Origin: Candidatus Kuenenia stuttgartensis
Lineage (GTDB): Bacteria; Planctomycetota; Planctomycetia; Planctomycetales; Planctomycetaceae
NCBI GenBank assembly: GCA_945861865.1
Contig: CAMAWN010000006.1
Span: 1 to 64,000 of the forward strand
Direction of reading: 5' to 3'
Length of the DNA: 64,000 nucleotides
Position numbers and translations under genes: made by a program. This document shows, piece after piece, positions 1 to 64,000 of this stretch. The number at the start of each line of letters is the position of its first letter. Positions within the stretch are counted from its first letter, which is position 1. The notes beneath the pieces were generated by a model that worked only from the letters and a program-made list of their open reading frames with translations, made no database searches and had not been told where the DNA came from.

Positions 1-515
1 TTCGTGACGATGTCACAGCCGAGCCGTTGACTCCAGAGAGCCAGTTGCTCGACGGCGGCCGCGCGAAACGTGTCGCCAGCGGCGAGGACGACCGAGTTCC
101 CGGTGCTGATCAGCAGCTTGGCGAGCTTCGCGATCGAAGTCGTCTTGCCGGCACCGTTGACTCCGGCCACGAGGATCACCGACGGCTTCGTGGGCGAGAG
201 CTTCAACGGCGAGAGTGGATTTTCGGCATCCCAATTCGAGTTGCCGTCGCCGCGCAGCAGCGATTTCAGTTTGTCCTTGACCGTCTGCCAAATGCCATCG
301 ATGTCGACCGTGCGGCCGAGATGTTTGGCTCGCAATTCTTCCATGATCGCGTCGGTCGCAACGACGCCCATGTCGGTGCGCAGCAGCCGTTTTTCAAACT
401 CGACGAGTTTCGGCTCATCGAGAATGTCACCCGCCTTGAGCAGGTCGCGAATGTCGGTCTGCAGCAGTTGCTTGGTCTTGGCCAAGCCGGCTTTGAGTTT
501 GTCGAAGAAACCCAT
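1..515 (-). CDS. ftsY: Signal recognition particle receptor FtsY (N-terminal part)
   Basis: This is the 5' portion of an SRP-GTPase gene that runs off the left edge of the window. The translation starts at the ATG at 515 ([15 protein letters not shown]), passes through an NG-domain helical bundle with [15 protein letters not shown], and reaches the G1 P-loop [18 protein letters not shown] followed by the [11 protein letters not shown] motif typical of SRP GTPases. FtsY docks ribosome-SRP complexes at the inner membrane for co-translational insertion. It lacks the long acidic A-domain of Escherichia coli FtsY. typA lies upstream on the same strand, separated by a palindromic element. About 171 codons are visible; the C-terminal GTPase motifs are outside the window. 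Confidence 0.93.
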
Positions 516-532
516 GATGAGAAAACCGGAAC

Positions 533-628
533 TAACCCGAAGCGTGAGCGAGGGCGGGCGCTTCACGGGTTTGGAAGATCAGGATGTCCGATTTGCGAAG
601 CGCCCGCCCTCGCTGGCGCTTCGGGTTA
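533..628. repeat. Gene-junction palindrome, family A (copy 1)
   Basis: Two 32-bp inverted arms, 533-564 and 597-628, match at 30 of 32 positions around a 32-bp centre. The arm begins TAACCCGAAGCG. The right arm also folds on itself (GAAGCGCC at 597 with GGCGCTTC at 615). The element fills most of the spacer between the typA stop and the ftsY start. A second copy of the same family lies at 31201-31282. No T-tract follows either arm, so a simple terminator role is unlikely. Confidence 0.85.
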
Positions 629-647
629 CAAAACTCCTGCCGTTCGC

Positions 648-2501
648 TTACCTCAAACGCAATCGTTTGCGGTCGGTTTCCAGGAGCACAACCTTCCGCA
701 GGCGGATCGTCTTCGGTGTGACTTCGACGTACTCGTCGTCCTCGATGTATTCGAGGGCCATTTCCAGCGACATGTCGCGGGGTGGTTTGAGGATGATGTT
801 TTCGTCGCTGCCGGAAGCGCGCATGTTGGAGAGCTTCTTCTCGCGGATCGGGTTGACGACCATGTCGTTGTCTCGCGAGTTCTCGCCGACGATCATGCCC
901 TCGTAAACTTCGTCGCTCGGTTTGACGAATAGGTCGGTGCGTTCTTGCAGCTTGCCCATCGCGAAGGCGACCACTCGGCCGTTCTCTTGGCTGACCAGCA
1001 CGCCGTTGGGGCGGTGCGGGACTTCGCCCTCGCAGGGTTTGAAGCAATCAAAGCGGTGATGAATGACCGCTTCGCCCTTCGTCGCGTTGAGCAATCGCGT
1101 TCGCAAGCCGATCAGTCCACGAGCGGGAATCGAGAACGTCAGGTGGCTGATGCCGTTGTCGCTGGCGGTCAGGTCGATGAGCTGCCCGCGGCGAGTACAC
1201 GTCGGCTCCATCACGGCCCCAACGTACATGGACGGGACGTCGATGGTCAGCGTCTCGAACGGCTCGTGCTTCTGGCCGTCGATGGTCTTGATGATGACCT
1301 GCGGCTTGCCGACCGAAAGCTCGTAGCCTTCGCGGCGCATCGTTTCGATCAACACCGAAAGATGCAGGATGCCTCGGCCAGAGACGAGGAATTTCTCTTT
1401 CGAGCCAGCCTCTTCGACTCGCAGGGCGACGTTGTGTTCGAGTTCGCGGTCGAGCCGATCGCGAATGTGGCGGCTGGTGAGAAACTTGCCGCCGTCCTTG
1501 CCGGCCAGCGGCGAGTCGTTGATCGTGAACAGCATCGACAACGTCGGCTCATCGACGCTGATGCGAGGCAACGCTCGTTGATTGAAGCGATCGCAAATCG
1601 TATCGCCGATCTCCGGGTTGGGCAGGCCGATCAGGGCCACGATGTCGCCGGCTTCGGCACTCTCGGTCTTCACGCGGCCGAGCTTGTCGAACAGGTGGAC
1701 CTCGGTGACTTCGCCGTTGAGCGGTTTGCCGTCAGCTTTCATCACGGCGATCTTCTGGCCGGTCGTCACGCTGCCGCTGACGATGCGGCCGATCGCGATA
1801 CGGCCGACGTATTCGGACCACTCCAGCGTCGTGACCATCACCTGCAACGGGCTGTCGGGATCGACGACCGGGCCGGGGACGAACTCCAGAACCTTGTCGA
1901 GCAACGGTTGTACGTTGCCGGAACGAGCCTTCGGGTCATCGCTCGCGTAGCCTTCACGACCGGAGGCAAACACATACGGGAAGTCGAGAAGGTCGTCGTT
2001 GGCTCCGAGTTCCACGAATAAGTCGAAGACTTCGCTGAGCACCTCGTGCGGCCGAGCTTCCGCGCGGTCGATCTTATTGACGACGACGATCGGCCTGAGT
2101 CCGCGCTCGAATGCCTTTTGAGTGACGAACCGCGTCTGTGGTTTCGGTCCCTCGAAGGCATCAACCAGAATCAGCACGCCATCGGCCATGCCGAGCACTC
2201 GTTCGACCTCGCCACCGAAGTCGGCGTGGCCGGGGGTGTCCATGATGTTGATCTTCACGCCCTTGTAATTCACGGCGATATTCTTCGCGAGAATCGTGAT
2301 GCCGCGCTCGCGTTCGAGATCGTTCGAGTCCAGCATGCAGGTCTCGCGCAACTCAGAGTCGCGGAACTGGCCGCTCTGCTTGAGCAGTGCATCGACGAGC
2401 GTCGTCTTGCCGTGGTCAACGTGCGCGATGATCGCGATGTTGCGGATGTCGCCGCGTCGTTTCGGAGCTTCCGGCTCAGAAGCGTGGCCGGGCTTCGGCA
2501 T
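648..2501 (-). CDS. typA: Translational GTPase TypA/BipA
   Basis: The 617-residue product has the translation-factor G domain near its start ([15 protein letters not shown], then [16 protein letters not shown], and [10 protein letters not shown] for G4), an EF-Tu-like domain II, and the TypA-specific C-terminal half ([28 protein letters not shown]). TypA is a ribosome-associated GTPase needed for growth under stress and for late ribosome assembly. The reading frame is open to 2579, but the ATG at 2501 ([19 protein letters not shown]) gives the usual family length. It sits upstream of ftsY on the same strand with a palindromic element between them. Confidence 0.96.
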
Positions 2502-2736
2502 GTGCGTGTGACCGTGCGGAGTTGTGTGCGTGAGTGAAGACACGGAGTGCGGGCGATCCAAGGTCGCTGACGGAAGCATTTCGAATCAGTTCAGTCGGAG
2601 AAGAAAGAAACGGGTGGGCCAAACAGAGGCGGCTCAAAGGGGCGGGGAGTGTAACGGTCACTGCGTTGGGTCGAAAGGCGATCTCTCGACGAAAGTGCTA
2701 AACAATCGCGTGAATTCTGGGGGATTCGCCCGATTG

Positions 2737-3060
2737 TCACGGCTGGACGACGTTCGCGGTCTTCGGATTCAGCCGGGCTTCAGGTCGAGGCGGTTCGAAC
2801 GCACCGCGCGGCGAAAAGTTCATCGAGTCCTTTTCAATCGCCTGCCGAGGCATCGTGCGCTGCAATTCGGAGCCGGCCGGGCGGTGATCGACAGTCGGAG
2901 CGACGGTCTCGTCGGGGAACGGGTTGTGATAGTTCCACAGCGACTTGTCTTGCGCGCTCGTCCGCGGAATGAGATCGGGAACGCGAGTGAACTGCGGATG
3001 GCAGCCACTCAATCCGGTGACGCACGCGGTGGCGAACAGACATCGGTGGAACATTGTCAT
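2737..3060 (-). CDS. Small predicted lipoprotein, function unknown
   Basis: The 107-residue product begins MTMFHRCLFATACVTGLSGC; the hydrophobic segment ending LSGC is a lipobox, so the mature protein would be anchored by the cysteine at about residue 20. The rest is proline- and charge-rich (VPDLIPRTSAQDKSLWNYHN, SPRGAFEPPRPEARLNP) with no domain I recognise. The open frame extends to 3330, but the extra part translates a palindromic element and lacks a coherent N-terminus, so I start at the ATG at 3060. It is divergent from the YTV protein at 3474. Confidence 0.7.
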   Translation of the reverse strand: MTMFHRCLFATACVTGLSGCHPQFTRVPDLIPRTSAQDKSLWNYHNPFPDETVAPTVDHRPAGSELQRTMPRQAIEKDSMNFSPRGAFEPPRPEARLNPKTANVVQP

Positions 3061-3102
3061 ACGTGGAACTTCTTGAAATCGAAGTCTTTTGGTTTCAGCT
3101 TT

Positions 3103-3174
3103 TTTGAAACGCAGAGTTCGCGGAGATGGTTCTCGGTGAACTCTGCGAGTCCTCCGCGACCTCTGCGTTTCAAA
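3103..3174. repeat. Gene-junction palindrome (single copy in window)
   Basis: Arms 3103-3125 and 3152-3174 are inverted copies with one mismatch in 23 bp (arm begins TTTGAAACGCAGAG) around a 26-bp centre. It lies in the divergent region between the lipoprotein gene start and the YTV gene. The remainder of that 413-bp region (3061-3473) shows no gene and must hold both promoters, which I could not assign. Confidence 0.8.
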
Positions 3175-3473
3175 TCTAATTCGAATCGCAAGACTGCGAA
3201 TAGACGGCTTTGTTTTCCGCGGAGTTTTCGGCGTGTCGGCTGAAACGGTCAAAATCTTGAAAGCCGTCTTGACCGATTTCTGACGATTGCCATACACACC
3301 CGCCCCCACGCGACTGGCAGCGTTGAACACGATTCACTCCGACAGTTCGCGTGTCACTTCTCGATGCCTCTCTGACACAGTTCCGTGTCCTTCCGACAAG
3401 ATGTTTGTCACAGCGAAATTGATCACAGCAATTTTCGCGTTCGACCTCACCGCCCACTCAACAGGATGGTGCC

Positions 3474-4616
3474 ATGATTAGGAAGCAGTCTCGTTTCGCT
3501 CCCGTGCTGGGAGCATTGGTTTGGTTGGCATCGGCGAGTCCGGTGTCCGCTCAATGGATGCCCTTCCGAGGGATGTTCGGTGGTCCGTGCGGCCCGGTCT
3601 GCCAGCCGACGACATTCACTCCCGCCGGTTGCGGCGGAGCCTGCGGAGTCACCCCGGTCGCATACAGCAATCCATGTGCGTGTGCTCCGGCGATGGTCGC
3701 TCAGCCCGTGACCGAAACGGTCATGCAGCAAGTCCCCGTCACGGAATACCGCCAAGTGCGACAGACGGTTCGCAAGCCGGTCATGCAAACGACCTACGTC
3801 GATCAACCGGGCACCGAGTATCGGCAGATCGTCGAGCAAAAGACGGTCAACGTGCCGACCTGCTCGTACCAAAACGTCACTGAGTGCCAAACGGTCCAAC
3901 GCAATTGCGGCCAGTGGGTCACGAAGTGGCACTGCAATCAGAAGATCAGCCCGTGTGCGTACGACAATCGTCCGGGCCTGATGGGCGAGATGAACCGCAT
4001 CGGCTTCGCGACACGGCAAGCGTTCACTCCGACGCAGTACGCCACTCGCGAATACGTTCAGCAGACAGTGGCTCAGCAAGTGCCGGTGACTCGCCGAGTC
4101 GCCATCCAAGGGACCAAGCAAGTCACCTACAATGTTCCGCGGACGATCGCCGTGCAGACGACCCGCAAGGTCGCAGTCAACACGATGAAGTACGTCGATG
4201 AAGAAGTCGTCGTGATGCAGCCAGTGACCGTCGTGAAGTCGATCCCGACGACTCGCACGGGCTATCGATTCGTCCCAGCCGGCAGCACGTTGGCTCTCGC
4301 ACCAGCCAATTCGAACACGGCATTGCGTCCAACCCCAGAAGCGGAGTTGCCGAAGACGAAATCCGCGACACGTGATTCCGAGAAGACTCCTTCGACCAAG
4401 CCAAGCGATACAAGTCGCACCACGGTTGATGAATTTGATGACAACAAATCCAGCCGAGCAGCCAACGATTCCACCCCGACCAGCACCGTTCGCTTCGTCG
4501 CGGCCAAGATGCCAGGGGCCGCTCGTGTCAGCGGCTGGCGACCCACGCGAATTGCAACGGCCGAGAAGATGACTCTGCCCAAGCCGACGATCTCCGTTGC
4601 GGAGAATGTTCGATAG
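3474..4616 (+). CDS. Secreted YTV-repeat-like protein (first of two)
   Basis: The 380-residue product starts with a signal peptide (residues 1-26, cleavage after SASPVSA). A cysteine-rich N-terminal stretch (residues 40-68) is followed by imperfect repeats of the type VTETVMQQVPVTEYRQVRQT, TEYRQIVEQKTV and VPVTRRVAIQGTKQV. These resemble the YTV repeats known from planctomycete surface and cell-wall proteins. Residues 135-157 (CGQWVTKWHC) have a counterpart in the second such protein at 43659 (CGQWVCKQDC). The C-terminal third is low-complexity, rich in Thr, Ser, Lys and Ala. A structural role in the cell envelope is inferred from the family, not shown here. Confidence 0.85.
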   Translation: MIRKQSRFAPVLGALVWLASASPVSAQWMPFRGMFGGPCGPVCQPTTFTPAGCGGACGVTPVAYSNPCACAPAMVAQPVTETVMQQVPVTEYRQVRQTVRKPVMQTTYVDQPGTEYRQIVEQKTVNVPTCSYQNVTECQTVQRNCGQWVTKWHCNQKISPCAYDNRPGLMGEMNRIGFATRQAFTPTQYATREYVQQTVAQQVPVTRRVAIQGTKQVTYNVPRTIAVQTTRKVAVNTMKYVDEEVVVMQPVTVVKSIPTTRTGYRFVPAGSTLALAPANSNTALRPTPEAELPKTKSATRDSEKTPSTKPSDTSRTTVDEFDDNKSSRAANDSTPTSTVRFVAAKMPGAARVSGWRPTRIATAEKMTLPKPTISVAENVR

Positions 4617-4634
4617 TCGATGTTCTTGTGGTGC

Positions 4635-4689
4635 GGGACCGACAGGATGTCTGTCCCATGGAAGGCGATGGACACGAATGTCCGTCGCC
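4635..4689. repeat. Two tandem short hairpins after the YTV gene
   Basis: Hairpin 1 (4635-4657) pairs GGGACCGACA with TGTCTGTCCC (9 of 10) around loop GGA. Hairpin 2 (4664-4689) pairs GGCGATGGACA with TGTCCGTCGCC (one wobble) around CGAA. They lie just downstream of the stop at 4616. Neither is followed by a T-tract. The architecture, two short hairpins side by side, matches the other junction palindromes. No gene is seen in 4617-5030; its remaining contents are a pyrimidine-rich stretch (about 4790-4885) and the terminator at 4890. Confidence 0.7.
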
Positions 4690-4889
4690 CGTCTTTTCTG
4701 AAAGCTTCCAGGTGTTCTCTCCAACCGCCTGTCATCGAGATCGCTGAACTCTCTCCATCAGCCTCGATGACAACCAATGACAAGGTCACGTCTCTCCTCT
4801 CCCTCCTCCCTCCGGTTCCTCAGAATCTCTCTCCCTCCCTCGCGGTGTCGGCATCAGCCCGGCTCCCAAGACAATTCCCTCCCCACCGA

Positions 4890-4925
4890 CCCGGCCCCTT
4901 CTCCAGAGGCCGGGTTTCCTTTTTG
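4890..4925 (+). terminator. Probable Rho-independent terminator
   Basis: CCCGGCC (4890-4896) pairs with GGCCGGG (4908-4914) and is followed by TTTCCTTTTT. It could end transcripts from the YTV gene, whose stop codon is 273 bp upstream. Confidence 0.6.
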
Positions 4926-5030
4926 GGGGGCGGAGCAGTGCAAATCCAGGCGAGCGGGGGCCGAGTTCGTTCAGGTGAATTCTGCACTCGGAGGACTGAC
5001 TTCCTTCGCTCGCCTTCAAAGAAGGCACAT

Positions 5031-5303
5031 TCACACCGCTTCGATCTGGTCCGCTGCCAGACACGCCATCGTGTAGAGCAGGCGTTGTTCTTCGCAGCGT
5101 TGGAGATAGTCCGGCGGCATCGCGGCCACGACGGCATCGTCGAACTCAACGATGAATTTCTGATTGGGCTTCTTGCCGTTGAGCTCCAGAATCGTCGCCA
5201 TCCAGCCGGCAAACGAGACGTCGGCGAAGTCGGGAGAAGCGACTCCTTCTTTCACGCGCACGCGCGAGCCAATCGCCAGTTTGCCGGTCGAAGAGTTGCT
5301 CAT
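5031..5303 (-). CDS. Small conserved-looking protein with SH3-like pattern, unknown function
   Basis: The 90-residue product begins MSNSSTGKLAIGSRVRVKEG at the ATG at 5303; the frame is open to 5387, but the extra codons translate a palindromic element. The N-terminal half (IGSRVRVKEGVASPDF, GWMATILELNG, KFIVEFDD) alternates hydrophobic and charged residues as in small beta-barrel SH3-like domains, followed by a helical C-terminus (PPDYLQRCEEQRLLYT). There is no signal peptide. I cannot name the family. It lies between the YTV gene and a ROK kinase. Confidence 0.65.
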   Translation of the reverse strand: MSNSSTGKLAIGSRVRVKEGVASPDFADVSFAGWMATILELNGKKPNQKFIVEFDDAVVAAMPPDYLQRCEEQRLLYTMACLAADQIEAV

Positions 5304-5335
5304 ACGGCGGTGTCGCTCCTGAGTCGCGAAGTTCT

Positions 5336-5388
5336 CGTGGCGGATGCTGCCAGCACCCGCAAGACCGACGCAAGCTGCGTCGGCCACA
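5336..5388. repeat. Gene-junction palindrome, family D (copy 1)
   Basis: The left end TCGTGGCGGATGC and right end GCGTCGGCCAC are shared exactly with the copy at 58201-58254, whereas the middles differ. The right half forms a perfect hairpin, CCGACGCA / TGCGTCGG with loop AGC (5365-5383). It lies 33 bp upstream of the small gene starting at 5303. Confidence 0.75.
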
Positions 5389-5545
5389 ATGGGCTGGGAA
5401 ATCTAGTTGCCCTTCTCAAGAGCGTAAAGCGTTTCGCGAGACGGCGTGCGGTTCGCCACATGCTTGACGCTTGAAGATTCCGCCGGGAAGCTCCACCGCA
5501 AAGTGATGGATCATCGTCGGCGAACTCAAGGGATCGGAGTGCCTC

Positions 5546-6535
5546 ATGCCTGAATCTGCTGCTGCCACCGATCGCTGTTGGCTGGGCTTTGACCTTGGTG
5601 GTACCAAGATGCTAGCCGTCGTCACCGACGAGAAATTCCAACCGCTCGCGCGCAAGCGCCGCAAGACTCGCAGCGAAGAAGACAACTCGATCAGCATGGG
5701 CCGAGTCATCAATACGATCGAGAAGGTGCTCGAAGAGGCCGGTATCACCGCCAGTCGACTGGCGGGGATTGGTATCGGTTGTCCGGGGATGCTTGACCTC
5801 GATCGGGGCATCGTGCGCGACGCGGGGAATCTCGGCTGGGAAGATGTCCCGGTCCAAGCTCAATTGGAGAAGGCCTTCGGCTGTCCGGCAGTGGTCCTCA
5901 ACGATGTCGATGCCGGCGTGTACGGCGAATATCGTTTCGGAGCGGTTCAAGACGCGCACGCCGCGCTCGGCGTCTTTCCTGGAACCGGAGTCGGCGGTGG
6001 CATGATTTACGAAGGGAAAATCTTCCGAGGCAAGAATTGCTCGTGCCTCGAAGTTGGTCACATGCAAGTCATGGCCGACGGCCCCCGTTGCAGTTGCGGC
6101 CGACAAGGATGTCTTGAAGCGGTCAGCAGTCGCTTGGCGATTTCCGCCGCCGCGGCTCAAGCGGTCTTTCGTGGGCAAGCTCCGAAACTAGCAGAGTTGG
6201 CCGGCACCGACTTGGCCAACATCCGCAGTGGCATGTTGGCTGAAGCGATCAAAAAGGGAGACAAAGTCATCGAGCAAATCGTTAAAGACGCTGCCACGAA
6301 TCTCGGCACGGCGATCGGCGGATTGGTCCACCTGCTCGCGCCCGACATGATCGTCCTGGGCGGCGGATTGGTCGAAGCGATGCCGGACTTGTACGTCGAA
6401 CAAGTCACCTCCGCCGCGAAGAAGTGGGTGCTGCCGGCATACGCCAAAACTTACGAGATCGTCGCCGCAAAGCTTGGAGACGACGCCGTCGCGCTCGGAG
6501 CAGCCGCCTGGGCAGAAGCGACGATCGCGGCGTAG
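5546..6535 (+). CDS. ROK-family sugar kinase (glucokinase-like)
   Basis: The 329-residue product has the N-terminal phosphate-binding signature GFDLGGTKMLAVV, a VGIGCPGM-like motif (GIGIGCPGMLDLD), the catalytic region VVLNDVDAGVYGE, glycine-rich GVFPGTGVGGGMI, and the ROK zinc site (EVGH, then CSCGRQGCLEAV). ROK kinases phosphorylate glucose or N-acetyl-hexosamines at the expense of ATP; the substrate cannot be fixed from sequence. The C-terminal part contains GGLVEAMPDLY, typical of the family. It converges on frr with only 7 bp between stop codons. Confidence 0.9.
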   Translation: MPESAAATDRCWLGFDLGGTKMLAVVTDEKFQPLARKRRKTRSEEDNSISMGRVINTIEKVLEEAGITASRLAGIGIGCPGMLDLDRGIVRDAGNLGWEDVPVQAQLEKAFGCPAVVLNDVDAGVYGEYRFGAVQDAHAALGVFPGTGVGGGMIYEGKIFRGKNCSCLEVGHMQVMADGPRCSCGRQGCLEAVSSRLAISAAAAQAVFRGQAPKLAELAGTDLANIRSGMLAEAIKKGDKVIEQIVKDAATNLGTAIGGLVHLLAPDMIVLGGGLVEAMPDLYVEQVTSAAKKWVLPAYAKTYEIVAAKLGDDAVALGAAAWAEATIAA

Positions 6536-6542
6536 ATCGCGG

Positions 6543-7103
6543 CTACTCCTCCATCACTTGCTTCTCTTTCGCCGCCGCTTCGTCGTTGACCAGGCCTTCG
6601 TATTTCTTGGTCAGATTCTGAACCTCTTCCTTGGTCGCTTCGCACAAGTCTTCGGTCAGGATTTTGTCCTTCTGCGACGTGTCCGCGTGCTTGTTGGCAT
6701 CGCGGCGGACGTTGCGAATCGATACGCGAGCTTCCTCAGCGAACTCTTTGACGCGCGAGACCAATTGCTTGCGGCGGTCAGTCGAGAGGGGCGGGATGTT
6801 GAGCCGAATGACTCGACCGTCGATCTTCGGCGCGAGGCCGACGTCACTGGATTGAATCGCCTTGCCGATCGCGGCCACGTTCGTCTGGTCGTAGGGCCGA
6901 ATCATGATTTGCTGCGGCTCAGGGACGCTGACCTGAGCGATTTGCTTGAGCGGCGTTTCCGAGCCATAGACCTCAACGCGGATGTTGTCCACAAGTCCCG
7001 GCGTAGCTCGGCCGGTGCGCAGCCCCTTGATCTGATTGCGAAAGTTCGTCGCTGCCTTTTCCATGCGCTCTTCGCAGTCCAGCAGAATGTCGTCCTGATC
7101 CAT
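6543..7103 (-). CDS. frr: Ribosome recycling factor
   Basis: The 186-residue product matches ribosome recycling factor over its full length: GLRTGRATPGLVDNI, the conserved YGSETPLKQIAQVSVPEP, ending of domain II PKIDGRVIRLNIPPLS and the helical tail TSQKDKILTEDLCEATKEE. RRF with EF-G splits post-termination ribosomes. An AAAGGA Shine-Dalgarno lies just upstream of the ATG at 7103. The common pyrH neighbour is absent, so the gene appears transcribed alone, with a palindromic element in its 5' leader. Confidence 0.97.
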   Translation of the reverse strand: MDQDDILLDCEERMEKAATNFRNQIKGLRTGRATPGLVDNIRVEVYGSETPLKQIAQVSVPEPQQIMIRPYDQTNVAAIGKAIQSSDVGLAPKIDGRVIRLNIPPLSTDRRKQLVSRVKEFAEEARVSIRNVRRDANKHADTSQKDKILTEDLCEATKEEVQNLTKKYEGLVNDEAAAKEKQVMEE

Positions 7104-7117
7104 GATTGATCCTTTTT

Positions 7118-7176
7118 CGTGGGCAGGTTCTCAATCTGCCTACCGAGTGAAGGGCAGATTGAAAACCTGCCCCACG
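7118..7176. repeat. Gene-junction palindrome, family G (copy 1)
   Basis: Arms 7118-7140 and 7152-7176 are inverted copies of CGTGGGGCAGGTT-type sequence with one missing base and one substitution. It begins 15 bp upstream of the frr start, so it would be transcribed as part of the frr leader. The second family copy is inside a coding sequence at 61071-61142. Confidence 0.85.
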
Positions 7177-7293
7177 AGCCATCGGAAACTTATCGGATCG
7201 GCAAACTGATGCAAGCATCCCTCGCGGCGGCGTCCCCAAACCATTATCCCTCGTCTTTGAGTTGTTGCGTGTTTCAAGCGGCTGAGGTTGTTC

Positions 7294-9156
7294 ATGGCAC
7301 TGGTGAGTTTGAATGGAATCCATTTTGGATACGGCGGCGGGTATCTTCTGGAGAACGTCGATCTGCAAATTGAGCGAGGCGAGCGAGTCGGTCTGGTCGG
7401 CCGCAACGGTAGCGGCAAGTCCACGCTGATGAAGCTCATCAGCGGCGAACTGGCGGCGGACGATGGACAAGTCCTGCGTGGTCCGGGCGTCCGCATCGGG
7501 CGGCTGATTCAAGAGGTGCCGCTGGGCAGCGAGAGTTCCGTGCAAGAAGTCGTCGCGATGGGGCTCACGTCACCGACCATCGAGGGCGATTCGTCGCAGC
7601 GGACGATCGAGCCGCTCGAAGATTGGGAGCTGGAGCACCAAGTCGAGCGTGTCCTTGAGAAAATGAGTCTCGACCCGCACGCGCGCTTTGCCGCGTTGTC
7701 ATCGGGCATGAAGCGGCGTGTGCTGTTGGCTCAAGCATTGGTCAGCGAGCCAGACTTGCTGCTGCTCGACGAACCGACCAACCACTTGGACATCGAAGCA
7801 GTCGCGTGGCTCGAAGAGTTCTTGATCCGCTACGGCGGCACGCTCGTCTTTGTGACGCACGACCGCGTGTTCCTGCGCAAGCTCTCGACGCGCATCATCG
7901 AGGTCGATCGCGGCCGACTGCTCGACTGGCCGTGCGATTACACGACGTTCCTCCAACGCAAAGAAGCCGCTCTGGAAGTCGAGGCTCAACACCAAGCGCT
8001 GTTCGACAAGAAGCTGGCGCAAGAGGAAATCTGGGTCCGCACCGGCATCAAAGCCCGCCGCACGCGCAGCGAGGCCCGCATTCGTGAACTCAACAAGATG
8101 CGTGAAGAACGCCGGCAACGCAAAGACCGAGTCGGCAACGTGCGACTCGTCGTGCAAGAAGTCGAACGCTCTGGCCGGTTGGTCATCGAAGCCAAGCAGA
8201 TTGGGTTTCACTATGTGGCGGACACTGCCAGCGTCCCGTCCGACGCTAGTAGGGTCGGCCATGGTCGCGACATTCTCCGCGACTTCTCGACGCTCATCCT
8301 GCGCGGTGACAAGATCGGCGTCATCGGCCCCAATGGTTCCGGCAAGAGCACGCTCCTGCGATTGCTGCTCGGACAACTCGCGCCGACGACTGGCTCCATC
8401 CGCTTGGGAACAAAACTGGAAGTCGCTTATTTCGATCAACTCCGCGAGCAACTCGACGAGAACAAAACCGCTCAGGAGAACGTCGGCGAGGGTAAAACAA
8501 CGCTGCTCATCAATGGCCAGGAGCGGCATGTGCTCGGCTACCTGCAAGAGTTTCTGTTCTCGCCCGAACGAGCACGCACGCTGGTCCGTTACCTCTCCGG
8601 CGGCGAACGCAATCGGCTGATGCTGGCGAAACTGCTGACGAAGCCGTCTAACATGCTGGTGCTCGACGAACCGACCAACGACCTCGATGCCGAGACGTTG
8701 GAACTGCTCGAAGACCTGCTGATCGAATACCCCGGCACCGTCCTGCTGGTCAGCCACGATCGCGAGTTCCTCAACAACGTCGTCAGCAGCACGCTCGTCT
8801 TCGAGGGGGACGGCCTCGTCAACGACTACGACGGCGGTTACGACGACTGGCTCCGGCAACGAACCGTCTCACAAACTCCGACCGCATTCCCCGAAGCCGT
8901 CATGCGACCTTCCAAGAGCGGCCCGGCTCCGCGCAAGCTGTCCTTCAAAGAACAACGCGAACTCGAATTGCTCCCCGCACGCATCGACGAACTCGAAACC
9001 GAGCAAGCCGCCCTGCACGTCACGATGTCCGCTCCGTCGTTCTATCAGCAGCCGAAATCTGACATCGCCGCCACCAGTGCGAAACTCGAAGCCCTCGAAC
9101 GTGAACTCGCGACGGTCTTCGAACGTTGGGAGTCCCTCGAAGCGACCCGTTCGTAA
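7294..9156 (+). CDS. ABC-F family ATPase, Uup-like
   Basis: The 620-residue soluble protein has two ABC modules. Domain 1 shows Walker A GRNGSGKST, signature LSSGMKRRVLLAQAL and Walker B LLLLDEPTNHLD. Domain 2 shows GPNGSGKSTLLRLLLG, LSGGERNRLMLAKLL and MLVLDEPTNDLD. A linker with Lys/Arg-rich helices lies between them, and a C-terminal coiled coil (from about residue 550, LLPARIDELETEQAAL) follows, as in Uup. ABC-F proteins act on ribosomes or, for Uup, on branched DNA. There are no membrane segments. The start is the ATG at 7294; a TTG two codons upstream is in frame but less likely. UPF0178 follows closely. Confidence 0.93.
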   Translation: MALVSLNGIHFGYGGGYLLENVDLQIERGERVGLVGRNGSGKSTLMKLISGELAADDGQVLRGPGVRIGRLIQEVPLGSESSVQEVVAMGLTSPTIEGDSSQRTIEPLEDWELEHQVERVLEKMSLDPHARFAALSSGMKRRVLLAQALVSEPDLLLLDEPTNHLDIEAVAWLEEFLIRYGGTLVFVTHDRVFLRKLSTRIIEVDRGRLLDWPCDYTTFLQRKEAALEVEAQHQALFDKKLAQEEIWVRTGIKARRTRSEARIRELNKMREERRQRKDRVGNVRLVVQEVERSGRLVIEAKQIGFHYVADTASVPSDASRVGHGRDILRDFSTLILRGDKIGVIGPNGSGKSTLLRLLLGQLAPTTGSIRLGTKLEVAYFDQLREQLDENKTAQENVGEGKTTLLINGQERHVLGYLQEFLFSPERARTLVRYLSGGERNRLMLAKLLTKPSNMLVLDEPTNDLDAETLELLEDLLIEYPGTVLLVSHDREFLNNVVSSTLVFEGDGLVNDYDGGYDDWLRQRTVSQTPTAFPEAVMRPSKSGPAPRKLSFKEQRELELLPARIDELETEQAALHVTMSAPSFYQQPKSDIAATSAKLEALERELATVFERWESLEATRS

Positions 9157-9180
9157 CTCCATGCCCCACGAAAGCCCAAC

Positions 9181-9645
9181 ATGCTGACCCTCTTCGTGGA
9201 CGCCGACGCCTGCCCGGTCAAAGATGAGATCTATCGCGTCGCCAAACGCTACTCGCTGCGAGTCATCGTCGTGGCCAACACCGTGCTGCGAGTCCCGAAC
9301 GATCCGCTCATCGAACTCGTCGTGCGTCACGAGCCGGGACTCAACATCGTCGACGACTGGATCGCCGAGCAATCCGGTCCCGGCGACATCGTCATCACCT
9401 CCGACATTCCGCTGGCCGCTCGCTGCATCGCGAAGCAAGCCCGTGTGCTCGACCCCAAAGGCCGAGTCTTCACCGAACACGACATCGGCGAAACACTCGC
9501 GATGCGCGACCTGCTCGACGGCCTCCGCCAAGACGGAGTTATCGCAGGCGGCCCGGCTCCAATGACCACGAAAGACCGCTCAAAGTTCCTCTCGAAGCTC
9601 GACGAACTGATCAACGTCGTGCGGCGTCCTCATCCGGCAAAGTGA
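9181..9645 (+). CDS. UPF0178 (YaiI/YqxD, DUF188) protein
   Basis: The 154-residue product matches the UPF0178 family: it opens with the acidic motif LFVDADACPVKDEIYRVAKR, continues with VIVVANTVLRVP and DDWIAEQ, and holds VITSDIPLAARC and the C-terminal GPAPMTTKDRSKF. The arrangement of aspartates resembles PIN/NYN nucleases, but the biochemical activity is not established for the family. It starts 24 bp after the ABC-F gene, so they are probably co-transcribed. It converges on sdhB with essentially no spacer. Confidence 0.9.
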   Translation: MLTLFVDADACPVKDEIYRVAKRYSLRVIVVANTVLRVPNDPLIELVVRHEPGLNIVDDWIAEQSGPGDIVITSDIPLAARCIAKQARVLDPKGRVFTEHDIGETLAMRDLLDGLRQDGVIAGGPAPMTTKDRSKFLSKLDELINVVRRPHPAK

Positions 9646-9646
9646 G

Positions 9647-10420
9647 CTATACGCCTTCTTCCGACACGACGACCGCTCGGAGGTATTCGCGGTTGAGGCG
9701 GGCGATGTTGCTCACCGAGACTTCGGCGGGGCAGGCGGCTTCGCATTCGTAGGTGTTGGTGCAACCGCCGAAGCCCTCTTTGTCCATTTGAGCCACCATG
9801 CGGGTGACTCGGCGGGCGCGTTCCGGTTCGCCTTGGGGCAGCAGCGCGAGTTGAGAAACCTTCGCGCTGACGAACAGCATCGCGCTGGCGTTTTTGCAGG
9901 CAGCGACGCAGGCTCCGCAGCCGATGCAGGCGGCGGCGGCCATGCTCTTTTCCTGGCGGTCGCGGCCGACCGGCAGGCAGTTGGCGTCCTGAGCGTTGCC
10001 GGTGTTGACGCTGACGTAGCCACCGGCCGTGATGATGCGGTCGAACGCGGCGCGGTCGGTTGCGAGGTCGCGGATGACAGGAAACGCGTTCGCTCGCCAC
10101 GGTTCGATGACGATTGTGTCGCCGTCGCTGAAGCGGCGCATGTGGAGTTGGCAGGTCGTGGTCGCTCGATCGGGGCCGTGGGCTTGGCCGTTGATCATCA
10201 GGCTGCACATGCCGCAGATCCCCTCGCGGCAGTCGTGATCAAACGCGACCGGCTCTTCACTAGTTTGGATGAGCTGTTCGTTGAGCACGTCGAGCATTTC
10301 GAGGAACGACATGTCGGGCGAGATGTTTTTCATCTCGTAAGTGCGGAACTCGCCGCGAGCGTTCGGGCCGGGTTGCCGCCAGATTTTCAGTGTCAGGTTC
10401 AGGCCGCGGCTGCTGGACAT
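9647..10420 (-). CDS. sdhB: Succinate dehydrogenase/fumarate reductase iron-sulfur subunit
   Basis: The 257-residue product carries the plant-type [2Fe-2S] cysteines in [18 protein letters not shown] with a later C ([10 protein letters not shown]), and two C-terminal cluster motifs, [11 protein letters not shown] and CEAACP, for the [4Fe-4S] and [3Fe-4S] centres. It passes electrons between the flavin subunit and quinone. The start ATG at 10420 ([16 protein letters not shown]) fits the family; the longer open frame to 10555 translates a palindromic element. Gene order on the minus strand is sdhC-sdhA-sdhB, as in the cytochrome b558 type. Confidence 0.96.
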
Positions 10421-10432
10421 TCTCGATCCTCT

Positions 10433-10545
10433 TTGGAGTGCGGCGGCTCGACGCCGCTTTCCCATAAATTTCAGTTGGATTTCGATATCACGTTGAGAGA
10501 GACAAATGAAAAATACCAAAGTGGCGTCAGGCCGCCGCACTCCAA
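10433..10545. repeat. Palindrome filling the sdhA-sdhB junction
   Basis: Arms 10433-10455 and 10523-10545 match at 21 of 23 positions (arm begins TTGGAGTGCGGCGG) around a 67-bp AT-rich centre. It runs from 3 bp beyond the sdhA stop to 12 bp before the sdhB start, so it is the whole intergenic spacer in an otherwise compact operon. Confidence 0.85.
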
Positions 10546-10547
10546 CA

Positions 10548-12512
10548 TTACTCACGGTAACTTCGCGTCGTCAGATGCACGTTCTCGAACTCCAGCGGTT
10601 CTTTGTGGAGTTGTTCTTTTTCGCCGGTGAAACTGTCGTGGCCGCCGGTGTATTCCCAGGCGGCGGCGTGGCAGAAGTCGGCGTCGTTGCGTTTGGCTTC
10701 GCTCTCTTCGGTTTGGTGTTCTTCGCGGAAGTGGCCGCCGCAGGACTCTTCGCGAGTCAGCGCGTCGTGAACCAGCAGTTCGCCGAATTCCAGGAAGTCG
10801 GCGACTCGGCCGGCGTGTTCGAGGTTTTGGTTGAACGCTTCGCCGGTCCCCATCACGCGGACGTTGTTCCAAAATTCATGACGGAGCGCGGCGATCTCTT
10901 GCTCGGCATACTTGAGGCCGGCTTCGTTGCGAGCCATGCCGCACTTCTCCCACATGATCTTGCCAAGTGCTCGGTGGAACGATTCGACGCTGCGCGAGCC
11001 TTGAATGCCGAGCAACTTTGTCACGCGAGCCTTCGCGGCTTCGACGGCTCCGCGGACGTCGGGATGATCGTCGGAGATCTTCGGCAGCTTCGAGGTCGCG
11101 AGGTGATGGCCGATCGTGTACGGGATCACGAAGTAGCCGTCCGCCAAGCCCTGCATCAACGCCGACGCGCCGAGCCGGTTGGCTCCGTGATCCGAAAAAT
11201 TCGCTTCGCCGAGGCAATACAAACCGGGGATCGTCGTTTGCAGGTTGTAGTCCACCCACAGGCCACCCATCGTGTAGTGGACGGCGGGGTAGATTCGCAT
11301 CGGCGTCGAGTACGGGTCTTCGCCGGTGATCTTGGCATACATCTGGAAGAGGTTGCCGTATTTCCCTTTGACGACCGCCGCTCCGTCGCGCTTGATCGTG
11401 TCGCGAAAATCGAGATAGACGGCCAGCTTCGTTTCGCCGACTCCGAAGCCTTCGTCGCACGCTTTCTTGGCGGCTCGCGAGGCGACGTCGCGCGGGACGA
11501 GATTGCCGAACGCTGCGTAGCGGCGTTCCAGGAAGTAGTCGCGATCGTCGTCGGGGATCTCGTTGGCCGAGCGGGAATCGTTCGGATTCTTCGGCACCCA
11601 GACGCGGCCGTCGTTGCGGAGGCTTTCGCTCATCAGCGTCAGCTTCGATTGATGATCGCCGCTGACCGGAATGCACGTCGGATGAATCTGCGTGAAGCAC
11701 GGGTTGGCGAAGAACGCTCCGCGCTTGTGGCATCGCCACGAGGCGGTGACGTTGCAGCCCTTCGCGTTCGTCGAGAGATAGAAGACGTTGCCATACCCGC
11801 CGGTCGCGAGCAGCACCGCGTCGCCGGTGTGCGATTCAAACTCGCCGGTGACGAGGTTTCGGACCACGATTCCGCGAGCGACATCGTCCACCTTGATGAG
11901 ATCCAGCATCTCGCGCCGAGCGAACAGCTTCACCTTGCCGAGATCGACCTGCCGCATCAGTGCCGAATACGCACCGAGCAACAACTGCTGCCCCGTCTGT
12001 CCTCGCGCGTAAAACGTTCGTGAAACCTGAGCACCGCCGAACGAGCGATTCGCCAGCAGTCCGCCGTAATCGCGCTGGAACGGAACCCCTTGAGCGACGC
12101 ACTGGTCGATGATGTTCGTGCTGACCGACGCCAGCCGATAGACGTTCGACTCACGAGCGCGGAAGTCGCCGCCCTTCACGGTGTCGTAAAACAGCCGCCA
12201 GACCGAGTCGCCGTCATTGCAGTAATTCTTGGCGGCGTTGATGCCCCCCTGAGCCGCGATGCTGTGTGCTCGGCGCGGCGAATCTTGGAAGCAAAACGCT
12301 TTGACGTTGTAGCCAAGTTCCGCGAGCGAAGCGGCCGCGCTTGCCCCGGCCAGTCCGGTGCCGACGACGATGATGTTGAACTTCCGCTTGTTCGCGGGAT
12401 TGACCAGCTTGAGATCGAACTTATGCCGATCCCAGCGCGTCGTGATGTCGCCCGTCGGGGCGTTCGATTGCAGCCGGGAGGAACCTGAATTTATTGCCGT
12501 CGCACTCGACAT
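10548..12512 (-). CDS. sdhA: Succinate dehydrogenase/fumarate reductase flavoprotein subunit
   Basis: The 654-residue product has the N-terminal FAD dinucleotide fold ([20 protein letters not shown]), the [17 protein letters not shown] region that contains the histidine for covalent FAD, the substrate-site stretch HPTCIP, an arginine-rich capping domain and [12 protein letters not shown]. The C-terminal helical domain ends near YREEHQ-type sequence. It oxidises succinate to fumarate, or the reverse. Length and motifs fit the b558-type enzymes of Bacteroidetes, Bacilli and planctomycetes. A 51-bp spacer rich in AAATCTGA-like repeats separates it from sdhC. Confidence 0.96.
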
Positions 12513-12563
12513 GGTGACCTCAAGGGGAAAATCTCAGATCTGAAATCTGAAATTTGAAATCCG

Positions 12564-13265
12564 TTAGTGGCTCATCGACCACACCAACGGGAACGACGCG
12601 AATCCAATTCCAATCGCAATCGCGAACAGCAGACCGACGAGCTTGATCAGCGGCGTGTATTTCGGATGGTTGATGCCCAGCGTTTGAAACGCGCTCTGGA
12701 ATCCGTGAGCCAAGTGACCCAGCAACGCGAAGCTGCCGATCGCATAGCCGACGATCGTGATTAGGTTCGACGTTGAAAGCAGATTCTTCGCCTTCTCGAA
12801 CGGCTTCGCGTCCAAGCCGGCGGAGTCGAGATAGAACGACTTGTCGCGGAGTTCCATTTTGAAATCCATCAGGTGCAGGACCAGGAATCCCAGCACCAAG
12901 ATGCCCGTCACCAGCATCCAGGTATCGGGCCGATAGCCCTCGGCCGCATACCGGCCTTCTTGCTTCGATCGCGTGACGGCATAGCCGACTTTGCGAGCCG
13001 CTCGATTTTCTGCCGAGACCTGCAACGCGATGACGATGTGGGCGATGAGCAGTCCGAACAGCCCCACCTCGGCGACCGCGAGCAGCGCGGCCTGCTCATG
13101 CAGCGCGTGGGCATAATCGTTGTAGCTCTTGCCTTCGTCGCCGACGTACAGCAGCAGATTGCCAGCGAGGTGCGCGACCAAAAAGCCGCAGAGCAACAAC
13201 CCGGTGATCGCCAGGACCACCTTCCTGCCCACCGACGTGGACAAGGCGTTCAATAGCCAACGCAA
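12564..13265 (-). CDS. sdhC: Succinate dehydrogenase cytochrome b558 subunit
   Basis: The 233-residue product has five predicted membrane helices: residues about 12-35 (VVLAITGLLLCGFLVAHLAG), then segments around AEVGLFGLLIAHIVIAL, TWMLVTGILVLGFLVLHL, LITIVGYAIGSFALLGHL and LVGLLFAIAIGIGFA. Conserved histidines (HLAGN, HIVIA, HLMDF, HLAHGFQSAF) are placed to bind haem b. It anchors SdhAB and reduces quinone. I chose the TTG at 13265 because AAGGAGACGACC precedes it as a strong Shine-Dalgarno; the upstream ATG at 13361 would add an unconvincing hydrophilic tail. Confidence 0.92.
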   Translation of the reverse strand: MRWLLNALSTSVGRKVVLAITGLLLCGFLVAHLAGNLLLYVGDEGKSYNDYAHALHEQAALLAVAEVGLFGLLIAHIVIALQVSAENRAARKVGYAVTRSKQEGRYAAEGYRPDTWMLVTGILVLGFLVLHLMDFKMELRDKSFYLDSAGLDAKPFEKAKNLLSTSNLITIVGYAIGSFALLGHLAHGFQSAFQTLGINHPKYTPLIKLVGLLFAIAIGIGFASFPLVWSMSH

Positions 13266-13395
13266 GGTCGTCTCCTTTTCCGCAGAATTGCAAAAGTCAT
13301 TTTTGGTCCGAGCAAAGCGGGCGGGATTATAGGGCGAGCGAACGTCGCCGCAATTCACCACGTGACTCTCGAGGTTGCCTGTTTTGCCGGGCCAA

Positions 13396-13499
13396 GAGCC
13401 GTGAGCCGAACGCCGATGGCCGTTATCCTTTTCCTCTGTCTATTTGCGGAAGGATTGCGGATCAAGGCCATCGGCTCTCAGCCATCGGCCGGATAACGG
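13396..13499. repeat. Palindromic element upstream of the ceramidase-like gene
   Basis: GCCGATGGCC and GGATAACG-type segments recur in inverted order: CCGATGGCC near 13412 pairs with GGCCATCGG near 13466, and CGTTATCC near 13421 pairs with GGATAACG near 13491. It ends 10 bp before the ATG at 13509, inside the probable 5' leader. Arms are less regular than in other copies. The rest of the divergent region 13266-13395 shows nothing identifiable. Confidence 0.65.
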
Positions 13500-13508
13500 G
13501 AGAACAAC

Positions 13509-14861
13509 ATGCGCTGCTGGCTGATCATGGTTTTGGTGGCCGGGTCGGCAACCTGCCGAGCCGACGAGGCGGAATGGAAAGCCGGTGTGGCGACGGTCGC
13601 AATCACGCCACATCAACCGATGTGGATGGCCGGCTATGCCGGACGCACGAAGCCGTCCGAGGGTGTGCTCTCCGAATTGCACGCGAAGGCGCTGGCGATC
13701 GAGGACTCGAACGGGACGCGAGCCGTCATCGTCACGACCGATCTCATCAGCATCCCGCGTCCGCTGCGGTTGCAAGTCGTGAAGGGAGTCGCCGAGAAAT
13801 ACAAAGTCGATCCGCAAGGCCTGCTGCTGAACTGCTCGCACACGCATTGCGGGCCGGTCGTGAAAGATGACCTGGAGATGTCGGTCATGTATCCGCTCGA
13901 TCCCGAACAACGACAGCGGGTCGAGTCGTACTTCGTCTCGCTGACCGACAAGTTGGTCGGCGTGATCGGCGCGGCGGTGGAAGACCTGCAACCGGCGAAG
14001 TTGTCGTACAGTCACGCTCGGTGCAGCGTCGCGATGAATCGCCGACTGCCGACGAAAGACGGTTTTCAAAACAGCCCGTATCCCGACGGCCCCGTCGATC
14101 ACGACGTGCCGGTGCTGCGCGTCGAATCGCTCGACGGCAAAACGCTGCGAGCGGTCGCATTCGGCTACGCCTGCCACAACACTTCGACGGGCATCATGCA
14201 GATCAACGCCGACTACGCCGGCTTTGCTCAAACCGAGATCGAGAAAGCTCATCCCGGCGCGACCGCGCTGTTCGTGATGGGCTGCGGCGGCGATCAGAAC
14301 CCGTACCCGCGCGGGCAGATCGAATGGGCGATGACTCACGGCAAGACGCTGGCGACCGCCGTCGAAGCCGCGCTGCTGCCGACGCCGAAACCAATTCACG
14401 GGCCATTGAAGTTCGACCTGAAAGAAGTTGATCTGCCGTTCGAGCCGGTGACTCGCAACGAGTTGCTCGCTCGTCGTGAATCGAAAGACGGCTACGAGAA
14501 ACGCCGCACCGAAGCGTTGCTCACGGAATTCGAAAAGAACGGCAAGGTTCGCGAGAGCTATCCGTATCCGATCCAAGTGCTGCAATTTGGCGGCGACCTG
14601 ACGCTGGTCACGCTCGGCGGCGAGGTCGTCATCGACTACGCACTGCGACTGAAGCGGGAACTCGGCGACGGTCCCGTCTGGGTCGCCGGCTACAGCAACG
14701 ACGTGATGGCCTATATCCCTTCGGAACGAGTGCTCAAAGAAGGTGGCTACGAAGGGGTCGGAGCGATGCGGTACAGCAACCTGCCGTCCGCGTGGCGGCC
14801 CGGTGTTGAAGATCGCATCATCACGACGGTTCGCGAACTGACCGAGCGGTTGCGAAAGTAG
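13509..14861 (+). CDS. Secreted neutral/alkaline ceramidase-like protein
   Basis: The 450-residue product has a short signal peptide (residues 1-18, MRCWLIMVLVAGSATCRA) and then the fold of the neutral/alkaline non-lysosomal ceramidase N-terminal domain: GVATVAITPHQPMWMAGYAGR, the metal-site stretch NCSHTHCGP, YACHNTSTG and MGCGGDQNPYPRG. Ceramidases hydrolyse the amide bond of ceramides in a zinc-dependent way, but many planctomycete paralogues lack a known substrate. The C-terminal part includes VTLGGEVVIDYA and SNDVMAYIPSERVLKEGGYE, also conserved. It precedes a transporter gene by 38 bp on the same strand. Confidence 0.88.
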   Translation: MRCWLIMVLVAGSATCRADEAEWKAGVATVAITPHQPMWMAGYAGRTKPSEGVLSELHAKALAIEDSNGTRAVIVTTDLISIPRPLRLQVVKGVAEKYKVDPQGLLLNCSHTHCGPVVKDDLEMSVMYPLDPEQRQRVESYFVSLTDKLVGVIGAAVEDLQPAKLSYSHARCSVAMNRRLPTKDGFQNSPYPDGPVDHDVPVLRVESLDGKTLRAVAFGYACHNTSTGIMQINADYAGFAQTEIEKAHPGATALFVMGCGGDQNPYPRGQIEWAMTHGKTLATAVEAALLPTPKPIHGPLKFDLKEVDLPFEPVTRNELLARRESKDGYEKRRTEALLTEFEKNGKVRESYPYPIQVLQFGGDLTLVTLGGEVVIDYALRLKRELGDGPVWVAGYSNDVMAYIPSERVLKEGGYEGVGAMRYSNLPSAWRPGVEDRIITTVRELTERLRK

Positions 14862-14899
14862 CGTCAATCAGACCGTAGCCACGATGTGCCCCACGATTC

Positions 14900-16399
14900 A
14901 TGCCTGACCTCGAACAACGCTTTGAACTTCTGCGACGCCGCACCGGGTTGGTGCTCGCGCCGTTGTTGTTTGCGTTTGTTCTCTCGGCAAACTTTGAGAG
15001 CCTGGCCAACAACCACGCGGCCCATCGGCTGGCGGCCGTGATGGCGGCGGTCGTCGTGCTATGGGTCACCGAGGCGATTCCGATGCCGCTGACCGCACTG
15101 CTCGGCGCGACGGCGTGTGTCGTGTTGCAGGTGGCTCCGGCGAAGAATGTGTTCGCTCCGTTCGCCGATCAGTTGATGTTTCTGTTCATCGGCTCGTTCA
15201 TGCTCGCGCGGGCCATCGAACTCCATGGCCTGGACCGGCGGCTGGCCCTGAGTGTACTGACGCTCAAAGCCGTTGGCGGCAGTCCGTCGCGTGTGCTGTT
15301 CGCGTTCGGGGCGACGACGGCGTTCATCTCTGCCTGGATCAGCAACACGGCGACGACGGCGATGATGTTCGCCATCGGACTGTCGATACTCAAAGTGCTG
15401 CGCGACGACGGACGCGGCCGGATCGATCCGCGCTATGCGACGGGATTGATGTTGATGACGTCGTTCTCGGCGTCAATCGGCGGACTGGCGACTCCCATCG
15501 GGACTCCGCCGAATGTCATCGGGCTGAACTTCATTCGGGAGCAAGTGACGGTCAACGGCTTGCCCGCCGAGATCACTTTCTTCGAGTGGTGCCTGATCGG
15601 CGTGCCCGTCGTCGTGGTGTTGTACCTGTTCCTGTTCGCGTACCTGAACTGGCTGTGCCCGGCCGGAGTTCGCGAACTCGCCGGAGGCCGCGAGCACCTC
15701 GAACATCAGCGGCAACAGCTCGGTCCCTGGACACACGGGCAAATCAGCACGCTGATCGCGTTCCTGGTGATGGTCGTGCTGTGGGTCACCCCCGGCGTCG
15801 TCGCGCTCGGGTGGGGCGACGGCAGCGAAGCCTACAAGTGGTGCAAAGCGAGCCTGCCGGAAGCGGTGCCGGCGTTGCTCGGCGCGGGCTTGCTGTTTCT
15901 GTTGCCGGGCGAGCGCGGGCGAGCCGCATTGAAATGGCCGGAAGCCGCACAGATCGAATGGGGCGTCGTGCTGCTGTACGGCGGAGGGTTCGCGTTCGGC
16001 ATGTTGGCTCAAGACACGGGGCTTGCCGACACGCTCGGCCAGAACCTGATCGCATGGCTGCCGAACGCCGGGAGCTTCGGATTCCTGGTCGCGGCCACGC
16101 TGGTGGCGACATTGGTTTCTGAAGCGACGTCCAACACGGCCTCCGCCACCATTGTCGTCCCGGTGGTCATCACGATGGCGAAAGCCGCCGGCATCGACCC
16201 GCTGGAACCCGCGCTGGCCGCGACGTTCGGATGCAGCCTGGGATTCATGCTGCCGGTGAGCACTCCCTGCAACGCCATCGTCTACGGCTCCGGCCTGGTG
16301 CCGCTGGGCCGCATGATCCGCTACGGAATGCTGCTCGACATCGCCGGCACGGTCGTGATCGTCGCGGTCGTGAAAATGTTGGGGTCCTTGGTACGATGA
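14900..16399 (+). CDS. SLC13/DASS family anion or dicarboxylate transporter
   Basis: The 499-residue membrane protein has about 11-12 hydrophobic segments. It contains the DASS hairpin motifs SNTATTAMM (residue about 151-160, with preceding FISAWI) and SEATSNTASATIVVPVV, the two SNT signatures that bind Na+ and carboxylate in VcINDY-like transporters, and MLPVSTPCNAIVYGSG. The likely substrates are di- or tricarboxylates or sulfate, with Na+ coupling. Its stop codon overlaps the start of a histidine kinase gene by the four bases ATGA, which predicts translational coupling with the kinase and its regulator. Confidence 0.92.
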   Translation: MPDLEQRFELLRRRTGLVLAPLLFAFVLSANFESLANNHAAHRLAAVMAAVVVLWVTEAIPMPLTALLGATACVVLQVAPAKNVFAPFADQLMFLFIGSFMLARAIELHGLDRRLALSVLTLKAVGGSPSRVLFAFGATTAFISAWISNTATTAMMFAIGLSILKVLRDDGRGRIDPRYATGLMLMTSFSASIGGLATPIGTPPNVIGLNFIREQVTVNGLPAEITFFEWCLIGVPVVVVLYLFLFAYLNWLCPAGVRELAGGREHLEHQRQQLGPWTHGQISTLIAFLVMVVLWVTPGVVALGWGDGSEAYKWCKASLPEAVPALLGAGLLFLLPGERGRAALKWPEAAQIEWGVVLLYGGGFAFGMLAQDTGLADTLGQNLIAWLPNAGSFGFLVAATLVATLVSEATSNTASATIVVPVVITMAKAAGIDPLEPALAATFGCSLGFMLPVSTPCNAIVYGSGLVPLGRMIRYGMLLDIAGTVVIVAVVKMLGSLVR

Positions 16400-17145
16400 A
16401 TCGGTCACGAACCGGGCGAGGCGATATGTCGGACGACAATCTCGAGAGCAATGAACGTCAACGCTTGCAGCGGCAGTATGCCGAGATCGCCACGCTGGCC
16501 GGTGGACTCGCGCACGAGATCAAGAATCCGCTCTCGACGATGAGCATGCTGCTGGAACTCATCGCCGAAGACTTGAACGGCAGCGAGGCTCAGCGCGAGC
16601 GGCGGATGCTGACCAAAGTGCAGACGATTCAGAAAGAGTGCCGGCATCTCGAAGACATTTTGAATGCGTTCCTCAAGTTCACTCGCGTCGGCGAGCTGAC
16701 GCTGACACCGACCGATCTGAATTTCGTCGTGACTGAATTCATCGACTTCTTCGCCGCCGAAGCCAAAGAGCGTCGCGTCGAGATCAGCCCGCACTTGGCG
16801 ACCGACCTGCCGCGCGTCGCACTGGATGTCTCGCTGATTCGGCAAGTGCTGATGAATCTCGCGCTCAACGCTCAGCAGGCAATGCCGAACGGCGGGCTGC
16901 TGGAATTGCAAACATTCGCTCGTGACGGACAGGTGCATCTCGCCGTGATCGACAACGGTCAGGGCATGGACGAGAAAACTCGCTCGCGGCTGTTCGAGGT
17001 GTTCTTTTCGACGAAGCCGAGCGGCAACGGCCTGGGCCTGCCGACGGTTCGCAAGATCGTGGACGCCCATCGCGGTTCCATCACTTGCGAGAGCGAACTC
17101 GGCCGCGGCACGCGGTTCACAATCTCGCTGCCCCCCGCCGCGTGA
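16396..17145 (+). CDS. NtrB-like soluble sensor histidine kinase
   Basis: The 249-residue product is little more than a kinase core. The H-box is [20 protein letters not shown] (His near residue 38), followed by the N-box [15 protein letters not shown] and G-boxes VIDNGQGMD and [16 protein letters not shown]. No transmembrane helix, PAS or other sensor domain is present. The start is the ATG at 16396 that overlaps the transporter stop; an in-frame ATG at 16426 is an alternative. It would phosphorylate the NtrC-like regulator 41 bp downstream. With no sensory module of its own, its signal may come through a partner, possibly the transporter. Confidence 0.9.
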
Positions 17146-17186
17146 TTTGCGGGCGAGTCGCGTCAGCCGATATCGTTTGCCCGACC

Positions 17187-18602
17187 ATGACTCAATCCGC
17201 AGACAAACCTGAACTCCCCGGCACCGGCATCCGCGTCTTGATCGTGGACGACGACGAAGCCCACGCGCAGGCCGTCGGCGAAAGCCTGGAACGTGTCGGC
17301 TACGAATGCACGGTCGCCGGCTCCGGCGAAACGGGACTCAAGCTGATCGAGAAAGAGAATTTTGATGTCGTCGTCACCGACTTGCGGATGGGCGAGATCG
17401 ACGGACTGACGCTGCTGCGACGCACGAAGGAAGAACTGCCGGACGCGGAAGTCATCCTGCTGACCGGTCACGCCTCGGTGCAGTCCGCGCTGGCGGCGGG
17501 GCAAGCCGGGGCGTCGATGTATCTGACCAAGCCGCTCGATATCGGCGAGCTGCGTGCCTCTGTCGAGAAGGCGTCGACTCGCGTGCGGCTCATCCGACAG
17601 AACACGGAACTCGCGCGGCGGCTCAACGAGAAATTCGGCTTCGAGGGAGTCATCGGCAACAGCCCATCGATGCGGAAGGTGATCGATCAACTCAAGCATG
17701 TCTCGAACATGAACACAACCGTGCTGATCCTCGGCGAGAGCGGCACCGGCAAAGAACTGGTCGCCCGCGCGTTGCACCAAAACAGCGACCGCAAGAACAA
17801 GCCGTTCGTCCCCGTGAATATCTCCGCGTTGCCGGAGAGCATTCTGGAAAGCGAACTGTTCGGCCACGAAGCCGGCTCGTTCACCGGCGCGATGAGCAAG
17901 CGGATCGGCAAATTCGAGTACGCGAACGGCGGCACGCTGTTCCTCGACGAGGTCGGCGAGATGCCGGTCGACACGCAGATCAAACTGCTGCGCGTGCTCG
18001 AAAACCGCCGGATCACTCGCGTCGGCAGCAACGATGAAGTCGACGTCAACGTGCGGCTCGTCGCCGCCACGAACGCCGACCTGAAAGAGTCGGTCTCCAG
18101 CGGAAAGTTCCGCGAGGATCTTTATTTCCGGTTGAACGTCGTTCGCATCACGCTGCCACCGCTGCGCGAACGAGTCGCCGACATCCCGCTGCTCATCGAC
18201 CACTTCCGCAAAATGCTGTCCGACAATCACGGCCGCGAAGTCCCGAACCTCTCGCGAGCCGCTCGTCACGCGCTGGTCACCTACGACTGGCCGGGCAACA
18301 TCCGGCAACTGCGTAACGTCCTCGAAAGTATGTTGGTCAGCGACATCGACGGATTGTTAGATGTCGATGACCTCCCCGAAGAAATCCGTCCCGCTCCCGG
18401 TTCCCTCCCCGAAGCCGAATTCGGCGAAATGGTCTTCGGAGCCGATCAACTCATCGGCAAGAAGCTGGACGAAGTCGAGAAGTACTACATGCAACGCGCG
18501 TTGGAAGTGACCAAAGGCAACCGCGAAGAAGCCGCGACGTTGCTCGGCATCGGCGAGCGGACACTGTACCGCAAGATCAAGGAATATCAGCTCAAGGAAT
18601 AG
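17187..18602 (+). CDS. NtrC-family sigma-54-dependent response regulator
   Basis: The 471-residue product has a receiver domain ([13 protein letters not shown], phospho-acceptor in [19 protein letters not shown] and TKP), a sigma-54 AAA+ domain (Walker [17 protein letters not shown], the sigma-54-contacting loop [15 protein letters not shown], Walker [14 protein letters not shown], arginine-finger region [11 protein letters not shown]) and a C-terminal Fis-type helix-turn-helix ([20 protein letters not shown]). It would activate sigma-54 promoters when phosphorylated by the adjacent kinase. The start is the ATG at 17187; the frame is open further upstream but encodes no receiver sequence. Confidence 0.95.
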
Positions 18603-18678
18603 GTCAGCTTTCCAGCCTGCCCCGAACGCTTCACACGGCGTCGAATCCACAACGGGTCAGCCTGGAAAGGCTGACCTA
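18600..18678. repeat. Palindrome spanning a convergent junction and supplying both stop codons
   Basis: Both ends read TAGGTCAGC in opposite orientations. The right arm folds as GGTCAGCCT / AGGCTGACC with loop GGAA; the left arm (from 18600) is a degraded version. The first TAG (18600-18602) is the stop of the response regulator and the last, read on the minus strand (18678-18676), is the stop of the DUF1080 gene. The element is therefore the entire intergenic region. Confidence 0.85.
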
Positions 18679-19359
18679 CTTTGGCGGCTCGAATTCTTTC
18701 AGCACGATGTTCCGCAGCGCGGCTTTCGTGCGGAACGAGCAGAATCCCAGCGGCTTGCTCGGTTCGACTTCGCTGCGGATGCCAATCTTCTTGCCGGTCA
18801 GATCGGCGTCGATGATCTCTTTGCCGTCGATCCAGGCGGTGATCCGCTTCTCCAAGACGCGCAGCCGAATCTTGTACCACTGGCCGTTCTTGAAGTCGCG
18901 AAACAAGGTCGTCTCGTTTTCCGAAGCGTCCTTGAAATCGAGGCTCGACAATCCGCAAACCGTACCGCCCCAACCGCCGAGGATCAGGCTGCACGGGTCG
19001 TTCTTGATCGGGAACGTCAGGCCGCAAAAGAAGTCGCTGCCGTCGACGCGCTGAGCCTCCAGCGTGATCTCGTAGTTGACCTTCGGGAGTGCTTTCTCGT
19101 CCTTCCAAGTCACGCCCGTGATGTCGTTGCCCATGTCGAGAATGAGCTGACCGTCCTCGATGGCAATCTCACCGTCCCCGCCAAACATCGAGTTCTTCCA
19201 ACCATCGAGATTCTTGCCGTTGAAGAGCTTGAGCTCACGTTTGACCTTCGGCTCCGGCTTCTTCTCCGCTTTCTTGTCTTCCGCCTGCGAGGCAACGAAG
19301 CTGCAACAAGTCGCGATCGCGAGCATGACCAGTAGGGAACAATTCCGAATGGCGAACAT
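18676..19359 (-). CDS. Secreted DUF1080 (3-keto-disaccharide hydrolase-like) protein
   Basis: The 227-residue product has a signal peptide (residues 1-26, MFAIRNCSLLVMLAIATCC onward, cleavage near SQA) and a DUF1080 jelly-roll domain: LFNGKNLDGWKN, then GQLILDMGN, YEITLEAQR, FFCGLTFP, GQWYKIRLRV and ITAWIDGKEIIDADL, ending IVLKEF. This fold is a concanavalin-like lectin/glucanase domain that is expanded in planctomycetes, with some members acting on 3-keto-glycosides. The substrate is unknown here. It lies downstream of lysS on the same strand with a 35-bp gap. Confidence 0.88.
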   Translation of the reverse strand: MFAIRNCSLLVMLAIATCCSFVASQAEDKKAEKKPEPKVKRELKLFNGKNLDGWKNSMFGGDGEIAIEDGQLILDMGNDITGVTWKDEKALPKVNYEITLEAQRVDGSDFFCGLTFPIKNDPCSLILGGWGGTVCGLSSLDFKDASENETTLFRDFKNGQWYKIRLRVLEKRITAWIDGKEIIDADLTGKKIGIRSEVEPSKPLGFCSFRTKAALRNIVLKEFEPPK

Positions 19360-19394
19360 GGTGGACTCCTAAAAAGTTGGCTGTGGCGCAAACG

Positions 19395-20876
19395 TCATTC
19401 TGGCTTCAGCAGCGGGAAGGCGATGACGTCGCGAATCGTATTCGTGTTCGTGAGCAGCATCACCAGTCGGTCGATGCCGATGCCCATGCCTCCGGCCGGA
19501 GGCATGCCGACTTTCAGAGCGTGGACGAACTCGTGGTCCATTTTCGCCATTGAGTCTTCCTCGGCTTGGCCGGCAAGCTGCGTGCGAAACGTCTCCTCTT
19601 GCAGACGTGGATCGTTGAGTTCCGTGTAGGCGTTGGCAATTTCCAGACCGTGGATGAAGAGTTCAAACCGCTCGGCGATGCTGGGATCGGATTGCTTGCG
19701 CTTCGTCAGTGGGCACATCGAGGCCGGGTAGTCGATGACGAACACCGGGCCGACGAGCGCGTCCTCGACAGTCGCCTCGAAGACTTCGTTGACGAGCACA
19801 TCCGGGTGCTTGCCGGCGGTTTCGAGGTGCAACGATTTCGCTTTCGCCAGCACGGCGACAGCATCGTGCATGTCACAACCGGCGTGCTCTCGGAAGAGGT
19901 CGCCATATTTCGCTCGCTTCCACGGCGGAGTCAGATCGACTGTTTTGTCGGCCCATTGCAGCACGAGCGATTCGTTGCCGGCGGCCTTTGAGGCGTCGAG
20001 GACAATTTGCTCGCAGAGGTCCATCATCACTTCATAGTTCGCGTAAGCTTGATACAGCTCGATCATCGTGAATTCGGGATTGTGCGTCGCATCGACCCCT
20101 TCGTTGCGGAAGACTCGACCAATCTCGTAGACCCGCTCAATGCCGCCAACCATCAGCCGCTTGAGATGCAGTTCCAACGCGATCCGCAGATACAGGTTGA
20201 TATCGAGCGCGTTGTGGTGCGTGACGAACGGCCGCGCCGCCGCACCGCCGGCAATCGCGTGCAGCACGGGAGTCTCGGCCTCGACGTAGCCCTGCGCACC
20301 GAGCGTTGCTCGAACCGAACCGATGATCCGCGTCCGCTTCAGCAGCCGATCGAGGACTCCCTCATTGTAGATCATGTCGATGTAGCGATGCCGCAGAAGC
20401 ATCTCGATGTCGCTTGCCCCGTGAAATTTTTCCGGCGGCGTCGCCAGCGATTTGCACAGTGGCGTGAGCTGTTCGACGAAGATCGTCTTCTCGCCGGTCT
20501 TGGTGACTCGCAGCCGGCCGTCGATTCCGACGAGATCGCCGAGATCGAGTTGCTCAATCACCTGCCACGTCCGCTCCGGAACGTCCTTCATCGAAATCAT
20601 CAATTGGATGCGGCCGGTTGCGTCCTGGATGTGAAAGAACTTCAGCTTACCGCGATCGTTCTGCAACATGATCCTGCCGGCGACGCGAACTCGTTCGCCA
20701 TCGGTCCCGAATTCCGTTGGACACTTCTCGCGAGCGATCCCAATCGCCACATGCCCATCAAACCGCTGCCCCCACGGATCGATCCCAAGAGCTTCCAGCT
20801 TTTGCAACTTCTCCAAACGAGCCGCCTCCAAACGATGCGGTTCAGGCAATGAATCTGGCAACAACTTGTCTGACAT
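19395..20876 (-). CDS. lysS: Lysyl-tRNA synthetase, class II
   Basis: The 493-residue product has an OB-fold anticodon-binding domain ([35 protein letters not shown]) and the class II catalytic core: motif 1 in the LLRHRYIDM region, motif 2 [20 protein letters not shown], and motif 3 [15 protein letters not shown]. It charges tRNA-Lys with lysine. The ATG at 20876 ([16 protein letters not shown]) is chosen over the upstream frame extension to 20915. Nothing suggests a duplicate or truncated copy. Confidence 0.96.
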
Positions 20877-20974
20877 TGATGACCCCAGCAATGACGATAA
20901 TCCACAAGAAAACACCGCAAACGCGTAGCGGATATTCGCAACCCAGACCTGACAGCGTCAATCCAGCGAACGAT

Positions 20975-21237
20975 CCCATCACTCGCTGGAACGAAGCCGC
21001 AGAATCCGATCACCACCGATTCTGGCTTGTAGATCACCGGCCATTGGCAGAATCCCCGTGTCTGCGACATCTCGCGAGCACGCTCGACGAATTGCTCGGT
21101 TCTTCCCGCGACCACGGTTCGCCATTGCCCACAAACTGCATGACGCTGCGATCAGCGCAGAGGGCCAGAAACGGCTCTATGTCTGCAGCCACCCAGTCTC
21201 GGAAAATCAGACGCTCAGTTTCGAGTGGCATCGTCAT
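20975..21237 (-). pseudogene. Frameshifted, truncated GNAT acetyltransferase remnant
   Basis: Reading from the ATG at 21237, the first frame gives LETERLIFRDWVAADIEPF and VMQFVGNGEPWSREE, which is the N-terminal half of a RimJ-like GNAT acetyltransferase. Around 21112-21119 the homologous sequence continues in another frame as TEQFVERAREMSQTRGFCQW and VIGFCGF. Restoring one A in the GAAGAACC run joins the two. After PASDG (about 20975) the similarity stops, and the acetyl-CoA-binding C-terminal half is missing. It lies between lysS and a DUF1552 gene and would not make a working enzyme. Confidence 0.8.
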
Positions 21238-21275
21238 CGAAGGATCAAATCTCCTGCGCGGCTTCACGTCAGACC

Positions 21276-21341
21276 GTAGCCACGCTCGCCTAGAGCGTGG
21301 GCGAACTTACGCAACGCCCACACTCTGGCGAGTGTGGCTAC
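21276..21341. repeat. Gene-junction palindrome, family C (copy 1)
   Basis: Left arm 21276-21303 begins GTAGCCACGCTC; right arm 21315-21341 ends GTGGCTAC. Each arm is itself a hairpin: CCACGCTC / GAGCGTGG on the left and CCACACTC / GAGTGTGG on the right. The right arm has changed two positions on both strands of the stem, which keeps pairing. The TAG within GTGTAGCC is the stop codon of the DUF1552 gene. Confidence 0.88.
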
Positions 21342-22690
21342 ACGAGTTCCTTGATGAGCCCGTCCGCCTCGCCGCCTTGAAAATACTTGGGCAGCGGAAC
21401 CTGCATGCGATCGAAGACGGTGCTCCACAGGTTGCCGAGGCGGACGTCCTCTTTGATGAGATGGCCTTGGTGTTTCACTCCCAGTCGCGCACCGCCGGCG
21501 AGCATGGCCGGCAAGTGATGATTATGGTGCGCGTTGATCGAGCCGCCGCTGCTGCCGTAGGCGACCAGCGTGTGGTCGAGCAGCGTGCCGTCCCCCTCCT
21601 TGATCGACTTCAGCTTGTTGAGGAAGTAGGCCCAGTCTTCCATGTACCAGATGTCGGCCTGAGTCCACCACTTGAGCATGTCGGGGTCTTCGCCGTGATG
21701 GGTCATGCCGTGGTAGTTGTACGGGTTGCCCATGTCCTTCCAGGCACCGGTGCCGTCCGAGCCGTCCATGCGAGCGAGGTATGTGATCACTCGCGTGCTG
21801 TCGGTCTGCAACGCCAGCGCGATCACGTCGTACATCAGCCGTTGATAGCGGCGATATTCCAATCCTGACTTGTCGGGGTCGAGCGCCTGCTCCTTGCCGA
21901 ACTGGATCGTCGCGACGCTCGGCTTCGGTTTGCGGAGCCAGTCCTTCTCCTCTTGCATGCGCCGCTCCAGATCGCGAACGCCGGTCAGGTACTCGTCGAG
22001 CTTGCGGCGATCATCAACACCCAGCGTCCCATTCAATCGCCGTGCCTCGTCGCCGAGCGAATCGAGCACGCTCGCCCGCCGCACGAACTCCGCCTCGCGA
22101 ACATTCAACGACTCGGCGTTCTCCTGTCGGAACAACTGATCGAACAACACATGCGGACGATTCTCCGACGGAATCGGCGTTCCGCTCGGACTCCACGAAA
22201 GCGTCTGGTCGTAGTAGCCGCCGAAGCCAGTCCCTCGTTTGATCCCCAACGACAGCGACGGAAACCGCGTCTGCCGCCCAATCGCCGCCGCCAGTTCTTG
22301 ATCACACGAGACTCGCAGCTTCGCCCCCGCGCTGCGCGTGTTGGTGCCGGTCAAAAATGTCCGATCGCCGACGTGCCCGCCGGAATACGTCAGCTTCAAT
22401 CCCGAAACGACCGTGAACTCGCGCCGCAGTTCTTCCAGTGGCTTGAGAATCGGCGTGACGGTGTAATCACCGCCGGTGTCAGCGGGAGTGAAATCGCGAC
22501 CGTTGATCCCCAGCCCGAAGAAACAGAAGACCGCTCGCCGCGGCGTTTCACTCGCTGCGAGATCACCAGCGAAGGTCGCCGACTGGGCGCGAACACTCAT
22601 GGCATCAAGCCACGGAAGAGCCAGTGAAATGCCGGCACCCTTGAGAAACGTCCGGCGGGGAATCGGTTGACGCTTTTGGAGAATGTTCAT
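21338..22690 (-). CDS. DUF1552 family exported protein with Tat-type signal
   Basis: The 450-residue product begins with a twin-arginine leader (PRRTFLKGAGISLALPWLDA) and then the DUF1552 pattern: RRAVFCFFGLGINGRDF, PLEELRREFTVVSGL, GGHVGDRTFLTGT, SCDQELAAAIG, and a C-terminal HHNHHLPAMLAGGARLGVKHQ. The family is planctomycete- and verrucomicrobia-rich and is normally encoded next to a cytochrome-like DUF1592 partner, which is not seen here. Its function is unknown. The stop codon lies inside a family C palindrome. Region 22691-22937 downstream of the VWA gene shows no feature. Confidence 0.9.
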   Translation of the reverse strand: MNILQKRQPIPRRTFLKGAGISLALPWLDAMSVRAQSATFAGDLAASETPRRAVFCFFGLGINGRDFTPADTGGDYTVTPILKPLEELRREFTVVSGLKLTYSGGHVGDRTFLTGTNTRSAGAKLRVSCDQELAAAIGRQTRFPSLSLGIKRGTGFGGYYDQTLSWSPSGTPIPSENRPHVLFDQLFRQENAESLNVREAEFVRRASVLDSLGDEARRLNGTLGVDDRRKLDEYLTGVRDLERRMQEEKDWLRKPKPSVATIQFGKEQALDPDKSGLEYRRYQRLMYDVIALALQTDSTRVITYLARMDGSDGTGAWKDMGNPYNYHGMTHHGEDPDMLKWWTQADIWYMEDWAYFLNKLKSIKEGDGTLLDHTLVAYGSSGGSINAHHNHHLPAMLAGGARLGVKHQGHLIKEDVRLGNLWSTVFDRMQVPLPKYFQGGEADGLIKELV

Positions 22691-22937
22691 GAACAGTGTA
22701 TCCCAAAAATTACGAGAGCGGACGGCGGGGAAATGGAGCCGATGGATGAGGTTGAAGGTGGTCGATTACCGAGGGACTGGACTTGCGCCCTGTTGTCGAT
22801 CTTCGCGAATCATGAATGGAGTTGGAAGATTGCGATGGCGTGTTGCGGAACTGGAGGCGTTGGTATCTCAGGGACATCATCTACAAACGTAGATCTGTTC
22901 ACATGCACGGCTCAAGCCGTCTGGCTTTGGTTATGGG

Positions 22938-25190
22938 CTACACGTATCCGCGGAAGAGTCGGAGCGTCCAGTCGGCGGCCTGCAACACGCACAGCAGCAA
23001 GATCAGGGAGAAGTTGTGCCACATGTCGAGCGCTTGCCGACGGACCACGGTTGTTGACGATCGCGAGTCGGCTCCGATCCAACCATCGGGCAGGCTCGGT
23101 TCGATCTTGCGGCCGTCGGTGGCTACCACCCAGCGTTCGAGAGTTGCGTGATCCACCGGCGATCCATCGGTTTCGTTTCCGCGAGAGGCGACCTCAATGA
23201 CGACGGAGGCGTCTGCCACGTTCTGGCCTTCGCTGCGAGCGGTCACGTCGATGCGATATCGTCCGGATTGCGACGGCTCGAATTGCGCGGACGATGTTTC
23301 ACTTCTCTGCTCGTGCGTCTGAAGTGAGAGAGGCAATCGTCGTCCATCCGGAAGGATGACGGTGCCCTCGAATGTTGGCGCGGTCGTCTCCTCGCCAGCA
23401 GAGATTTCCGTAGCGATCCGAACCGAATCGCCGACTCGATACTGCGTCCGTTCTGGTCGCAGAAACAATTGGCGACGAGCTGACGTTTGCTCGGTGGGAG
23501 CCAAGGCTCGAAAGGCGTGTTGCCAGAACGTCGAATGCAGCGTCACGCCCTCATCAGTGCGGGGGCCGTGCGATTGCCATCGCCACAAGGTGTCCGTTCC
23601 GATGAACAAGACTCGCCCGCGTCCGACGTTTTGTTCCGCGATGACGACCAGCGGACCATAGGCGTTTTGCTGTCCGGCCGTTTCCAAAAGCACCGTGGCC
23701 AGTGGGCGTTTGCGGAGCACCGGATAGACATGTTCCAACGTCGGCAACGTCACGGCGGCTCGCGGGGATATGTCCGCAGCACTTTTTTCCTCCGTCAACG
23801 TGAACCACGACGAGGCTCTTCCTTCCGGCGTGAGTCGCACTTCGACTTGTCCGGAAATTGGCGTGCCCGATTCGCGCGTCAGCTCCACGGGCAACAGACG
23901 CGTCAGTTCGGGAGTGTCAACCCATTCCTCCAGATGCGTGCCGGCCATCACCACTAGAGATTTGCCCCCCTCCGTGACGGCTCCGTAAATGTGACGAGCC
24001 AAACCGCGCGGCCACGTCGCCGGCCGAACGTCTCCCAAGACGAGGGTATCGAAGCCGTCGAGTTCGCTGCGACTTTGCGGAAATCCCGCCAGCTTGACGC
24101 GGCGCTCCGGCTCACCGAATTGCACAAATGCATTTTCGCCACGCGACAACAAGGCCGTCAGGCTGAAACTCGGATCATCTTCCAGCACGCGGCGGAGATA
24201 TTTGAATTCCCATCGCCAACTGTCTTCGAGGATCAGCACATCGTGGCGATCATCGACGGCTTGCACGTTGACTGCATAAGCCTGATCGACGGGCACTTCG
24301 CCCTGCATCAACTGGAAGCGGTAGCGTTTGAGCCCCGCCTCTTTCGGCCGATGCGTGATCATCACGAACTGATCCTGCCCGGCCATCAGCCCTGTCAATT
24401 CGCGCCGTTGGATTTCCTGGCCATCTTCTTCGACAACGAGCGAGAGCCGATCGAGTCCATGATGCGGACGGATCGTGACCTGAAACGCCGTCTCCGACCC
24501 GATGAGCACGCGCTGCGCCGCCTGGACGAGCACGATCTCCGCAGCGGTCGTTGCCGGCTGATCGGGAGCTTTCGTGGGGGCAAGTACGTCGAGCGACAGC
24601 CCCAGTTCTTTGGCGACGGCAACCACATCCGCGGAACTGCGATGTTGTCCGTCGCTGACGATCAGTGCCCGGCTCGGCAAGGCAGACGATTCGCGCGATG
24701 CATTCAGCAGCCGGACGTAGTTCCAGGCCGACTTCAAACTCGTCGCGACATCAGTTCCCTCTCCGCGCGGCGCAGCTTGATCGAGGGCAGCCGGCGTGCT
24801 CGGATAGGCTCGCCGGTCGAACGTGAACCAATGCAACGAGTGAGTCCGAGCCGCGGCCTGCATCGCCGGGCTGTTCGCAAGCTGCTGCTTCACGTCTTCG
24901 AAGCGTGTGCCGTTGGCCGCTGGTGACGACATGCTCGCCGATGTATCGACCAGCACCAGTAGGCTGGGAGAATCGACGACGGTTCGCGGCACCGACAGCA
25001 CCGGCTGAAACAAGCCGAGGACCAGCAGCACGACCATTCCAATTCGGAGTGCGCCCAACTGCAGGATCGAGCGCCGTGGAACATGCTTTTGAATCAACAG
25101 CCGACTGCCAAACATCAGCGCTGCCAGCAGCGCGACACCAAACAGCGCGATCACCGCGGGATGCAACACGGGAAAGAATTGCCAGGTCAT
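22938..25190 (-). CDS. Membrane VWA-domain protein, last gene of the MoxR/BatA cluster
   Basis: The 750-residue product starts MTWQFFPVLHPAVIALFGVA with two N-terminal membrane segments, followed by a von Willebrand A domain with a MIDAS-like DTSASMSSPAA and later IVSDGQHRS. The middle contains a glutamine-amidotransferase-like stretch (VLILEDSWRWEFKYLRRVL, LVVMAGTHLEEW), and a beta-sandwich region follows. A single C-terminal helix (LILLLCVLQAADWTL) re-anchors it. The start ATG shares one base with the stop of the upstream BatA-type gene (TGATG), so the two are coupled. Partner proteins of MoxR-type AAA+ chaperones are the known context. Confidence 0.85.
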   Translation of the reverse strand: MTWQFFPVLHPAVIALFGVALLAALMFGSRLLIQKHVPRRSILQLGALRIGMVVLLVLGLFQPVLSVPRTVVDSPSLLVLVDTSASMSSPAANGTRFEDVKQQLANSPAMQAAARTHSLHWFTFDRRAYPSTPAALDQAAPRGEGTDVATSLKSAWNYVRLLNASRESSALPSRALIVSDGQHRSSADVVAVAKELGLSLDVLAPTKAPDQPATTAAEIVLVQAAQRVLIGSETAFQVTIRPHHGLDRLSLVVEEDGQEIQRRELTGLMAGQDQFVMITHRPKEAGLKRYRFQLMQGEVPVDQAYAVNVQAVDDRHDVLILEDSWRWEFKYLRRVLEDDPSFSLTALLSRGENAFVQFGEPERRVKLAGFPQSRSELDGFDTLVLGDVRPATWPRGLARHIYGAVTEGGKSLVVMAGTHLEEWVDTPELTRLLPVELTRESGTPISGQVEVRLTPEGRASSWFTLTEEKSAADISPRAAVTLPTLEHVYPVLRKRPLATVLLETAGQQNAYGPLVVIAEQNVGRGRVLFIGTDTLWRWQSHGPRTDEGVTLHSTFWQHAFRALAPTEQTSARRQLFLRPERTQYRVGDSVRIATEISAGEETTAPTFEGTVILPDGRRLPLSLQTHEQRSETSSAQFEPSQSGRYRIDVTARSEGQNVADASVVIEVASRGNETDGSPVDHATLERWVVATDGRKIEPSLPDGWIGADSRSSTTVVRRQALDMWHNFSLILLLCVLQAADWTLRLFRGYV

Positions 25191-27403
25191 CAGGACTCGA
25201 CTCCTTCCCGCTCGCGCAGCGGAGCGACAAACCCGCGTCGGCGATGATGCGATGTGCTCAGCGCGGGATTCATCCGCGGGCACAGCCAGTGCGTCAGAAA
25301 CATCTCGGCCAGCAAGCAGAGACACGCCAAGCTGACGAGCCACGGTTCCAGGGCAAGCCGACGGTCAACAGAAGTTGCATTCGCGACGGAAGCGGTCGGC
25401 TGTTCGATTTTCATTTCGGCCGGAGTCCACCAAGCGTGGAATTTGTCCGGATCGAAAGGTTCCAGGCGGCTATCCGCTCGGCCGGGTTGAACAACCAGGA
25501 TCAAGTCCGGCTCCGAACCATCGTGCGGCTTGATGTGATAGAAGCCGGACTCCGATGTTTCCGACAGAGTGAGCCAAGTGCGATTCGACACCGTATGCAC
25601 CGGAGCAGACACCGCACGGCCAGTCGGCGAGATGACACGCGGAGGCTGCGTTGAGTCAAATGATTCTGGCAGAGCCACGGTCATCGTCTCGCCGGACGTG
25701 AATTGACGTCGAATTCCAGCCGATTGCAAATGCAGCAGCAGTCGATCCACCAGCGGCACAAAACTTTTCCGGCGCGGCAGATCGCACCAGCGGTCATCGG
25801 CCGAGCCATTGATCACGACCACACGACCGGCCTCCACGCGACGCGCGATCAACGCCGGCGTTCCGTCTTCCAACGTGGCCAGCACTTCATCAGCCGTCGT
25901 CAGCGGACTGCCGAATCGATACCAAGCTCGCGATTCAGTGCCGGCAAGATCACCCACCTCTGGATCGACCAAGCCCGTTAGCAGCGGATGGCGATCATTC
26001 CATTGTTTCCAAGGAGACAGTCCGCCTCGCTTCGCATCAGCCTGAACGCTTCCGGCTAATTCACCCGGCAACAAGCTGTGACCTGAGACAAGCGGCTGCA
26101 CAAAGGCGCGATTGTAAAGTTCCGGGTCCACGGCTGGTCCCAAGAACATGGCGAGACCGGCCCCACGGCGAACCCGCTCCGAGATCGCTGTGGACAATGC
26201 TTCGCTGAGACCGGGGACATCGGCCAATAGGATCACATCGGCCGAGGCGATCTCCGTAGCCGACACCGTGATCGGCGTGCGGAGGACGAGCTGTCCGTCA
26301 GCCGCAATGGAGCCTGTTTCCGCCAGCGAACGGATCGCCGTTTCCAACGCCAGTCCGGGACGAAGAGCCGCATCAGCTCCGGTGTTCGGCGTGATGAGCA
26401 GTAGCCGCGGATCGCCGGTGCTGTCGAGGTCGCAGAAATACAGATCGTCGTCGGGCAGCTCATCCGACGGCTCCAGTTTCAACGTGACCAGACTTCCCTT
26501 CCGATCAAACGTCGTGGGCAAGGGCAAGTCGAGCGCCATTCGTCGCCCCGGTTGCAACGTCAGCGGAAACTCTTGTTGTTCGACGCCGGACAAACCGACA
26601 ACTCGCAGCGTTCGCTGCATCACGCCGTCACTGGCACATGAGGCCTCCACATGCAGCACGGTTTCTGAATTTCGAGTTCGCAGACGCGCGGCGGTGAGCC
26701 AGCCGTTCCGCGGCGCAGGCAATCCGACATCGATCAATCGCAACGAGACCTTGGCATGTTCGGCAATCTCTCGGGCGAACGTCGAGACTTCGTTCGTGTT
26801 CCAGCCATTCGCGGGGTTGTCGGTCAAAAAGACGATCTCGACATGAACTCCCGGACGCCGCTGCGCCAACAACGAACGAATGGGTTCAAACGCCGAGTCA
26901 AGCTGCGTTTCCGCCGATCCCGTTTGCAGGCTGGATAACGACGGCAAATACAGCGTGGCCTCGTTCGTCCACGGGGCCAGCACTTCGGTCGTGCTCCCCG
27001 TGAGCAGCACAGCCGTCCGATCTCCCGGCAGCGTTTTGCGGATCAGTTGCGATGCGAGATTACGGGCCGTCTCCCACGGACTCGGACGTCCTTCGACACG
27101 TCGCCCCATGCTGCGGCTGATGTCGAGCACCACGATCCGATCGAGACCGGTCGCCGTTCCCGTCGGCGACCAGATCGGTCGCGCGAGAGCCAGCACCAGC
27201 AACGTCAGAAATCCGGCACGCAACAAAAACAAGAGCACCTGATGCCACTGAATCCGCCGTGCCATCCGTTGCTGGGTCAGATGGAGCCAACGCAAACTGC
27301 TGAACGGCGTTTGTCGCACATGCCGAGGCTTGAAGAGATGCACGACAATGGGAATGGCCAGCAAGGCCAGACCGAACAGCGCGCCGGAGGTCAAGAAGGT
27401 CAT
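25190..27403 (-). CDS. BatA-type protein with VWA domain
   Basis: The 737-residue product has the BatA N-terminal domain (LFGLALLAIPIVVHLFKPR, then FSSLRWL and a second helix LLFLLRAGFLTLLVLALA), a VWA domain with the MIDAS motif DISRSMGRR, later FLTDNPANGW, a long central region, and a C-terminal membrane helix (LVSLACLCLLAEMFLTHWL). The start overlaps the stop of the DUF58 gene by ATGA. The family is linked with MoxR ATPases and stress or envelope maturation, but no substrate is defined. Confidence 0.88.
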   Translation of the reverse strand: MTFLTSGALFGLALLAIPIVVHLFKPRHVRQTPFSSLRWLHLTQQRMARRIQWHQVLLFLLRAGFLTLLVLALARPIWSPTGTATGLDRIVVLDISRSMGRRVEGRPSPWETARNLASQLIRKTLPGDRTAVLLTGSTTEVLAPWTNEATLYLPSLSSLQTGSAETQLDSAFEPIRSLLAQRRPGVHVEIVFLTDNPANGWNTNEVSTFAREIAEHAKVSLRLIDVGLPAPRNGWLTAARLRTRNSETVLHVEASCASDGVMQRTLRVVGLSGVEQQEFPLTLQPGRRMALDLPLPTTFDRKGSLVTLKLEPSDELPDDDLYFCDLDSTGDPRLLLITPNTGADAALRPGLALETAIRSLAETGSIAADGQLVLRTPITVSATEIASADVILLADVPGLSEALSTAISERVRRGAGLAMFLGPAVDPELYNRAFVQPLVSGHSLLPGELAGSVQADAKRGGLSPWKQWNDRHPLLTGLVDPEVGDLAGTESRAWYRFGSPLTTADEVLATLEDGTPALIARRVEAGRVVVINGSADDRWCDLPRRKSFVPLVDRLLLHLQSAGIRRQFTSGETMTVALPESFDSTQPPRVISPTGRAVSAPVHTVSNRTWLTLSETSESGFYHIKPHDGSEPDLILVVQPGRADSRLEPFDPDKFHAWWTPAEMKIEQPTASVANATSVDRRLALEPWLVSLACLCLLAEMFLTHWLCPRMNPALSTSHHRRRGFVAPLREREGVES

Positions 27404-28449
27404 CGTCGCACCTTGCTGCGCCGGTTCAGATAAGCCGACAGCGCCTGATCGTACGGCTGTCGAGTGTTGATCAAGTGGTAGTCGATGCCGGCTTCGGCCA
27501 GCCCTTTTCGATAGAACTCACCGCACTGCCGGACTTGCTCGAGATAGCCGTCGCGCACAGCGGCCGGATCGATTTCCAACTCCTCGCCGGTTTCCAGATC
27601 ACGGAACTGAGTTGCCCCTTGAAACGGGAATTCCAGTTCGGCGGCATCCTGAAGATGGAACACGATCACATCGTGCTTCAGACTGCGCAATTGCCGAATG
27701 GCTCGCAGTGTTTGATCGGGGTCGTCGATCAAATCGCTGATGACGACGACCATCCCTCGCCGTTTGAGATTCCGCGCGATCTGCCGCAGACTGCTGGGCA
27801 TGTCCGTCCCTCCGGCCGGCGGATTCTCGATCATCACCTTCATCATCTGCCGGAGATGTGGTCGCCGGCAACGAGGCTGCACCAGCATGCCCGGCTTCGT
27901 CCCGAACAACGCCAGTCCGCAAGCATCCTGTTGCCGCAGCACTAAGTAGCCCAGGCAACTGGCGAGGAAGCAGGCGTAATCCCATTTGGTCAACAAGCCG
28001 GTGCCAAACGCCATCGACGCGGAACGGTCCATGAGCAGATAGCAGCGAAGATTCGTCTCCTCTTCAAACCGTTTGATGTAGTAATGGTCCGTGCGAGCAT
28101 ACAGATGCCAGTCGAGATATTTCAGATCGTCACCGGCGACGTACTCCCGATGATCGGCGAACTCCACAGAGAAGCCGTGAAAGGGGCTTTTGTGCAACCC
28201 ATTCAAAAAACCTTCGACGACCAGCCGAGCCAACAGCGGCGACAACCCGATGCGAGCCAGCACCTCGGGTTGCAGATATTTTTCCGAGGCAGTCCCAGGT
28301 AATCCCTCAGCCAAACTCGGCGGTCCCGATTGCTGCGCCAAAGCTTGATGCAACTTTTGCATGAGCACCGACGACGCCGGACCAAGCTGCCTCCACCAAG
28401 CCGTTCGCGGCTGAAAACTCTTCGCGGCAGGTGAAGGGCTGGCGGACAT
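27400..28449 (-). CDS. DUF58 protein of the MoxR cluster
   Basis: The 349-residue product carries the DUF58 signature VEFADHREYVAGDDLKYLDW, followed by ARTDHYYIKRFEEETNLRCY and a VWA-like stretch LLMDRSASMAFGTGLLTKWD with ISDLIDDPDQTLRAI. No signal peptide is present. The start is the ATG at 28449 (MSASPSPAAKSFQPRT); MQKLHQALAQQ further in is an alternative. It follows moxR, separated by a family C palindrome, and overlaps the BatA gene by ATGA. DUF58 proteins work with MoxR and BatA-like partners. Confidence 0.92.
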   Translation of the reverse strand: MSASPSPAAKSFQPRTAWWRQLGPASSVLMQKLHQALAQQSGPPSLAEGLPGTASEKYLQPEVLARIGLSPLLARLVVEGFLNGLHKSPFHGFSVEFADHREYVAGDDLKYLDWHLYARTDHYYIKRFEEETNLRCYLLMDRSASMAFGTGLLTKWDYACFLASCLGYLVLRQQDACGLALFGTKPGMLVQPRCRRPHLRQMMKVMIENPPAGGTDMPSSLRQIARNLKRRGMVVVISDLIDDPDQTLRAIRQLRSLKHDVIVFHLQDAAELEFPFQGATQFRDLETGEELEIDPAAVRDGYLEQVRQCGEFYRKGLAEAGIDYHLINTRQPYDQALSAYLNRRSKVRR

Positions 28450-28459
28450 ACAGCATCTC

Positions 28460-28529
28460 GTAGCCACGCTCGCCAGAGCGTGGGCAGTGGGCAGTACCTG
28501 CAATCCCACGCTCTGGCGAGCGTGGCTAC
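28460..28529. repeat. Gene-junction palindrome, family C (copy 2)
   Basis: Arms 28460-28484 and 28505-28529 are perfect 25-bp inverted copies around a 20-bp centre. Each arm folds as CCACGCTC / GAGCGTGG with a 4-nt loop. It fills the moxR to DUF58 spacer inside the operon. Confidence 0.92.
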
Positions 28530-28536
28530 TTGCAAC

Positions 28537-29541
28537 TTACTTTTTCCGCTCCGGCACGATTTCGAGCAACCGGCGGACGATGTCGTCCGTGGTCGTCCCT
28601 TCGGCCTCGGCGGCAAAGCTGCAGGAAATGCGATGACGCAACACCGGGAGCGCCAAATGACGCACGTCATCGCACGAGACATTGATCCGGCCGTTCAATG
28701 CGGCGAGGCACTTCGCGCACAAGATCAGCGCCTGGCTGGCGCGGGGACCAGCTCCCCAGGAGACTTGGTCTTCGATGAAGTCGGGAACCCCAGGTTCGCC
28801 AGGTCTTGTTGCTCGGACCAAATCAACGGCGTACTGCGTGACGTGCTTCGATATGGGAAGACTTCGCACGAGCTTCTGCATGTTAATGACGGCGTCGTGA
28901 TCGCAAATCGGCTGAAGATCGACGGTCGCGTTCGATGTCGTTCGCTCAACGATCAGTTCTTCTTCGTCCAGGCCGGGATATTTGATGAACGTGTTGAGCA
29001 GGAAGCGATCCTTCTGAGCCTCGGGTAACGGATACGTCCCTTCCTGGTCGATTGGGTTTTGCGTCGCCAGTACGAAGAACGGTTTCGCGAGCGGGTACGT
29101 CTTGCCGCCGGCGGTGACTTCATGCTCCTGCATCGCCTGCAACAGCGCGGCCTGGGTTTTCGGCGGCGTGCGGTTGATTTCGTCAGCGAGCACGAGGTTG
29201 GTGAAGATCGGGCCGGCCACGAAGACTGTCACGCGCTTGCCGGTGGTGTGGTCATCCTCGATGACATTCGTCCCGACGATATCCGACGGCATCAAGTCGG
29301 GCGTGAATTGGATGCGTTTGAAATTCAACGACAGCAGTTGCGCCAACGTGTTGATCATCAGCGTCTTCGCCAAACCGGGGACGCCTTCCAACAGGTTGTG
29401 CCCCCCGGCGAAGATCGTGATCAGCAATTCCTCCAGGACGGATCGCTGACCGACGATCACGCGGGACATGCCGTCCAACATCTGGGTATGCAGTTCTTGC
29501 AGTTGCGCCAAGTCGCGCTCAATGTCGGCAGGTTCGATCAT
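28537..29541 (-). CDS. MoxR-family AAA+ ATPase
   Basis: The 334-residue product shows the MoxR family hallmarks: VIVGQRSVLEELLITIFAGG, Walker A-type LEGVPGLAKTLMINTLA, RIQFTPDLMPSDIVG, Walker B LVLADEINRTPPKTQAALLQ, the sensor-1 stretch FVLATQNPIDQEGTYPLPEA and the arginine-containing DRFLL. MoxR ATPases are chaperone-like and act with VWA and DUF58 proteins. The ATG at 29541 (MIEPADIERDLAQLQ) gives the usual length. It sits downstream of the DUF4159 gene with a palindrome between. Confidence 0.95.
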   Translation of the reverse strand: MIEPADIERDLAQLQELHTQMLDGMSRVIVGQRSVLEELLITIFAGGHNLLEGVPGLAKTLMINTLAQLLSLNFKRIQFTPDLMPSDIVGTNVIEDDHTTGKRVTVFVAGPIFTNLVLADEINRTPPKTQAALLQAMQEHEVTAGGKTYPLAKPFFVLATQNPIDQEGTYPLPEAQKDRFLLNTFIKYPGLDEEELIVERTTSNATVDLQPICDHDAVINMQKLVRSLPISKHVTQYAVDLVRATRPGEPGVPDFIEDQVSWGAGPRASQALILCAKCLAALNGRINVSCDDVRHLALPVLRHRISCSFAAEAEGTTTDDIVRRLLEIVPERKK

Positions 29542-29592
29542 GGTGTGGGCTTCAGCTAGGTGGGTGGAGTTCGCTGGTGGGATGATTGGCGG

Positions 29593-29656
29593 GAGCCACG
29601 CTCGCCAAGAGCGTGGGTGGATTCGTGAAGACCCACGTTCTTGGCGAACATGGCTA
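29593..29656. repeat. Gene-junction palindrome, family C (copy 3)
   Basis: Left arm from 29593 (AGCCACGCTCGCC) and right arm 29632-29656 match at about 22 of 26 positions. The right arm keeps pairing through paired changes: CCACGTTC with GAACATGG where other copies have CCACGCTC with GAGCGTGG, with one C/A mismatch. It lies between the DUF4159 stop and the moxR start. Confidence 0.85.
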
Positions 29657-29667
29657 CACGATTTCAT

Positions 29668-31293
29668 TCAATGGCTCAACGCATACGTGATGATGTTCAT
29701 GACAACTCGAGTGGCATCGTCGGACGCGAGACCTTTCGCGTAGGCGTTGGACTCGTGATTCACGCCGCTCATCAGATCAAAGGGTGTGTAGATGACGGTA
29801 AGGCGACCGTCGAGAAACAGGCCGTAGAATTCCGGCGTTTCCAGAGTCGGATCGTCACGGAGTGCCGTGGGTGTGTATTCCACACGATCGACCGGATTCC
29901 AGCCGCTGGCAAACAGCGGATGCGTCGCGGGCAGTTTGATCAAGTCTCCTTCGGGGATGACTTTTTTCAGTTCGCGCCGGAAGCCGAGATCGAACGGCTT
30001 CAAGCCGGCCGCGGCGGTCGCGACGACCATCCCGCCACGTTGCAGATAATGCCTGAGCCCTTCGACCTCCTCACTGGTCAATTGGAAGTCGTAGTGACCG
30101 GTCATGAAGACGAGCGGGGAATCGGCGAGTTGCGGGTCATCCAGAGACACCGTGACCGGCGCATAATCGACTTCCAGACCAGTGTTGTCCCTCAGCCCCT
30201 GAAGCACGCTGTTTTGCAGCGCCGGGTTCACGTCCCAACTGCCGCTGTAGGCCACCATCCCGAACCGGAACACATCACCGGCGGCGGTTCGACCGTCATA
30301 AACCGGGAACTCCTGGGCGAGAAAGCGACCATACTCGGTGGCTCCCAAGACGTAGGCCACGATGTTCACTCCGAGACGCAGAGCCGATTCACCCACGAAA
30401 TGTTTTCCCTGAGGATGATAGGGCTCGCCGCTCCAGGCGGCTCCCATGCCGACGGGGACCAGGATCGCGGCCGCTCGCGTGCCGATATCCAGCGTGTAGA
30501 TCTCCGGAGGCTGCTGAAACTGCACGCCATTCACCAGGGTCATCAACTGTTGCACGCGGTATCGCGAGTTGAGCAACGGATGGTCCTGCGGCGCTCGCAT
30601 CAGCCGCTTCTGTGGAAAAACCTTCCGCATCTCGCGGGCCACGGCTTGTGAAAACTCATCCCGCCCGCGAGCCGCGTTGAACAGAATGGTGCCCCCTTCG
30701 CTCAGAAACTTCCGCAGGTTTTCGACTTCTTTCGGAGTGAACGTGAAGTCGTAATCGCCGGCCATGAAGAGCAACGGGATATCGACCGGATCAAATCCGG
30801 GGCTGGCGAGCGGCTTCGTGGCGTACTGATAGTTGTTGCCGTCGGCCAACCGCGCGTTGACCGTGGACATCAAGTAGTAGCCATCATTCGGAAAGCTCTT
30901 CCACTGCTCGAACTTTTGCACGGTGCCGTCGGTGTGAACGTACTCCAGCGTTTCGCCGTATTCGACTTTGTGCATCACCGTGAGATTCGTCGGTGGCGGA
31001 GGTGTGCGGGTCTGCGTTTTTCGCTGGCCGGGACCGGGATCGGGAATGACGCCGGTATCTTCGCCACTGGCCTCCATCTTCTGCGGTGCCTTCACCGGCG
31101 GCGGAGGCGGGGCCTCGGCCGGGGGAAAATTGACACGCCGCTGAGCAACGGCCGTGGACGACGAACCGAACAAGGCAACGAATAGGATCGTCCCACTCAC
31201 CCGAAGTGTGAGCGAGGGAGATCGCTTCACAAGACTTGATATCGGCGGCTTTGTGGGGCGCTCGCCCTCGCTCACGCTTCGGATAAGTGTCAT
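29668..31293 (-). CDS. Exported protein with two DUF4159 domains
   Basis: The 541-residue product has two copies of DUF4159: first VEYGETLEYVHTDG to FLSEGGTILFNAARG (about residues 108-300), then VFRFGMVAYSGSWDV to HYLQRGGMVVATAA (about 330-540). A proline-rich linker (PPAEAPPPPPVKAP) precedes them. The ATG at 31293 overlaps the upstream stop as ATGA. Between it and the hydrophobic core GTILFVALFGSSSTAVA lie 26 residues encoded by a family A palindrome. An alternative GTG start inside the palindrome ([13 protein letters not shown]) is possible. DUF4159 proteins accompany MoxR/BatA clusters; their activity is unknown. Confidence 0.88.
   Translation of the reverse strand: MTLIRSVSEGERPTKPPISSLVKRSPSLTLRVSGTILFVALFGSSSTAVAQRRVNFPPAEAPPPPPVKAPQKMEASGEDTGVIPDPGPGQRKTQTRTPPPPTNLTVMHKVEYGETLEYVHTDGTVQKFEQWKSFPNDGYYLMSTVNARLADGNNYQYATKPLASPGFDPVDIPLLFMAGDYDFTFTPKEVENLRKFLSEGGTILFNAARGRDEFSQAVAREMRKVFPQKRLMRAPQDHPLLNSRYRVQQLMTLVNGVQFQQPPEIYTLDIGTRAAAILVPVGMGAAWSGEPYHPQGKHFVGESALRLGVNIVAYVLGATEYGRFLAQEFPVYDGRTAAGDVFRFGMVAYSGSWDVNPALQNSVLQGLRDNTGLEVDYAPVTVSLDDPQLADSPLVFMTGHYDFQLTSEEVEGLRHYLQRGGMVVATAAAGLKPFDLGFRRELKKVIPEGDLIKLPATHPLFASGWNPVDRVEYTPTALRDDPTLETPEFYGLFLDGRLTVIYTPFDLMSGVNHESNAYAKGLASDDATRVVMNIITYALSH
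31201..31282. repeat. Family A palindrome (copy 2) inside a signal-peptide coding region
   Basis: Arms 31201-31218 and 31265-31282 differ at one of 18 positions; the outer sequence is CCGAAG-GTGAGCGAGGG. It lies downstream of the ATG at 31293 and is open in the gene's frame, encoding SVSEGERP at one end and SPSLTLR at the other. Related copy: 533-628. Confidence 0.88.
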
Positions 31294-32978
31294 GGCAGAC
31301 TGACCTCGATGGTCGGTTTCTTTTCATTCGGAATGGCACGATACCATCCGACCTCCGGCGCGACAGTCAGCGACTTCAAGACTTTCCGTTCCGTGCCTGC
31401 GGCTTGGACTGGCCCGACAATGTTGAGTTGATACGCCGGCGCTGGCTGAAGTTTGGCGTCCGCATCGTATTGCCAACTCCGGACAATGAGAGGTTCCAAC
31501 GATTGCGGTAACGGAGTGAATCCGTTTTTCAGCACAGGGGCGGGTGAGTTGCGAATGTTGGGATCTTGCGCTCCGGGGGGCAACGGAGTGGCCGGTTGAG
31601 CTGTCTTGATTTCAACAGCGATGCCTGGCGGAACTTGGCCGTTCACTTGGGCCACGACGAAGTTCAGCATCTGCACCGCTGGCAAACGCGGCTTTCCCGC
31701 GACGGTCGGAGTCGGAGCCCACCCCGGCGGGAAGGTGATGTCTTGAGGCGTTATCGGAGAATTGATCAACGTCAATGGGCCAGTCGCCATGTAGATCTTG
31801 TAGCCGTTCGGATTCGGCACCATGTCGCGAATCACAAGGTTCGTCATCTGGACCGTCGCGCCGCCGTGATAGTAGGCCGATTGCGATCCGGAGATCGTGA
31901 TATCTTCCAACGTCCCCGCAGCGCTGGTCAGCGTCATGCCGTGTGTGCAATCCTTGATGAGCAACTGCTTGACCATGAAGCCGCTGCCGTACCAATACAG
32001 GCCGGCCGCACATTTCTCGATCACGTTGTTGGTCATGATGCACTCAGGCTGGCCGTAGCAGGTGATGCCGCCAGGATAGTTGCCGCGGATTGTGTTTCCA
32101 CGGACTTCAATCAAAGGGCAGACGGAGATGTAGAGAGCCGCTTGTGGCACCGGAAACGGGTCGTCGCGCTCGAAGTGGTTGTCCGCCACGACGGCGGAAT
32201 CACACGAGGTCAGGTACAGACGGCTGGTCCCGCTGAATCGGTTCTTGATCACGTTGATCCGCTCACCGGGCTTGACTCCGGTGTTGTCGATGCCGGTCGG
32301 CTGAGCGTAGATGTTGATCAACTCGGCCCGCTGAATGTCGAAGGTCGATCCCGTGGCGGCTTCCAAGATGGCCGTCGGATCAGGCTGCGGCGTTCCGGCC
32401 GGGACTTCTTTTTTCGGAGGCCGTGAAGTGATCAAGGCATTCTTGCGTCCTTGAGTTAAGCCCAGTCGTCCCGACACGACGAGGCCGCCTCCTTTGGCGA
32501 TCTTGAGCGTCCGCTGTTCGGTGTCTGCGGCAACGAGCCGGAATTCGTGTTGGTCCTTCGCCGACTTGGAAGCATCCAGACGGATGTAGCCGTAGCTTTC
32601 CACGAGGCCGTTTGCGCAGAACACGATCGATCCGGCTCCGACTTTGAATTGCAACACGGATCGAGGATCGAGCGACAGTTGCCGGCAGGTGATCTGTCCA
32701 TCGTCATTACGGTTGAACGTCACTGTGTCATCGCGAGCGATCACGACATCGTCGTCCGCCGCAGGAACCTTGCCGCCGCGCCACGCCGCAGGGTCAGACC
32801 AATCCCCTCCGCCCGATGCGTTGGAATAAATCTCGTCGGCGAAGCTCATCGTGTTCGGAGAAAGAATACCCAAGCACACCGTGACCAGCGCGAAACGTAG
32901 GGTGGGTCGAGTCATCGAGACCCACCAGAACGTCTGGATGACTCGACCCACCCGACGGCGACAGCGACGACATTTCAT
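31290..32978 (-). CDS. Exported protein with G8-like domain and parallel beta-helix
   Basis: The 562-residue product has an N-terminal hydrophobic core (FALVTVCLGILSP, cleavage near SFA), a G8-like stretch (GDWSDPAAWRGGKVPAADDD, VVIARDDTVTF) and then many short beta-helix turns (VRGNTIRGNYPGGITCYGQ, LYWYGSGFMVKQLLIKDC, TLEDITISGSQSAYYHGGA). Such proteins are usually surface polysaccharide-binding or lyase-like. The start overlaps the upstream stop (ATGA at 32975-32978) and a palindrome separates MKCRRCRR from the hydrophobic core; an internal ATG at 32915, inside the palindrome arm, is an alternative. No catalytic residues can be assigned. Confidence 0.85.
   Translation of the reverse strand: MKCRRCRRRVGRVIQTFWWVSMTRPTLRFALVTVCLGILSPNTMSFADEIYSNASGGGDWSDPAAWRGGKVPAADDDVVIARDDTVTFNRNDDGQITCRQLSLDPRSVLQFKVGAGSIVFCANGLVESYGYIRLDASKSAKDQHEFRLVAADTEQRTLKIAKGGGLVVSGRLGLTQGRKNALITSRPPKKEVPAGTPQPDPTAILEAATGSTFDIQRAELINIYAQPTGIDNTGVKPGERINVIKNRFSGTSRLYLTSCDSAVVADNHFERDDPFPVPQAALYISVCPLIEVRGNTIRGNYPGGITCYGQPECIMTNNVIEKCAAGLYWYGSGFMVKQLLIKDCTHGMTLTSAAGTLEDITISGSQSAYYHGGATVQMTNLVIRDMVPNPNGYKIYMATGPLTLINSPITPQDITFPPGWAPTPTVAGKPRLPAVQMLNFVVAQVNGQVPPGIAVEIKTAQPATPLPPGAQDPNIRNSPAPVLKNGFTPLPQSLEPLIVRSWQYDADAKLQPAPAYQLNIVGPVQAAGTERKVLKSLTVAPEVGWYRAIPNEKKPTIEVSLP
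32900..32953. repeat. Palindrome inside a signal-peptide coding region
   Basis: Arms 32900-32916 and 32937-32953 are perfect 17-bp inverted copies (GGGTGGGTCGAGTCATC and its complement). One half also pairs GGTGGGTC with GACCCACC. It is open in frame between MKCRRCRR and FALVTVCLG of the beta-helix protein, encoding GRVIQTFWWVSMTRPT. Confidence 0.88.
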
Positions 32979-35680
32979 GGCCGTTCCCCCGGAGACGATC
33001 CGTCGATGAAGTTGCTCAGCCAGTGTAATTCTTCGTCAGAGACGGATCGCACTTGGAGTCCATCAATCTCACAGGCTCCATGAATCAACGCCCCGAACAG
33101 GACACGGCCGTCCAACGCTTGCGGCGGAGCATCGAGCATGAAGCCGATCTTTCGCCATGCGCCGTAGGTCCGCTCGTTGAAGTACGTCCCCACGCCCTTC
33201 ACCGGGACGTAGTCGCTCCCTTGGCCGTAGAAGTTCAGATACATGTGCGAATTGAATCCAGGGAAGGCCGTCAGCAAATCGTCGCGATACCAGACTTCGG
33301 CCCAGTAATGCCCGGTCGTGGTCAAGTTTGGCAGCGGGCGTTCGAGCGTCAGGTATCCGAGATAAACCGGATGAGCTTCCAGCAGTCCGACGTGTGGACC
33401 CGCCAGTCCCATGCCGCGCACGAATTTGAGGTTGGTCGGCTTGCCGAACCACTGTGATTCCTCCGGCTCGAAGCCAGAGACGACATCCGCGAACGGCGGC
33501 AGTTTCGCTGAGCCGCCGTCTGTCGTGGGGATAGCGCGTGCCAGCCGCTCTTCGAGCTGCTTCTTGCGATCGGCCAATTTTTCCTTCTCGAAGTATTTGG
33601 GAAACGCTTGCTCCAGTTGACTGAGCCTCTTCAGCGCTTCGGGAAGCTGACCCATGCGGACCAGACATTCCACCATGCCATGCAGTGTTCGGTCTCGATA
33701 GCCGGCCCACTGCCGCAGTTGCAGCAAGACTTCGTAGTTCCGCAGCGAGGCGTCATATTTTCCGGCAACGCGGTCCGCCTCGGCTCGCAGAAAGCGATAC
33801 AAGCCTTCGAGTTTTTGATCCGGGTAGTTCAACTCAATCTTGTCGAGCAACAGCCGAGTTTCGCGGATGTCGCCTGTCCGCAGTTTTTGCTCGGCGACGC
33901 GCAACAGTGCCCCGCGTGTCACGGCTTCGGATTGAGCGGTCGCCAGAAACGCTTCTCCACCCAAGGTGGCCGCCATGCGGTAGAGTTCGCCGGCGGCTTT
34001 GATCTTGCCAGCTTCGGCAAACAGATCGCCGCGGTGGATTGCCACGATCCGCATGTCGGGATGTTCGAGACGGCGATGCTTCTCCAAGAGCGCGTCGTAT
34101 CGTCGTGCCGCGTCATCGGTGTCTTTGAATTGCCGGTGAATGATGTCCGTGGCCGTCAATTGGATTCCCACTTGCAGTGTCGGCAACTTACCGAATTCTT
34201 GATTGGCCTGTTCGAGCACCTTCTCCATCTCGGCCTTACGACCGTTGTGTCCCAGCGCCGTGATCAAGGACTTGAACAGCTCGGCGCGAAGCTGCGGATC
34301 GAGCCCCGGTGCAGCCAAACGATGCTTCGCCAATTTCTCCAAGAGCGGCCAACGCTCCGGTGCTTCCGAGGACATGAGGAAGTCCAAGATTCGATCTTGC
34401 CGCTCGGCCGGGAATGTTTCGACGTTCGCAGTCGCCAATTCCCGAATGACGTAGCGAATGGAAAATGGACTGATCGAACCCGGTGCGGCCCAGACATGCA
34501 CACGGCGTTGAAACGACGGCAACGATCCACCGCCGGACAGCGTCACCACATAATCTCCGGGAGCAAAGTAAACGTGCCGCACGCTCCGGCCGACCGCTTC
34601 CGTGCCGTCTCCGAAATTCCAAGTCAGTTGGGATTCCTCCGGCAGGTCGCCCTGAGCTTCAAAGCGGACGAGATACAGCGTCGAGTCTCCGGCCGCGACG
34701 AGGGCATCATCAATGCCATAGCCGAACGACGCACCGGTGTTCGGCCCCGCCACTTCCAATGCGGCGACATGAGCATAATCGGGGTGCACGAACATGTCGC
34801 GCGGCACATAGGCCCACGTCTTCGCTCCCGGCGGAACCCACAACAACGAACATCCGCCGTAGGTGCCGGGGCTTTCCTTCAACACATGATACATCTCGAC
34901 GGTATGCACGCCGGTTTTGAGTTCCAGCTCCGCACCGATGGACTTCGTCGGAATCGAACCGGTCAGGCGTTGATTCGATCCGGGCCGGTCGCAGACTTTG
35001 AATCCGTCGATGAAAAGAAACGACGCATCCTCGGAGTTCACAAAGAAACGGTAGACCCCATCGGCTTTGATATTCAGGTGGCCGCGATACGTCACCGCGT
35101 AATCATGCGGATTGGCCGGGCGAACGGGATTGCTGTTCTGCACCATTTCCGTGACCAGCCCATTCGCCACGACGGGGTCGCTCTTGGTCAACCCCTCGCG
35201 GACCACCGTCCAACTGGAAATGTCGCCTCCTTTCCAATCGCGAGCTTCCAACACGATCCCTTCGGGAATCGGCTCGGCCGCTGCCGGCGGCGCGGCGGGA
35301 TTTCTGGCATGAACCCAGTACCAGACATCCGCCCCATGACGCGGAAACTGAATGAGCGTGTCTCCGTGAGGAGTGTGAGACAGCACGGCGACCGGCAGCG
35401 CCGTTCCATCGGCACAGACGACGGCAACATCCGAACCATCCGGCTTCAACCAGCCACCGGTCGGCAACCGAGCCATGATCGATTTCGATGTTGATTGAGC
35501 CGGACTCAAGCCCATCAGCCGCAGCGTGTATCGCAACTGATAACCGTCGAGCCATGCCGGCTGTTTCTCCGGCAGCGGTTCGATCACGTTCTTCTGCGGC
35601 TCGGCTGGAGGCGCGGTGGCCTGTCCAAAGACAGGTCCGATGGCTCCACACACAACAGCAGTGACGATCAGCATTCGCAT
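32975..35680 (-). CDS. Large exported protein with PA14-like and PKD domains and TPR-like region
   Basis: The 901-residue product starts MRMLIVTAVVCGAIGPVFG (signal peptide). A PA14-like module lies in about residues 200-320 (GVYRFFVNSEDASFLFIDG, LKTGVHTVEMYH), a PKD domain in about 370-430 (LTWNFGDGTEAVGRSVRHVY, GDYVVTLSGG), a helical TPR-like stretch in 430-720 (GDIRETRLLLDKIELNYPDQ), and a C-terminal beta-sandwich with FDVVSGFE-like and GVGTYFNERTYGAWRKIGF. The open frame continues upstream to 35833 through a palindrome. The role is probably carbohydrate or surface binding, by domain content only. Confidence 0.85.
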   Translation of the reverse strand: MRMLIVTAVVCGAIGPVFGQATAPPAEPQKNVIEPLPEKQPAWLDGYQLRYTLRLMGLSPAQSTSKSIMARLPTGGWLKPDGSDVAVVCADGTALPVAVLSHTPHGDTLIQFPRHGADVWYWVHARNPAAPPAAAEPIPEGIVLEARDWKGGDISSWTVVREGLTKSDPVVANGLVTEMVQNSNPVRPANPHDYAVTYRGHLNIKADGVYRFFVNSEDASFLFIDGFKVCDRPGSNQRLTGSIPTKSIGAELELKTGVHTVEMYHVLKESPGTYGGCSLLWVPPGAKTWAYVPRDMFVHPDYAHVAALEVAGPNTGASFGYGIDDALVAAGDSTLYLVRFEAQGDLPEESQLTWNFGDGTEAVGRSVRHVYFAPGDYVVTLSGGGSLPSFQRRVHVWAAPGSISPFSIRYVIRELATANVETFPAERQDRILDFLMSSEAPERWPLLEKLAKHRLAAPGLDPQLRAELFKSLITALGHNGRKAEMEKVLEQANQEFGKLPTLQVGIQLTATDIIHRQFKDTDDAARRYDALLEKHRRLEHPDMRIVAIHRGDLFAEAGKIKAAGELYRMAATLGGEAFLATAQSEAVTRGALLRVAEQKLRTGDIRETRLLLDKIELNYPDQKLEGLYRFLRAEADRVAGKYDASLRNYEVLLQLRQWAGYRDRTLHGMVECLVRMGQLPEALKRLSQLEQAFPKYFEKEKLADRKKQLEERLARAIPTTDGGSAKLPPFADVVSGFEPEESQWFGKPTNLKFVRGMGLAGPHVGLLEAHPVYLGYLTLERPLPNLTTTGHYWAEVWYRDDLLTAFPGFNSHMYLNFYGQGSDYVPVKGVGTYFNERTYGAWRKIGFMLDAPPQALDGRVLFGALIHGACEIDGLQVRSVSDEELHWLSNFIDGSSPGERP

Positions 35681-35701
35681 TGTGAAGAAATGATTTGTTC
35701 G

Positions 35702-35829
35702 CCACGGATGAAACACGGATGAAACACGGATTTGGGAATCCCTTCCAAGAGATGGCATTGGCCATCGCCACTTGGTTCTCGTTCGTGTCGTTTTGTTTGA
35801 TCCGTGTTTCATTCGTGTTGAATCCGTGG
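35702..35829. repeat. Long palindrome between two exported-protein genes
   Basis: Arms 35702-35734 and 35797-35829 match at about 28 of 33 positions (arm begins CCACGGAT) around a 62-bp centre. Each arm contains internally repeated GGATGAAACAC-like units. It fills nearly all of the spacer between the DNRLRE gene stop (35850) and the next start (35680) and is open in the downstream gene's frame. Confidence 0.85.
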
Positions 35830-35849
35830 CCATTCACTGCTTTGCAAAC

Positions 35850-36464
35850 TCATTGTGGCTCATACGTGATCCGTAATTTCCATTGCTTGGCTCCGTTCCA
35901 GAACGGCGAATGCGTGCGGAACCAGCCCATCGCTTCATCCGTCGTGATCTGCCAGCCGAAGTTGGGGACCGTTCCCGAATACCACAACTCAAGGTCTTCC
36001 GTGACGTTGAAGGTATGCTCGCCCGAACCTTGAATGGAAGCCGAGGCCGTTGCCTTGACCGCTCGGTCTTGCCCCAACCCCATCGCGCCGGGTGTGTGCC
36101 ATTCCAGACGATTGGGTCGCGTGATGCGATATTGGTGTGAGACGCCCGACCCCCAGCCCTGCAAGATCCGGCGGACCTGCACACGAACGCCGGTCGCGGG
36201 ATAGACTTGGGCATACGGCACGACCCATTCCGCTTTGGTGATGCGCTGGCCGGGAGGGATTTTCTCCAGCGGATAGCGGATCAGAAACGACGTCTTCGGA
36301 GTCAGGTCAATCTGGTGATTGCCATATTCTCCGTTGGCATTCACGACCGCCGCCCAACTCATGCGCGGCGCGTCCGACGAGATCGCCGCCATCAGTTCGC
36401 AATCGGCATCCGTCAACACGATCGTCTTCGCCGAGACGGTTGATGAGGCCAAGACCAGCAGCAT
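35850..36464 (-). CDS. Exported DNRLRE-type (CBM96-like) protein
   Basis: The 204-residue product begins MLLVLASSTVSA (short hydrophobic leader) and continues with a DNRLRE-like beta-sandwich: TIVLTDADCELMAAISS, a FLIRYPLEKIPPGQRITKAE strand, VRVQVRRILQGWGSGVS and DLELWYSG followed by NFGWQITTDEAMGWF. Such modules bind cell-surface glycans. The leader lacks the usual positive residues next to ATG 36464; in-frame TTG 36473 and GTG 36467 exist, and the frame stays open through the adjacent palindrome to 36611. The N-terminus may have been altered by that insertion. Confidence 0.75.
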   Translation of the reverse strand: MLLVLASSTVSAKTIVLTDADCELMAAISSDAPRMSWAAVVNANGEYGNHQIDLTPKTSFLIRYPLEKIPPGQRITKAEWVVPYAQVYPATGVRVQVRRILQGWGSGVSHQYRITRPNRLEWHTPGAMGLGQDRAVKATASASIQGSGEHTFNVTEDLELWYSGTVPNFGWQITTDEAMGWFRTHSPFWNGAKQWKLRITYEPQ

Positions 36465-36473
36465 CACAGCCAA

Positions 36474-36539
36474 GTAGCCACGCTCGCCAAGAGCGTAGAC
36501 AAATTCGCGAACACCCACGCTCTTGGCGAGCGTGGCGAC
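36474..36539. repeat. Gene-junction palindrome, family C (copy 4)
   Basis: Left arm 36474-36498 (GTAGCCACGCTCGCCAAGAG) and right arm 36514-36539 match closely and each folds as an 8-bp hairpin with a 5-nt loop. It occupies the spacer between the stop at 36551 and the start near 36464, and is open in frame with the downstream exported protein. Confidence 0.9.
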
Positions 36540-36550
36540 CCAAGGATGAT

Positions 36551-37960
36551 TCACGGCATCTTCTCCACAGGGACGTACAACTTTCCAAACTTCGGCGACC
36601 AAGCGAGGCACTCGACCGTCGGATTGTTGACCGTCATCTGCATGGCCGAGGGTTTGAACTTTCCTTCGGCATCCAAGTCGATCAAACAGACTCGGCCATT
36701 CGCTCCAATCGCCAACTGATTGGTTTTCTCCAGGACCAACGGAGTGCTGTAATACACGAAGTGGTCGTTGGTCATGGTCTGTGGGGCCAGAGTCAATTGC
36801 CCATCGGCGTGCTCCATCCGATTGATGCGTCCGTCATAAACGAGCGTCGCGATGTAGACTGACGGAACGGTCGGATGAACGGCGACACGGTAGCGATAGG
36901 CGACATACGGCTGAAGGTAGAAATAGCAATAGCGCCCCAATCGGTCGGACAGCACCCAACTGACTGGACCGGAGTGGCCTGCCAAAAAGATGGCATCGTC
37001 GTTGAAGGGAACATAGCAGTACGGGGCCGGCACACTGGCGAACGAGTACGTGGTCGCTTCCATGTACTTCCGCAAGACGAGCGGTTGTCCTGTCGCTTTC
37101 GATTGCTCGATGGCCGCGAGCTTCGCGATCCGAGCGGCATTGGCCGCAGCAGGATCAAGCGGAGGAAGTGGCACGATCGGTTTCACGTCTTCTGGCGGGG
37201 TATTCGGCGGAGCTACGGCTGGCAAGCCGTCGGGATCGAGCACGAACCAACCGATCGTCGTGACGAGCTTCTTCGTGCGGTCCAGCTGCTGCATGTTAGG
37301 AACGTACAACCTCGTCATCACAGGATTCAGCGCGAATCCGCCAGCCAGTGCTCCGCAACTGAAGTCCGCTCCGCGCGCCGTGGCGAAGATGAGCTTGGGT
37401 TGCGGCTCGTCGAGACCATAGATCAAGAGATGATCGAACTCGGCGGAGACCGCCGGATCGGTCGGCTTGTCATCGGGCAACGGTTCGACATCCTGCCAGA
37501 CATAAAGCAGCGGCAACCGAGGATGACAAAGCAGACCAAGCACATGGTTGGGCCGCGCACCAAACGTCGCCGGCTTCGGCAACGTGATCGTCACGGGATC
37601 GCCGGGGACGATCTGCCCTTGAGCATCCAAACGGAAAAGCGACACATGTGCCACAGATTTCGGACGATGCCCGACAGCAAGCGTGCCTGCAACATCGCTG
37701 ACCGCAACATGCCTCGCTGCCGGAGCGACCACGGTCGTCACAAACGGCAGCGGAGTTTCCGGCACAGTGAGCACACGAATCTCGCGCTGCGCGAAAGCTG
37801 GATGTGCCGCACTAATCACACAAAACAAGACCGCCGTGGCCCACTTGAAACTTGGCAGAACGATGTGGGCAGAACGATGAGATGAAAATGATTGAGTCAT
37901 CCGATTTGACGGCATCATTCTTGTTCCCATTGTTCTGCCCACATCGTTCTGCCAATTCAT
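36551..37960 (-). CDS. Exported protein of unknown function, beta-propeller-like
   Basis: The 469-residue product has a hydrophobic leader (FKWATAVLFCVISAAHPAFA) and a body of repeated short strands such as VAPAARHVAVSDVAGTLAVG, LLCHPRLPLLYVWQDVEPL, HPTVPSVYIATLVYDGRINR and CLAWSPKFGKLYVPVEKMP, which suggests a beta-propeller. No catalytic motif is recognised. The ATG at 37960 overlaps the upstream stop (ATGA). Between it and the leader lie about 35 residues encoded by a palindrome (QNDVGRTMG start), so the original start may have been MN directly before FKWATAVLF. Confidence 0.75.
   Translation of the reverse strand: MNWQNDVGRTMGTRMMPSNRMTQSFSSHRSAHIVLPSFKWATAVLFCVISAAHPAFAQREIRVLTVPETPLPFVTTVVAPAARHVAVSDVAGTLAVGHRPKSVAHVSLFRLDAQGQIVPGDPVTITLPKPATFGARPNHVLGLLCHPRLPLLYVWQDVEPLPDDKPTDPAVSAEFDHLLIYGLDEPQPKLIFATARGADFSCGALAGGFALNPVMTRLYVPNMQQLDRTKKLVTTIGWFVLDPDGLPAVAPPNTPPEDVKPIVPLPPLDPAAANAARIAKLAAIEQSKATGQPLVLRKYMEATTYSFASVPAPYCYVPFNDDAIFLAGHSGPVSWVLSDRLGRYCYFYLQPYVAYRYRVAVHPTVPSVYIATLVYDGRINRMEHADGQLTLAPQTMTNDHFVYYSTPLVLEKTNQLAIGANGRVCLIDLDAEGKFKPSAMQMTVNNPTVECLAWSPKFGKLYVPVEKMP
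37854..37953. repeat. Palindrome inside a signal-peptide coding region
   Basis: Arms 37854-37879 and 37928-37953 differ at one of 26 positions. Each arm holds two direct copies of GGCAGAACGATG-like sequence. It begins 7 bp inside the gene starting at 37960 and is open in its frame up to the signal-peptide core. Confidence 0.88.
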
Positions 37961-40900
37961 GGCATTCGATCCGGCGCGGCCAGTCGTTGGTAATAGGTCT
38001 TCACGGCCTCCTCGTAACCCGGTGGAACGGATCGGGCCGGGTCATCCAATACGTTGCCTCGGACTCGCTGTTCGCGAGGCAAACTCGCTTGGAATCCGGA
38101 GTGCGCCTGGTGAAAGACCTGCAACACTCCGCGAACTCGTTCGAGCGTCTGCTGCTGCAACCGAAAAATTTCCGCCGAGGGTCGATCATTGAGGCTGTGC
38201 AGGTTCGCCTGCATCTGATCAATCAGTTGGTCGAGGTGTTCTGTCGGCAGATAAAGATTCTTGAGATCTTTGCGGATCGTCTTCAGCCGCTCGATGATCT
38301 GTTCTTGCTTGCCGTTCATGTCACGCATCAATTCAGCGACGCTCGCATCGAGCTTCCCGCCCTGACGTTCGACGATGGAGTTCTTCGCTTGCGGCTTGTC
38401 CATGCGATTGATCATGTCGTCGGTCCATTCGCCGACGTCGCTCAGGCTGAACTTGGCGTCATCGGATTCGACCTTCCGTCCACCGATGCCGGTCGAGGTG
38501 TCGCTCTGCGGATCGTTGCTCTTGGTTTCTTTGACGGTGTCCTTCTGGTCGGGGACACGATCCTGACCTTCCTGAACTTTGTCTCGGCCACGGCGATTGA
38601 TCGATTCATTGCCGACCGCCACGCCGTGCGCCCGCGCCCCTTGCCGGCCGATTCGCGAGGCTCCGCCGACGTTGGTCGTGGGCGGCTTTTGGTTGCCGGT
38701 GGCAGCCGAGGCGGCCGTCGAATTCAAATCGCCTCCCTGTTTGCCAACGTCCCCCTTTTCATTGATGTTGAAGGCCGCGTTGAGATTGTAAGTCTCATAG
38801 TTGTCCTTCATCGCGTCTTCTTCTTCCAGCAGATCGCCGACGAGGTCTTCAAACTTCTCCTGAATGTGCGGCTTGACTTTATTTCCCTTGCGGTCGGACT
38901 GGTTAGGAAAGCTCGGCTCGCCGCCGGGAGTCTTGGCCAGGCTGAGATTCTTGAACTCCTGCCGCATCCCCGTGTCTGCTCGCTGCAATCCCGGCACGGC
39001 GCTATCGGGAAACAGATAATCGTTCGGTTTCGATTCGTCGTCCCCTTCGCCCTTCTTCTTTTTCTGCTGAGCCACTTCCACTTGATGGATGATTTCCTCC
39101 AACTTGAGACCGTTGGGTTCGTCGAGCAGGTCTTCGGAGGAACCTTCCTTCAGCTTTCCCAACTCGGCCTGACGCTCCAGCTTGCTCTCATCGTTTTCAG
39201 ACTTCTCGGCCAGTAGACGACGAGCGGCTTCCGCCAGAGCCTCACGCAGCTTCTTGTAGATTTCATCGAGTGATGCCGCCGCTTGTGCCTGCTGCTGAGT
39301 AGCGACAGACCAATTTTGTGCTTCAATCGCTGACTGAGCCGACTTCTGCATCCCGAGCAATTCGTCTCCGGCCAACGCTTCAGACGTTTCAGCAAATGCT
39401 TCACTCAACGGCGACTCGGATTCCGCAGCTCGTTCGGCCAGTGCGGAAAACGCGGTGGAGGCCAGTCTGCACAGTTCGTTGAGTTTCACTTGCCGCCGAG
39501 ATCCGGTGGCCTGTTGCGCCGCAGTAGGTTGAGACTCCTGTCCCGACCAGCGAGCGGATTGATCCCGGAGAATCGCCTGCCGATCAGCCAACATGCGAAG
39601 GAACGGCGTCATGTGTGCCAATTCCCATTCCTTGCGGAAGTGCAGGTACTGCTCGTGAATCTCCCGCAGACTTTGCAGCGTGCGAGCCATCGTCGCTCGC
39701 GCGTCGGCAAAGGAGTTTCGCCGACCGGCAGCGTCATCCCGCGTGGCCACACTGTCCAACACTCGAATGGCGCGGATCATTTCCGAATCCGCCAGCATCG
39801 CGACCGACAGTCTCAAGCTGCCCGCCGGCGGTACCATCTCGCGAGCGATCCGTCCTGCCGTCTGTCGCAATTGATCCTGCGTCTTGGAATGCTCAACCGC
39901 TTCCGTGATCAGACCTTTCACCCGTTCCGGAACATTTCCATCGGCGGCAGGATCGGCGTCGAGCTTGCGAATCAACACATCGAGCGCCGCGTGCAATTTC
40001 TGCTCGACCGCGATCAAGCCGGCGATCTCGGCCTCGGATTTCAGAATCTGCTCGTACAGCAACTGCAACTGCGAACCATCACCCGTCACGAGCAACAGAT
40101 GAGTGATTCCCGTCGTCCACGTCGCGGCACGATCCGGCCGCGCATCCGACGCGCGAGCGGCCAGTTCAATCCGCTCTCCCTCCGAAACGCCAAAGGCTGT
40201 CGGCGTGACTTCGGTGGTCTTCGTTGTCTGCCGAGCATTTTCCGAGGGCCAAGTTTGAAGTGCGATCCAACCGTCATCCTCCATTGGATCGGCTTTGGCT
40301 TTCATCTTGCGGAAAAAAAGTCCGGTGCGCGATAGCCCGATGTCATCCAGCGCATCCACCTGCAACGCAATCGCCGAGTCGATCGACAACTCGCCGTTTG
40401 TTGGCAAGCCGCTCAACGTCGTACGCGGGAGTTCATCGGCCACGGTTCGTATGTTGAACCAAGCACTCAGATGCGGCGTTCGATTGGCCCGCTGCGTTTC
40501 CAACGCGTACTCCGTGATGTTCGCAAAAGTCAGTTCGCCAGAAAACTCTGTCGCACTGAGGTTTTTCAGTTCGACCACTCGCGAATCAGCCGCAAGACTT
40601 GTCGCCGAGGTCGTGAGACTTCGGTCCGAACTCTCACGAGTTCGGCGACGTCCGGCACCATCCTCGGTCGACGATGGGGAGCCTTCTCGAACGAGCAACC
40701 GGACTCCTTCGACCGGTTGATCGAACACAAACTTCAGTTGTGCTTGGGTTCCTTCGAGCGCCTCCAGATCGCCGCTCGTTTGCGCCGACTTGTCGGGCAG
40801 CTGCGCGTACTCCGGAAAGTGGTAGTTCACTTCGACCCATTGCAGCCGAGCCGACGTCGGTACCTCGATCCGGAAATACGGACTGGTGAAATCGCCGCCA

Positions 40901-41676
40901 TGCACAGCGTAGGACAAACTCCGTTGGACGTTGCGGAGGGTGTAAGTCACCGTCTCGCTTTGGACCGAAACCAACTGAGTGCTTCGACGATTCTGTTCGT
41001 CGAGCAGAATCGTGATTTCGGCGGGCCGTTCGCCAAGAATCCGCACACGGATTTCGACGTCCCCGGAGGCTTCGATATTTCCCGGCTCAACTTCCAACCG
41101 AGTCCGATAGACTGGGTCAACCGAGGCAAACGGCAGCAAAATCCGCTTGGCAGAACTAGCAAACCGCTGAGGCTGCCACATCCAACCGATCACCGCGGTG
41201 AGGGTGAATGTTCCCGCCAAGGCCAACCACATCGCCGCCGGCTGAACCGCGACGGCCGCCGGCAACCGAAGTTGTGAGAGCTGGCGACAATTCTCCTGAA
41301 CGAGTGCCGGTGCCCAGGTAGAATTCCCCTGCGCCGCCTCACGGCTCAACTGCAACGTATTGATCAGCCGATTCTGAATCCGACCGGAGAACCGCCGCTC
41401 CATAGCCAAAGCGACCTCGTCTTCGGTCGCATGCCGTTCTTGCCAGCGCCGTGCCAGACCTCGTCCGAACCGGAATAGGACCGCACATAAACCGCCGGCC
41501 GTCGCCACTCGTCCCCACATCGGAAGATGCGCAAGACTATCGACCAGGATGGCCACCAGAAAGTAAGCCCAGAGAGCGGATAGCGTCCAACCCAGCGCCT
41601 CCAACAGATTCCATCGCTGCCAACGAACTCGTTGAGATTCCACCAACTGTCGCAAGGTATCGATGCGATCCATCAT
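37957..41676 (-). CDS. Large membrane-anchored coiled-coil protein (DUF4175-like)
   Basis: The 1239-residue product has N-terminal membrane helices (residues 22-45 LLEALGWTLSALWAYFLVA; 55-75; and about 150-170 AAMWLALAGTFTLTAVIGWMW), a large beta-rich region and then long helices from about 650 on (AAASLDEIYKKLREALAEAA, ESKLERQAELGKLKEGSS). It resembles DUF4175 proteins that head MoxR/BatA clusters. The ATG ATG at 41676-41671 is preceded by GAAGGT and gives a plausible start; the frame is open to 41886. It begins the ten-gene minus-strand operon. The function is unknown. Confidence 0.85.
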   Translation of the reverse strand: MMDRIDTLRQLVESQRVRWQRWNLLEALGWTLSALWAYFLVAILVDSLAHLPMWGRVATAGGLCAVLFRFGRGLARRWQERHATEDEVALAMERRFSGRIQNRLINTLQLSREAAQGNSTWAPALVQENCRQLSQLRLPAAVAVQPAAMWLALAGTFTLTAVIGWMWQPQRFASSAKRILLPFASVDPVYRTRLEVEPGNIEASGDVEIRVRILGERPAEITILLDEQNRRSTQLVSVQSETVTYTLRNVQRSLSYAVHGGDFTSPYFRIEVPTSARLQWVEVNYHFPEYAQLPDKSAQTSGDLEALEGTQAQLKFVFDQPVEGVRLLVREGSPSSTEDGAGRRRTRESSDRSLTTSATSLAADSRVVELKNLSATEFSGELTFANITEYALETQRANRTPHLSAWFNIRTVADELPRTTLSGLPTNGELSIDSAIALQVDALDDIGLSRTGLFFRKMKAKADPMEDDGWIALQTWPSENARQTTKTTEVTPTAFGVSEGERIELAARASDARPDRAATWTTGITHLLLVTGDGSQLQLLYEQILKSEAEIAGLIAVEQKLHAALDVLIRKLDADPAADGNVPERVKGLITEAVEHSKTQDQLRQTAGRIAREMVPPAGSLRLSVAMLADSEMIRAIRVLDSVATRDDAAGRRNSFADARATMARTLQSLREIHEQYLHFRKEWELAHMTPFLRMLADRQAILRDQSARWSGQESQPTAAQQATGSRRQVKLNELCRLASTAFSALAERAAESESPLSEAFAETSEALAGDELLGMQKSAQSAIEAQNWSVATQQQAQAAASLDEIYKKLREALAEAARRLLAEKSENDESKLERQAELGKLKEGSSEDLLDEPNGLKLEEIIHQVEVAQQKKKKGEGDDESKPNDYLFPDSAVPGLQRADTGMRQEFKNLSLAKTPGGEPSFPNQSDRKGNKVKPHIQEKFEDLVGDLLEEEDAMKDNYETYNLNAAFNINEKGDVGKQGGDLNSTAASAATGNQKPPTTNVGGASRIGRQGARAHGVAVGNESINRRGRDKVQEGQDRVPDQKDTVKETKSNDPQSDTSTGIGGRKVESDDAKFSLSDVGEWTDDMINRMDKPQAKNSIVERQGGKLDASVAELMRDMNGKQEQIIERLKTIRKDLKNLYLPTEHLDQLIDQMQANLHSLNDRPSAEIFRLQQQTLERVRGVLQVFHQAHSGFQASLPREQRVRGNVLDDPARSVPPGYEEAVKTYYQRLAAPDRMP

Positions 41677-41931
41677 GTGACCTTCGTCAATCACCAGGAG
41701 GTCTTTCGGAGAACGCAGCGTTGCCCCGACTTCGCTCCGCCAGTGTATTCGTCGGCGAAAAGCTGGTTCAATACCGACAAGTCTGAGCCAATCCGCTCTC
41801 GTCAAGTGAAAAACGTCCCACCATCGCCGGACCCACGAGTCGATCGAGAGTTTCACGGAGTTGATTCGCCAAAGCCAGCGCGCCAAGCCGTCAAGTTCAA
41901 GTCGTCGTGAATCGGCGAGCTGGTTTCTCGC

Positions 41932-43353
41932 TTACAGGACCTTGCCGGGATTCATGACTCCGTTTGGATCGAGAGCGGTTTTGATCGCCCGCATGGCATC
42001 GACGGCGGGGCCGAACTCGCGCCGCAAAGCGGCACGTTTTCCGAGACCGATGCCGTGTTCGCCGGTGCAAGTGCCATCGAGCGCGAGGGAGTGAGCCACA
42101 ATCTCGTCGCTGAGACGTTGGACTTCGGCAAGTTCGTCGGCGGAGTTCGGATCAATCGAAAACACGACGTGAAAGTTGCCGTCGCCGACGTGGCCGAACA
42201 GCGGAGCCGGGATGCGTGTGGTCTTCAATGTCTCTTTTGTTCGGCGGATGCACTCGGCGAGATTCGAGATCGGGACGCAGACGTCGGTGACGTAGCCGGC
42301 ACCGTTGGGGCGCAGGGCGAGCGACGCGTAGTAGCTGTCGTGCCGCGCTTGCCATAATCGACGGCGGTCGGACTCTTCGGTCGCCCATTGAAATTCTTGG
42401 CTCGTGAAATTGCCGATGATTGCGCGGGCGGCTGTTGTTTGCTCGGCCACGCTTGTTGGACTGCCATGGAATTCCAAGAACAGCGTCGGTGACTCGTCGT
42501 AGCTCAAGCCGCTGTAGCGATTGACTGCCGCCATCTGCACTTCGTCGAGCAATTCGAGGCGCGCCATCGGGATGCCGGCAGTCAGAATTGCAATCGCCGC
42601 TTGTACCGCGTCATCGACATTGGAAAACGCGCACACGGCGGCAGACATCGCGTCCGGATTGCGAGCCAATCGCAGCGTCACCTCGGCGATGAGGCCGAGT
42701 GTTCCTTCTGAGCCGACGAACAGGTGTGTCAGGTCGTAGCCGGCCGATGACTTTCGCGCACGCGAGCCGATGCGAAGGATTTTTCCGTGCGCCAAGACGA
42801 CGGTGAGTGCGAGGACTCGGTCGCACATCGTGCCGTAGCGCACGGCGGCGGAACCGGAGGCTCGCGTCGCCGACATGCCGCCGAGCGTACAGTCGGCACC
42901 AGGGTCGATTGGGAAATAGAGGTTCGTGCCCGACTCGTCGAGGAACTTATTGAGTTGCAATCGAGTCACGCCGGCTTGGACGGTGACGTCCATGTCGACC
43001 GCACTAAATCGCAGGATGCGATTCATGCGGCTGAGGTCCACGCAAACTCCGCCGTGAATGGCGACGACTCCGCCCTCAACCGCCGTGCCCGTGCCGAACG
43101 GGATGATCGGCATGCGATGTTCGTGACACAGTCGCGCGACGGCAGCGACTTCGTCATTCGATCGAGGGAAGACCACGCAATCTGGCCGCTGCGACTTGTG
43201 ATGCGAGACGTCTTTCGCGTGCTGATCAAGATCGCTCGGCAATACCGAACAGCGATCTCCAAGCAAGGCCTGGAGCTGTTGAACGACTGTGTCTCGCTCA
43301 TCCGGACTGGCGAAGTTGGCGGTTTTGCTCAGTGAATCGGTTGTATCGAGCAT
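41932..43353 (-). CDS. FAD-linked oxidase, glycolate/D-lactate dehydrogenase type
   Basis: The 473-residue product has the FAD-binding PCMH fold (VVFPRSNDEVAAVARLCHEH, IIPFGTGTAVEGGV, and YFPIDPGADCTLGGMSATRA) and the C-terminal oxidase domain ending GTCTGEHGIGLGKRAALRRE with VMNPGKVL. This is the pattern of cytochrome-linked D-lactate dehydrogenase and GlcD. The probable substrate is a 2-hydroxy acid. It is not in an operon with a GlcE/F partner here. It is divergent from the second YTV gene. Confidence 0.93.
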   Translation of the reverse strand: MLDTTDSLSKTANFASPDERDTVVQQLQALLGDRCSVLPSDLDQHAKDVSHHKSQRPDCVVFPRSNDEVAAVARLCHEHRMPIIPFGTGTAVEGGVVAIHGGVCVDLSRMNRILRFSAVDMDVTVQAGVTRLQLNKFLDESGTNLYFPIDPGADCTLGGMSATRASGSAAVRYGTMCDRVLALTVVLAHGKILRIGSRARKSSAGYDLTHLFVGSEGTLGLIAEVTLRLARNPDAMSAAVCAFSNVDDAVQAAIAILTAGIPMARLELLDEVQMAAVNRYSGLSYDESPTLFLEFHGSPTSVAEQTTAARAIIGNFTSQEFQWATEESDRRRLWQARHDSYYASLALRPNGAGYVTDVCVPISNLAECIRRTKETLKTTRIPAPLFGHVGDGNFHVVFSIDPNSADELAEVQRLSDEIVAHSLALDGTCTGEHGIGLGKRAALRREFGPAVDAMRAIKTALDPNGVMNPGKVL

Positions 43354-43658
43354 GTCAAACTTTGCGGGTTAGCGAGGTTGGTGGGCTGGATGCACTTCCC
43401 CAACCTCCATTTTTAGCTCGAACTTGGGGAAACCTTGTCGACAGTAACAGTCGTGCGGTGTGAAAACCGTTCCTCGCCGCGAGACCGGAAGAATCGAGAG
43501 TTTTTCGCTCACGGGATCACGCAACGCAACTTACGCTACTGCCACAAACCGGAAAACCAGACCGACGGCTTTTGTTTCAACACGATTCGAGACGTTCTGC
43601 CGGCCGCCAGAGATACCCCTCGCTTGGCGACGTGATCCACACCCTCGGGAGATATTTC
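43354..43658. other. Divergent intergenic region, no gene seen
   Basis: Between the oxidase and the YTV gene, 305 bp contain no convincing frame. An 8-bp inverted pair, GAGGTTGG near 43372 and CCAACCTC near 43398, is followed by ATTTTT. Promoters for both genes must lie here; I could not assign -35 and -10 boxes. Confidence 0.5.
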
Positions 43659-45023
43659 ATGAGAGCCATTCTGTTGGGACTGGTGGCCGTCGCCACCCTC
43701 GCCGCCGCAAGTACCGCTCAGGCGGGTGGCTATTGCGGTAGCTGCAACTACGGCAGTTGCCCCACGAACGCTTGCCAGCCGTCGGCTTGCTACACGTCGT
43801 GCAAGGTCGAGCGCCAGACCTGCTATCGCACCGTGTACGAGACTGTCTACGAACCCGAACAAGTCAACGGCAACAAGACGGTCTATGAGACTGTTTGGGA
43901 CGAGCAGCAAGTCACCTGCAACAAGACGGTCGTCGAGACCGCCTATCGCGAGCAAACCTACACGGTCTGCCGACAAGTCGCCGAGACCGCCGCTCGCGAA
44001 GAACGCTACACGGTCATGAAGCAGATCAACGAGACCTGCGAGCAAGAACGCAGCTACACCGTCTGCAAGCCAGTTTGGGAAGAGTCAGTTCGCGAGTGCC
44101 GGCGCACCGTCCAGAAGCAAGTCTTTGAAGACAGCTTCCGCGAGTGTCGTCGCACTGTGATGCGTCCCGTGATCGAGACGATCAATCGCGAGGTATGCCA
44201 CACGGTCATGCGTCCGGTGACTCGCTGTGCGACGGTCCCGCAAGTCTGCGGCCAGTGGGTCTGCAAGCAAGACTGCTACTACGGGCTGCCGACGCCGAAG
44301 TGGCAATGCAATCCGTGCAGCCAGACCCCGACAATGAGCTGGCAACAGAATGTGCAGCCAATCACTTATCGAGTCTGGCAAACGCAGGTCGTGCAACGCC
44401 AAGTCAACTACACGACCAATGAACCGCAAGTCGTTCGCCAGATCTGCCCGCAACAAGTTTGCCGCTACGTCCCTGAAGTTGTTGTGGATCGCATCCCGGT
44501 CCGTACCTGCCGCATGGTCAATGAAGAAGTGGTTGATCGGATTCCGGTCCGCACCGTCAAGTATGTGAACGAAACGGTGACTCAAAAGGTGCCAGTCCAA
44601 ACGTGCCGTTGGGTCAAAGAAGAGCACGTTCGCAGCGTTCCCTGCACGACGTACAAGACCGTCGAAGAGACCAAGACGTGCCAGGTGCCCTATCAAGTCT
44701 GCAAGCAAGTTCCGTACACGGTGACTCAGCGAGTCGCCCGTTGCGTCGCCAAGCAAGTACCGACGACGTACACCCGAATGGTGGCTCGATGCGTGCCGAA
44801 GCAAGTGGCCTATGAAGTCTGTCAGATGGTCCCCGTCACGGTTTGCAATCCGTCCCCGACCGGTTGCAGTTCGTGCGGTGTGGCCACTCCGGCAGGTGAA
44901 TCTCAAGAGCACAAAGTCTTGAAGCCGGAACCAGAACCAGAACTGCAGCAGCCATCCAAGGAAGTAGAAGTGCCGAAGACCGAGGTGCCCAAGCCAGCCG
45001 AAGATGGCGCTCCGAAGGCATAA
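43659..45023 (+). CDS. Secreted YTV-repeat protein (second of two)
   Basis: The 454-residue product has a clear signal peptide (MRAILLGLVAVATLAAASTAQA) after a GGGAG Shine-Dalgarno, a cysteine-rich start, then a long run of near-regular repeats: TVYETVWDEQQVTCNKTV, TAYREQTYTVCRQVAE, ERYTVMKQINETCEQERSYT, then PVRTCRMVNEEVVDRIPV-type units. The matching CGQWVCKQDCYYGLPTPKWQ block appears in both YTV proteins. The tail is rich in Pro, Glu and Lys. Family knowledge suggests a cross-linked wall protein; the many cysteines would support disulfide bonding. It is followed by a strong terminator. Confidence 0.9.
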   Translation: MRAILLGLVAVATLAAASTAQAGGYCGSCNYGSCPTNACQPSACYTSCKVERQTCYRTVYETVYEPEQVNGNKTVYETVWDEQQVTCNKTVVETAYREQTYTVCRQVAETAAREERYTVMKQINETCEQERSYTVCKPVWEESVRECRRTVQKQVFEDSFRECRRTVMRPVIETINREVCHTVMRPVTRCATVPQVCGQWVCKQDCYYGLPTPKWQCNPCSQTPTMSWQQNVQPITYRVWQTQVVQRQVNYTTNEPQVVRQICPQQVCRYVPEVVVDRIPVRTCRMVNEEVVDRIPVRTVKYVNETVTQKVPVQTCRWVKEEHVRSVPCTTYKTVEETKTCQVPYQVCKQVPYTVTQRVARCVAKQVPTTYTRMVARCVPKQVAYEVCQMVPVTVCNPSPTGCSSCGVATPAGESQEHKVLKPEPEPELQQPSKEVEVPKTEVPKPAEDGAPKA

Positions 45024-45053
45024 CGCCTGTCAATTCCATCTCGCCTGATCACA

Positions 45054-45087
45054 GGCCGTTCGAGTGACTTCGCTCGAACGGCCTTTT
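45054..45087 (+). terminator. Rho-independent terminator after the YTV gene
   Basis: GGCCGTTCGAG (45054-45064) pairs with CTCGAACGGCC (45073-45083) and is followed by TTTTCTTT. It lies 31 bp after the stop codon of the YTV gene. Confidence 0.9.
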
Positions 45088-45170
45088 CTTTGGGAGTGCG
45101 GACACTCCACGCTCCAAGGTTCTCGCCAGCCAGATCGCGGTTTACGATCGAGGCAGAGGAGTTTTTTTCG

Positions 45171-45956
45171 ATGACCACGCGCATTGTGCAAATTACCGAC
45201 CTGCATCTGTTGGCTGATCCGCTTGGAGAATTGAAGGGCGTCTGCACCCGCACCAATCTGCAGGCGGTGCTCGACGTCTTGCGGCGAGATTTCGGTTCGG
45301 CCGAGCGGCTGATCGTCACCGGCGACTTGGCTCACGATGAACTTCGGGAAACGTACGTCGTGCTCCGCGAACTGCTCGGCGATTGGCTGCCGAAACTGCG
45401 GTTGATCCCGGGCAATCACGAGAATCGCGACTTCATGCGGCAAGTCTTCGGCGATCGCGTGACTGTGGTCAGCGACCGCAACGTCTTCGCGGACTCGATC
45501 GACGGCTGGCGGCTGATCGGACTCGATTCGCAATTGCCCGGTGAAGTGCGCGGCCAGTTGGGCGATTCTCAGCGAGATTGGCTTGCGCGCGAGTTGGCAG
45601 CAGAACCGCTCCGGCCGACGGCGGTATTTTTGCATCACCCGCCGTTGAAGGTCGGCACCGGATGGCTCGACGAAATCGGACTCGAAGATGCCGAACGGCT
45701 GCTGGAATTGTTGCGGCGATCACCGCAAGTGAAGTTCGTCTGCTGCGGGCACATCCATCACGAGATGACGGTTGCCCAAGCGAACGTACTCCTGCTGACG
45801 ACTCCATCGACAAGCGTGCAATTCCTCCCGGAAACCGAAATGCTGGTCCCCGATTCCGTCCCGCCGGGTTTCCGCATCTTCGACTTGGAGCCGGACGGCT
45901 CGTTCCGCACGCGCGTCGTGCGTGTGCCGATTGTCACAGGAGTTCTGCCAGGATGA
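45171..45956 (+). CDS. Calcineurin-type metallophosphoesterase, CpdA-like
   Basis: The 261-residue product shows the five metal-binding blocks of the calcineurin superfamily: QITDLHLL, VTGDLAHDE, LIPGNHENRD, FLHHPPLKVG and CCGHIHHE. This order matches class III cyclic nucleotide phosphodiesterases (CpdA-like). The substrate could be cAMP or another phosphoester. No signal peptide is seen. Its stop overlaps a 47-residue reading frame (ATGA), immediately before the integration site at 46101. Confidence 0.9.
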   Translation: MTTRIVQITDLHLLADPLGELKGVCTRTNLQAVLDVLRRDFGSAERLIVTGDLAHDELRETYVVLRELLGDWLPKLRLIPGNHENRDFMRQVFGDRVTVVSDRNVFADSIDGWRLIGLDSQLPGEVRGQLGDSQRDWLARELAAEPLRPTAVFLHHPPLKVGTGWLDEIGLEDAERLLELLRRSPQVKFVCCGHIHHEMTVAQANVLLLTTPSTSVQFLPETEMLVPDSVPPGFRIFDLEPDGSFRTRVVRVPIVTGVLPG

Positions 45957-46096
45957 CTTTCGCAGTTCGATGCCTGAAGGTCACCGATTCGGAGCTCATC
46001 CTCTCCGACAAGCCGCACTCGACACGAGCCGACGGCAACACGTTTGCCGCGCGAGTGCTCTGGTCCCGGCCGAACAACCTGAGCACATCGAACTGA
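45953..46096 (+). CDS. Small possible reading frame at the element boundary
   Basis: A 47-codon frame starts with the ATG that overlaps the phosphoesterase stop (ATGA) and begins MTFAVRCLKVTDSELILSDK. It ends 4 bp before the left att core. The coupling makes translation plausible, but the length and lack of any known motif leave it doubtful. Before integration it lay next to the tRNA-Leu gene. Confidence 0.35.
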   Translation: MTFAVRCLKVTDSELILSDKPHSTRADGNTFAARVLWSRPNNLSTSN

Positions 46097-46100
46097 TTGA

Positions 46101-46122
46101 AGTAGCCGAGGCGGGAATCGAA
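46101..46122. repeat. Left att core (attL)
   Basis: The 22 bp AGTAGCCGAGGCGGGAAT plus CGAA duplicate the 3' end of tRNA-Leu(UAA): discriminator, acceptor 3' strand and the 3' half of the T-arm. Confidence 0.9.
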
Positions 46123-46293
46123 ACATCGACGGATTTCGCGGGGAATTCGACGATCGGCCGGCAAGGCGACTCACAATCAGACTCACTTGGCGGCGTTGTC
46201 GATCCGTGGCTCGCTCGGCTGATCGAAGTTTGGCCGGCTCTGGCGGAGGACGTGAAGGGCGAGATGCTCACGCGGGCGGGGCTACGACTTTGA
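46123..46293 (+). other. Alternative integrase 3' end used in the excised circle
   Basis: The frame that crosses the left att core in phase with the integrase frame continues from 46123 to a stop at 46291-46293. It encodes TSTDFAGNSTIGRQGDSQSD and then DPWLARLIEVWPALAEDVKG before ending RAGLRL. Joining 54403 to 46123, as site-specific excision would, gives an integrase of 481 residues rather than 435. The second stretch resembles a short helical tail seen at the ends of other planctomycete proteins, from memory. The rest of 46294-46428 shows no feature other than a probable promoter region for the toxin-antitoxin pair. Confidence 0.65.
46166..46187. repeat. Candidate integrase arm-type site, left
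   Basis: The 22-bp sequence GCGACTCACAATCAGACT plus CACT is identical to 54242-54263 and in the same orientation. Outside the repeat the flanks do not match. It begins 44 bp inside the left core. Confidence 0.6.
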
Positions 46294-46428
46294 CGACTTC
46301 AACGACGTCAAAGTGAGCGATGACCACGACCGAGGCTAAAACTCTCGCTCGACCCGTTTGGGGGATTGTGACAGAATCGGTTCGGTCATCGGGGACAAGC
46401 TCGGCGGCAAATGGAGAGTGAGAACGTC

Positions 46429-46662
46429 ATGGCAAAGACAAACGGCCATCCCAAGCCATCGGCGCGGAAAAGCAAATCGCCCGCCAAGAGTCGCACGACG
46501 ACGTCCAAATTGGCTCGCCCCCGGAAGACACCGTTGACTCGCAAGGGAATGTCACCGGAGCGGTTGTTGAAAGCGGCCGGCAGCATCCCGGCCAAGATGC
46601 TCGACGCGATGGAAAAGGCGATCGACGAGGGCTGCGGGCGGGTGGAGTCTCATGGCCAATAG
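46429..46662 (+). CDS. Putative antitoxin paired with VapC
   Basis: The 77-residue product is lysine- and serine-rich at its N-terminus (MAKTNGHPKPSARKSKSPAK) with a short helical C-terminus (AGSIPAKMLDAMEKAIDEG). It matches no VapB family I recognise, but its position, size, basic character and 11-bp overlap with the PIN toxin gene argue for an antitoxin role. The frame also opens at 46411, six codons earlier. Confidence 0.6.
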   Translation: MAKTNGHPKPSARKSKSPAKSRTTTSKLARPRKTPLTRKGMSPERLLKAAGSIPAKMLDAMEKAIDEGCGRVESHGQ

Positions 46663-47050
46663 CGTGCTGCTCGACACGAACATCGTGATTGCTGCGCTCC
46701 GCAAAGAGGCGCGAGTCCTCCACGCACTCGCCGCGACCGATAGCCTCTTCCTTCCGGCGACTGTCGTGGGCGAGTTGCTGTACGGTGCTCACAAGGCTCA
46801 GCATCCCGCGAAAGAGATGGCGAAAGTCGAGTCGTTCCTGACCGGCTTGGACGAATCCGCGATTCTTCCCTGTGACCACGCCACGGCTCAGGTCTATGGT
46901 TGGCTCAAGCATCAGCGTTCGCGGCTCGGCCAGCCGATTCCCGAAAACGATTTCTGGATTGCTGCCCTCGCGTACCAGTACGACCTGCCGCTGGTGACTC
47001 GCGACGCGCACTTTCAAGGGATTGAAGGCATCGCCGTCCAAATTTGGTGA
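46652..47050 (+). CDS. VapC-family PIN-domain toxin
   Basis: The 132-residue product is a single PIN domain with acidic residues in the expected places: D8 in LLDTNIVI, E41 in VVGELLYGA, D100 in ENDFWIAALA and D118 in LVTRDAHF. VapC toxins are ribonucleases, often cutting tRNA or rRNA. It overlaps the antitoxin gene by 11 bp. Such pairs stabilise mobile elements. The gene is followed by the C-terminal piece of a second PIN domain. Confidence 0.9.
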   Translation: MANSVLLDTNIVIAALRKEARVLHALAATDSLFLPATVVGELLYGAHKAQHPAKEMAKVESFLTGLDESAILPCDHATAQVYGWLKHQRSRLGQPIPENDFWIAALAYQYDLPLVTRDAHFQGIEGIAVQIW

Positions 47051-47052
47051 CG

Positions 47053-47151
47053 TTGATCGGCCTGTCGCTCGCCGCGTGTGCCGATGCCGGAGTCACCCGG
47101 CTCGACTCCGAAGACATGCACCACGGAGCCGACATCGCCAAGATCGGATGA
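47053..47151 (+). pseudogene. C-terminal fragment of another PIN-domain gene
   Basis: In a frame different from the VapC gene, 32 codons encode LIGLSLAACADAGVTRLDSE followed by DMHHGADIAKIG and a stop. The SEDMHHG stretch is the C-terminal active-site region of a different VapC subfamily (usually SEDMQHG). No N-terminal part is present, so it is a remnant. Confidence 0.65.
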
Positions 47152-47280
47152 CGGGAGTGGTGGTCATCGACGCTTCGGGGGACTGCTTCGCCGACCGGCC
47201 GGGCCGGGCCCCTTTTTCGTGCTGACATAGCAATCAGATTCCGCGTCGAGAGTGCGCATGAAAAATTCGAGGCCCGAACC

Positions 47281-48720
47281 TTACTTGCCCGCGCGTTTTC
47301 GGATGGCGTCGGCCTCCGCCTCACGGACGGTGGCTTCTCTTTCGCGGCCAAGTTTTCGGAGAACCCGTGCGCACGACTCGTGACAAGTCGCGACCTTGAT
47401 GTCATCGGGACCAAACGCCTGTTCGTAGTCGTCGGCAGCCAGTTTGTAGCACAACGATGCTTCGCGAAGTCGATGCGTTTCTTCATGCTCTTTGGCAAAC
47501 GCAAACATGCCATCGGCACTCTTGCCGTCTCTCGTCGGTCGTTGCGTGTTGATTATTTCCAACGCCGAATCCATCAGTCGCTCTGCCTCAACAGTTTCGC
47601 CTTGGCATTCGAGCGTTCGCGCCAATTCGCGTTGCAGCTTTGCGATTTCCAGACGCCTTGCCGGTAATTTTTTCTGCTGCAATTCGAGCGATCGTTTGAG
47701 CAATACGGCTGACGCTCGAAATTCCCCCAAATCAACTTTCAGCCTGCTGAGTTCATTGAGTGCGAACAAAACATCGGGATGGTCAGGAGCCAATGCTTTT
47801 TCCCGAATCGCCAACGCACGCTCGTAGAACACACCGGCATCAGCCAGTTCACCTTTGGCCTCGCAAACGCTGCCGAGATTCCAGATTGGGAAAGTCACAT
47901 TTGGATGGTCGGGGCCATGCGCCTTCACTTCAATTTCTAAACTTCGCAAGTGGAGCTGCTCGGCCTGCTCGAATTTGCGTTGACGCTCGTAAAGCGAAGC
48001 TAGATCGGCGAGCACAACCGCGAGTTGTGGGTGGTCCGGTCCAAGTGTCTTCTCTGTGATTTGAAGCGAGCGTCTGAGCAGCGCTTCGGCTTCGTCCGAC
48101 TTACCTTGAGTCCGACAAATTCGTGCGAGCTGACCGAGTGGAGCAGCAAGGCTTCGATGTTCGGGGCCGAATTTCTTTTCACTCGTCTTCAACGCTCGGC
48201 GGAACAATGGCTCAGCCTTTTCCAGCTTTTTTTGCGTCATGTAGACCGAAGCGAGGTTGTTGAGGGCTATCGTGACGCTTTCATCTTCGGGGCCGAGTTT
48301 CTTTTCCTTGATCCGCAAACTCCGTTGGTAGAGCGGCTCTGCTTCCTCAAATTTCCCCTGTGCCGCGTAGAGCGAAGCAAGATCACTGACGCGAACGGCA
48401 GCGTTCAAAGACTCCGTGCCTTCCAATCGCTCGCCGAGTTTGATTGCGTGTTTGAGAAGCGGTTCCGCTTCCGCGTACTTTGCTTGTTCGACATAGACCC
48501 GACCAAGGTAGCCGATGCTGATGGAATAGATGACGTCCTGTTTGCCCGCGGACTCGGCTTCATTCACAGCGAGCCGCAATAGCCGCTCTGCCTTGTCGTA
48601 CATCCCGTCGTTGATTGCTTGGCTTGCCGCTTCGTTGTATGCCTGCCGTACAGAGTCTTGCGCCGCGGCGACCTGACTGACGAGAACGACTACCACAAAG
48701 ATGATTGTGAGGCGTCGCAT
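47281..48720 (-). CDS. Exported tetratricopeptide-repeat protein, kinesin light chain-like
   Basis: The 479-residue product has a signal peptide (MRRLTIIFVVVVLVSQVAAA) and then about nine 42-residue TPR units of the TPR_12 type, for example AEPLLKHAIKLGERL, AEPLYQRSLRIKEKKLGPED and AEQLHLRSLEIEVKAHGPDH, ending with a charged tail. These form a superhelical scaffold for protein contacts. The enzyme activity, if any, is not apparent. The gene runs opposite to the integrase and may be an element cargo gene acquired as a unit. Confidence 0.88.
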   Translation of the reverse strand: MRRLTIIFVVVVLVSQVAAAQDSVRQAYNEAASQAINDGMYDKAERLLRLAVNEAESAGKQDVIYSISIGYLGRVYVEQAKYAEAEPLLKHAIKLGERLEGTESLNAAVRVSDLASLYAAQGKFEEAEPLYQRSLRIKEKKLGPEDESVTIALNNLASVYMTQKKLEKAEPLFRRALKTSEKKFGPEHRSLAAPLGQLARICRTQGKSDEAEALLRRSLQITEKTLGPDHPQLAVVLADLASLYERQRKFEQAEQLHLRSLEIEVKAHGPDHPNVTFPIWNLGSVCEAKGELADAGVFYERALAIREKALAPDHPDVLFALNELSRLKVDLGEFRASAVLLKRSLELQQKKLPARRLEIAKLQRELARTLECQGETVEAERLMDSALEIINTQRPTRDGKSADGMFAFAKEHEETHRLREASLCYKLAADDYEQAFGPDDIKVATCHESCARVLRKLGREREATVREAEADAIRKRAGK

Positions 48721-48746
48721 TGGAAGACCTTTTTGTTGGTGTCACG

Positions 48747-49331
48747 TCAACCGTAGTGCATCGCGTTTTCGCGAGTCTCGACCTGCAACAACAGTGAATC
48801 GCGATGCTCCCAGCAATGCCAGCCAACTTCGCGAAGTAGCTCCGCGATCGTCCTTGGATTCTCAAGGACGAATCGGGTGAGTTCGCGGTTGAGTGCCTGC
48901 CGCTTGTCTTCAAGTCTTGCCGGCAATGGCTCATTCTCCGCGAGTGACTCGCCGAGGATTTGAAGCCGCAGAACGGACATCAACATTCTGGCGGCTGTTG
49001 CCGAGGCGGGATCGGCGGCAAGGGCCGCTTTGGTGATTTGATGGTACTGAGCGGCAATGCGTCGCGGGCTGCCGAACTTCTCCAGCAACCGCGATGCGAG
49101 CCGATGGATTTGGTCGATGTCGTCGGCTTCCACGATTTGACGTGCAACGTGTGCAATCTTTCGAGCACGCTTGCGGTTCCGCCGAATGCGTTCTGCGTCG
49201 GCATGGCATCGCCGACACTCGGCAGAGCGATCGGGAAGCCCGCGCCGTCGCAATCGAAACTGCTCGGACGGTTTTTCCAAACCACAACACACGCAACGAC
49301 GCATTTGGGCCGAAGTGATTGTCATGCACAT
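48747..49331 (-). CDS. Zinc-ribbon protein of unknown function
   Basis: The 194-residue product has an N-terminal four-cysteine zinc motif (CVCCGLEKPSEQF, then CRRCHADAERI), followed by a long helical region. No HNH catalytic residues follow the ribbon. It is transcribed away from its neighbour at 49589 and sits 26 bp upstream of the TPR gene on the same strand. Alternative starts are the ATG codons at 49325 and 49304. The family is unknown to me. Confidence 0.7.
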   Translation of the reverse strand: MCMTITSAQMRRCVCCGLEKPSEQFRLRRRGLPDRSAECRRCHADAERIRRNRKRARKIAHVARQIVEADDIDQIHRLASRLLEKFGSPRRIAAQYHQITKAALAADPASATAARMLMSVLRLQILGESLAENEPLPARLEDKRQALNRELTRFVLENPRTIAELLREVGWHCWEHRDSLLLQVETRENAMHYG

Positions 49332-49588
49332 TGTCCGGTGAGAGCGAGCGAAAGAGTTTCCTCTTGTTCGTGACGCGAGTTGTCGGAAGTCTCAACACAC
49401 CGAGATGATAGCAAAGGATTCTCGGCAAGATTGCCCACGTCGATTTCCACGCGCTGCGACGCGACGAGGCTGGTGAGTCCACCGACGCCCAATAGAATTT
49501 CCCACGCGGCTAGGCTGATCCCCGAACGCCGGTTGTTCCACCGGTTGCCGCACCTTTTTCGGAACGCCACAAGAAACGGAACAGTGGC

Positions 49589-50200
49589 ATGACAACCCAA
49601 CCCTCTGACGCACAAACTCCCGGCTTGTTGGCGAGGTTGATTGCTGGCGAACGTCGAGCGAGTGAAATCGTTGCCGAACTCGACGAACCCAAGCCGGTGA
49701 GTTTGCAGACGCGACTTCAATTCGAGTTGCTTACTCCCGAACAGCAAGCCGTCGGCTTTGGACTCGTCGCCGCCGAACGGAACCGGCCCGACCCTTCCGT
49801 GTCAGTTGCGGCGAAGCCACCTCGTACTGGCAATCAAAACGACTGGCTTAACGACGCTGGCAGCGAGCCGCCGCAAGAGTTCTATCGCGACAAGTGGTTG
49901 ACCGGGACGATGACCGAATTGGGCTACGCTCTCCGACCGGTACATCTCAAAGAAGTCGGTGATCGGCAACTGCTCAAAGATTTCAGGAAGAGGGCGGAAG
50001 CCGAAAAGTCGCTGCTCTGGTGTCGAGCAACACAGACCGACGACTTTGACGTTTTCCTCCGTCATCACGAACCGCGTGACGAGAACGCCGTCCTAAAGAA
50101 GCTCCACGACGCCGAAGGTCGATTGACCGAATACCGAAAAACAAAGCTCGCCGAACTCAACGGAACTCAACCGAACCAAGTTCGCCCGAAACGTCGCTGA
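49589..50200 (+). CDS. Hypothetical protein of the integrative element
   Basis: The 203-residue product is hydrophilic, with a glutamine- and glutamate-rich helical part (EPKPVSLQTRLQFELLTPEQ) and a basic C-terminus (YRKTKLAELNGTQPNQVRPK). No signal peptide or known domain is seen. The region 49332-49588 before it contains no convincing frame and probably holds divergent promoters. Its position just ahead of the excisionase gene suggests it belongs to the replication/excision module. Confidence 0.65.
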   Translation: MTTQPSDAQTPGLLARLIAGERRASEIVAELDEPKPVSLQTRLQFELLTPEQQAVGFGLVAAERNRPDPSVSVAAKPPRTGNQNDWLNDAGSEPPQEFYRDKWLTGTMTELGYALRPVHLKEVGDRQLLKDFRKRAEAEKSLLWCRATQTDDFDVFLRHHEPRDENAVLKKLHDAEGRLTEYRKTKLAELNGTQPNQVRPKRR

Positions 50201-50300
50201 TCCTCACGCTGCGATCTGTTCACATCGAAAACAGCTCCACATTCTGGGCGAGTCACGTCAACAACGGAGATTGACGTGCGGTTCTCGTGGAGGGTATCCG

Positions 50301-50546
50301 ATGTCTGCTGTTTCGCTTGTTCCGAGACGTGAAAACGAAGTCGCGCCTTTGGTCGATGACCTCAAGACGGCTGCGAAGCTCGCCGGCTGTTCTGACCGTC
50401 ACCTGCGGAAGTTCTTTCCCGATGGTCCGCCCGGATACGAGCCACGATTGCCGGTCTGTCGCATCGGTTCTCGTTTGACGATTCGTCGCGCTGCGCTCGA
50501 AGCATGGCTCGCCGCTGTCGAGCAGCAATCCACCTTGCAGGCGTGA
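50301..50546 (+). CDS. Excisionase-like DNA-binding protein
   Basis: The 81-residue product has a compact winged-helix pattern: DDLKTAAKLAGCSDRHLRKF (helix-turn-helix), then a wing-like CRIGSRLTIRRAALEAWLAA. This is the MerR-like/excisionase family arrangement in which a short helix-turn-helix is followed by a fixed R..R....WL motif. It would bend attachment-site DNA and control integrase direction. The start is the ATG at 50301; the frame opens earlier at 50271. Confidence 0.8.
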   Translation: MSAVSLVPRRENEVAPLVDDLKTAAKLAGCSDRHLRKFFPDGPPGYEPRLPVCRIGSRLTIRRAALEAWLAAVEQQSTLQA

Positions 50547-50666
50547 TTTCACCTTGCCCGCTTTCGCCGGCTGATCGTGTTGACGCCGGCTCTCACCGTA
50601 CATGCCAGCGGCCCGCAGTCCAACTTTCCCAAGGGAACTGCGAGCCGCCGAACAAAGGAACCGAGA

Positions 50667-50987
50667 ATGTGCTTTCGCAAGCCCGATTTTAGTTCTGCGG
50701 ACGAGTATGTCGAGTACGTTCGCGAAGGGATTCGGCTCGGCAAGCCGTCGTTTGGACCGAGCACCGCTGACGAGCTGATCGCTGTGCATGAAGCTCTGCC
50801 GGTCTACACGAAGCAACAAGGCTGGCTCGACCCAAACATCGTCAGAGACTTCGGCCTGTCGGCGGACTACTTCAATCCCGTTGACCCGCTCACGGAACGC
50901 GAACAAGAGCGGCTGCTCGTGACGCTCGCCAAAGACGATGACTTCCGTGTCGCATTCCGCGCTCTCTTGATGGGAGGCGCAGCGTGA
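50667..50987 (+). CDS. Small protein preceding the helicase-like gene
   Basis: The 106-residue product begins MCFRKPDFSSADEYVEYVRE after a GGAACCGAGA leader, and ends LLMGGAA. Sequence is mostly helical and acidic (GPSTADELIAVHEALPVYTK). Its stop overlaps the next start (GTGA at 50984-50987), so it is coupled to the DUF3987 gene. I cannot assign a family; its context suggests a role in element replication. Confidence 0.7.
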   Translation: MCFRKPDFSSADEYVEYVREGIRLGKPSFGPSTADELIAVHEALPVYTKQQGWLDPNIVRDFGLSADYFNPVDPLTEREQERLLVTLAKDDDFRVAFRALLMGGAA

Positions 50988-52360
50988 GTGGACTCAAGAA
51001 AAAATTCGCGGACCAAGCTCGTCAACAGTCGCGGCCGGCTGCGCCGATCGCAGTGGCTCAAGAGGCCGTTGCAAAGAATCAGGCGGCGGTCGCGACTGAC
51101 ACCTGGCCTGCTCCGCCGTCGGTCGATGCGTTCTACGGCTTGGCGGGTGAGTTCGTCACATTGGTTGCCCCGCACACGGAAGCCGATCCCGTCGCGCTCT
51201 TGCTGCAATTCTTGGTTGGGTTCGGCAACGTGATCGGACGCGCGGCACACTTCGCGGCGGAGAGTCATCGGCACTTCGGCAATCTGTTCTTGGCACTCGT
51301 GGGGAACACATCGAAGGGCCGCAAAGGATCTTCGTGGAGTCACGTTCTGCGCGTGCTCCGCATGGTTGACGAACCGTGGGCGACGAACGGCATCGGGAGC
51401 GGGCTATCCAGCGGCGAGGGACTGATTTGGCAGGTCCGTGATCCCATCGAACAGCAACAGCCCGTCAAAGAGAAGGGGCGCGTTGTCGATTACGAAAAGG
51501 TCACGACCGATCCCGGAGTCTCGGACAAGCGGCTGTTGGTGATCGAAGAGGAATTCGTCCGCGTGCTCGCGTCGATGGGACGAGAAAGAAACACGCTCTC
51601 CGCGGTCCTGCGGCAAGCGTGGGACTCTGGTGACATGCGGACCATGACCAAGTCATCGCCGGCAAGAGCGACTGGAGCACACGTCAGCATCGTGAGCCAC
51701 GTCACCCGCGACGAACTCCGCCGCGCGATGGCCGAGACCGAACACACGAACGGATTCGCCAACCGATTCTTGTGGGCCTGCGTCCGCCGATCGAAGTCAC
51801 TCCCGGAAGGGGGCCGAGTTCACGAAGTCGATTTCGACTCGTTCGTCTATCGGCTGCGCGAGGCCATCAGGTTCGCGGCCGGCGCGGGCCGGCTCGACCG
51901 AGACGATCAAGCTCGTGATCGCTGGTGCCGCGTCTATGACGTGCTCTCGGCCGGCAAACCGGGATTGCTGGGAGCGGTGACGGCTCGCGCCGAAGCGCAG
52001 GTCATGCGACTGGCCTGCCTGTACGCGCTGCTCGATTCGTCGCCGGTCATCACGTTGGAGCACTTGGAAGCGGCCTTGGCGTTGTGGGACTACTGCGAAC
52101 GCTCGGCGGCTCACATCTTCGGATCGTCACTCGGAGACCGCACGGCGGACACGCTGCTCGCCGAATTGCGCCAACGCTCCGAAGTTGGACTGACTCGGAC
52201 GGAGATGCTTCATCAAGTCTTCAACAAGAACAAGACCGCTGGCGAAGTCGGAGAGGCACTCCGAATGCTCCACGACAACAACCTCGCCCACGCTCAGAAC
52301 GAAGTCGATGCCGCCAGCGGCCGGACTGTCGAATGCTGGTTTCCCACCCTTACGACCTAA
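50984..52360 (+). CDS. DUF3987 (YfjI-like) helicase-type protein
   Basis: The 458-residue product has a RecA-like ATPase core with the family's unusual P-loop (LVGNTSKGRKGSSWSHV), a Walker B-like LLVIEEEFVRV and an arginine-finger region GFANRFLWACVRR. These resemble DUF3987 and the helicase half of primase-helicases in satellites and small integrative elements. The GTG at 50984 overlaps the previous stop. It would drive autonomous replication of the excised circle. Confidence 0.8.
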   Translation: MSGLKKKFADQARQQSRPAAPIAVAQEAVAKNQAAVATDTWPAPPSVDAFYGLAGEFVTLVAPHTEADPVALLLQFLVGFGNVIGRAAHFAAESHRHFGNLFLALVGNTSKGRKGSSWSHVLRVLRMVDEPWATNGIGSGLSSGEGLIWQVRDPIEQQQPVKEKGRVVDYEKVTTDPGVSDKRLLVIEEEFVRVLASMGRERNTLSAVLRQAWDSGDMRTMTKSSPARATGAHVSIVSHVTRDELRRAMAETEHTNGFANRFLWACVRRSKSLPEGGRVHEVDFDSFVYRLREAIRFAAGAGRLDRDDQARDRWCRVYDVLSAGKPGLLGAVTARAEAQVMRLACLYALLDSSPVITLEHLEAALALWDYCERSAAHIFGSSLGDRTADTLLAELRQRSEVGLTRTEMLHQVFNKNKTAGEVGEALRMLHDNNLAHAQNEVDAASGRTVECWFPTLTT

Positions 52361-52453
52361 CGACGTTGACGACTTCTACGGCCTATCGACCGGCTCACGT
52401 CGTCAAAGTCGTACAAGTCGTAACCCCTCACGCCTCAGAACGGAGTCTCGACC

Positions 52454-52651
52454 ATGCACCCGCCGAAGCAACCGACCTGCCCCTCATGCCAATCGCCGGA
52501 CCTGCGAATCGAAGACGTGGCCACGGGCCGCGCTCAGTGCCGGAAGTGTCTCTGGCGTTGCGTCATTGCCCCCGATGGCTCGACACGCGACTGGCTGAAA
52601 CTCGGCCGGCAACGGAGTCGAACAATCACCGGGATGTCTGTCTTGCGTTGA
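52454..52651 (+). CDS. Zinc-ribbon protein, possible DNA-binding
   Basis: The 65-residue product has two CxxC pairs (CPSCQSPDLRIED and CRKCLWRCVIAP) and no catalytic motif. Its size and position beside the helicase-like gene suggest an accessory DNA-binding role. Start ATG at 52454; the 93-bp gap from the helicase gene holds no other frame. Confidence 0.65.
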   Translation: MHPPKQPTCPSCQSPDLRIEDVATGRAQCRKCLWRCVIAPDGSTRDWLKLGRQRSRTITGMSVLR

Positions 52652-52690
52652 TTGTGCTATTTGATAGCATCTTCACGAAAGGACGCGGAC

Positions 52691-53107
52691 ATGCCGAAAC
52701 CTCACAAGATCGCCAAACGAAAACCAACCCGACGCAAGGTAACGCCGCACGGCAAATCGCCGGCTGGTAGCGTGGGCGGTCGGATCGTCAGTCGATTGAC
52801 CAAATTCACCAAAGCCCTCGAAAGCGGCGAGACGGTTTCCGACAAGTTCACCGTCCGCACGATTCGGCTCAACCTAGAACCCACGGCGTATGACCCGGCA
52901 ACTGTGCGAAAGACACGCGCACTGCTCAACTTGAGCCAACGGTTGTTCGCGAAGTTTCTTGGCGTGTCGCTCCAAACGGTTCACGCTTGGGAGCAAGGCT
53001 ACAACGTGCCGAGCGGCATGGCCGCTCGATTCTTGGATGAAATCAACGCGAACCCGACCTACTGGCAACGCCGTCTACAATCTGCGGCGGTCGCTCATAA
53101 GGTTTGA
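52691..53107 (+). CDS. XRE-family DNA-binding protein (HigA-like), no toxin partner
   Basis: The 138-residue product has a basic N-terminus (MPKPHKIAKRKPTRRKV), a middle strand region and a C-terminal helix-turn-helix: ALLNLSQRLFAKFLGVSLQT then VHAWEQGYNVPSGMAARFLD. This fits the HigA-like regulator family. No toxin gene flanks it. Since it lies directly upstream of the integrase gene (22 bp) it may control the element's own lysogeny-type switch. Confidence 0.8.
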   Translation: MPKPHKIAKRKPTRRKVTPHGKSPAGSVGGRIVSRLTKFTKALESGETVSDKFTVRTIRLNLEPTAYDPATVRKTRALLNLSQRLFAKFLGVSLQTVHAWEQGYNVPSGMAARFLDEINANPTYWQRRLQSAAVAHKV

Positions 53108-53128
53108 CCCGCCGAAAGGACAAACGAC

Positions 53129-54436
53129 ATGGCCAGCATCAGTACCGACGCGAACGGCAACCGCAAGATTCAATTCAGCGACGGCAACGGACAGCGCAAG
53201 ATCGTGAGAATCGGCAAGCCGTCGATGAAGGCTGCTGAGAAGATCCTCGCCAAGATCGAAGCCATCTTGGAAGCGAAGCTGTCCTGCCGGTCACTCGCGC
53301 CTGAAGTCGCCGAATGGATCGGCAAGATTCCTGACGTGCTGGCCAAGCGGCTGGTGGCCGTGGGGCTGATCGCTCCGCGCGAGAAACGCCAAGAGGATTC
53401 CACGAAGCTCGGCGAATTCATCGACGCCTATTTGGTCAGTCGAACGGACATCAAGCCGCGAACTCGCACTTGTCTTTTGCAGGTCCGCAGCAACCTGGTG
53501 GAATACTTCGGCGAGAACAAGCCGCTCCGCGACATCACTCCCGGCGACGCGGACGAATGGCGACGCTGGATGCTCACTTGTGAAAAGAAGCTCGGCGACA
53601 ACACCGTCCGCCGACGTGCCGGACGAGCGAAACAGCTCTTCCGAGCGGCTCAACGCAAGCGAGTCATCGCCGAGAACCCGTTCGCCGACATGCGAGATTG
53701 TACCGTCCGCGCCAACAAGGCGCGGGAATACTTTCTGTCCCTTGAAGATACCGCCAAAGTCTTGGCCGCGTGTCCTGACCACGAATGGCGTTTGATCGTC
53801 GCGTTAGCCCGATTCGGCGGACTGCGAACGCCCAGCGAAACGCTGTCGCTCCGATGGAGTGATGTGGATTGGGAACGCGGACGCCTCTTGATTCACTCGC
53901 CCAAGACGGAACATCACGAGGGAAAAGAGTCTCGCTGGATTCCGCTTTTTCCCGAACTGCGGGAACACTTGGAAGCCGCATTCGATCGTGCGGCGGAAGG
54001 GGCAGAATTCGCCATCACTCGCTATCGCGATGCCGAGCAAAACTTGCGGACTCACATGCTGCGAATCATCAAACGTGCCGGACTGACGGCATGGCCAAAA
54101 CTCTTCCAGAATCTCCGCGCCACTCGTGAGACGGAATTGGTCGAGACCTACCCGCTTCACGTCGTCACGGCTTGGTTGGGCAACAGCCAACTGATCGCAG
54201 CCAAGCATTACTTGCAGGTCACTGACGAGCACTTCGCTAAAGCGACTCACAATCAGACTCACTCAGGAGCGGAAATCAGCGAACCGGACGGAAGCGCGGT
54301 CGTTCGTCCGTTGCGTGACAATGAAAAAGCCCCGGAGTTTCCGGGGCTTTCCGTCTCCTGCCGAGACATGAACACTTCAACAGTAGCCGAGGCGGGAATC
54401 GAACCCGCACGCCCCTTTCGGAACCCAGGATTTTAA
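53129..54436 (+). CDS. Tyrosine recombinase (integrase) with att core in its reading frame
   Basis: The 435-residue product has an N-terminal SAM-like core-binding domain (DAYLVSRTDIKPRTRTCLLQ) and a catalytic domain with R in FGGLRTPSETLSLRW, K in HSPKT, the second R in QNLRATRETEL and Y in AAKHYLQVTDEHF. The two usual histidines are replaced by Q and N, which is frequent in this subfamily. The last 60 residues have no domain: they run through a terminator hairpin and the att core into the tRNA gene, giving EAGIEPARPFRNPGF. In the excised form the tail would come from 46123-46293 instead. Confidence 0.92.
   Translation: MASISTDANGNRKIQFSDGNGQRKIVRIGKPSMKAAEKILAKIEAILEAKLSCRSLAPEVAEWIGKIPDVLAKRLVAVGLIAPREKRQEDSTKLGEFIDAYLVSRTDIKPRTRTCLLQVRSNLVEYFGENKPLRDITPGDADEWRRWMLTCEKKLGDNTVRRRAGRAKQLFRAAQRKRVIAENPFADMRDCTVRANKAREYFLSLEDTAKVLAACPDHEWRLIVALARFGGLRTPSETLSLRWSDVDWERGRLLIHSPKTEHHEGKESRWIPLFPELREHLEAAFDRAAEGAEFAITRYRDAEQNLRTHMLRIIKRAGLTAWPKLFQNLRATRETELVETYPLHVVTAWLGNSQLIAAKHYLQVTDEHFAKATHNQTHSGAEISEPDGSAVVRPLRDNEKAPEFPGLSVSCRDMNTSTVAEAGIEPARPFRNPGF
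54242..54263. repeat. Candidate integrase arm-type site, right
   Basis: Identical 22-bp sequence and orientation as 46166-46187, 118 bp from the right core. Here it encodes ATHNQTH in the integrase frame, while the left copy lies in a different frame, which suggests selection for DNA rather than protein sequence. Confidence 0.6.
54324..54350 (-). terminator. Rho-independent terminator downstream of tRNA-Leu
   Basis: AAAGCCCCGGA (54326-54336) pairs perfectly with TCCGGGGCTTT (54340-54350) around loop GTT. On the minus strand the hairpin is followed by TTTTT, so it would end the tRNA-Leu transcript. It lies inside the integrase reading frame. Confidence 0.85.
54382..54403. repeat. Right att core (attR), within the tRNA-Leu 3' end
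   Basis: Identical to 46101-46122. Positions 54384-54403 are the 3' end of the tRNA gene, so integration restores a complete tRNA. Confidence 0.9.
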
Positions 54437-54469
54437 GTCCTGTGCGTCTGCCTATTTCGCCACTCGGCC
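54384..54469 (-). tRNA. tRNA-Leu (anticodon UAA)
   Basis: An 86-nt class II tRNA folds with acceptor GGCCGAG / CTCGGCT (first pair a G-U wobble), D-arm region GCGAAATAGGC, anticodon stem CAGGA / TCCTG around CTTAAAA (anticodon TAA), a long variable arm GGTTCCGAAAGGGGC and T-arm GCGGGTTCGATTCCCGC. Discriminator base is A and CCA is not encoded. It is the integration site of the neighbouring element. Confidence 0.95.
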
Positions 54470-54664
54470 AAGGCTTGCTTCTGTGAGATTTCTGATCTCG
54501 AACCTCAGTCGCTTCAGGTTGACGAGACGTCCATCAAAAGTGAAGGTTGGCTCAATGATTTGGCGGCAGAATGAAATTGAGGATGTCCCTGCGATAGTTG
54601 AAGAAGTCGGCGGTTCCTCCGTCGGGGATTACGGGTTGTTCAAATCCAGAACGGAGGAACCACC

Positions 54665-55366
54665 ATGGGACGGTTGCTGGAGGACGAAGTTGAACGTCTG
54701 TGCGGTCCCAAGCATTCGCGACCGCCGGGCCGTCCCATCAGTCGGCATGGCCATCCAGCGGGCTTCGTGGTGATGGCCGGTCAGAAGCTGCCCATACAAC
54801 GGCCTCGCGTGCGGCCGACTCAGCGTGGGGGGTGAAGAGGTGGAGTTTGCAGAGTTACGCCTTGATGCCATCGTCCGAGGCGATGCCGCGCTCGGCGTTG
54901 GCCAAGAGGGTGCGCGGCGTCTCGACGCGGAACTACGAAGAGGTGGTCGAGAGCATTCGCGAGGGCTTCGGCATTCAGCGTTCATCGATCGGTCAGCCGG
55001 CACTTCGTGAAAGCCACGGCCAAGCATTGTACTTGCTGGAGCAAACGGCGTGCTGGCTGGACAAGCTCAGTCCCGATGCTGCCGCGTCGCTCCGCGAGGG
55101 ACGCGAAGAGACATTGACCGTCGTGCGGGCGGAAACTCCCCGACTGCTGACGCCGTACCCTGGCGACCACCAACCCGATTGAGTCCGCGTCCCACACCAC
55201 CCGAATGCTGACTCGCCGAGTCAAACGCTGGCGCGACGGTGACAGGAAACTCCGCTGGTGCAGCGCCGGCCTGCTCCGAGCGGAACAAACTTTCCGACGC
55301 ATCAAGGGCGATCGTGAAATCTCGCAATTGACGACCGCCCTCACATCACAACGCCAAGCTGGTTGA
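54665..55366 (+). pseudogene. Decayed IS256-type transposase
   Basis: The ATG at 54665 opens MGRLLEDEVERLCGPKHSRP and GQKLPIQRPRVRPTQRGG, then a stop. In another frame follow SYALMPSSEAMPRSALAKRV, RGVSTRNYEEVVESIREGFG, then LDKLSPDAAASLREGREETL, and in a further frame RRVKRWRDGDRKLRWC and LLRAEQTFRRIKG. These are, in order, the N-terminal, middle and C-terminal parts of an IS256-family transposase. The DDE core between them is deleted. An 11-bp inverted pair (54612-54622 and 54651-54661) flanks the start. Confidence 0.8.
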
Positions 55367-55523
55367 CATCATCATCATTTCTTGGAACCGACCTGACTCT
55401 TCAACTCACGGCCAGCGCGCATAGTTGGGTAGTGTAGGCGAGCTGGCGCGAGAGCTGTTGGTTTGGTATCTGTCTCCTAGATTTTGACGGCGTGCTGAAG
55501 CGCAGGGGACCAGGAAGTGTCGC

Positions 55524-55670
55524 GTGGCTGAGTTGTGTGTGGATGTCGGTTCGCTCGGGTCGCATTTCGAATCGCTGTCGGATCCGCGTCACACGCGGAA
55601 TCGGGAGCACCTGTTGGTGGACATTGTGGTCATCAGCCTCTGCGGCATCCTGTGTAGCGTGAGCGGTTGG
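55524..55670 (+). pseudogene. N-terminal fragment of an ISAs1-type transposase
   Basis: The 49-codon stretch includes LGSHFESLSDPRHTRNREHL and VDIVVISLCGILCSVSGW, which is the conserved N-terminus of ISAs1-family (H-repeat) transposases. The catalytic domain is missing; the frame then continues into sequence antisense to a terminase fragment. It is a truncation remnant. Confidence 0.75.
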
Positions 55671-55730
55671 CCAGCATCTGGCATTGCCCAACTGCATCCC
55701 GTCTCGCGACTGTCGTCGTCCGCTGATGGT

Positions 55731-56065
55731 CCTCAAGCCCGAGTCGCACGTCTGGCAGACATACCCGTCTGGTGTGATGACCTCCTCGTTGAGTCGGACT
55801 TCGTTTCCACAGGCGCAGGCCACCAACCACTCACAGTTGGTTGAGCGTGATAACGCCGATTCGAGCGGATTATCGACGTGTTTCGGCGTGCCCGTGATCA
55901 CCACCTGTCTGCGGTTTGAGTGCGACATGATCTCCATCAACACGGGAAGACTGCCCGGGGCCAAGTCCTGGTATTCATCAAGCAGGAGCATGTCGGCACT
56001 GATGCCGCACGCCGCGTCGGCCGAATGGAAGGCCGATCGAATGAATAACTCAATCTGCCTCGCTG
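55731..56065 (-). pseudogene. Fragment of a GpA-type phage terminase large subunit
   Basis: On the minus strand from about 56065, the sequence reads FIRSAFHSADAACGISADML, then LLDEYQDLAPGSLPVLMEIM, VVITGTPKHVDNPLESALSR and a zinc-ribbon-like LVACACGNEVRL with CQTCDSGL. This is the Walker B to C-terminal region of a GpA-family terminase. The ATPase N-terminus and nuclease domain are missing. It records a lost prophage at this tRNA. Confidence 0.7.
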
Positions 56066-56122
56066 GCGCTAGAGGTCCGTGGGATGCGTATCACAACAAC
56101 TGGTACGGAAATCGGGAGGGTG

Positions 56123-56392
56123 TCAATCGCGTCGGAATTCGCTGGTCGGCGGAGACTCACGCCCGGACTTCCGCAGAGCTTCCAGTTCAACGCTCCCAGA
56201 GGCACTGACCTCGCGTTGCACGGTCCCGTACGCCACTCCGAGAATTTTCGCGACCGGCTCGCGTTTTGTACCACAGTGCGGCAACCACAAGGCCCGCCGT
56301 CTGCGTCGCACACACGCACACGGATGCGACTCACGCTCGTCCAACACGATCCGCTGCTCGTCGGTGGTCAACTCGATTCGTAACCAGGACAT
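56123..56392 (-). pseudogene. N-terminal fragment of an IS630-type transposase
   Basis: The ATG at 56392 starts MSWLRIELTTDEQRIVLDER, and the helix-turn-helix EPVAKILGVAYGTVQREVSA follows. This is the wHTH region of IS630-like transposases. The frame then degrades (VELEALRKSGRE) and no DDE core follows. No gene is seen in 56393-56486. Confidence 0.65.
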
Positions 56393-56486
56393 GCTCCGAC
56401 TTCTTGCCGGTGTGCCAAAACGCCAGCGGACATTCTGACACCCATCCGCTGTGTCGCGGAAACTCACAAACAGGGAAACATCTCAT

Positions 56487-58187
56487 TCAGCGACGCGAGT
56501 GGTAGAGTTCCAACCGCGTCGGCAGCGAGACGGTGAACGTGCTCCCTTTGCCGAACTCGCTGACCAGCGTGACCTCGCCGCCGAGCAGTTTGCAGAGTTC
56601 CTTCACGATCGACAGGCCCAGGCCAGTCCCTTCGAACTCCCGCGTGAGCGCGTCCTCTTGCCCCGGCTGCTGTCGGCCTTGGCGGAATTTCTCGAAGATG
56701 CGTTCCTGCTCTTCGAGCGGAATGCCGATGCCGGTGTCTTCGATCTCGATGAGGAATTGCTGTTCGTCGCGCAGGCCGGCACGGACTCGCACACGGCCAC
56801 CCTCCGGGGTGAACTTGATCGCGTTCGACAACAGATTGCTGAGGATTTGCTGCAACTTGCCGACGTCTTGGAACTGCATCGGGACTCCGGGTTCGACAAA
56901 CCAGGACAGGTCGATGTTCTTCTTTTCGGCTTGCGGAGCCATCGCTCCGGTTTGTCGTTCGATCAGGTCGTTCAGCGAGAACTCGACGAGATGCAATTCC
57001 ATCTTGCCACTTTCGATCTTCGCCAGATCGAGTACATCGTTGATCAGCGACAGCAACGAGCGTCCGGCGATCTGAATGTTTCCAACGTACCGCCGCTGCT
57101 TGTCCGACAAGTTGTCCGCCGTGTTGAGGACGTCGCTGAAACCGAGAATGCTGTTGAGCGGCGTGCGCAGCTCATGGCTCATCGTGGCCAGAAACTCGTT
57201 CTTGATGTTGTTGAGTTCGTACAGCCGCAAGTTCACGCGAGCCAGTTCATCGACCTTGCCGTCGAGGTCCGAGTTGACGCTGCGCAGCTCTTCCTGCACG
57301 GTGACCAGATGCCGCAGCATCCGGTTGAAGGCGTGGCTGAGTTCCTCGAATTCGTCGCCGGTGCGGATGTCGGCGCGCATGTCGAGCTTGCCGTGGGCGA
57401 TCGCGTCGCTGACTCTTTTCAAGTGCAGCACCGGTTTCGTGACGACGTAGCGGATCACCAAATAGATGGCGATGATCGACAGGACGACCTTCAGCAATTC
57501 GCCGGAGATCACGAAGGCGTTCGCGCTGTGCAACGGAGACTTCACGCGGTCGAGTGGCAGCGTGATTTTGGCGGCTCCCATGAACTCACCGACCTGCCGC
57601 GGAATCTTGTTCCCATCGGCATCGGTTCTGTTTTCGTGATGATGGCACGACAGGCACGATTCGGCGGCTTTGAGCGTGACGTAATACTGGTACTCGGGCG
57701 GATCGCCGTCGACTTCCTTGATGACGTGATCTGTCCCCCCAGCCCGCAGCAAGTCCAGCACGTCTCGCCCGCGCTGTTCGATCGGCACAAATTTCGGGTC
57801 CACACCTTGGTCCAACGGATGCGAATGCAGCAGTTCTCCCTTGAGCTCTTTCAGTTCTTCGGGCTGAACTTCAATGTCCACATTGATGAAGCTGGATTTC
57901 GTGATGTCCAGCAGCCACTCGGCCTTGCTGACCAACTCCGCGTCCGTGATCGCGCGGCGAAACGCCTCCGTGTCTTGAATCGCCTGCCAGTGAGCTTTGA
58001 GCACCACGCTGGCCGCCAACGATTTGGCGGTCGTTTGAGTCGTCCGGTCCAGCAAGCTCGATGTCTGCCAGCGGTACAGAAAAAACGTCCCGACCGCGAG
58101 CAACGTCAAGCCGGTGCCGAACAGCACCAACACCTTCAACTCAAAGTTAGCCTCGCCCAGCAGACGTTTCAGCTTGCGGTACGACAT
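56487..58187 (-). CDS. Sensor histidine kinase with DUF3365 (c-type haem) sensor
   Basis: The 566-residue product has two membrane helices (about 18-38 and 228-248) around a periplasmic DUF3365 domain that ends with the haem-c motif CLSCH (178-182). A HAMP domain (249-300), a coiled coil, the H-box FLATMSHELRTPLNSILGFS (His about 346), and N, G1 and G2 boxes (LLSNAIKFTPEGG, IEDTGIGIPLEEQE, GTGLGLSIVKEL) follow. It would sense redox state, O2, NO or a related ligand through bound haem. No response regulator is next to it. Start ATG at 58187 fits the membrane topology. Confidence 0.9.
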   Translation of the reverse strand: MSYRKLKRLLGEANFELKVLVLFGTGLTLLAVGTFFLYRWQTSSLLDRTTQTTAKSLAASVVLKAHWQAIQDTEAFRRAITDAELVSKAEWLLDITKSSFINVDIEVQPEELKELKGELLHSHPLDQGVDPKFVPIEQRGRDVLDLLRAGGTDHVIKEVDGDPPEYQYYVTLKAAESCLSCHHHENRTDADGNKIPRQVGEFMGAAKITLPLDRVKSPLHSANAFVISGELLKVVLSIIAIYLVIRYVVTKPVLHLKRVSDAIAHGKLDMRADIRTGDEFEELSHAFNRMLRHLVTVQEELRSVNSDLDGKVDELARVNLRLYELNNIKNEFLATMSHELRTPLNSILGFSDVLNTADNLSDKQRRYVGNIQIAGRSLLSLINDVLDLAKIESGKMELHLVEFSLNDLIERQTGAMAPQAEKKNIDLSWFVEPGVPMQFQDVGKLQQILSNLLSNAIKFTPEGGRVRVRAGLRDEQQFLIEIEDTGIGIPLEEQERIFEKFRQGRQQPGQEDALTREFEGTGLGLSIVKELCKLLGGEVTLVSEFGKGSTFTVSLPTRLELYHSRR

Positions 58188-58200
58188 GCGGGAGAGTGTA

Positions 58201-58254
58201 TTCGTGGCGGATGCGTCTCGCATCCGTCCCGACGCGAGACGCGTCGGCCACGAG
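58201..58254. repeat. Gene-junction palindrome, family D (copy 2)
   Basis: Arms 58201-58221 and 58234-58254 match at 18 of 21 positions. The left arm folds as GGATGCG / CGCATCC, the right as CGACGCG / CGCGTCG, each around a 3-nt loop. It lies between the mutM stop and the kinase start. Compare 5336-5388. Confidence 0.88.
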
Positions 58255-58262
58255 CACCGGCC

Positions 58263-59111
58263 TCACCGTTGGCAGCGCCGACAGAAAAACGTCGATCGCT
58301 GAGCCTGTATGATGCGGACGACGCAGCCCCGTTCGCAGGTCGGACAGATCTCGGCCTCGCGGTCATAGACGCGATGAGCATTCTGATAGCCGCCGCTTTG
58401 ATTGAGTGCGTTGCGATACGTGCCGTCTCCGAGCGTTGATCCCTCGTGCTGGATGGCATCGAGCAGGATGCGCAGAGTCGCCGCGTGCAGTCGGCGGACT
58501 TGCTGGCGAGTCACCTTCGACGCCGGCCGCAACGGCGAAATGCGAGCCTCGTGCAGAATCTCGCTCGCGTACAAGTTGCCGATGCCAGCCACCAGTTTTT
58601 GATCCAACAACGCGACCTTGATCGGCCGATCCGTTCGCTGACAGACTCCGTGCCAGTCCGAAGCCATCATCAGCAGCGCGTCTTTGCCCAGCGCATCGCT
58701 TCCCAACCGCCGAGCGAGTTCATCGGGATCGCACAGACGGACGACCCCCAAACCGCGGCGATCCCAAAACCAAACGGACGTCGTTTGTCGTGCTCGGCCA
58801 CCGTTGGCGATCTGCCATTCGAGTCGCAGGTGCTCGCGATCGGGTGGGTCGGCAATCAGCATCAGCCCGGTCATGCGCGGTTCGATCACGAACGAATCGC
58901 GGCTCGACAGGTCAATCACGACTCGCTTAGCCACACGCCGCACGGCCGTGACCGTCTGGCCTTTGACTCGCCGAGCCATCTCGCCGAACGACGGAGACAA
59001 TGTCAGCGGCCGACAATCGCACGGACACAGCCGTAACTCGCGAAGAGTCCGCCCGGTCATCACGTCGCGGATGCCGCGGACCATCGTTTCGACTTCGGGA
59101 AGTTCGGGCAT
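58263..59111 (-). CDS. mutM: Formamidopyrimidine-DNA glycosylase MutM/Fpg
   Basis: The 282-residue product begins with the N-terminal catalytic proline and glutamate [16 protein letters not shown], then has the helix-2-turn-helix region [20 protein letters not shown], and ends with a zinc finger (CPTCERGCV and CRRCQR). It excises oxidised purines such as 8-oxoguanine and nicks the strand. The ATG at 59111 gives the required N-terminal Pro; the open frame to 59228 is not used. Confidence 0.95.
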
Positions 59112-59281
59112 GGCGGGGTAAGTTGGCAGAGGGCAGAAGACAAAAAACAGGGCAGATGTTGTGGGAACGACCAATGGCATGCAAGCACGCTGGCATCCCG
59201 CGACGGCTCCATCACCGCTAGACTTCACGTGTCATTGATTCTGCCTTCTGCCGATTGCCTTCCGCCTTCTGAAACTTCCCC

Positions 59282-60220
59282 ATGAAAATCCTGCTCGCCA
59301 ATCCGCGCGGTTTCTGTGCCGGCGTCAACATGGCCATCGAGTGTCTCGACGAGGTCATCCGCCTGTGTGGCTCGAACGTCTTCGTTTACCACGAGATCGT
59401 TCACAACAAATACGTCGTCGAGCGGTTCACTCGGCAAGGTGTCAAGTTCGTGAACTCGGTGGACGATGTGCCGCACGGCTCAATCCTGTTGTATTCGGCG
59501 CACGGCATCTCGCCGGAAATTCGCCGGCAGGCTCGCGAGCGCAATCTGAAGACGATCGACGCGACGTGTCCCCTGGTGACGAAGGTGCATCTCGAAGCGA
59601 TCAAGTACGCGAAAGAGGGCTATCACATCATCCTGATTGGCCACGAGGGGCACGACGAAGTGATCGGCACGATGGGCGAGGCTCCCGAAAGCATCACGCT
59701 GGTCGATTCGCCGGAAGAGGTGGATCGCCTGCCGTTCGCGGTGGTCGCGAAGGTCGCGTATCTGACGCAGACGACGCTGAGCATCTTCGAAGCGAACGCC
59801 GTCATCGAACGGCTGAAGCAGCGCTACCCTGGGATCGTGAGTCCGCCCAAAGAAGACATCTGCTACGCGACAACGAACCGGCAAGAGGCGGTCGATGTGC
59901 TGGCCAAAAACGCGGACGTGGTCATCGTGCTCGGCAGCCAGAACAGTTCGAACAGTCAGCGACTGCGCGAAATCGGTCAGTCAATCAGCCGCCGAGCGTA
60001 CTTAGTGGACGGAGTCCACGAATTGCCGCTCGACGAATTCGATGGCACGGAAACGGTCTTGGTCACCGCCGGAGCCAGCGCGCCGGAAGTGGTCGTCGAA
60101 GAGTGCGTCGATGTGCTCGTGAAACGATTCCAGGCAACCGTCGAACATCCGGTCGTCCGCGAAGAGCACGTCTATTTTCCGCTGCCGAAAGAACTGCGTG
60201 CGATGCAGGCGGCAACATGA
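59282..60220 (+). CDS. ispH: 4-hydroxy-3-methylbut-2-enyl diphosphate reductase IspH (LytB)
   Basis: The 312-residue product has the three conserved cysteines of the [4Fe-4S] cluster: in NPRGFCAGV near the start, in IDATCPLVTKVH, and in KEDICYATTNRQEAV, with the family stretches YSAHGIS, GHEGHDEVIGT and GSQNSSNSQRLREI. It makes IPP and DMAPP in the MEP pathway. A hairpin-plus-T-tract terminates it. Confidence 0.95.
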   Translation: MKILLANPRGFCAGVNMAIECLDEVIRLCGSNVFVYHEIVHNKYVVERFTRQGVKFVNSVDDVPHGSILLYSAHGISPEIRRQARERNLKTIDATCPLVTKVHLEAIKYAKEGYHIILIGHEGHDEVIGTMGEAPESITLVDSPEEVDRLPFAVVAKVAYLTQTTLSIFEANAVIERLKQRYPGIVSPPKEDICYATTNRQEAVDVLAKNADVVIVLGSQNSSNSQRLREIGQSISRRAYLVDGVHELPLDEFDGTETVLVTAGASAPEVVVEECVDVLVKRFQATVEHPVVREEHVYFPLPKELRAMQAAT

Positions 60221-60222
60221 GT

Positions 60223-60270
60223 AGACCGGTCACTCCGTGACCGGAACATTCGAGTCACGGAGTGATTTTT
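60223..60270 (+). terminator. Terminator/palindrome after ispH
   Basis: TCACTCCGTGAC (60230-60241) pairs with GTCACGGAGTGA (60254-60265), followed by TTTTT. The left part also forms CCGGTCAC / GTGACCGG with loop TCC. It therefore combines a short self-complementary hairpin with an inverted partner, as in the other junction elements, but with a true T-tract. Confidence 0.85.
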
Positions 60271-60299
60271 CTACTTTATTTTGCGGGTCCACATGCCGG

Positions 60300-61448
60300 C
60301 TACCGCCAGCCGCGCTGGCGAAACAGCCAACTCGCTGCGACCGTCCACGCGGCGACCAACCCCGCGAGATTGATCAGGCCAGGAGCTTTCTCCAGCGGCA
60401 AGTTTTGTTTCAGACTCAGAAACAGAAGCGGCAGGCTGTAGCTCTCGAACGACGCATCTTTGAGCGACCCGAACGCCGAGAATTTTGTGGCCAGATAGAA
60501 GATCACTCCGCCGAAGAGCATGTAGCACAGCGAGAGCACTCCGGCCGCGGCCTGCGTCCGAGCCAGCGCGGCCATCACGGTTCCGACGCTGACCAACCCG
60601 ATGCTCGCCAAGGCTGTCGTCACCCAGAACAACGGATGCGCGAATGCGACGGGGCGCAGAATGCCGATGATCACCGCGCACGCGGTCCATCCCAGCGACA
60701 AGTGGAAAATATAGCGAGACAGCAGCAGTTCCGTGGTCGAAGCCGGGGTCAGAACCAGAGCGGTCAGCGTCCCGCGTTCGCGGTCTTGGCTGGTGAACGA
60801 CACCTGCAAATGGCAACAGGTCACAAACAGTACGATGATCAGCAGGATCGTCGCGATGAATTCCTCGGTCATCAGTTCGGTAATCGAGGATTGCTTGAGC
60901 CGCTCCATGACGGCACCGCACGACGTGCCGGTGATCGGCAACGTCGTCGCGGCGAACGGAGCTGTCGAACCGAAGTGCTCAGCGGTTGCCGGCCAGAACC
61001 ACTGCAAATACGGCGCGATCACATTCGGATCGTTGCCGGGATACAGAAAGCGGAGGTTGATCTTCTGGTCGTGGGGCAGGTTTTCAATCTGCCCGTTTTG
61101 ATCCGGTTCCGGCGGGGCGGGCAGGTTGGAAACCTGCCCCACGAGTTCGATCACGCAGTCGTGTGGCGGGTAAACTCGGAAACCGCTGAGTGATTTCACT
61201 TCGGCCATCGAGACGACTCGGATGCGGGGATTGTTCGCCGCTCGTTGCCGCAGCAGGTCGGTCCACGGTGACGCTTCCGAATACACAACCCAGCAATTCA
61301 TTTGCGGTTTGGGTCCGGGGCGGCTGAGCGACAACAGGACCGCGATCGCGGTCAACAGTCCCAGCAGCAACAGCGCCGACGGATTCTTTCGCAGCCGTCG
61401 AGCTTCACGGCCCACCAGGATCGCCAGCATTCTCGGTCGTGGGATCAT
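60300..61448 (-). CDS. ABC-2 type transporter permease, with in-frame palindrome
   Basis: The 382-residue product has one N-terminal helix (ALLLLGLLTAIAVLLSLS), a long extracytoplasmic loop, and about five C-terminal helices (IATILLIIVLFVTCCHLQVS, GWTACAVIIGILRPV, FWVTTALASIGLVSV, AGVLSLCYMLFGGVIF, and AGLVAAWTVAASWLF). This is the topology of ABC-2/NatB-like exporter permeases. Residues 103-126 (VGQVSNLPAPPEPDQNGQIE plus NLPH) are a palindromic element in frame. The ATG at 61448 overlaps the ATPase stop (ATGA). It forms an exporter with the ATPase; the substrate is unknown. Confidence 0.88.
   Translation of the reverse strand: MIPRPRMLAILVGREARRLRKNPSALLLLGLLTAIAVLLSLSRPGPKPQMNCWVVYSEASPWTDLLRQRAANNPRIRVVSMAEVKSLSGFRVYPPHDCVIELVGQVSNLPAPPEPDQNGQIENLPHDQKINLRFLYPGNDPNVIAPYLQWFWPATAEHFGSTAPFAATTLPITGTSCGAVMERLKQSSITELMTEEFIATILLIIVLFVTCCHLQVSFTSQDRERGTLTALVLTPASTTELLLSRYIFHLSLGWTACAVIIGILRPVAFAHPLFWVTTALASIGLVSVGTVMAALARTQAAAGVLSLCYMLFGGVIFYLATKFSAFGSLKDASFESYSLPLLFLSLKQNLPLEKAPGLINLAGLVAAWTVAASWLFRQRGWR
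61071..61142. repeat. Family G palindrome (copy 2) exactly in frame in an ABC permease
   Basis: Arms 61071-61094 and 61119-61142 match at 22 of 24 positions. The arm at 61119 folds perfectly (GGGCAGGTT / AACCTGCCC, loop GGA). Total length is 72 bp, exactly 24 codons. Copy 1 is at 7118-7176. Confidence 0.95.
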
Positions 61449-62302
61449 GTGTAGGCCTGCCCGGTCAATTTGAGGAACACGTCTTCGAACTGAAACTCTT
61501 GCGAGTGCAACCGGACGCAAGACTCATGGCGGACGATGTCAGCCAACCGGTTTCGCTCCGGCTCGGCATCCAGATCGAGCCGTTCACGAAGGACTTCGCC
61601 CGATCGCTCGTACTGCACGGCGACTTTGCGTTCGGCGTGTCGCGTGACGAAGTTGGTCGGCGTGTCGCATTCGACCAGCTTGCCGCGGCAGAGGATCGCC
61701 ACGCGGTCGCAGATTTGCTCGACCTCCTGCATGTCGTGTGTCGTGATGAAGACCGTCGTGCCGTCGGCGACAAGTTCGCGCAACATGCGACGGACCAGTT
61801 CGGTCGAATGGGCGTCGAGGTTCGCGGTCGGTTCGTCGAGGTACAGGATGCGCGGTCGATGCAGAATCTCGCGGGCGATCAGCAGCTTGCGACGCATGCC
61901 CTTCGAGTACGCTCGCACGGGCAAGTTGGCAGCTTCGGAGAGTTCCAGTTTCGCCAGCACGCGGCCGACTTCGGACAACGGGATGCCGTACAGCCGGGCA
62001 AAGAGTTCGAGGTTTTCGCGGCCGGAGAATTCTTCGATGTGGTTTTCGGTGTCGGGGACGTAACCGAACAGCGGTTTGATGCGGTCGAACTGCTGCGGCA
62101 TGCGCAGTCCCGCGACTTCGACTCGCCCGCTCGACGGGGCGCGGCCTCCGATCAGCACGCGGATGGTCGTGGTCTTGCCGGCTCCGTTGGGGCCGAGGAA
62201 TCCGAATAACTCTCCTTTTCGGACCGACAGGCTTAACCGATCCACGGCGACGAAACGGCCGAAGCGAACGACAAGCTGATCGAGGACGATGACGTCGGAC
62301 AT
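61445..62302 (-). CDS. ABC transporter ATPase subunit
   Basis: The 285-residue product has Walker A GPNGAGKTTTIRVLIGG, Q-loop FGYVPDTENH, signature YSKGMRRKLLIAREIL, Walker B ILYLDEPTANLD and the H-loop FITTHDMQEV. A short C-terminal extension (EFQFEDVFLKLTGQ) is typical of CcmA/NatA-like exporters. Start ATG at 62302. It is coupled to the permease by an ATGA overlap. Confidence 0.95.
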   Translation of the reverse strand: MSDVIVLDQLVVRFGRFVAVDRLSLSVRKGELFGFLGPNGAGKTTTIRVLIGGRAPSSGRVEVAGLRMPQQFDRIKPLFGYVPDTENHIEEFSGRENLELFARLYGIPLSEVGRVLAKLELSEAANLPVRAYSKGMRRKLLIAREILHRPRILYLDEPTANLDAHSTELVRRMLRELVADGTTVFITTHDMQEVEQICDRVAILCRGKLVECDTPTNFVTRHAERKVAVQYERSGEVLRERLDLDAEPERNRLADIVRHESCVRLHSQEFQFEDVFLKLTGQAYT

Positions 62303-62381
62303 GTGGAATGCACTGGCGAACTTTGTGCCGGCACGAGATCGCGGATCATCACAGTAAGCGTGTGGCGGCCGAGACCCGTCG

Positions 62382-62912
62382 ATGTCGCTTTTTCTCAACG
62401 AATCGGCATTGCCGAACCGCCACATCGGAAAAATTGAGATACGTTTTCGAAGGACATCGTGGACATCGGACGCCGCCGAGGCACGCCGAGTACGCATCTT
62501 TTTTCGGACGATTGGATTGAGAACATTCCTGGCTGCTCCCAGCGTTGCTCCTTCACGCGGTGGTCGAGGACTCGAATCGCCCGCGCAAGACTTTGAAGAA
62601 CTCAGACGGACGATCCACGACAAGCTGGTCGAGAAGCTCGACCTGATGCGTCTGGGCGATCTGCAAGGGGACACGCTGCGCCGCGAGATTCGATTGGTCG
62701 GCGAGCACCTGTGTGACACCGAAAATCCGTGGCTGAACCGCTCGGAACGGAAGCGGCGGATCGAAGAAGTACTCGACAAGACGTTCGAAGAGCGTGCTCA
62801 AAAGACCGCCGTAGAGATGCTGTTTCCGCGGGTGCTCTTCATTTTCTCCGGTATTTTCGTGGTGCTGGTCGGCCCCGCGGCCGTGATGATGATGCAGAAC
62901 TTCAAGCTGTAG
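62382..62912 (+). pseudogene. CpaF-TadC deletion fusion, remnant of a tad pilus locus
   Basis: The frame encodes 176 residues. Residues 71-135 (FEELRRTIHDKLVEKLDLMR, RREIRLVGEHL, LNRSERKRRIEEVLDKTFE) match the N-terminal domain of the Tad/CpaF ATPase. Residues 136-176 (ERAQKTAVEMLFPRVLFIFS, VVLVGPAAVMMMQNFKL) match the C-terminal tail and last membrane helix of TadC. Everything between them in a tad operon is missing: the ATPase core, TadB and most of TadC. The first 70 residues have no counterpart I know and the start is uncertain. It probably no longer functions as a pilus component. Confidence 0.65.
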
Positions 62913-63054
62913 TGGCCGACGCACCTCGCCACAAGAAAAACTGCTTTGGGCGCAGACAGGATCGCGAAGGGATGATAGGTTGTTCCGCGATCCGGTCGCT
63001 GCGATTGGCGCGGGCGACACTCACCTCGTCTCGACTCCCCCAAGGAATGCTGAC

Positions 63055-63510
63055 ATGAAGACGAACTCCACGCTCCTGATTCTGGCTCTGGTGACCTCGC
63101 TGGTGCTGCCCGGTTTCGCTGCCGATGAAAAAGACAAACTCAACGGTGCCAAGTGTCTGGTCGCCGCCAAGAACCCCGCCAAGGCCGACAAATCCGTCGA
63201 ATACCGCGGCGCGAAGATTTACTTCTGCTGCGAGAATTGCCCCAAGGCCTACGAGAAGGACAAAGCCAAGTTCGCGACGAAGGCCAACCATCAGCTCGTG
63301 CTGACGGCTCAAGCCAAGCAAGAGAAATGTCCGCTCAGCGGCGAAGCCATCGACAAAGATCAAACCGTCGAGATCGCCGGCGTGAAAGTCTCCTTCTGCT
63401 GCGGCAACTGCAAAGGCAAAGCCGAGAAGGCCGAGGGCGATGCCAAACTCGAAATCGCGTTCGCCGACAAGGCGTTCGACAAGGGCTTCAAGGTCGAGAA
63501 GAAGAAGTAA
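63055..63510 (+). CDS. Secreted protein with two Cys-rich metal-binding-like motifs
   Basis: The 151-residue product has a signal peptide (MKTNSTLLILALVTSLVLPG, cleavage near FAA) and two similar modules: CLVAAKNPAKADKSVEYRGA with IYFCCENCPKAYEKDKAKF, and CPLSGEAIDKDQTVEIAGV with VSFCCGNCKGKAEKAEG. The CxxxxxG...FCCxNC pattern recalls YHS/TRASH-like metal-binding domains, here probably for copper or another thiophilic metal. The ATG at 63055 follows AAGGAATGCTGAC. It is followed by a strong terminator. Confidence 0.8.
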   Translation: MKTNSTLLILALVTSLVLPGFAADEKDKLNGAKCLVAAKNPAKADKSVEYRGAKIYFCCENCPKAYEKDKAKFATKANHQLVLTAQAKQEKCPLSGEAIDKDQTVEIAGVKVSFCCGNCKGKAEKAEGDAKLEIAFADKAFDKGFKVEKKK

Positions 63511-63537
63511 TTTTCTCCACCTGAGACCGCGAATCAC

Positions 63538-63570
63538 AAAAGCCCGGCTTGTTCGACAAGCCGGGCTTTT
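63538..63570 (+). terminator. Rho-independent terminator, possibly bidirectional
   Basis: A perfect 15-bp stem pairs AAAAGCCCGGCTTGT (63538-63552) with ACAAGCCGGGCTTTT (63556-63570) around loop TCG. Confidence 0.92.
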
Positions 63571-63591
63571 CGCTTTGCCGGAGCAACCGCC

Positions 63592-64000
63592 ATGCGATGC
63601 CGATGGAAGTGCCTGATGGTGTGCCTGTGGCTGGCTCCTGAATTCGCATTCGCCGGCGGCGTCGGCCTGCAAGCGCATTGGTTGTGGAGCAGTCGCTACC
63701 CGCGCGTCGCCGAAACCATTCGATTGCGGCGCGAGTTCAGCGTGACCGACCCCGTCGAACACGCGGACCTGCGCGGCTTGGCGGATGACCGCGCGAAAGT
63801 TTTCATCGACGGTCGCAACGTCGCAGAGTTCACGTCTTCTCGACGATTCACAACGGCGACGATTTCTTCGTTGACGGCTGGCAAGCATCTCGTCGAAGTC
63901 GAGGCAACCAACCATGCCGGCGCGTCCGGAGTGTGGTTGCAGTTGGATTGGACTGGCGACGACGGCCGGTCTCAGCGATTGGTCACTGACGGTGATTGGG
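63592..64000 (+). CDS. Secreted protein, N-terminal part (runs off the window)
   Basis: The ATG at 63592 starts MRCRWKCLMVCLWLAPEFAF (signal peptide, cleavage after FAFA). The visible mature region (GGVGLQAHWLWSSRYPRVAE, VTDPVEHADLRGLADDRAKV, SLTAGKHLVEVEATNHAGAS) has the beta-sandwich look of a secreted planctomycete protein, often the start of a DUF1553/PSCyt1-type or sialidase-like cargo. The rest is outside the window, so no function is assigned. Confidence 0.65.
   Translation, partial: MRCRWKCLMVCLWLAPEFAFAGGVGLQAHWLWSSRYPRVAETIRLRREFSVTDPVEHADLRGLADDRAKVFIDGRNVAEFTSSRRFTTATISSLTAGKHLVEVEATNHAGASGVWLQLDWTGDDGRSQRLVTDGDW

Follow-up and report, generated by a model that had tools for sequence, protein, structure and literature searches.

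Palindromic repeats are usually thought to be extragenic, and copies at the N-termini of genes have been suspected to reflect misannotated start sites (PMC3733652). The locus studied here raises the question of whether palindromes lying between the start codon and the signal-peptide core of exported proteins are translated, and of why they are found there. The window (the whole stretch of 64,000 nucleotides that was analysed) is part of a 6.2-Mb planctomycete-like metagenome bin (the own genome), and all the palindromes discussed lie in one co-directional operon on the minus strand, whose features are summarized in Table 1. We compared it with four genomes of the same genus that hold the operon (G004, G005, G006 and G010), and with homologues that keep much of its gene order in a more distantly related planctomycete and in Verrucomicrobiota/Lentisphaerae bins (the outgroups). 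All genomes compared are metagenome-assembled, and signal peptides were called by a hydrophobicity threshold rather than by a dedicated predictor.

Palindromes and start codons in the operon

The preliminary description had placed the palindromes at 37854, 32900 and 31201 in frame between an ATG of an ATGA overlap and the hydrophobic core. This is confirmed here for J1, J4 and J5, where the ATG overlaps the preceding TGA and the frame runs open from it through the palindrome. The copies at 36474 and 35702 had also been regarded as open in the frame of the next exported protein, which proved correct for the former only. At J2 the overlap codon is a GTG, in frame and open. At J3, in contrast, the overlap codon lies in another frame, an open frame begins only at an ATG within or adjoining the palindrome, and beyond the palindrome comes the ordinary start ATGCGAATGCTG (M-R-M-L-I-V..., about 35680); this palindrome is probably not translated. 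As described earlier, each junction from J1 to J5 has a different arm family, and that of J2 is seen again at J6 and J7. These two junctions and the J8 palindrome had not figured in the preliminary description. The J6 and J7 palindromes lie upstream of starts that are conserved across the relatives, the overlap frame at J6 being closed, and since both precede cytoplasmic proteins, they provide an internal control for the fused exported cases.

Table 1. Genes, start codons and palindromes of the operon (window coordinates)
Feature	Position	Strand	Remarks
First gene of the operon	37957-41886	-	1309-aa protein
Five exported proteins after the first gene		-	unclassified 469-aa, a small one, PKD/PA14/TPR, beta-helix, DUF4159
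Last genes, in order		-	MoxR ATPase, DUF58 protein, BatA-like protein
J1 gene	36551-37960	-	secreted protein
J2 gene	35850-36554	-	
J4 gene	31290-32978	-	beta-helix protein
J5 gene	29668-31293	-	DUF4159 protein
J8 palindrome	40601..40649	-	variable linker within the first gene's coding region; in frame
J0 linker	39500..39550	-	first gene; empty in the window
ATGA overlap at J1	37957..37960	-	stop of the 37957-41886 gene / start of the next gene
J1 palindrome	37852..37955	-	TGGCAGAACGATGTGGGCAGAACGATG arms, 28 nt; about codons 3-36 of the secreted protein; fused leader
GTGA overlap start of the J2 gene	36551..36554	-	
J2 palindrome	36474..36539	-	GTAGCCACGCTCGCCAAGAGCGTGGG family, arm 23 nt; in frame, GTGA start to signal-peptide core
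J3 palindrome	35701..35830	-	CACGGATGAAACACGGAT family, arm 31 nt; upstream of the likely ATG at about 35680
ATGA overlap start at J4	32975..32978	-	
J4 palindrome	32896..32957	-	GGGTGGGTCGAGTCATC arms, 26 nt; about codons 8-28 of the beta-helix protein; fused leader
ATGA overlap start at J5	31290..31293	-	
J5 palindrome	31194..31289	-	CCGAAGCGTGAGCGAGGGCG family, arm 39 nt at 82%; about codons 2-33 of the DUF4159 protein; fused leader
J6 palindrome	29594..29655	-	before the cytoplasmic MoxR ATPase; upstream of ATG at about 29541; unfused
J7 palindrome	28460..28529	-	before the cytoplasmic DUF58 protein; upstream of ATG at about 28449; unfused

Turnover of families among relatives

Nearly all junctions are occupied in each species of the genus, and the family of the occupant varies. 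At J1, the own genome, G010 and G006 share one family in the same frame, while G004 carries a second and G005 a third. The J2 palindrome, which belongs to one family in the own genome, G010 and G004, to a second in G006 and to a third in G005, is in frame in all five species. The own genome has one family at J3, and G010, G006 and G005 have another that is fused in frame; J4 is occupied by one family in the own genome, by a second in G010 and by a third in G004 and G006, and J5 by one in the own genome and G006 and by another in G010. In G004, the scan found no palindrome at J3 or J5. Inside the first gene, the J0 linker of the four relatives carries palindromes, about 70-76 nt long, that stay in frame, and it lacks them in the window and the outgroups, and the J8 linker holds different palindromes in different species at the same place. 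The relatives display different families at one junction, with the frame kept, and the ATGA overlap start at J1 is conserved in all four.

In G004 (L009, contig C51), two small gene pairs stand at J3 and J5, where relatives have palindromes. One includes a PemK/MazF-type toxin gene; the other consists of a gene with a weak DUF5678 match (below the Pfam cut-off) and a small gene of no known family.

In some cases, the palindrome arms appear to supply part of the predicted signal peptide itself. The peptide read from the J3 element of G010, G006 and G005, NPKR[EQ]RGRM...GA(L/I)(A/S)LA[HD]ASGYL, amounts to a basic segment (KRERGR) and then a portion of the hydrophobic core (ALALAHASGYL), and the second arm of the G010 J4 element reads HALASVAT and joins the core.

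Reading-frame evidence

In 19 of the 23 species-junctions in the genus, the overlap codon was in frame and no stop interrupted the reading frame between it and the mature protein. When shared insertions were counted once, this was so for 11 of 15 events, as grouped by family and by eye (p=0.0018 against the one third expected of a random frame and elements without stops), and p becomes smaller once stops are allowed for. The +1 frame contained stops in every case and the +2 frame in most. The elements are GC-rich, however, and have few stops in one or two frames, so that open frames are less surprising than they might seem. In all four exceptions (J1 of G005, J3 of the own genome, and J3 and J5 of G004), an ATG immediately precedes the signal peptide.

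It could be argued that translation starts at an ATG, GTG or TTG inside or after the palindrome, the elements being ordinary intergenic insertions whose open frames are due to chance and a stop-poor sequence. ATGs do exist inside the palindromes at J1 (M-TQSFSS) and J4 (M-TRPTLRFALVTV) and in the J3 loops of G010 and G006, the J3 copy at 35702 and the other frame exceptions fit such a reading, and it has been argued that most N-terminal REPs of P. putida, C. koseri and S. maltophilia may be untranslated (PMC3733652). We consider it improbable, however, in view of the 11 of 15 independent events with the overlap codon in frame and open, of the length differences between species in shared insertions, which preserve the frame (3 nt at J3, 12 nt at J4 and 9 nt at J5), and of most fused cases, in which there is no ATG between palindrome and core. 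Moreover, at J1 of one Verrucomicrobiota-like bin (L110), no other in-frame ATG occurs over 237 codons.

Outgroups and the ancestral start

The overlap start at J1 was conserved in outgroups L108, L109, L111, L114 and L116, and that at J4 in the Verrucomicrobiota L109, L111 and L114 and in L116. Four of these (L108, L109, L111 and L114) had overlap starts at J1, J4 and/or J5 followed by palindrome-free leaders of 65-99 nt, except for J4 of L111 (150 nt); no in-frame overlap start was found at J5 of L111 or J1 of L113. Fused leaders in the genus measure 123-195 nt, and those of the window, once the palindrome is subtracted, 51-76 nt. This bears out the earlier proposal that removing the palindromes would leave ordinary leaders, and because the palindrome-free outgroups use the same overlap start with leaders close to this length, both that start and short leaders are indicated to be ancestral. 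The overlapping start codon is, on the sequences compared, older than the insertions. The preliminary description had also allowed that relatives without palindromes might start these genes at downstream codons; the palindrome-free outgroups start them at the overlap.

Palindromes at the same junctions in L110 and L116, bins called Verrucomicrobiota-like from the similarity of their operons only, represent independent cases. L116 has at J2 an in-frame palindrome of 66 nt with a 25-bp stem, next to an ATG that abuts the stop rather than overlapping it, and at J4 an in-frame palindrome of 143 nt, where a later ATG might serve as the start instead. At J1 of L110 (L110:9287-9997), an open leader of 711 nt (237 codons) contains three different palindromes, although long open frames are less surprising at the GC content of this bin (66%). 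Its J2 palindrome is in frame too (read by hand, as was that of L116), and at J3 the frame is broken.

The operon as a hot spot

To place the operon in its genomic context, we carried out a census on the longest contigs of the own genome (1.22 Mb) and of G010 (0.93 Mb), with genes called by a custom codon-usage scorer in place of a standard gene finder. The own genome sample contained 131 palindromes, 64 of them within 550 co-directional pairs. A first census without the overlap criterion showed no excess of the gene's frame, because most palindromes sit upstream of normal starts. Among overlap-start junctions of the two genomes, a palindrome was present in the leader in 9/11 cases in the operon and in 4/119 elsewhere (p=2e-9, a value that is descriptive for the own genome, whose operon was picked for its unusual look, and for which G010 is not an independent sample, some insertions being shared). 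Likewise, the co-directional junctions of the operon were all filled (7/7) in the own genome (the seventh identified by hand), G006 and G010, versus 4/27, 7/35 and 23/51, respectively, in the rest of the same contigs.

It had been suggested that the starts of secreted proteins attract or tolerate such insertions. Tolerance is the likely reading for this operon but does not extend to a general rule: outside it, in the two census samples, palindromic overlap leaders were found in 3/48 genes with a signal-peptide-like segment and 1/71 without one (p=0.30), a difference that gives no support to a genome-wide preference for secreted starts. The operon attracts insertions, secreted starts in general do not, and tolerance alone does not account for the high palindrome load of the operon. 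In G010, a palindrome occurs in 41% of co-directional junctions versus 1/45 overlap junctions outside the operon, a contrast that arises partly by construction, as any element landing between the stop and the start removes the overlap itself, and that fits with coupled junctions excluding insertions unless these fall after the start.

Other in-frame palindromic overlap leaders outside the operon were seen in G000 (C19:4118 and C8:31636) and in G010 (C2:6620, minus strand).

Families, presumed mobility and hairpin shape

Each of 12 genomes of the genus yielded 12-153 matches per strand to the arms of the J5 family (CCGAAGCGTNAGCGAGGGCG / CCGAAGCG), against 0 in the control, and the arms of the family CACGCTCGCCAAGAGCGTGG / CACGCTCGCC gave 3-30 per strand. 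These elements are inverted doublets with many dispersed copies, as are REPINs and GTAG REPs. Of the tetranucleotide tags GTAG and CGTC that mark the foot of such repeats, GTAG is present in the GTAGCCACGCTCGCC... and GTAGCCGAAGTCG... families, and not in the TAACCCGAAGCG..., TGGCAGAACGATG..., CACGGATGAAAC... and GGGTGGGTCGAGTCATC families. Y1-type transposases exist in 11 of the 12 genomes of the genus. The own genome has three Y1_Tnp matches, with no window-family repeats nearby, and none of the loci examined linked such a transposase to the families of the window. Such a link emerged solely for the J1 element of G005: in the same genome, a Y1-type transposase gene (L134:1190-1370, contig C308) is flanked by nested palindromes like this insert (18/18 and 21/23 identical). 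Taken together, we infer that the palindromes of the window are copies of several short, non-autonomous mobile families, REPIN- or MITE-like, the mobility of most of them being presumed.

Two further observations concern the elements themselves. A second class of palindromes, unlike classical REPs, has arms made of short near-repeats (GCAGAACGATG twice; CACGGATGAAA, AATGACGAA and GTGCAAAGTGC repeats); it comprises those at 37852-37955 and 35701-35830 of the window, at J6 of G010 (L007) and at J2 of G005 (L010). The loop of the J2 palindrome at 36474-36539 is reversed with respect to J2 of G010 and G004, as if it had flipped between the arms or been inserted twice.

The arms stay symmetric while the loops diverge, with paired changes between species at J3 and J5; there are also decayed hairpins, with four mismatched pairs at J1 of G006 and seven at J5 of the own genome. 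Symmetry and covariation hint at selection on the hairpin, or at its repair, and template-switch repair, recent replacement or selection are possible sources. On this mixed evidence, strict conservation of the hairpin was rejected as the sole driver. A related explanation is that the hairpins act as RNA, slowing the ribosome after each coupled start or enforcing strict coupling, so that exported proteins are made only by ribosomes arriving from the preceding gene and any family serves. The full occupancy of J1 to J7 in the own genome, G010 and G006, the independent occupancy in the Verrucomicrobiota-like bins and the paired changes in the symmetric arms would agree with such a function. Hairpins are lacking, however, at the junctions of the same operon in other PVC bacteria (L108, L109, L111 and L113) and in other coupled secreted genes, some have decayed as just described, and in G004 small gene pairs take the place of two of them; we therefore regard an RNA function as unlikely.

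That the palindromes are chance inverted repeats, or repeats misassembled in metagenome bins, is extremely improbable. All the genomes are metagenome-assembled, but clean elements, in frame and with conserved flanks, occupy the same junctions in independent assemblies, and a first-order Markov simulation gave no such palindromes in three simulated windows.

Discussion

Recurrent in-frame insertion of palindromic elements in the signal-peptide leaders of coupled genes is well supported for this operon. We believe that the palindromes were inserted after the overlapping start and that translation turns them into an extended signal-peptide leader, which we find the likely explanation on sequence comparison. 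The sequences themselves show the palindromes, their frame, the conserved start, the turnover of families and the hot spot; translation from the overlap codon, coupling as a filter, removal of the leader by cleavage and the mobility of most families are the inferred parts of this proposal. In E. coli, gaps of 38 nt nearly abolish termination-reinitiation (PMC10666635). In an NTGA-coupled operon, an element that separated the start from the preceding stop would disrupt translational coupling, while one lying just after the start would keep it if the frame stayed open. The leader of an exported protein would tolerate the insert, as cleavage removes the signal peptide and all that its initial segment must provide ahead of the hydrophobic core is some positive charge. 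Post-start insertions in secreted genes would survive because coupling is kept and the leader is tolerant, and would be translated as an extended leader; where the frame is lost through an insertion, initiation would pass to a new ATG beside the signal peptide. The same junctions may be hit, or their occupants replaced, repeatedly, leaving sister species with different families.

A broader version can be put forward only tentatively, and we hold it to be more doubtful than the explanation above: coupled starts may channel mobile palindromes into signal-peptide leaders, the only safe site where gaps break coupling, providing interchangeable leader material (one arm basic, the other hydrophobic) that turns over between species and arose independently in two phyla. 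The conserved overlap starts, the kept frame and the palindrome-free outgroups make a strong case for coding palindromes that are swapped between species. Signal-peptide leaders may, on this evidence, be built from mobile DNA, and translational coupling gives an explanation, open to test, for the places in which such insertions persist.

Comparison with known systems

Literature searches brought up nothing directly relevant to palindromes in signal peptides, although several known systems are similar. Plain termination-reinitiation coupling at ATGA overlaps (PMC6728339, PMC10666635) is matched by the canonical 4-nt overlap of J1, J2, J4 and J5, but here a hairpin of 50-130 nt is added directly after the overlapping start. 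MITEs are likewise short and non-autonomous and can extend open reading frames through in-frame fusions (PMC10969869); in contrast to them, no cognate transposase was found for the families of the window in the loci examined. GTAG-type REPs and REPINs, which are RAYT-associated, share the short inverted-repeat doublets, the many copies and the mostly co-directional junctions, and one family here begins with GTAG and ends with CTAC as they do. GTAG REPs have been reported in Planctomycetes, and intragenic and N-terminal copies of REPs are on record too (PMC3733652). A difference is that no Y1-family transposase was found adjacent to the window's families, only the J1 element of G005 matching repeats that border one. 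The same work deems many N-terminal REPs non-coding, whereas the relatives compared here argue for coding. In the recB gene of Xanthomonas, different REPs occupy about one gene site in two species (PMC3733652), but in the present operon the pattern recurs at most junctions and in two linkers.

The Rickettsia palindromic elements (RPE) are also palindromic, of several families, in frame in protein genes and translatable into an extra peptide (PMC10969869), and R. conorii proteins with an N-terminal RPE-1 are expressed, as cited in PMC3733652. The likeness considered here is one of form and position. As with RPE, in-frame palindromes are absent from orthologues, both in the J0 linker (four relatives versus the window and outgroups) and in the J1, J4 and J5 leaders (versus the palindrome-free outgroups), and the J0 and J8 linkers, in which palindromes come and go in frame, resemble the RPE pattern. 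Unlike RPE, the fused copies of the window cluster in leaders after the overlapping starts of one operon, families replace each other at one site in sister species, and most genomic copies are intergenic. Translated palindromic repeats are already a known kind; what is new here is the site preference, the turnover of families and the recurrence across phyla.
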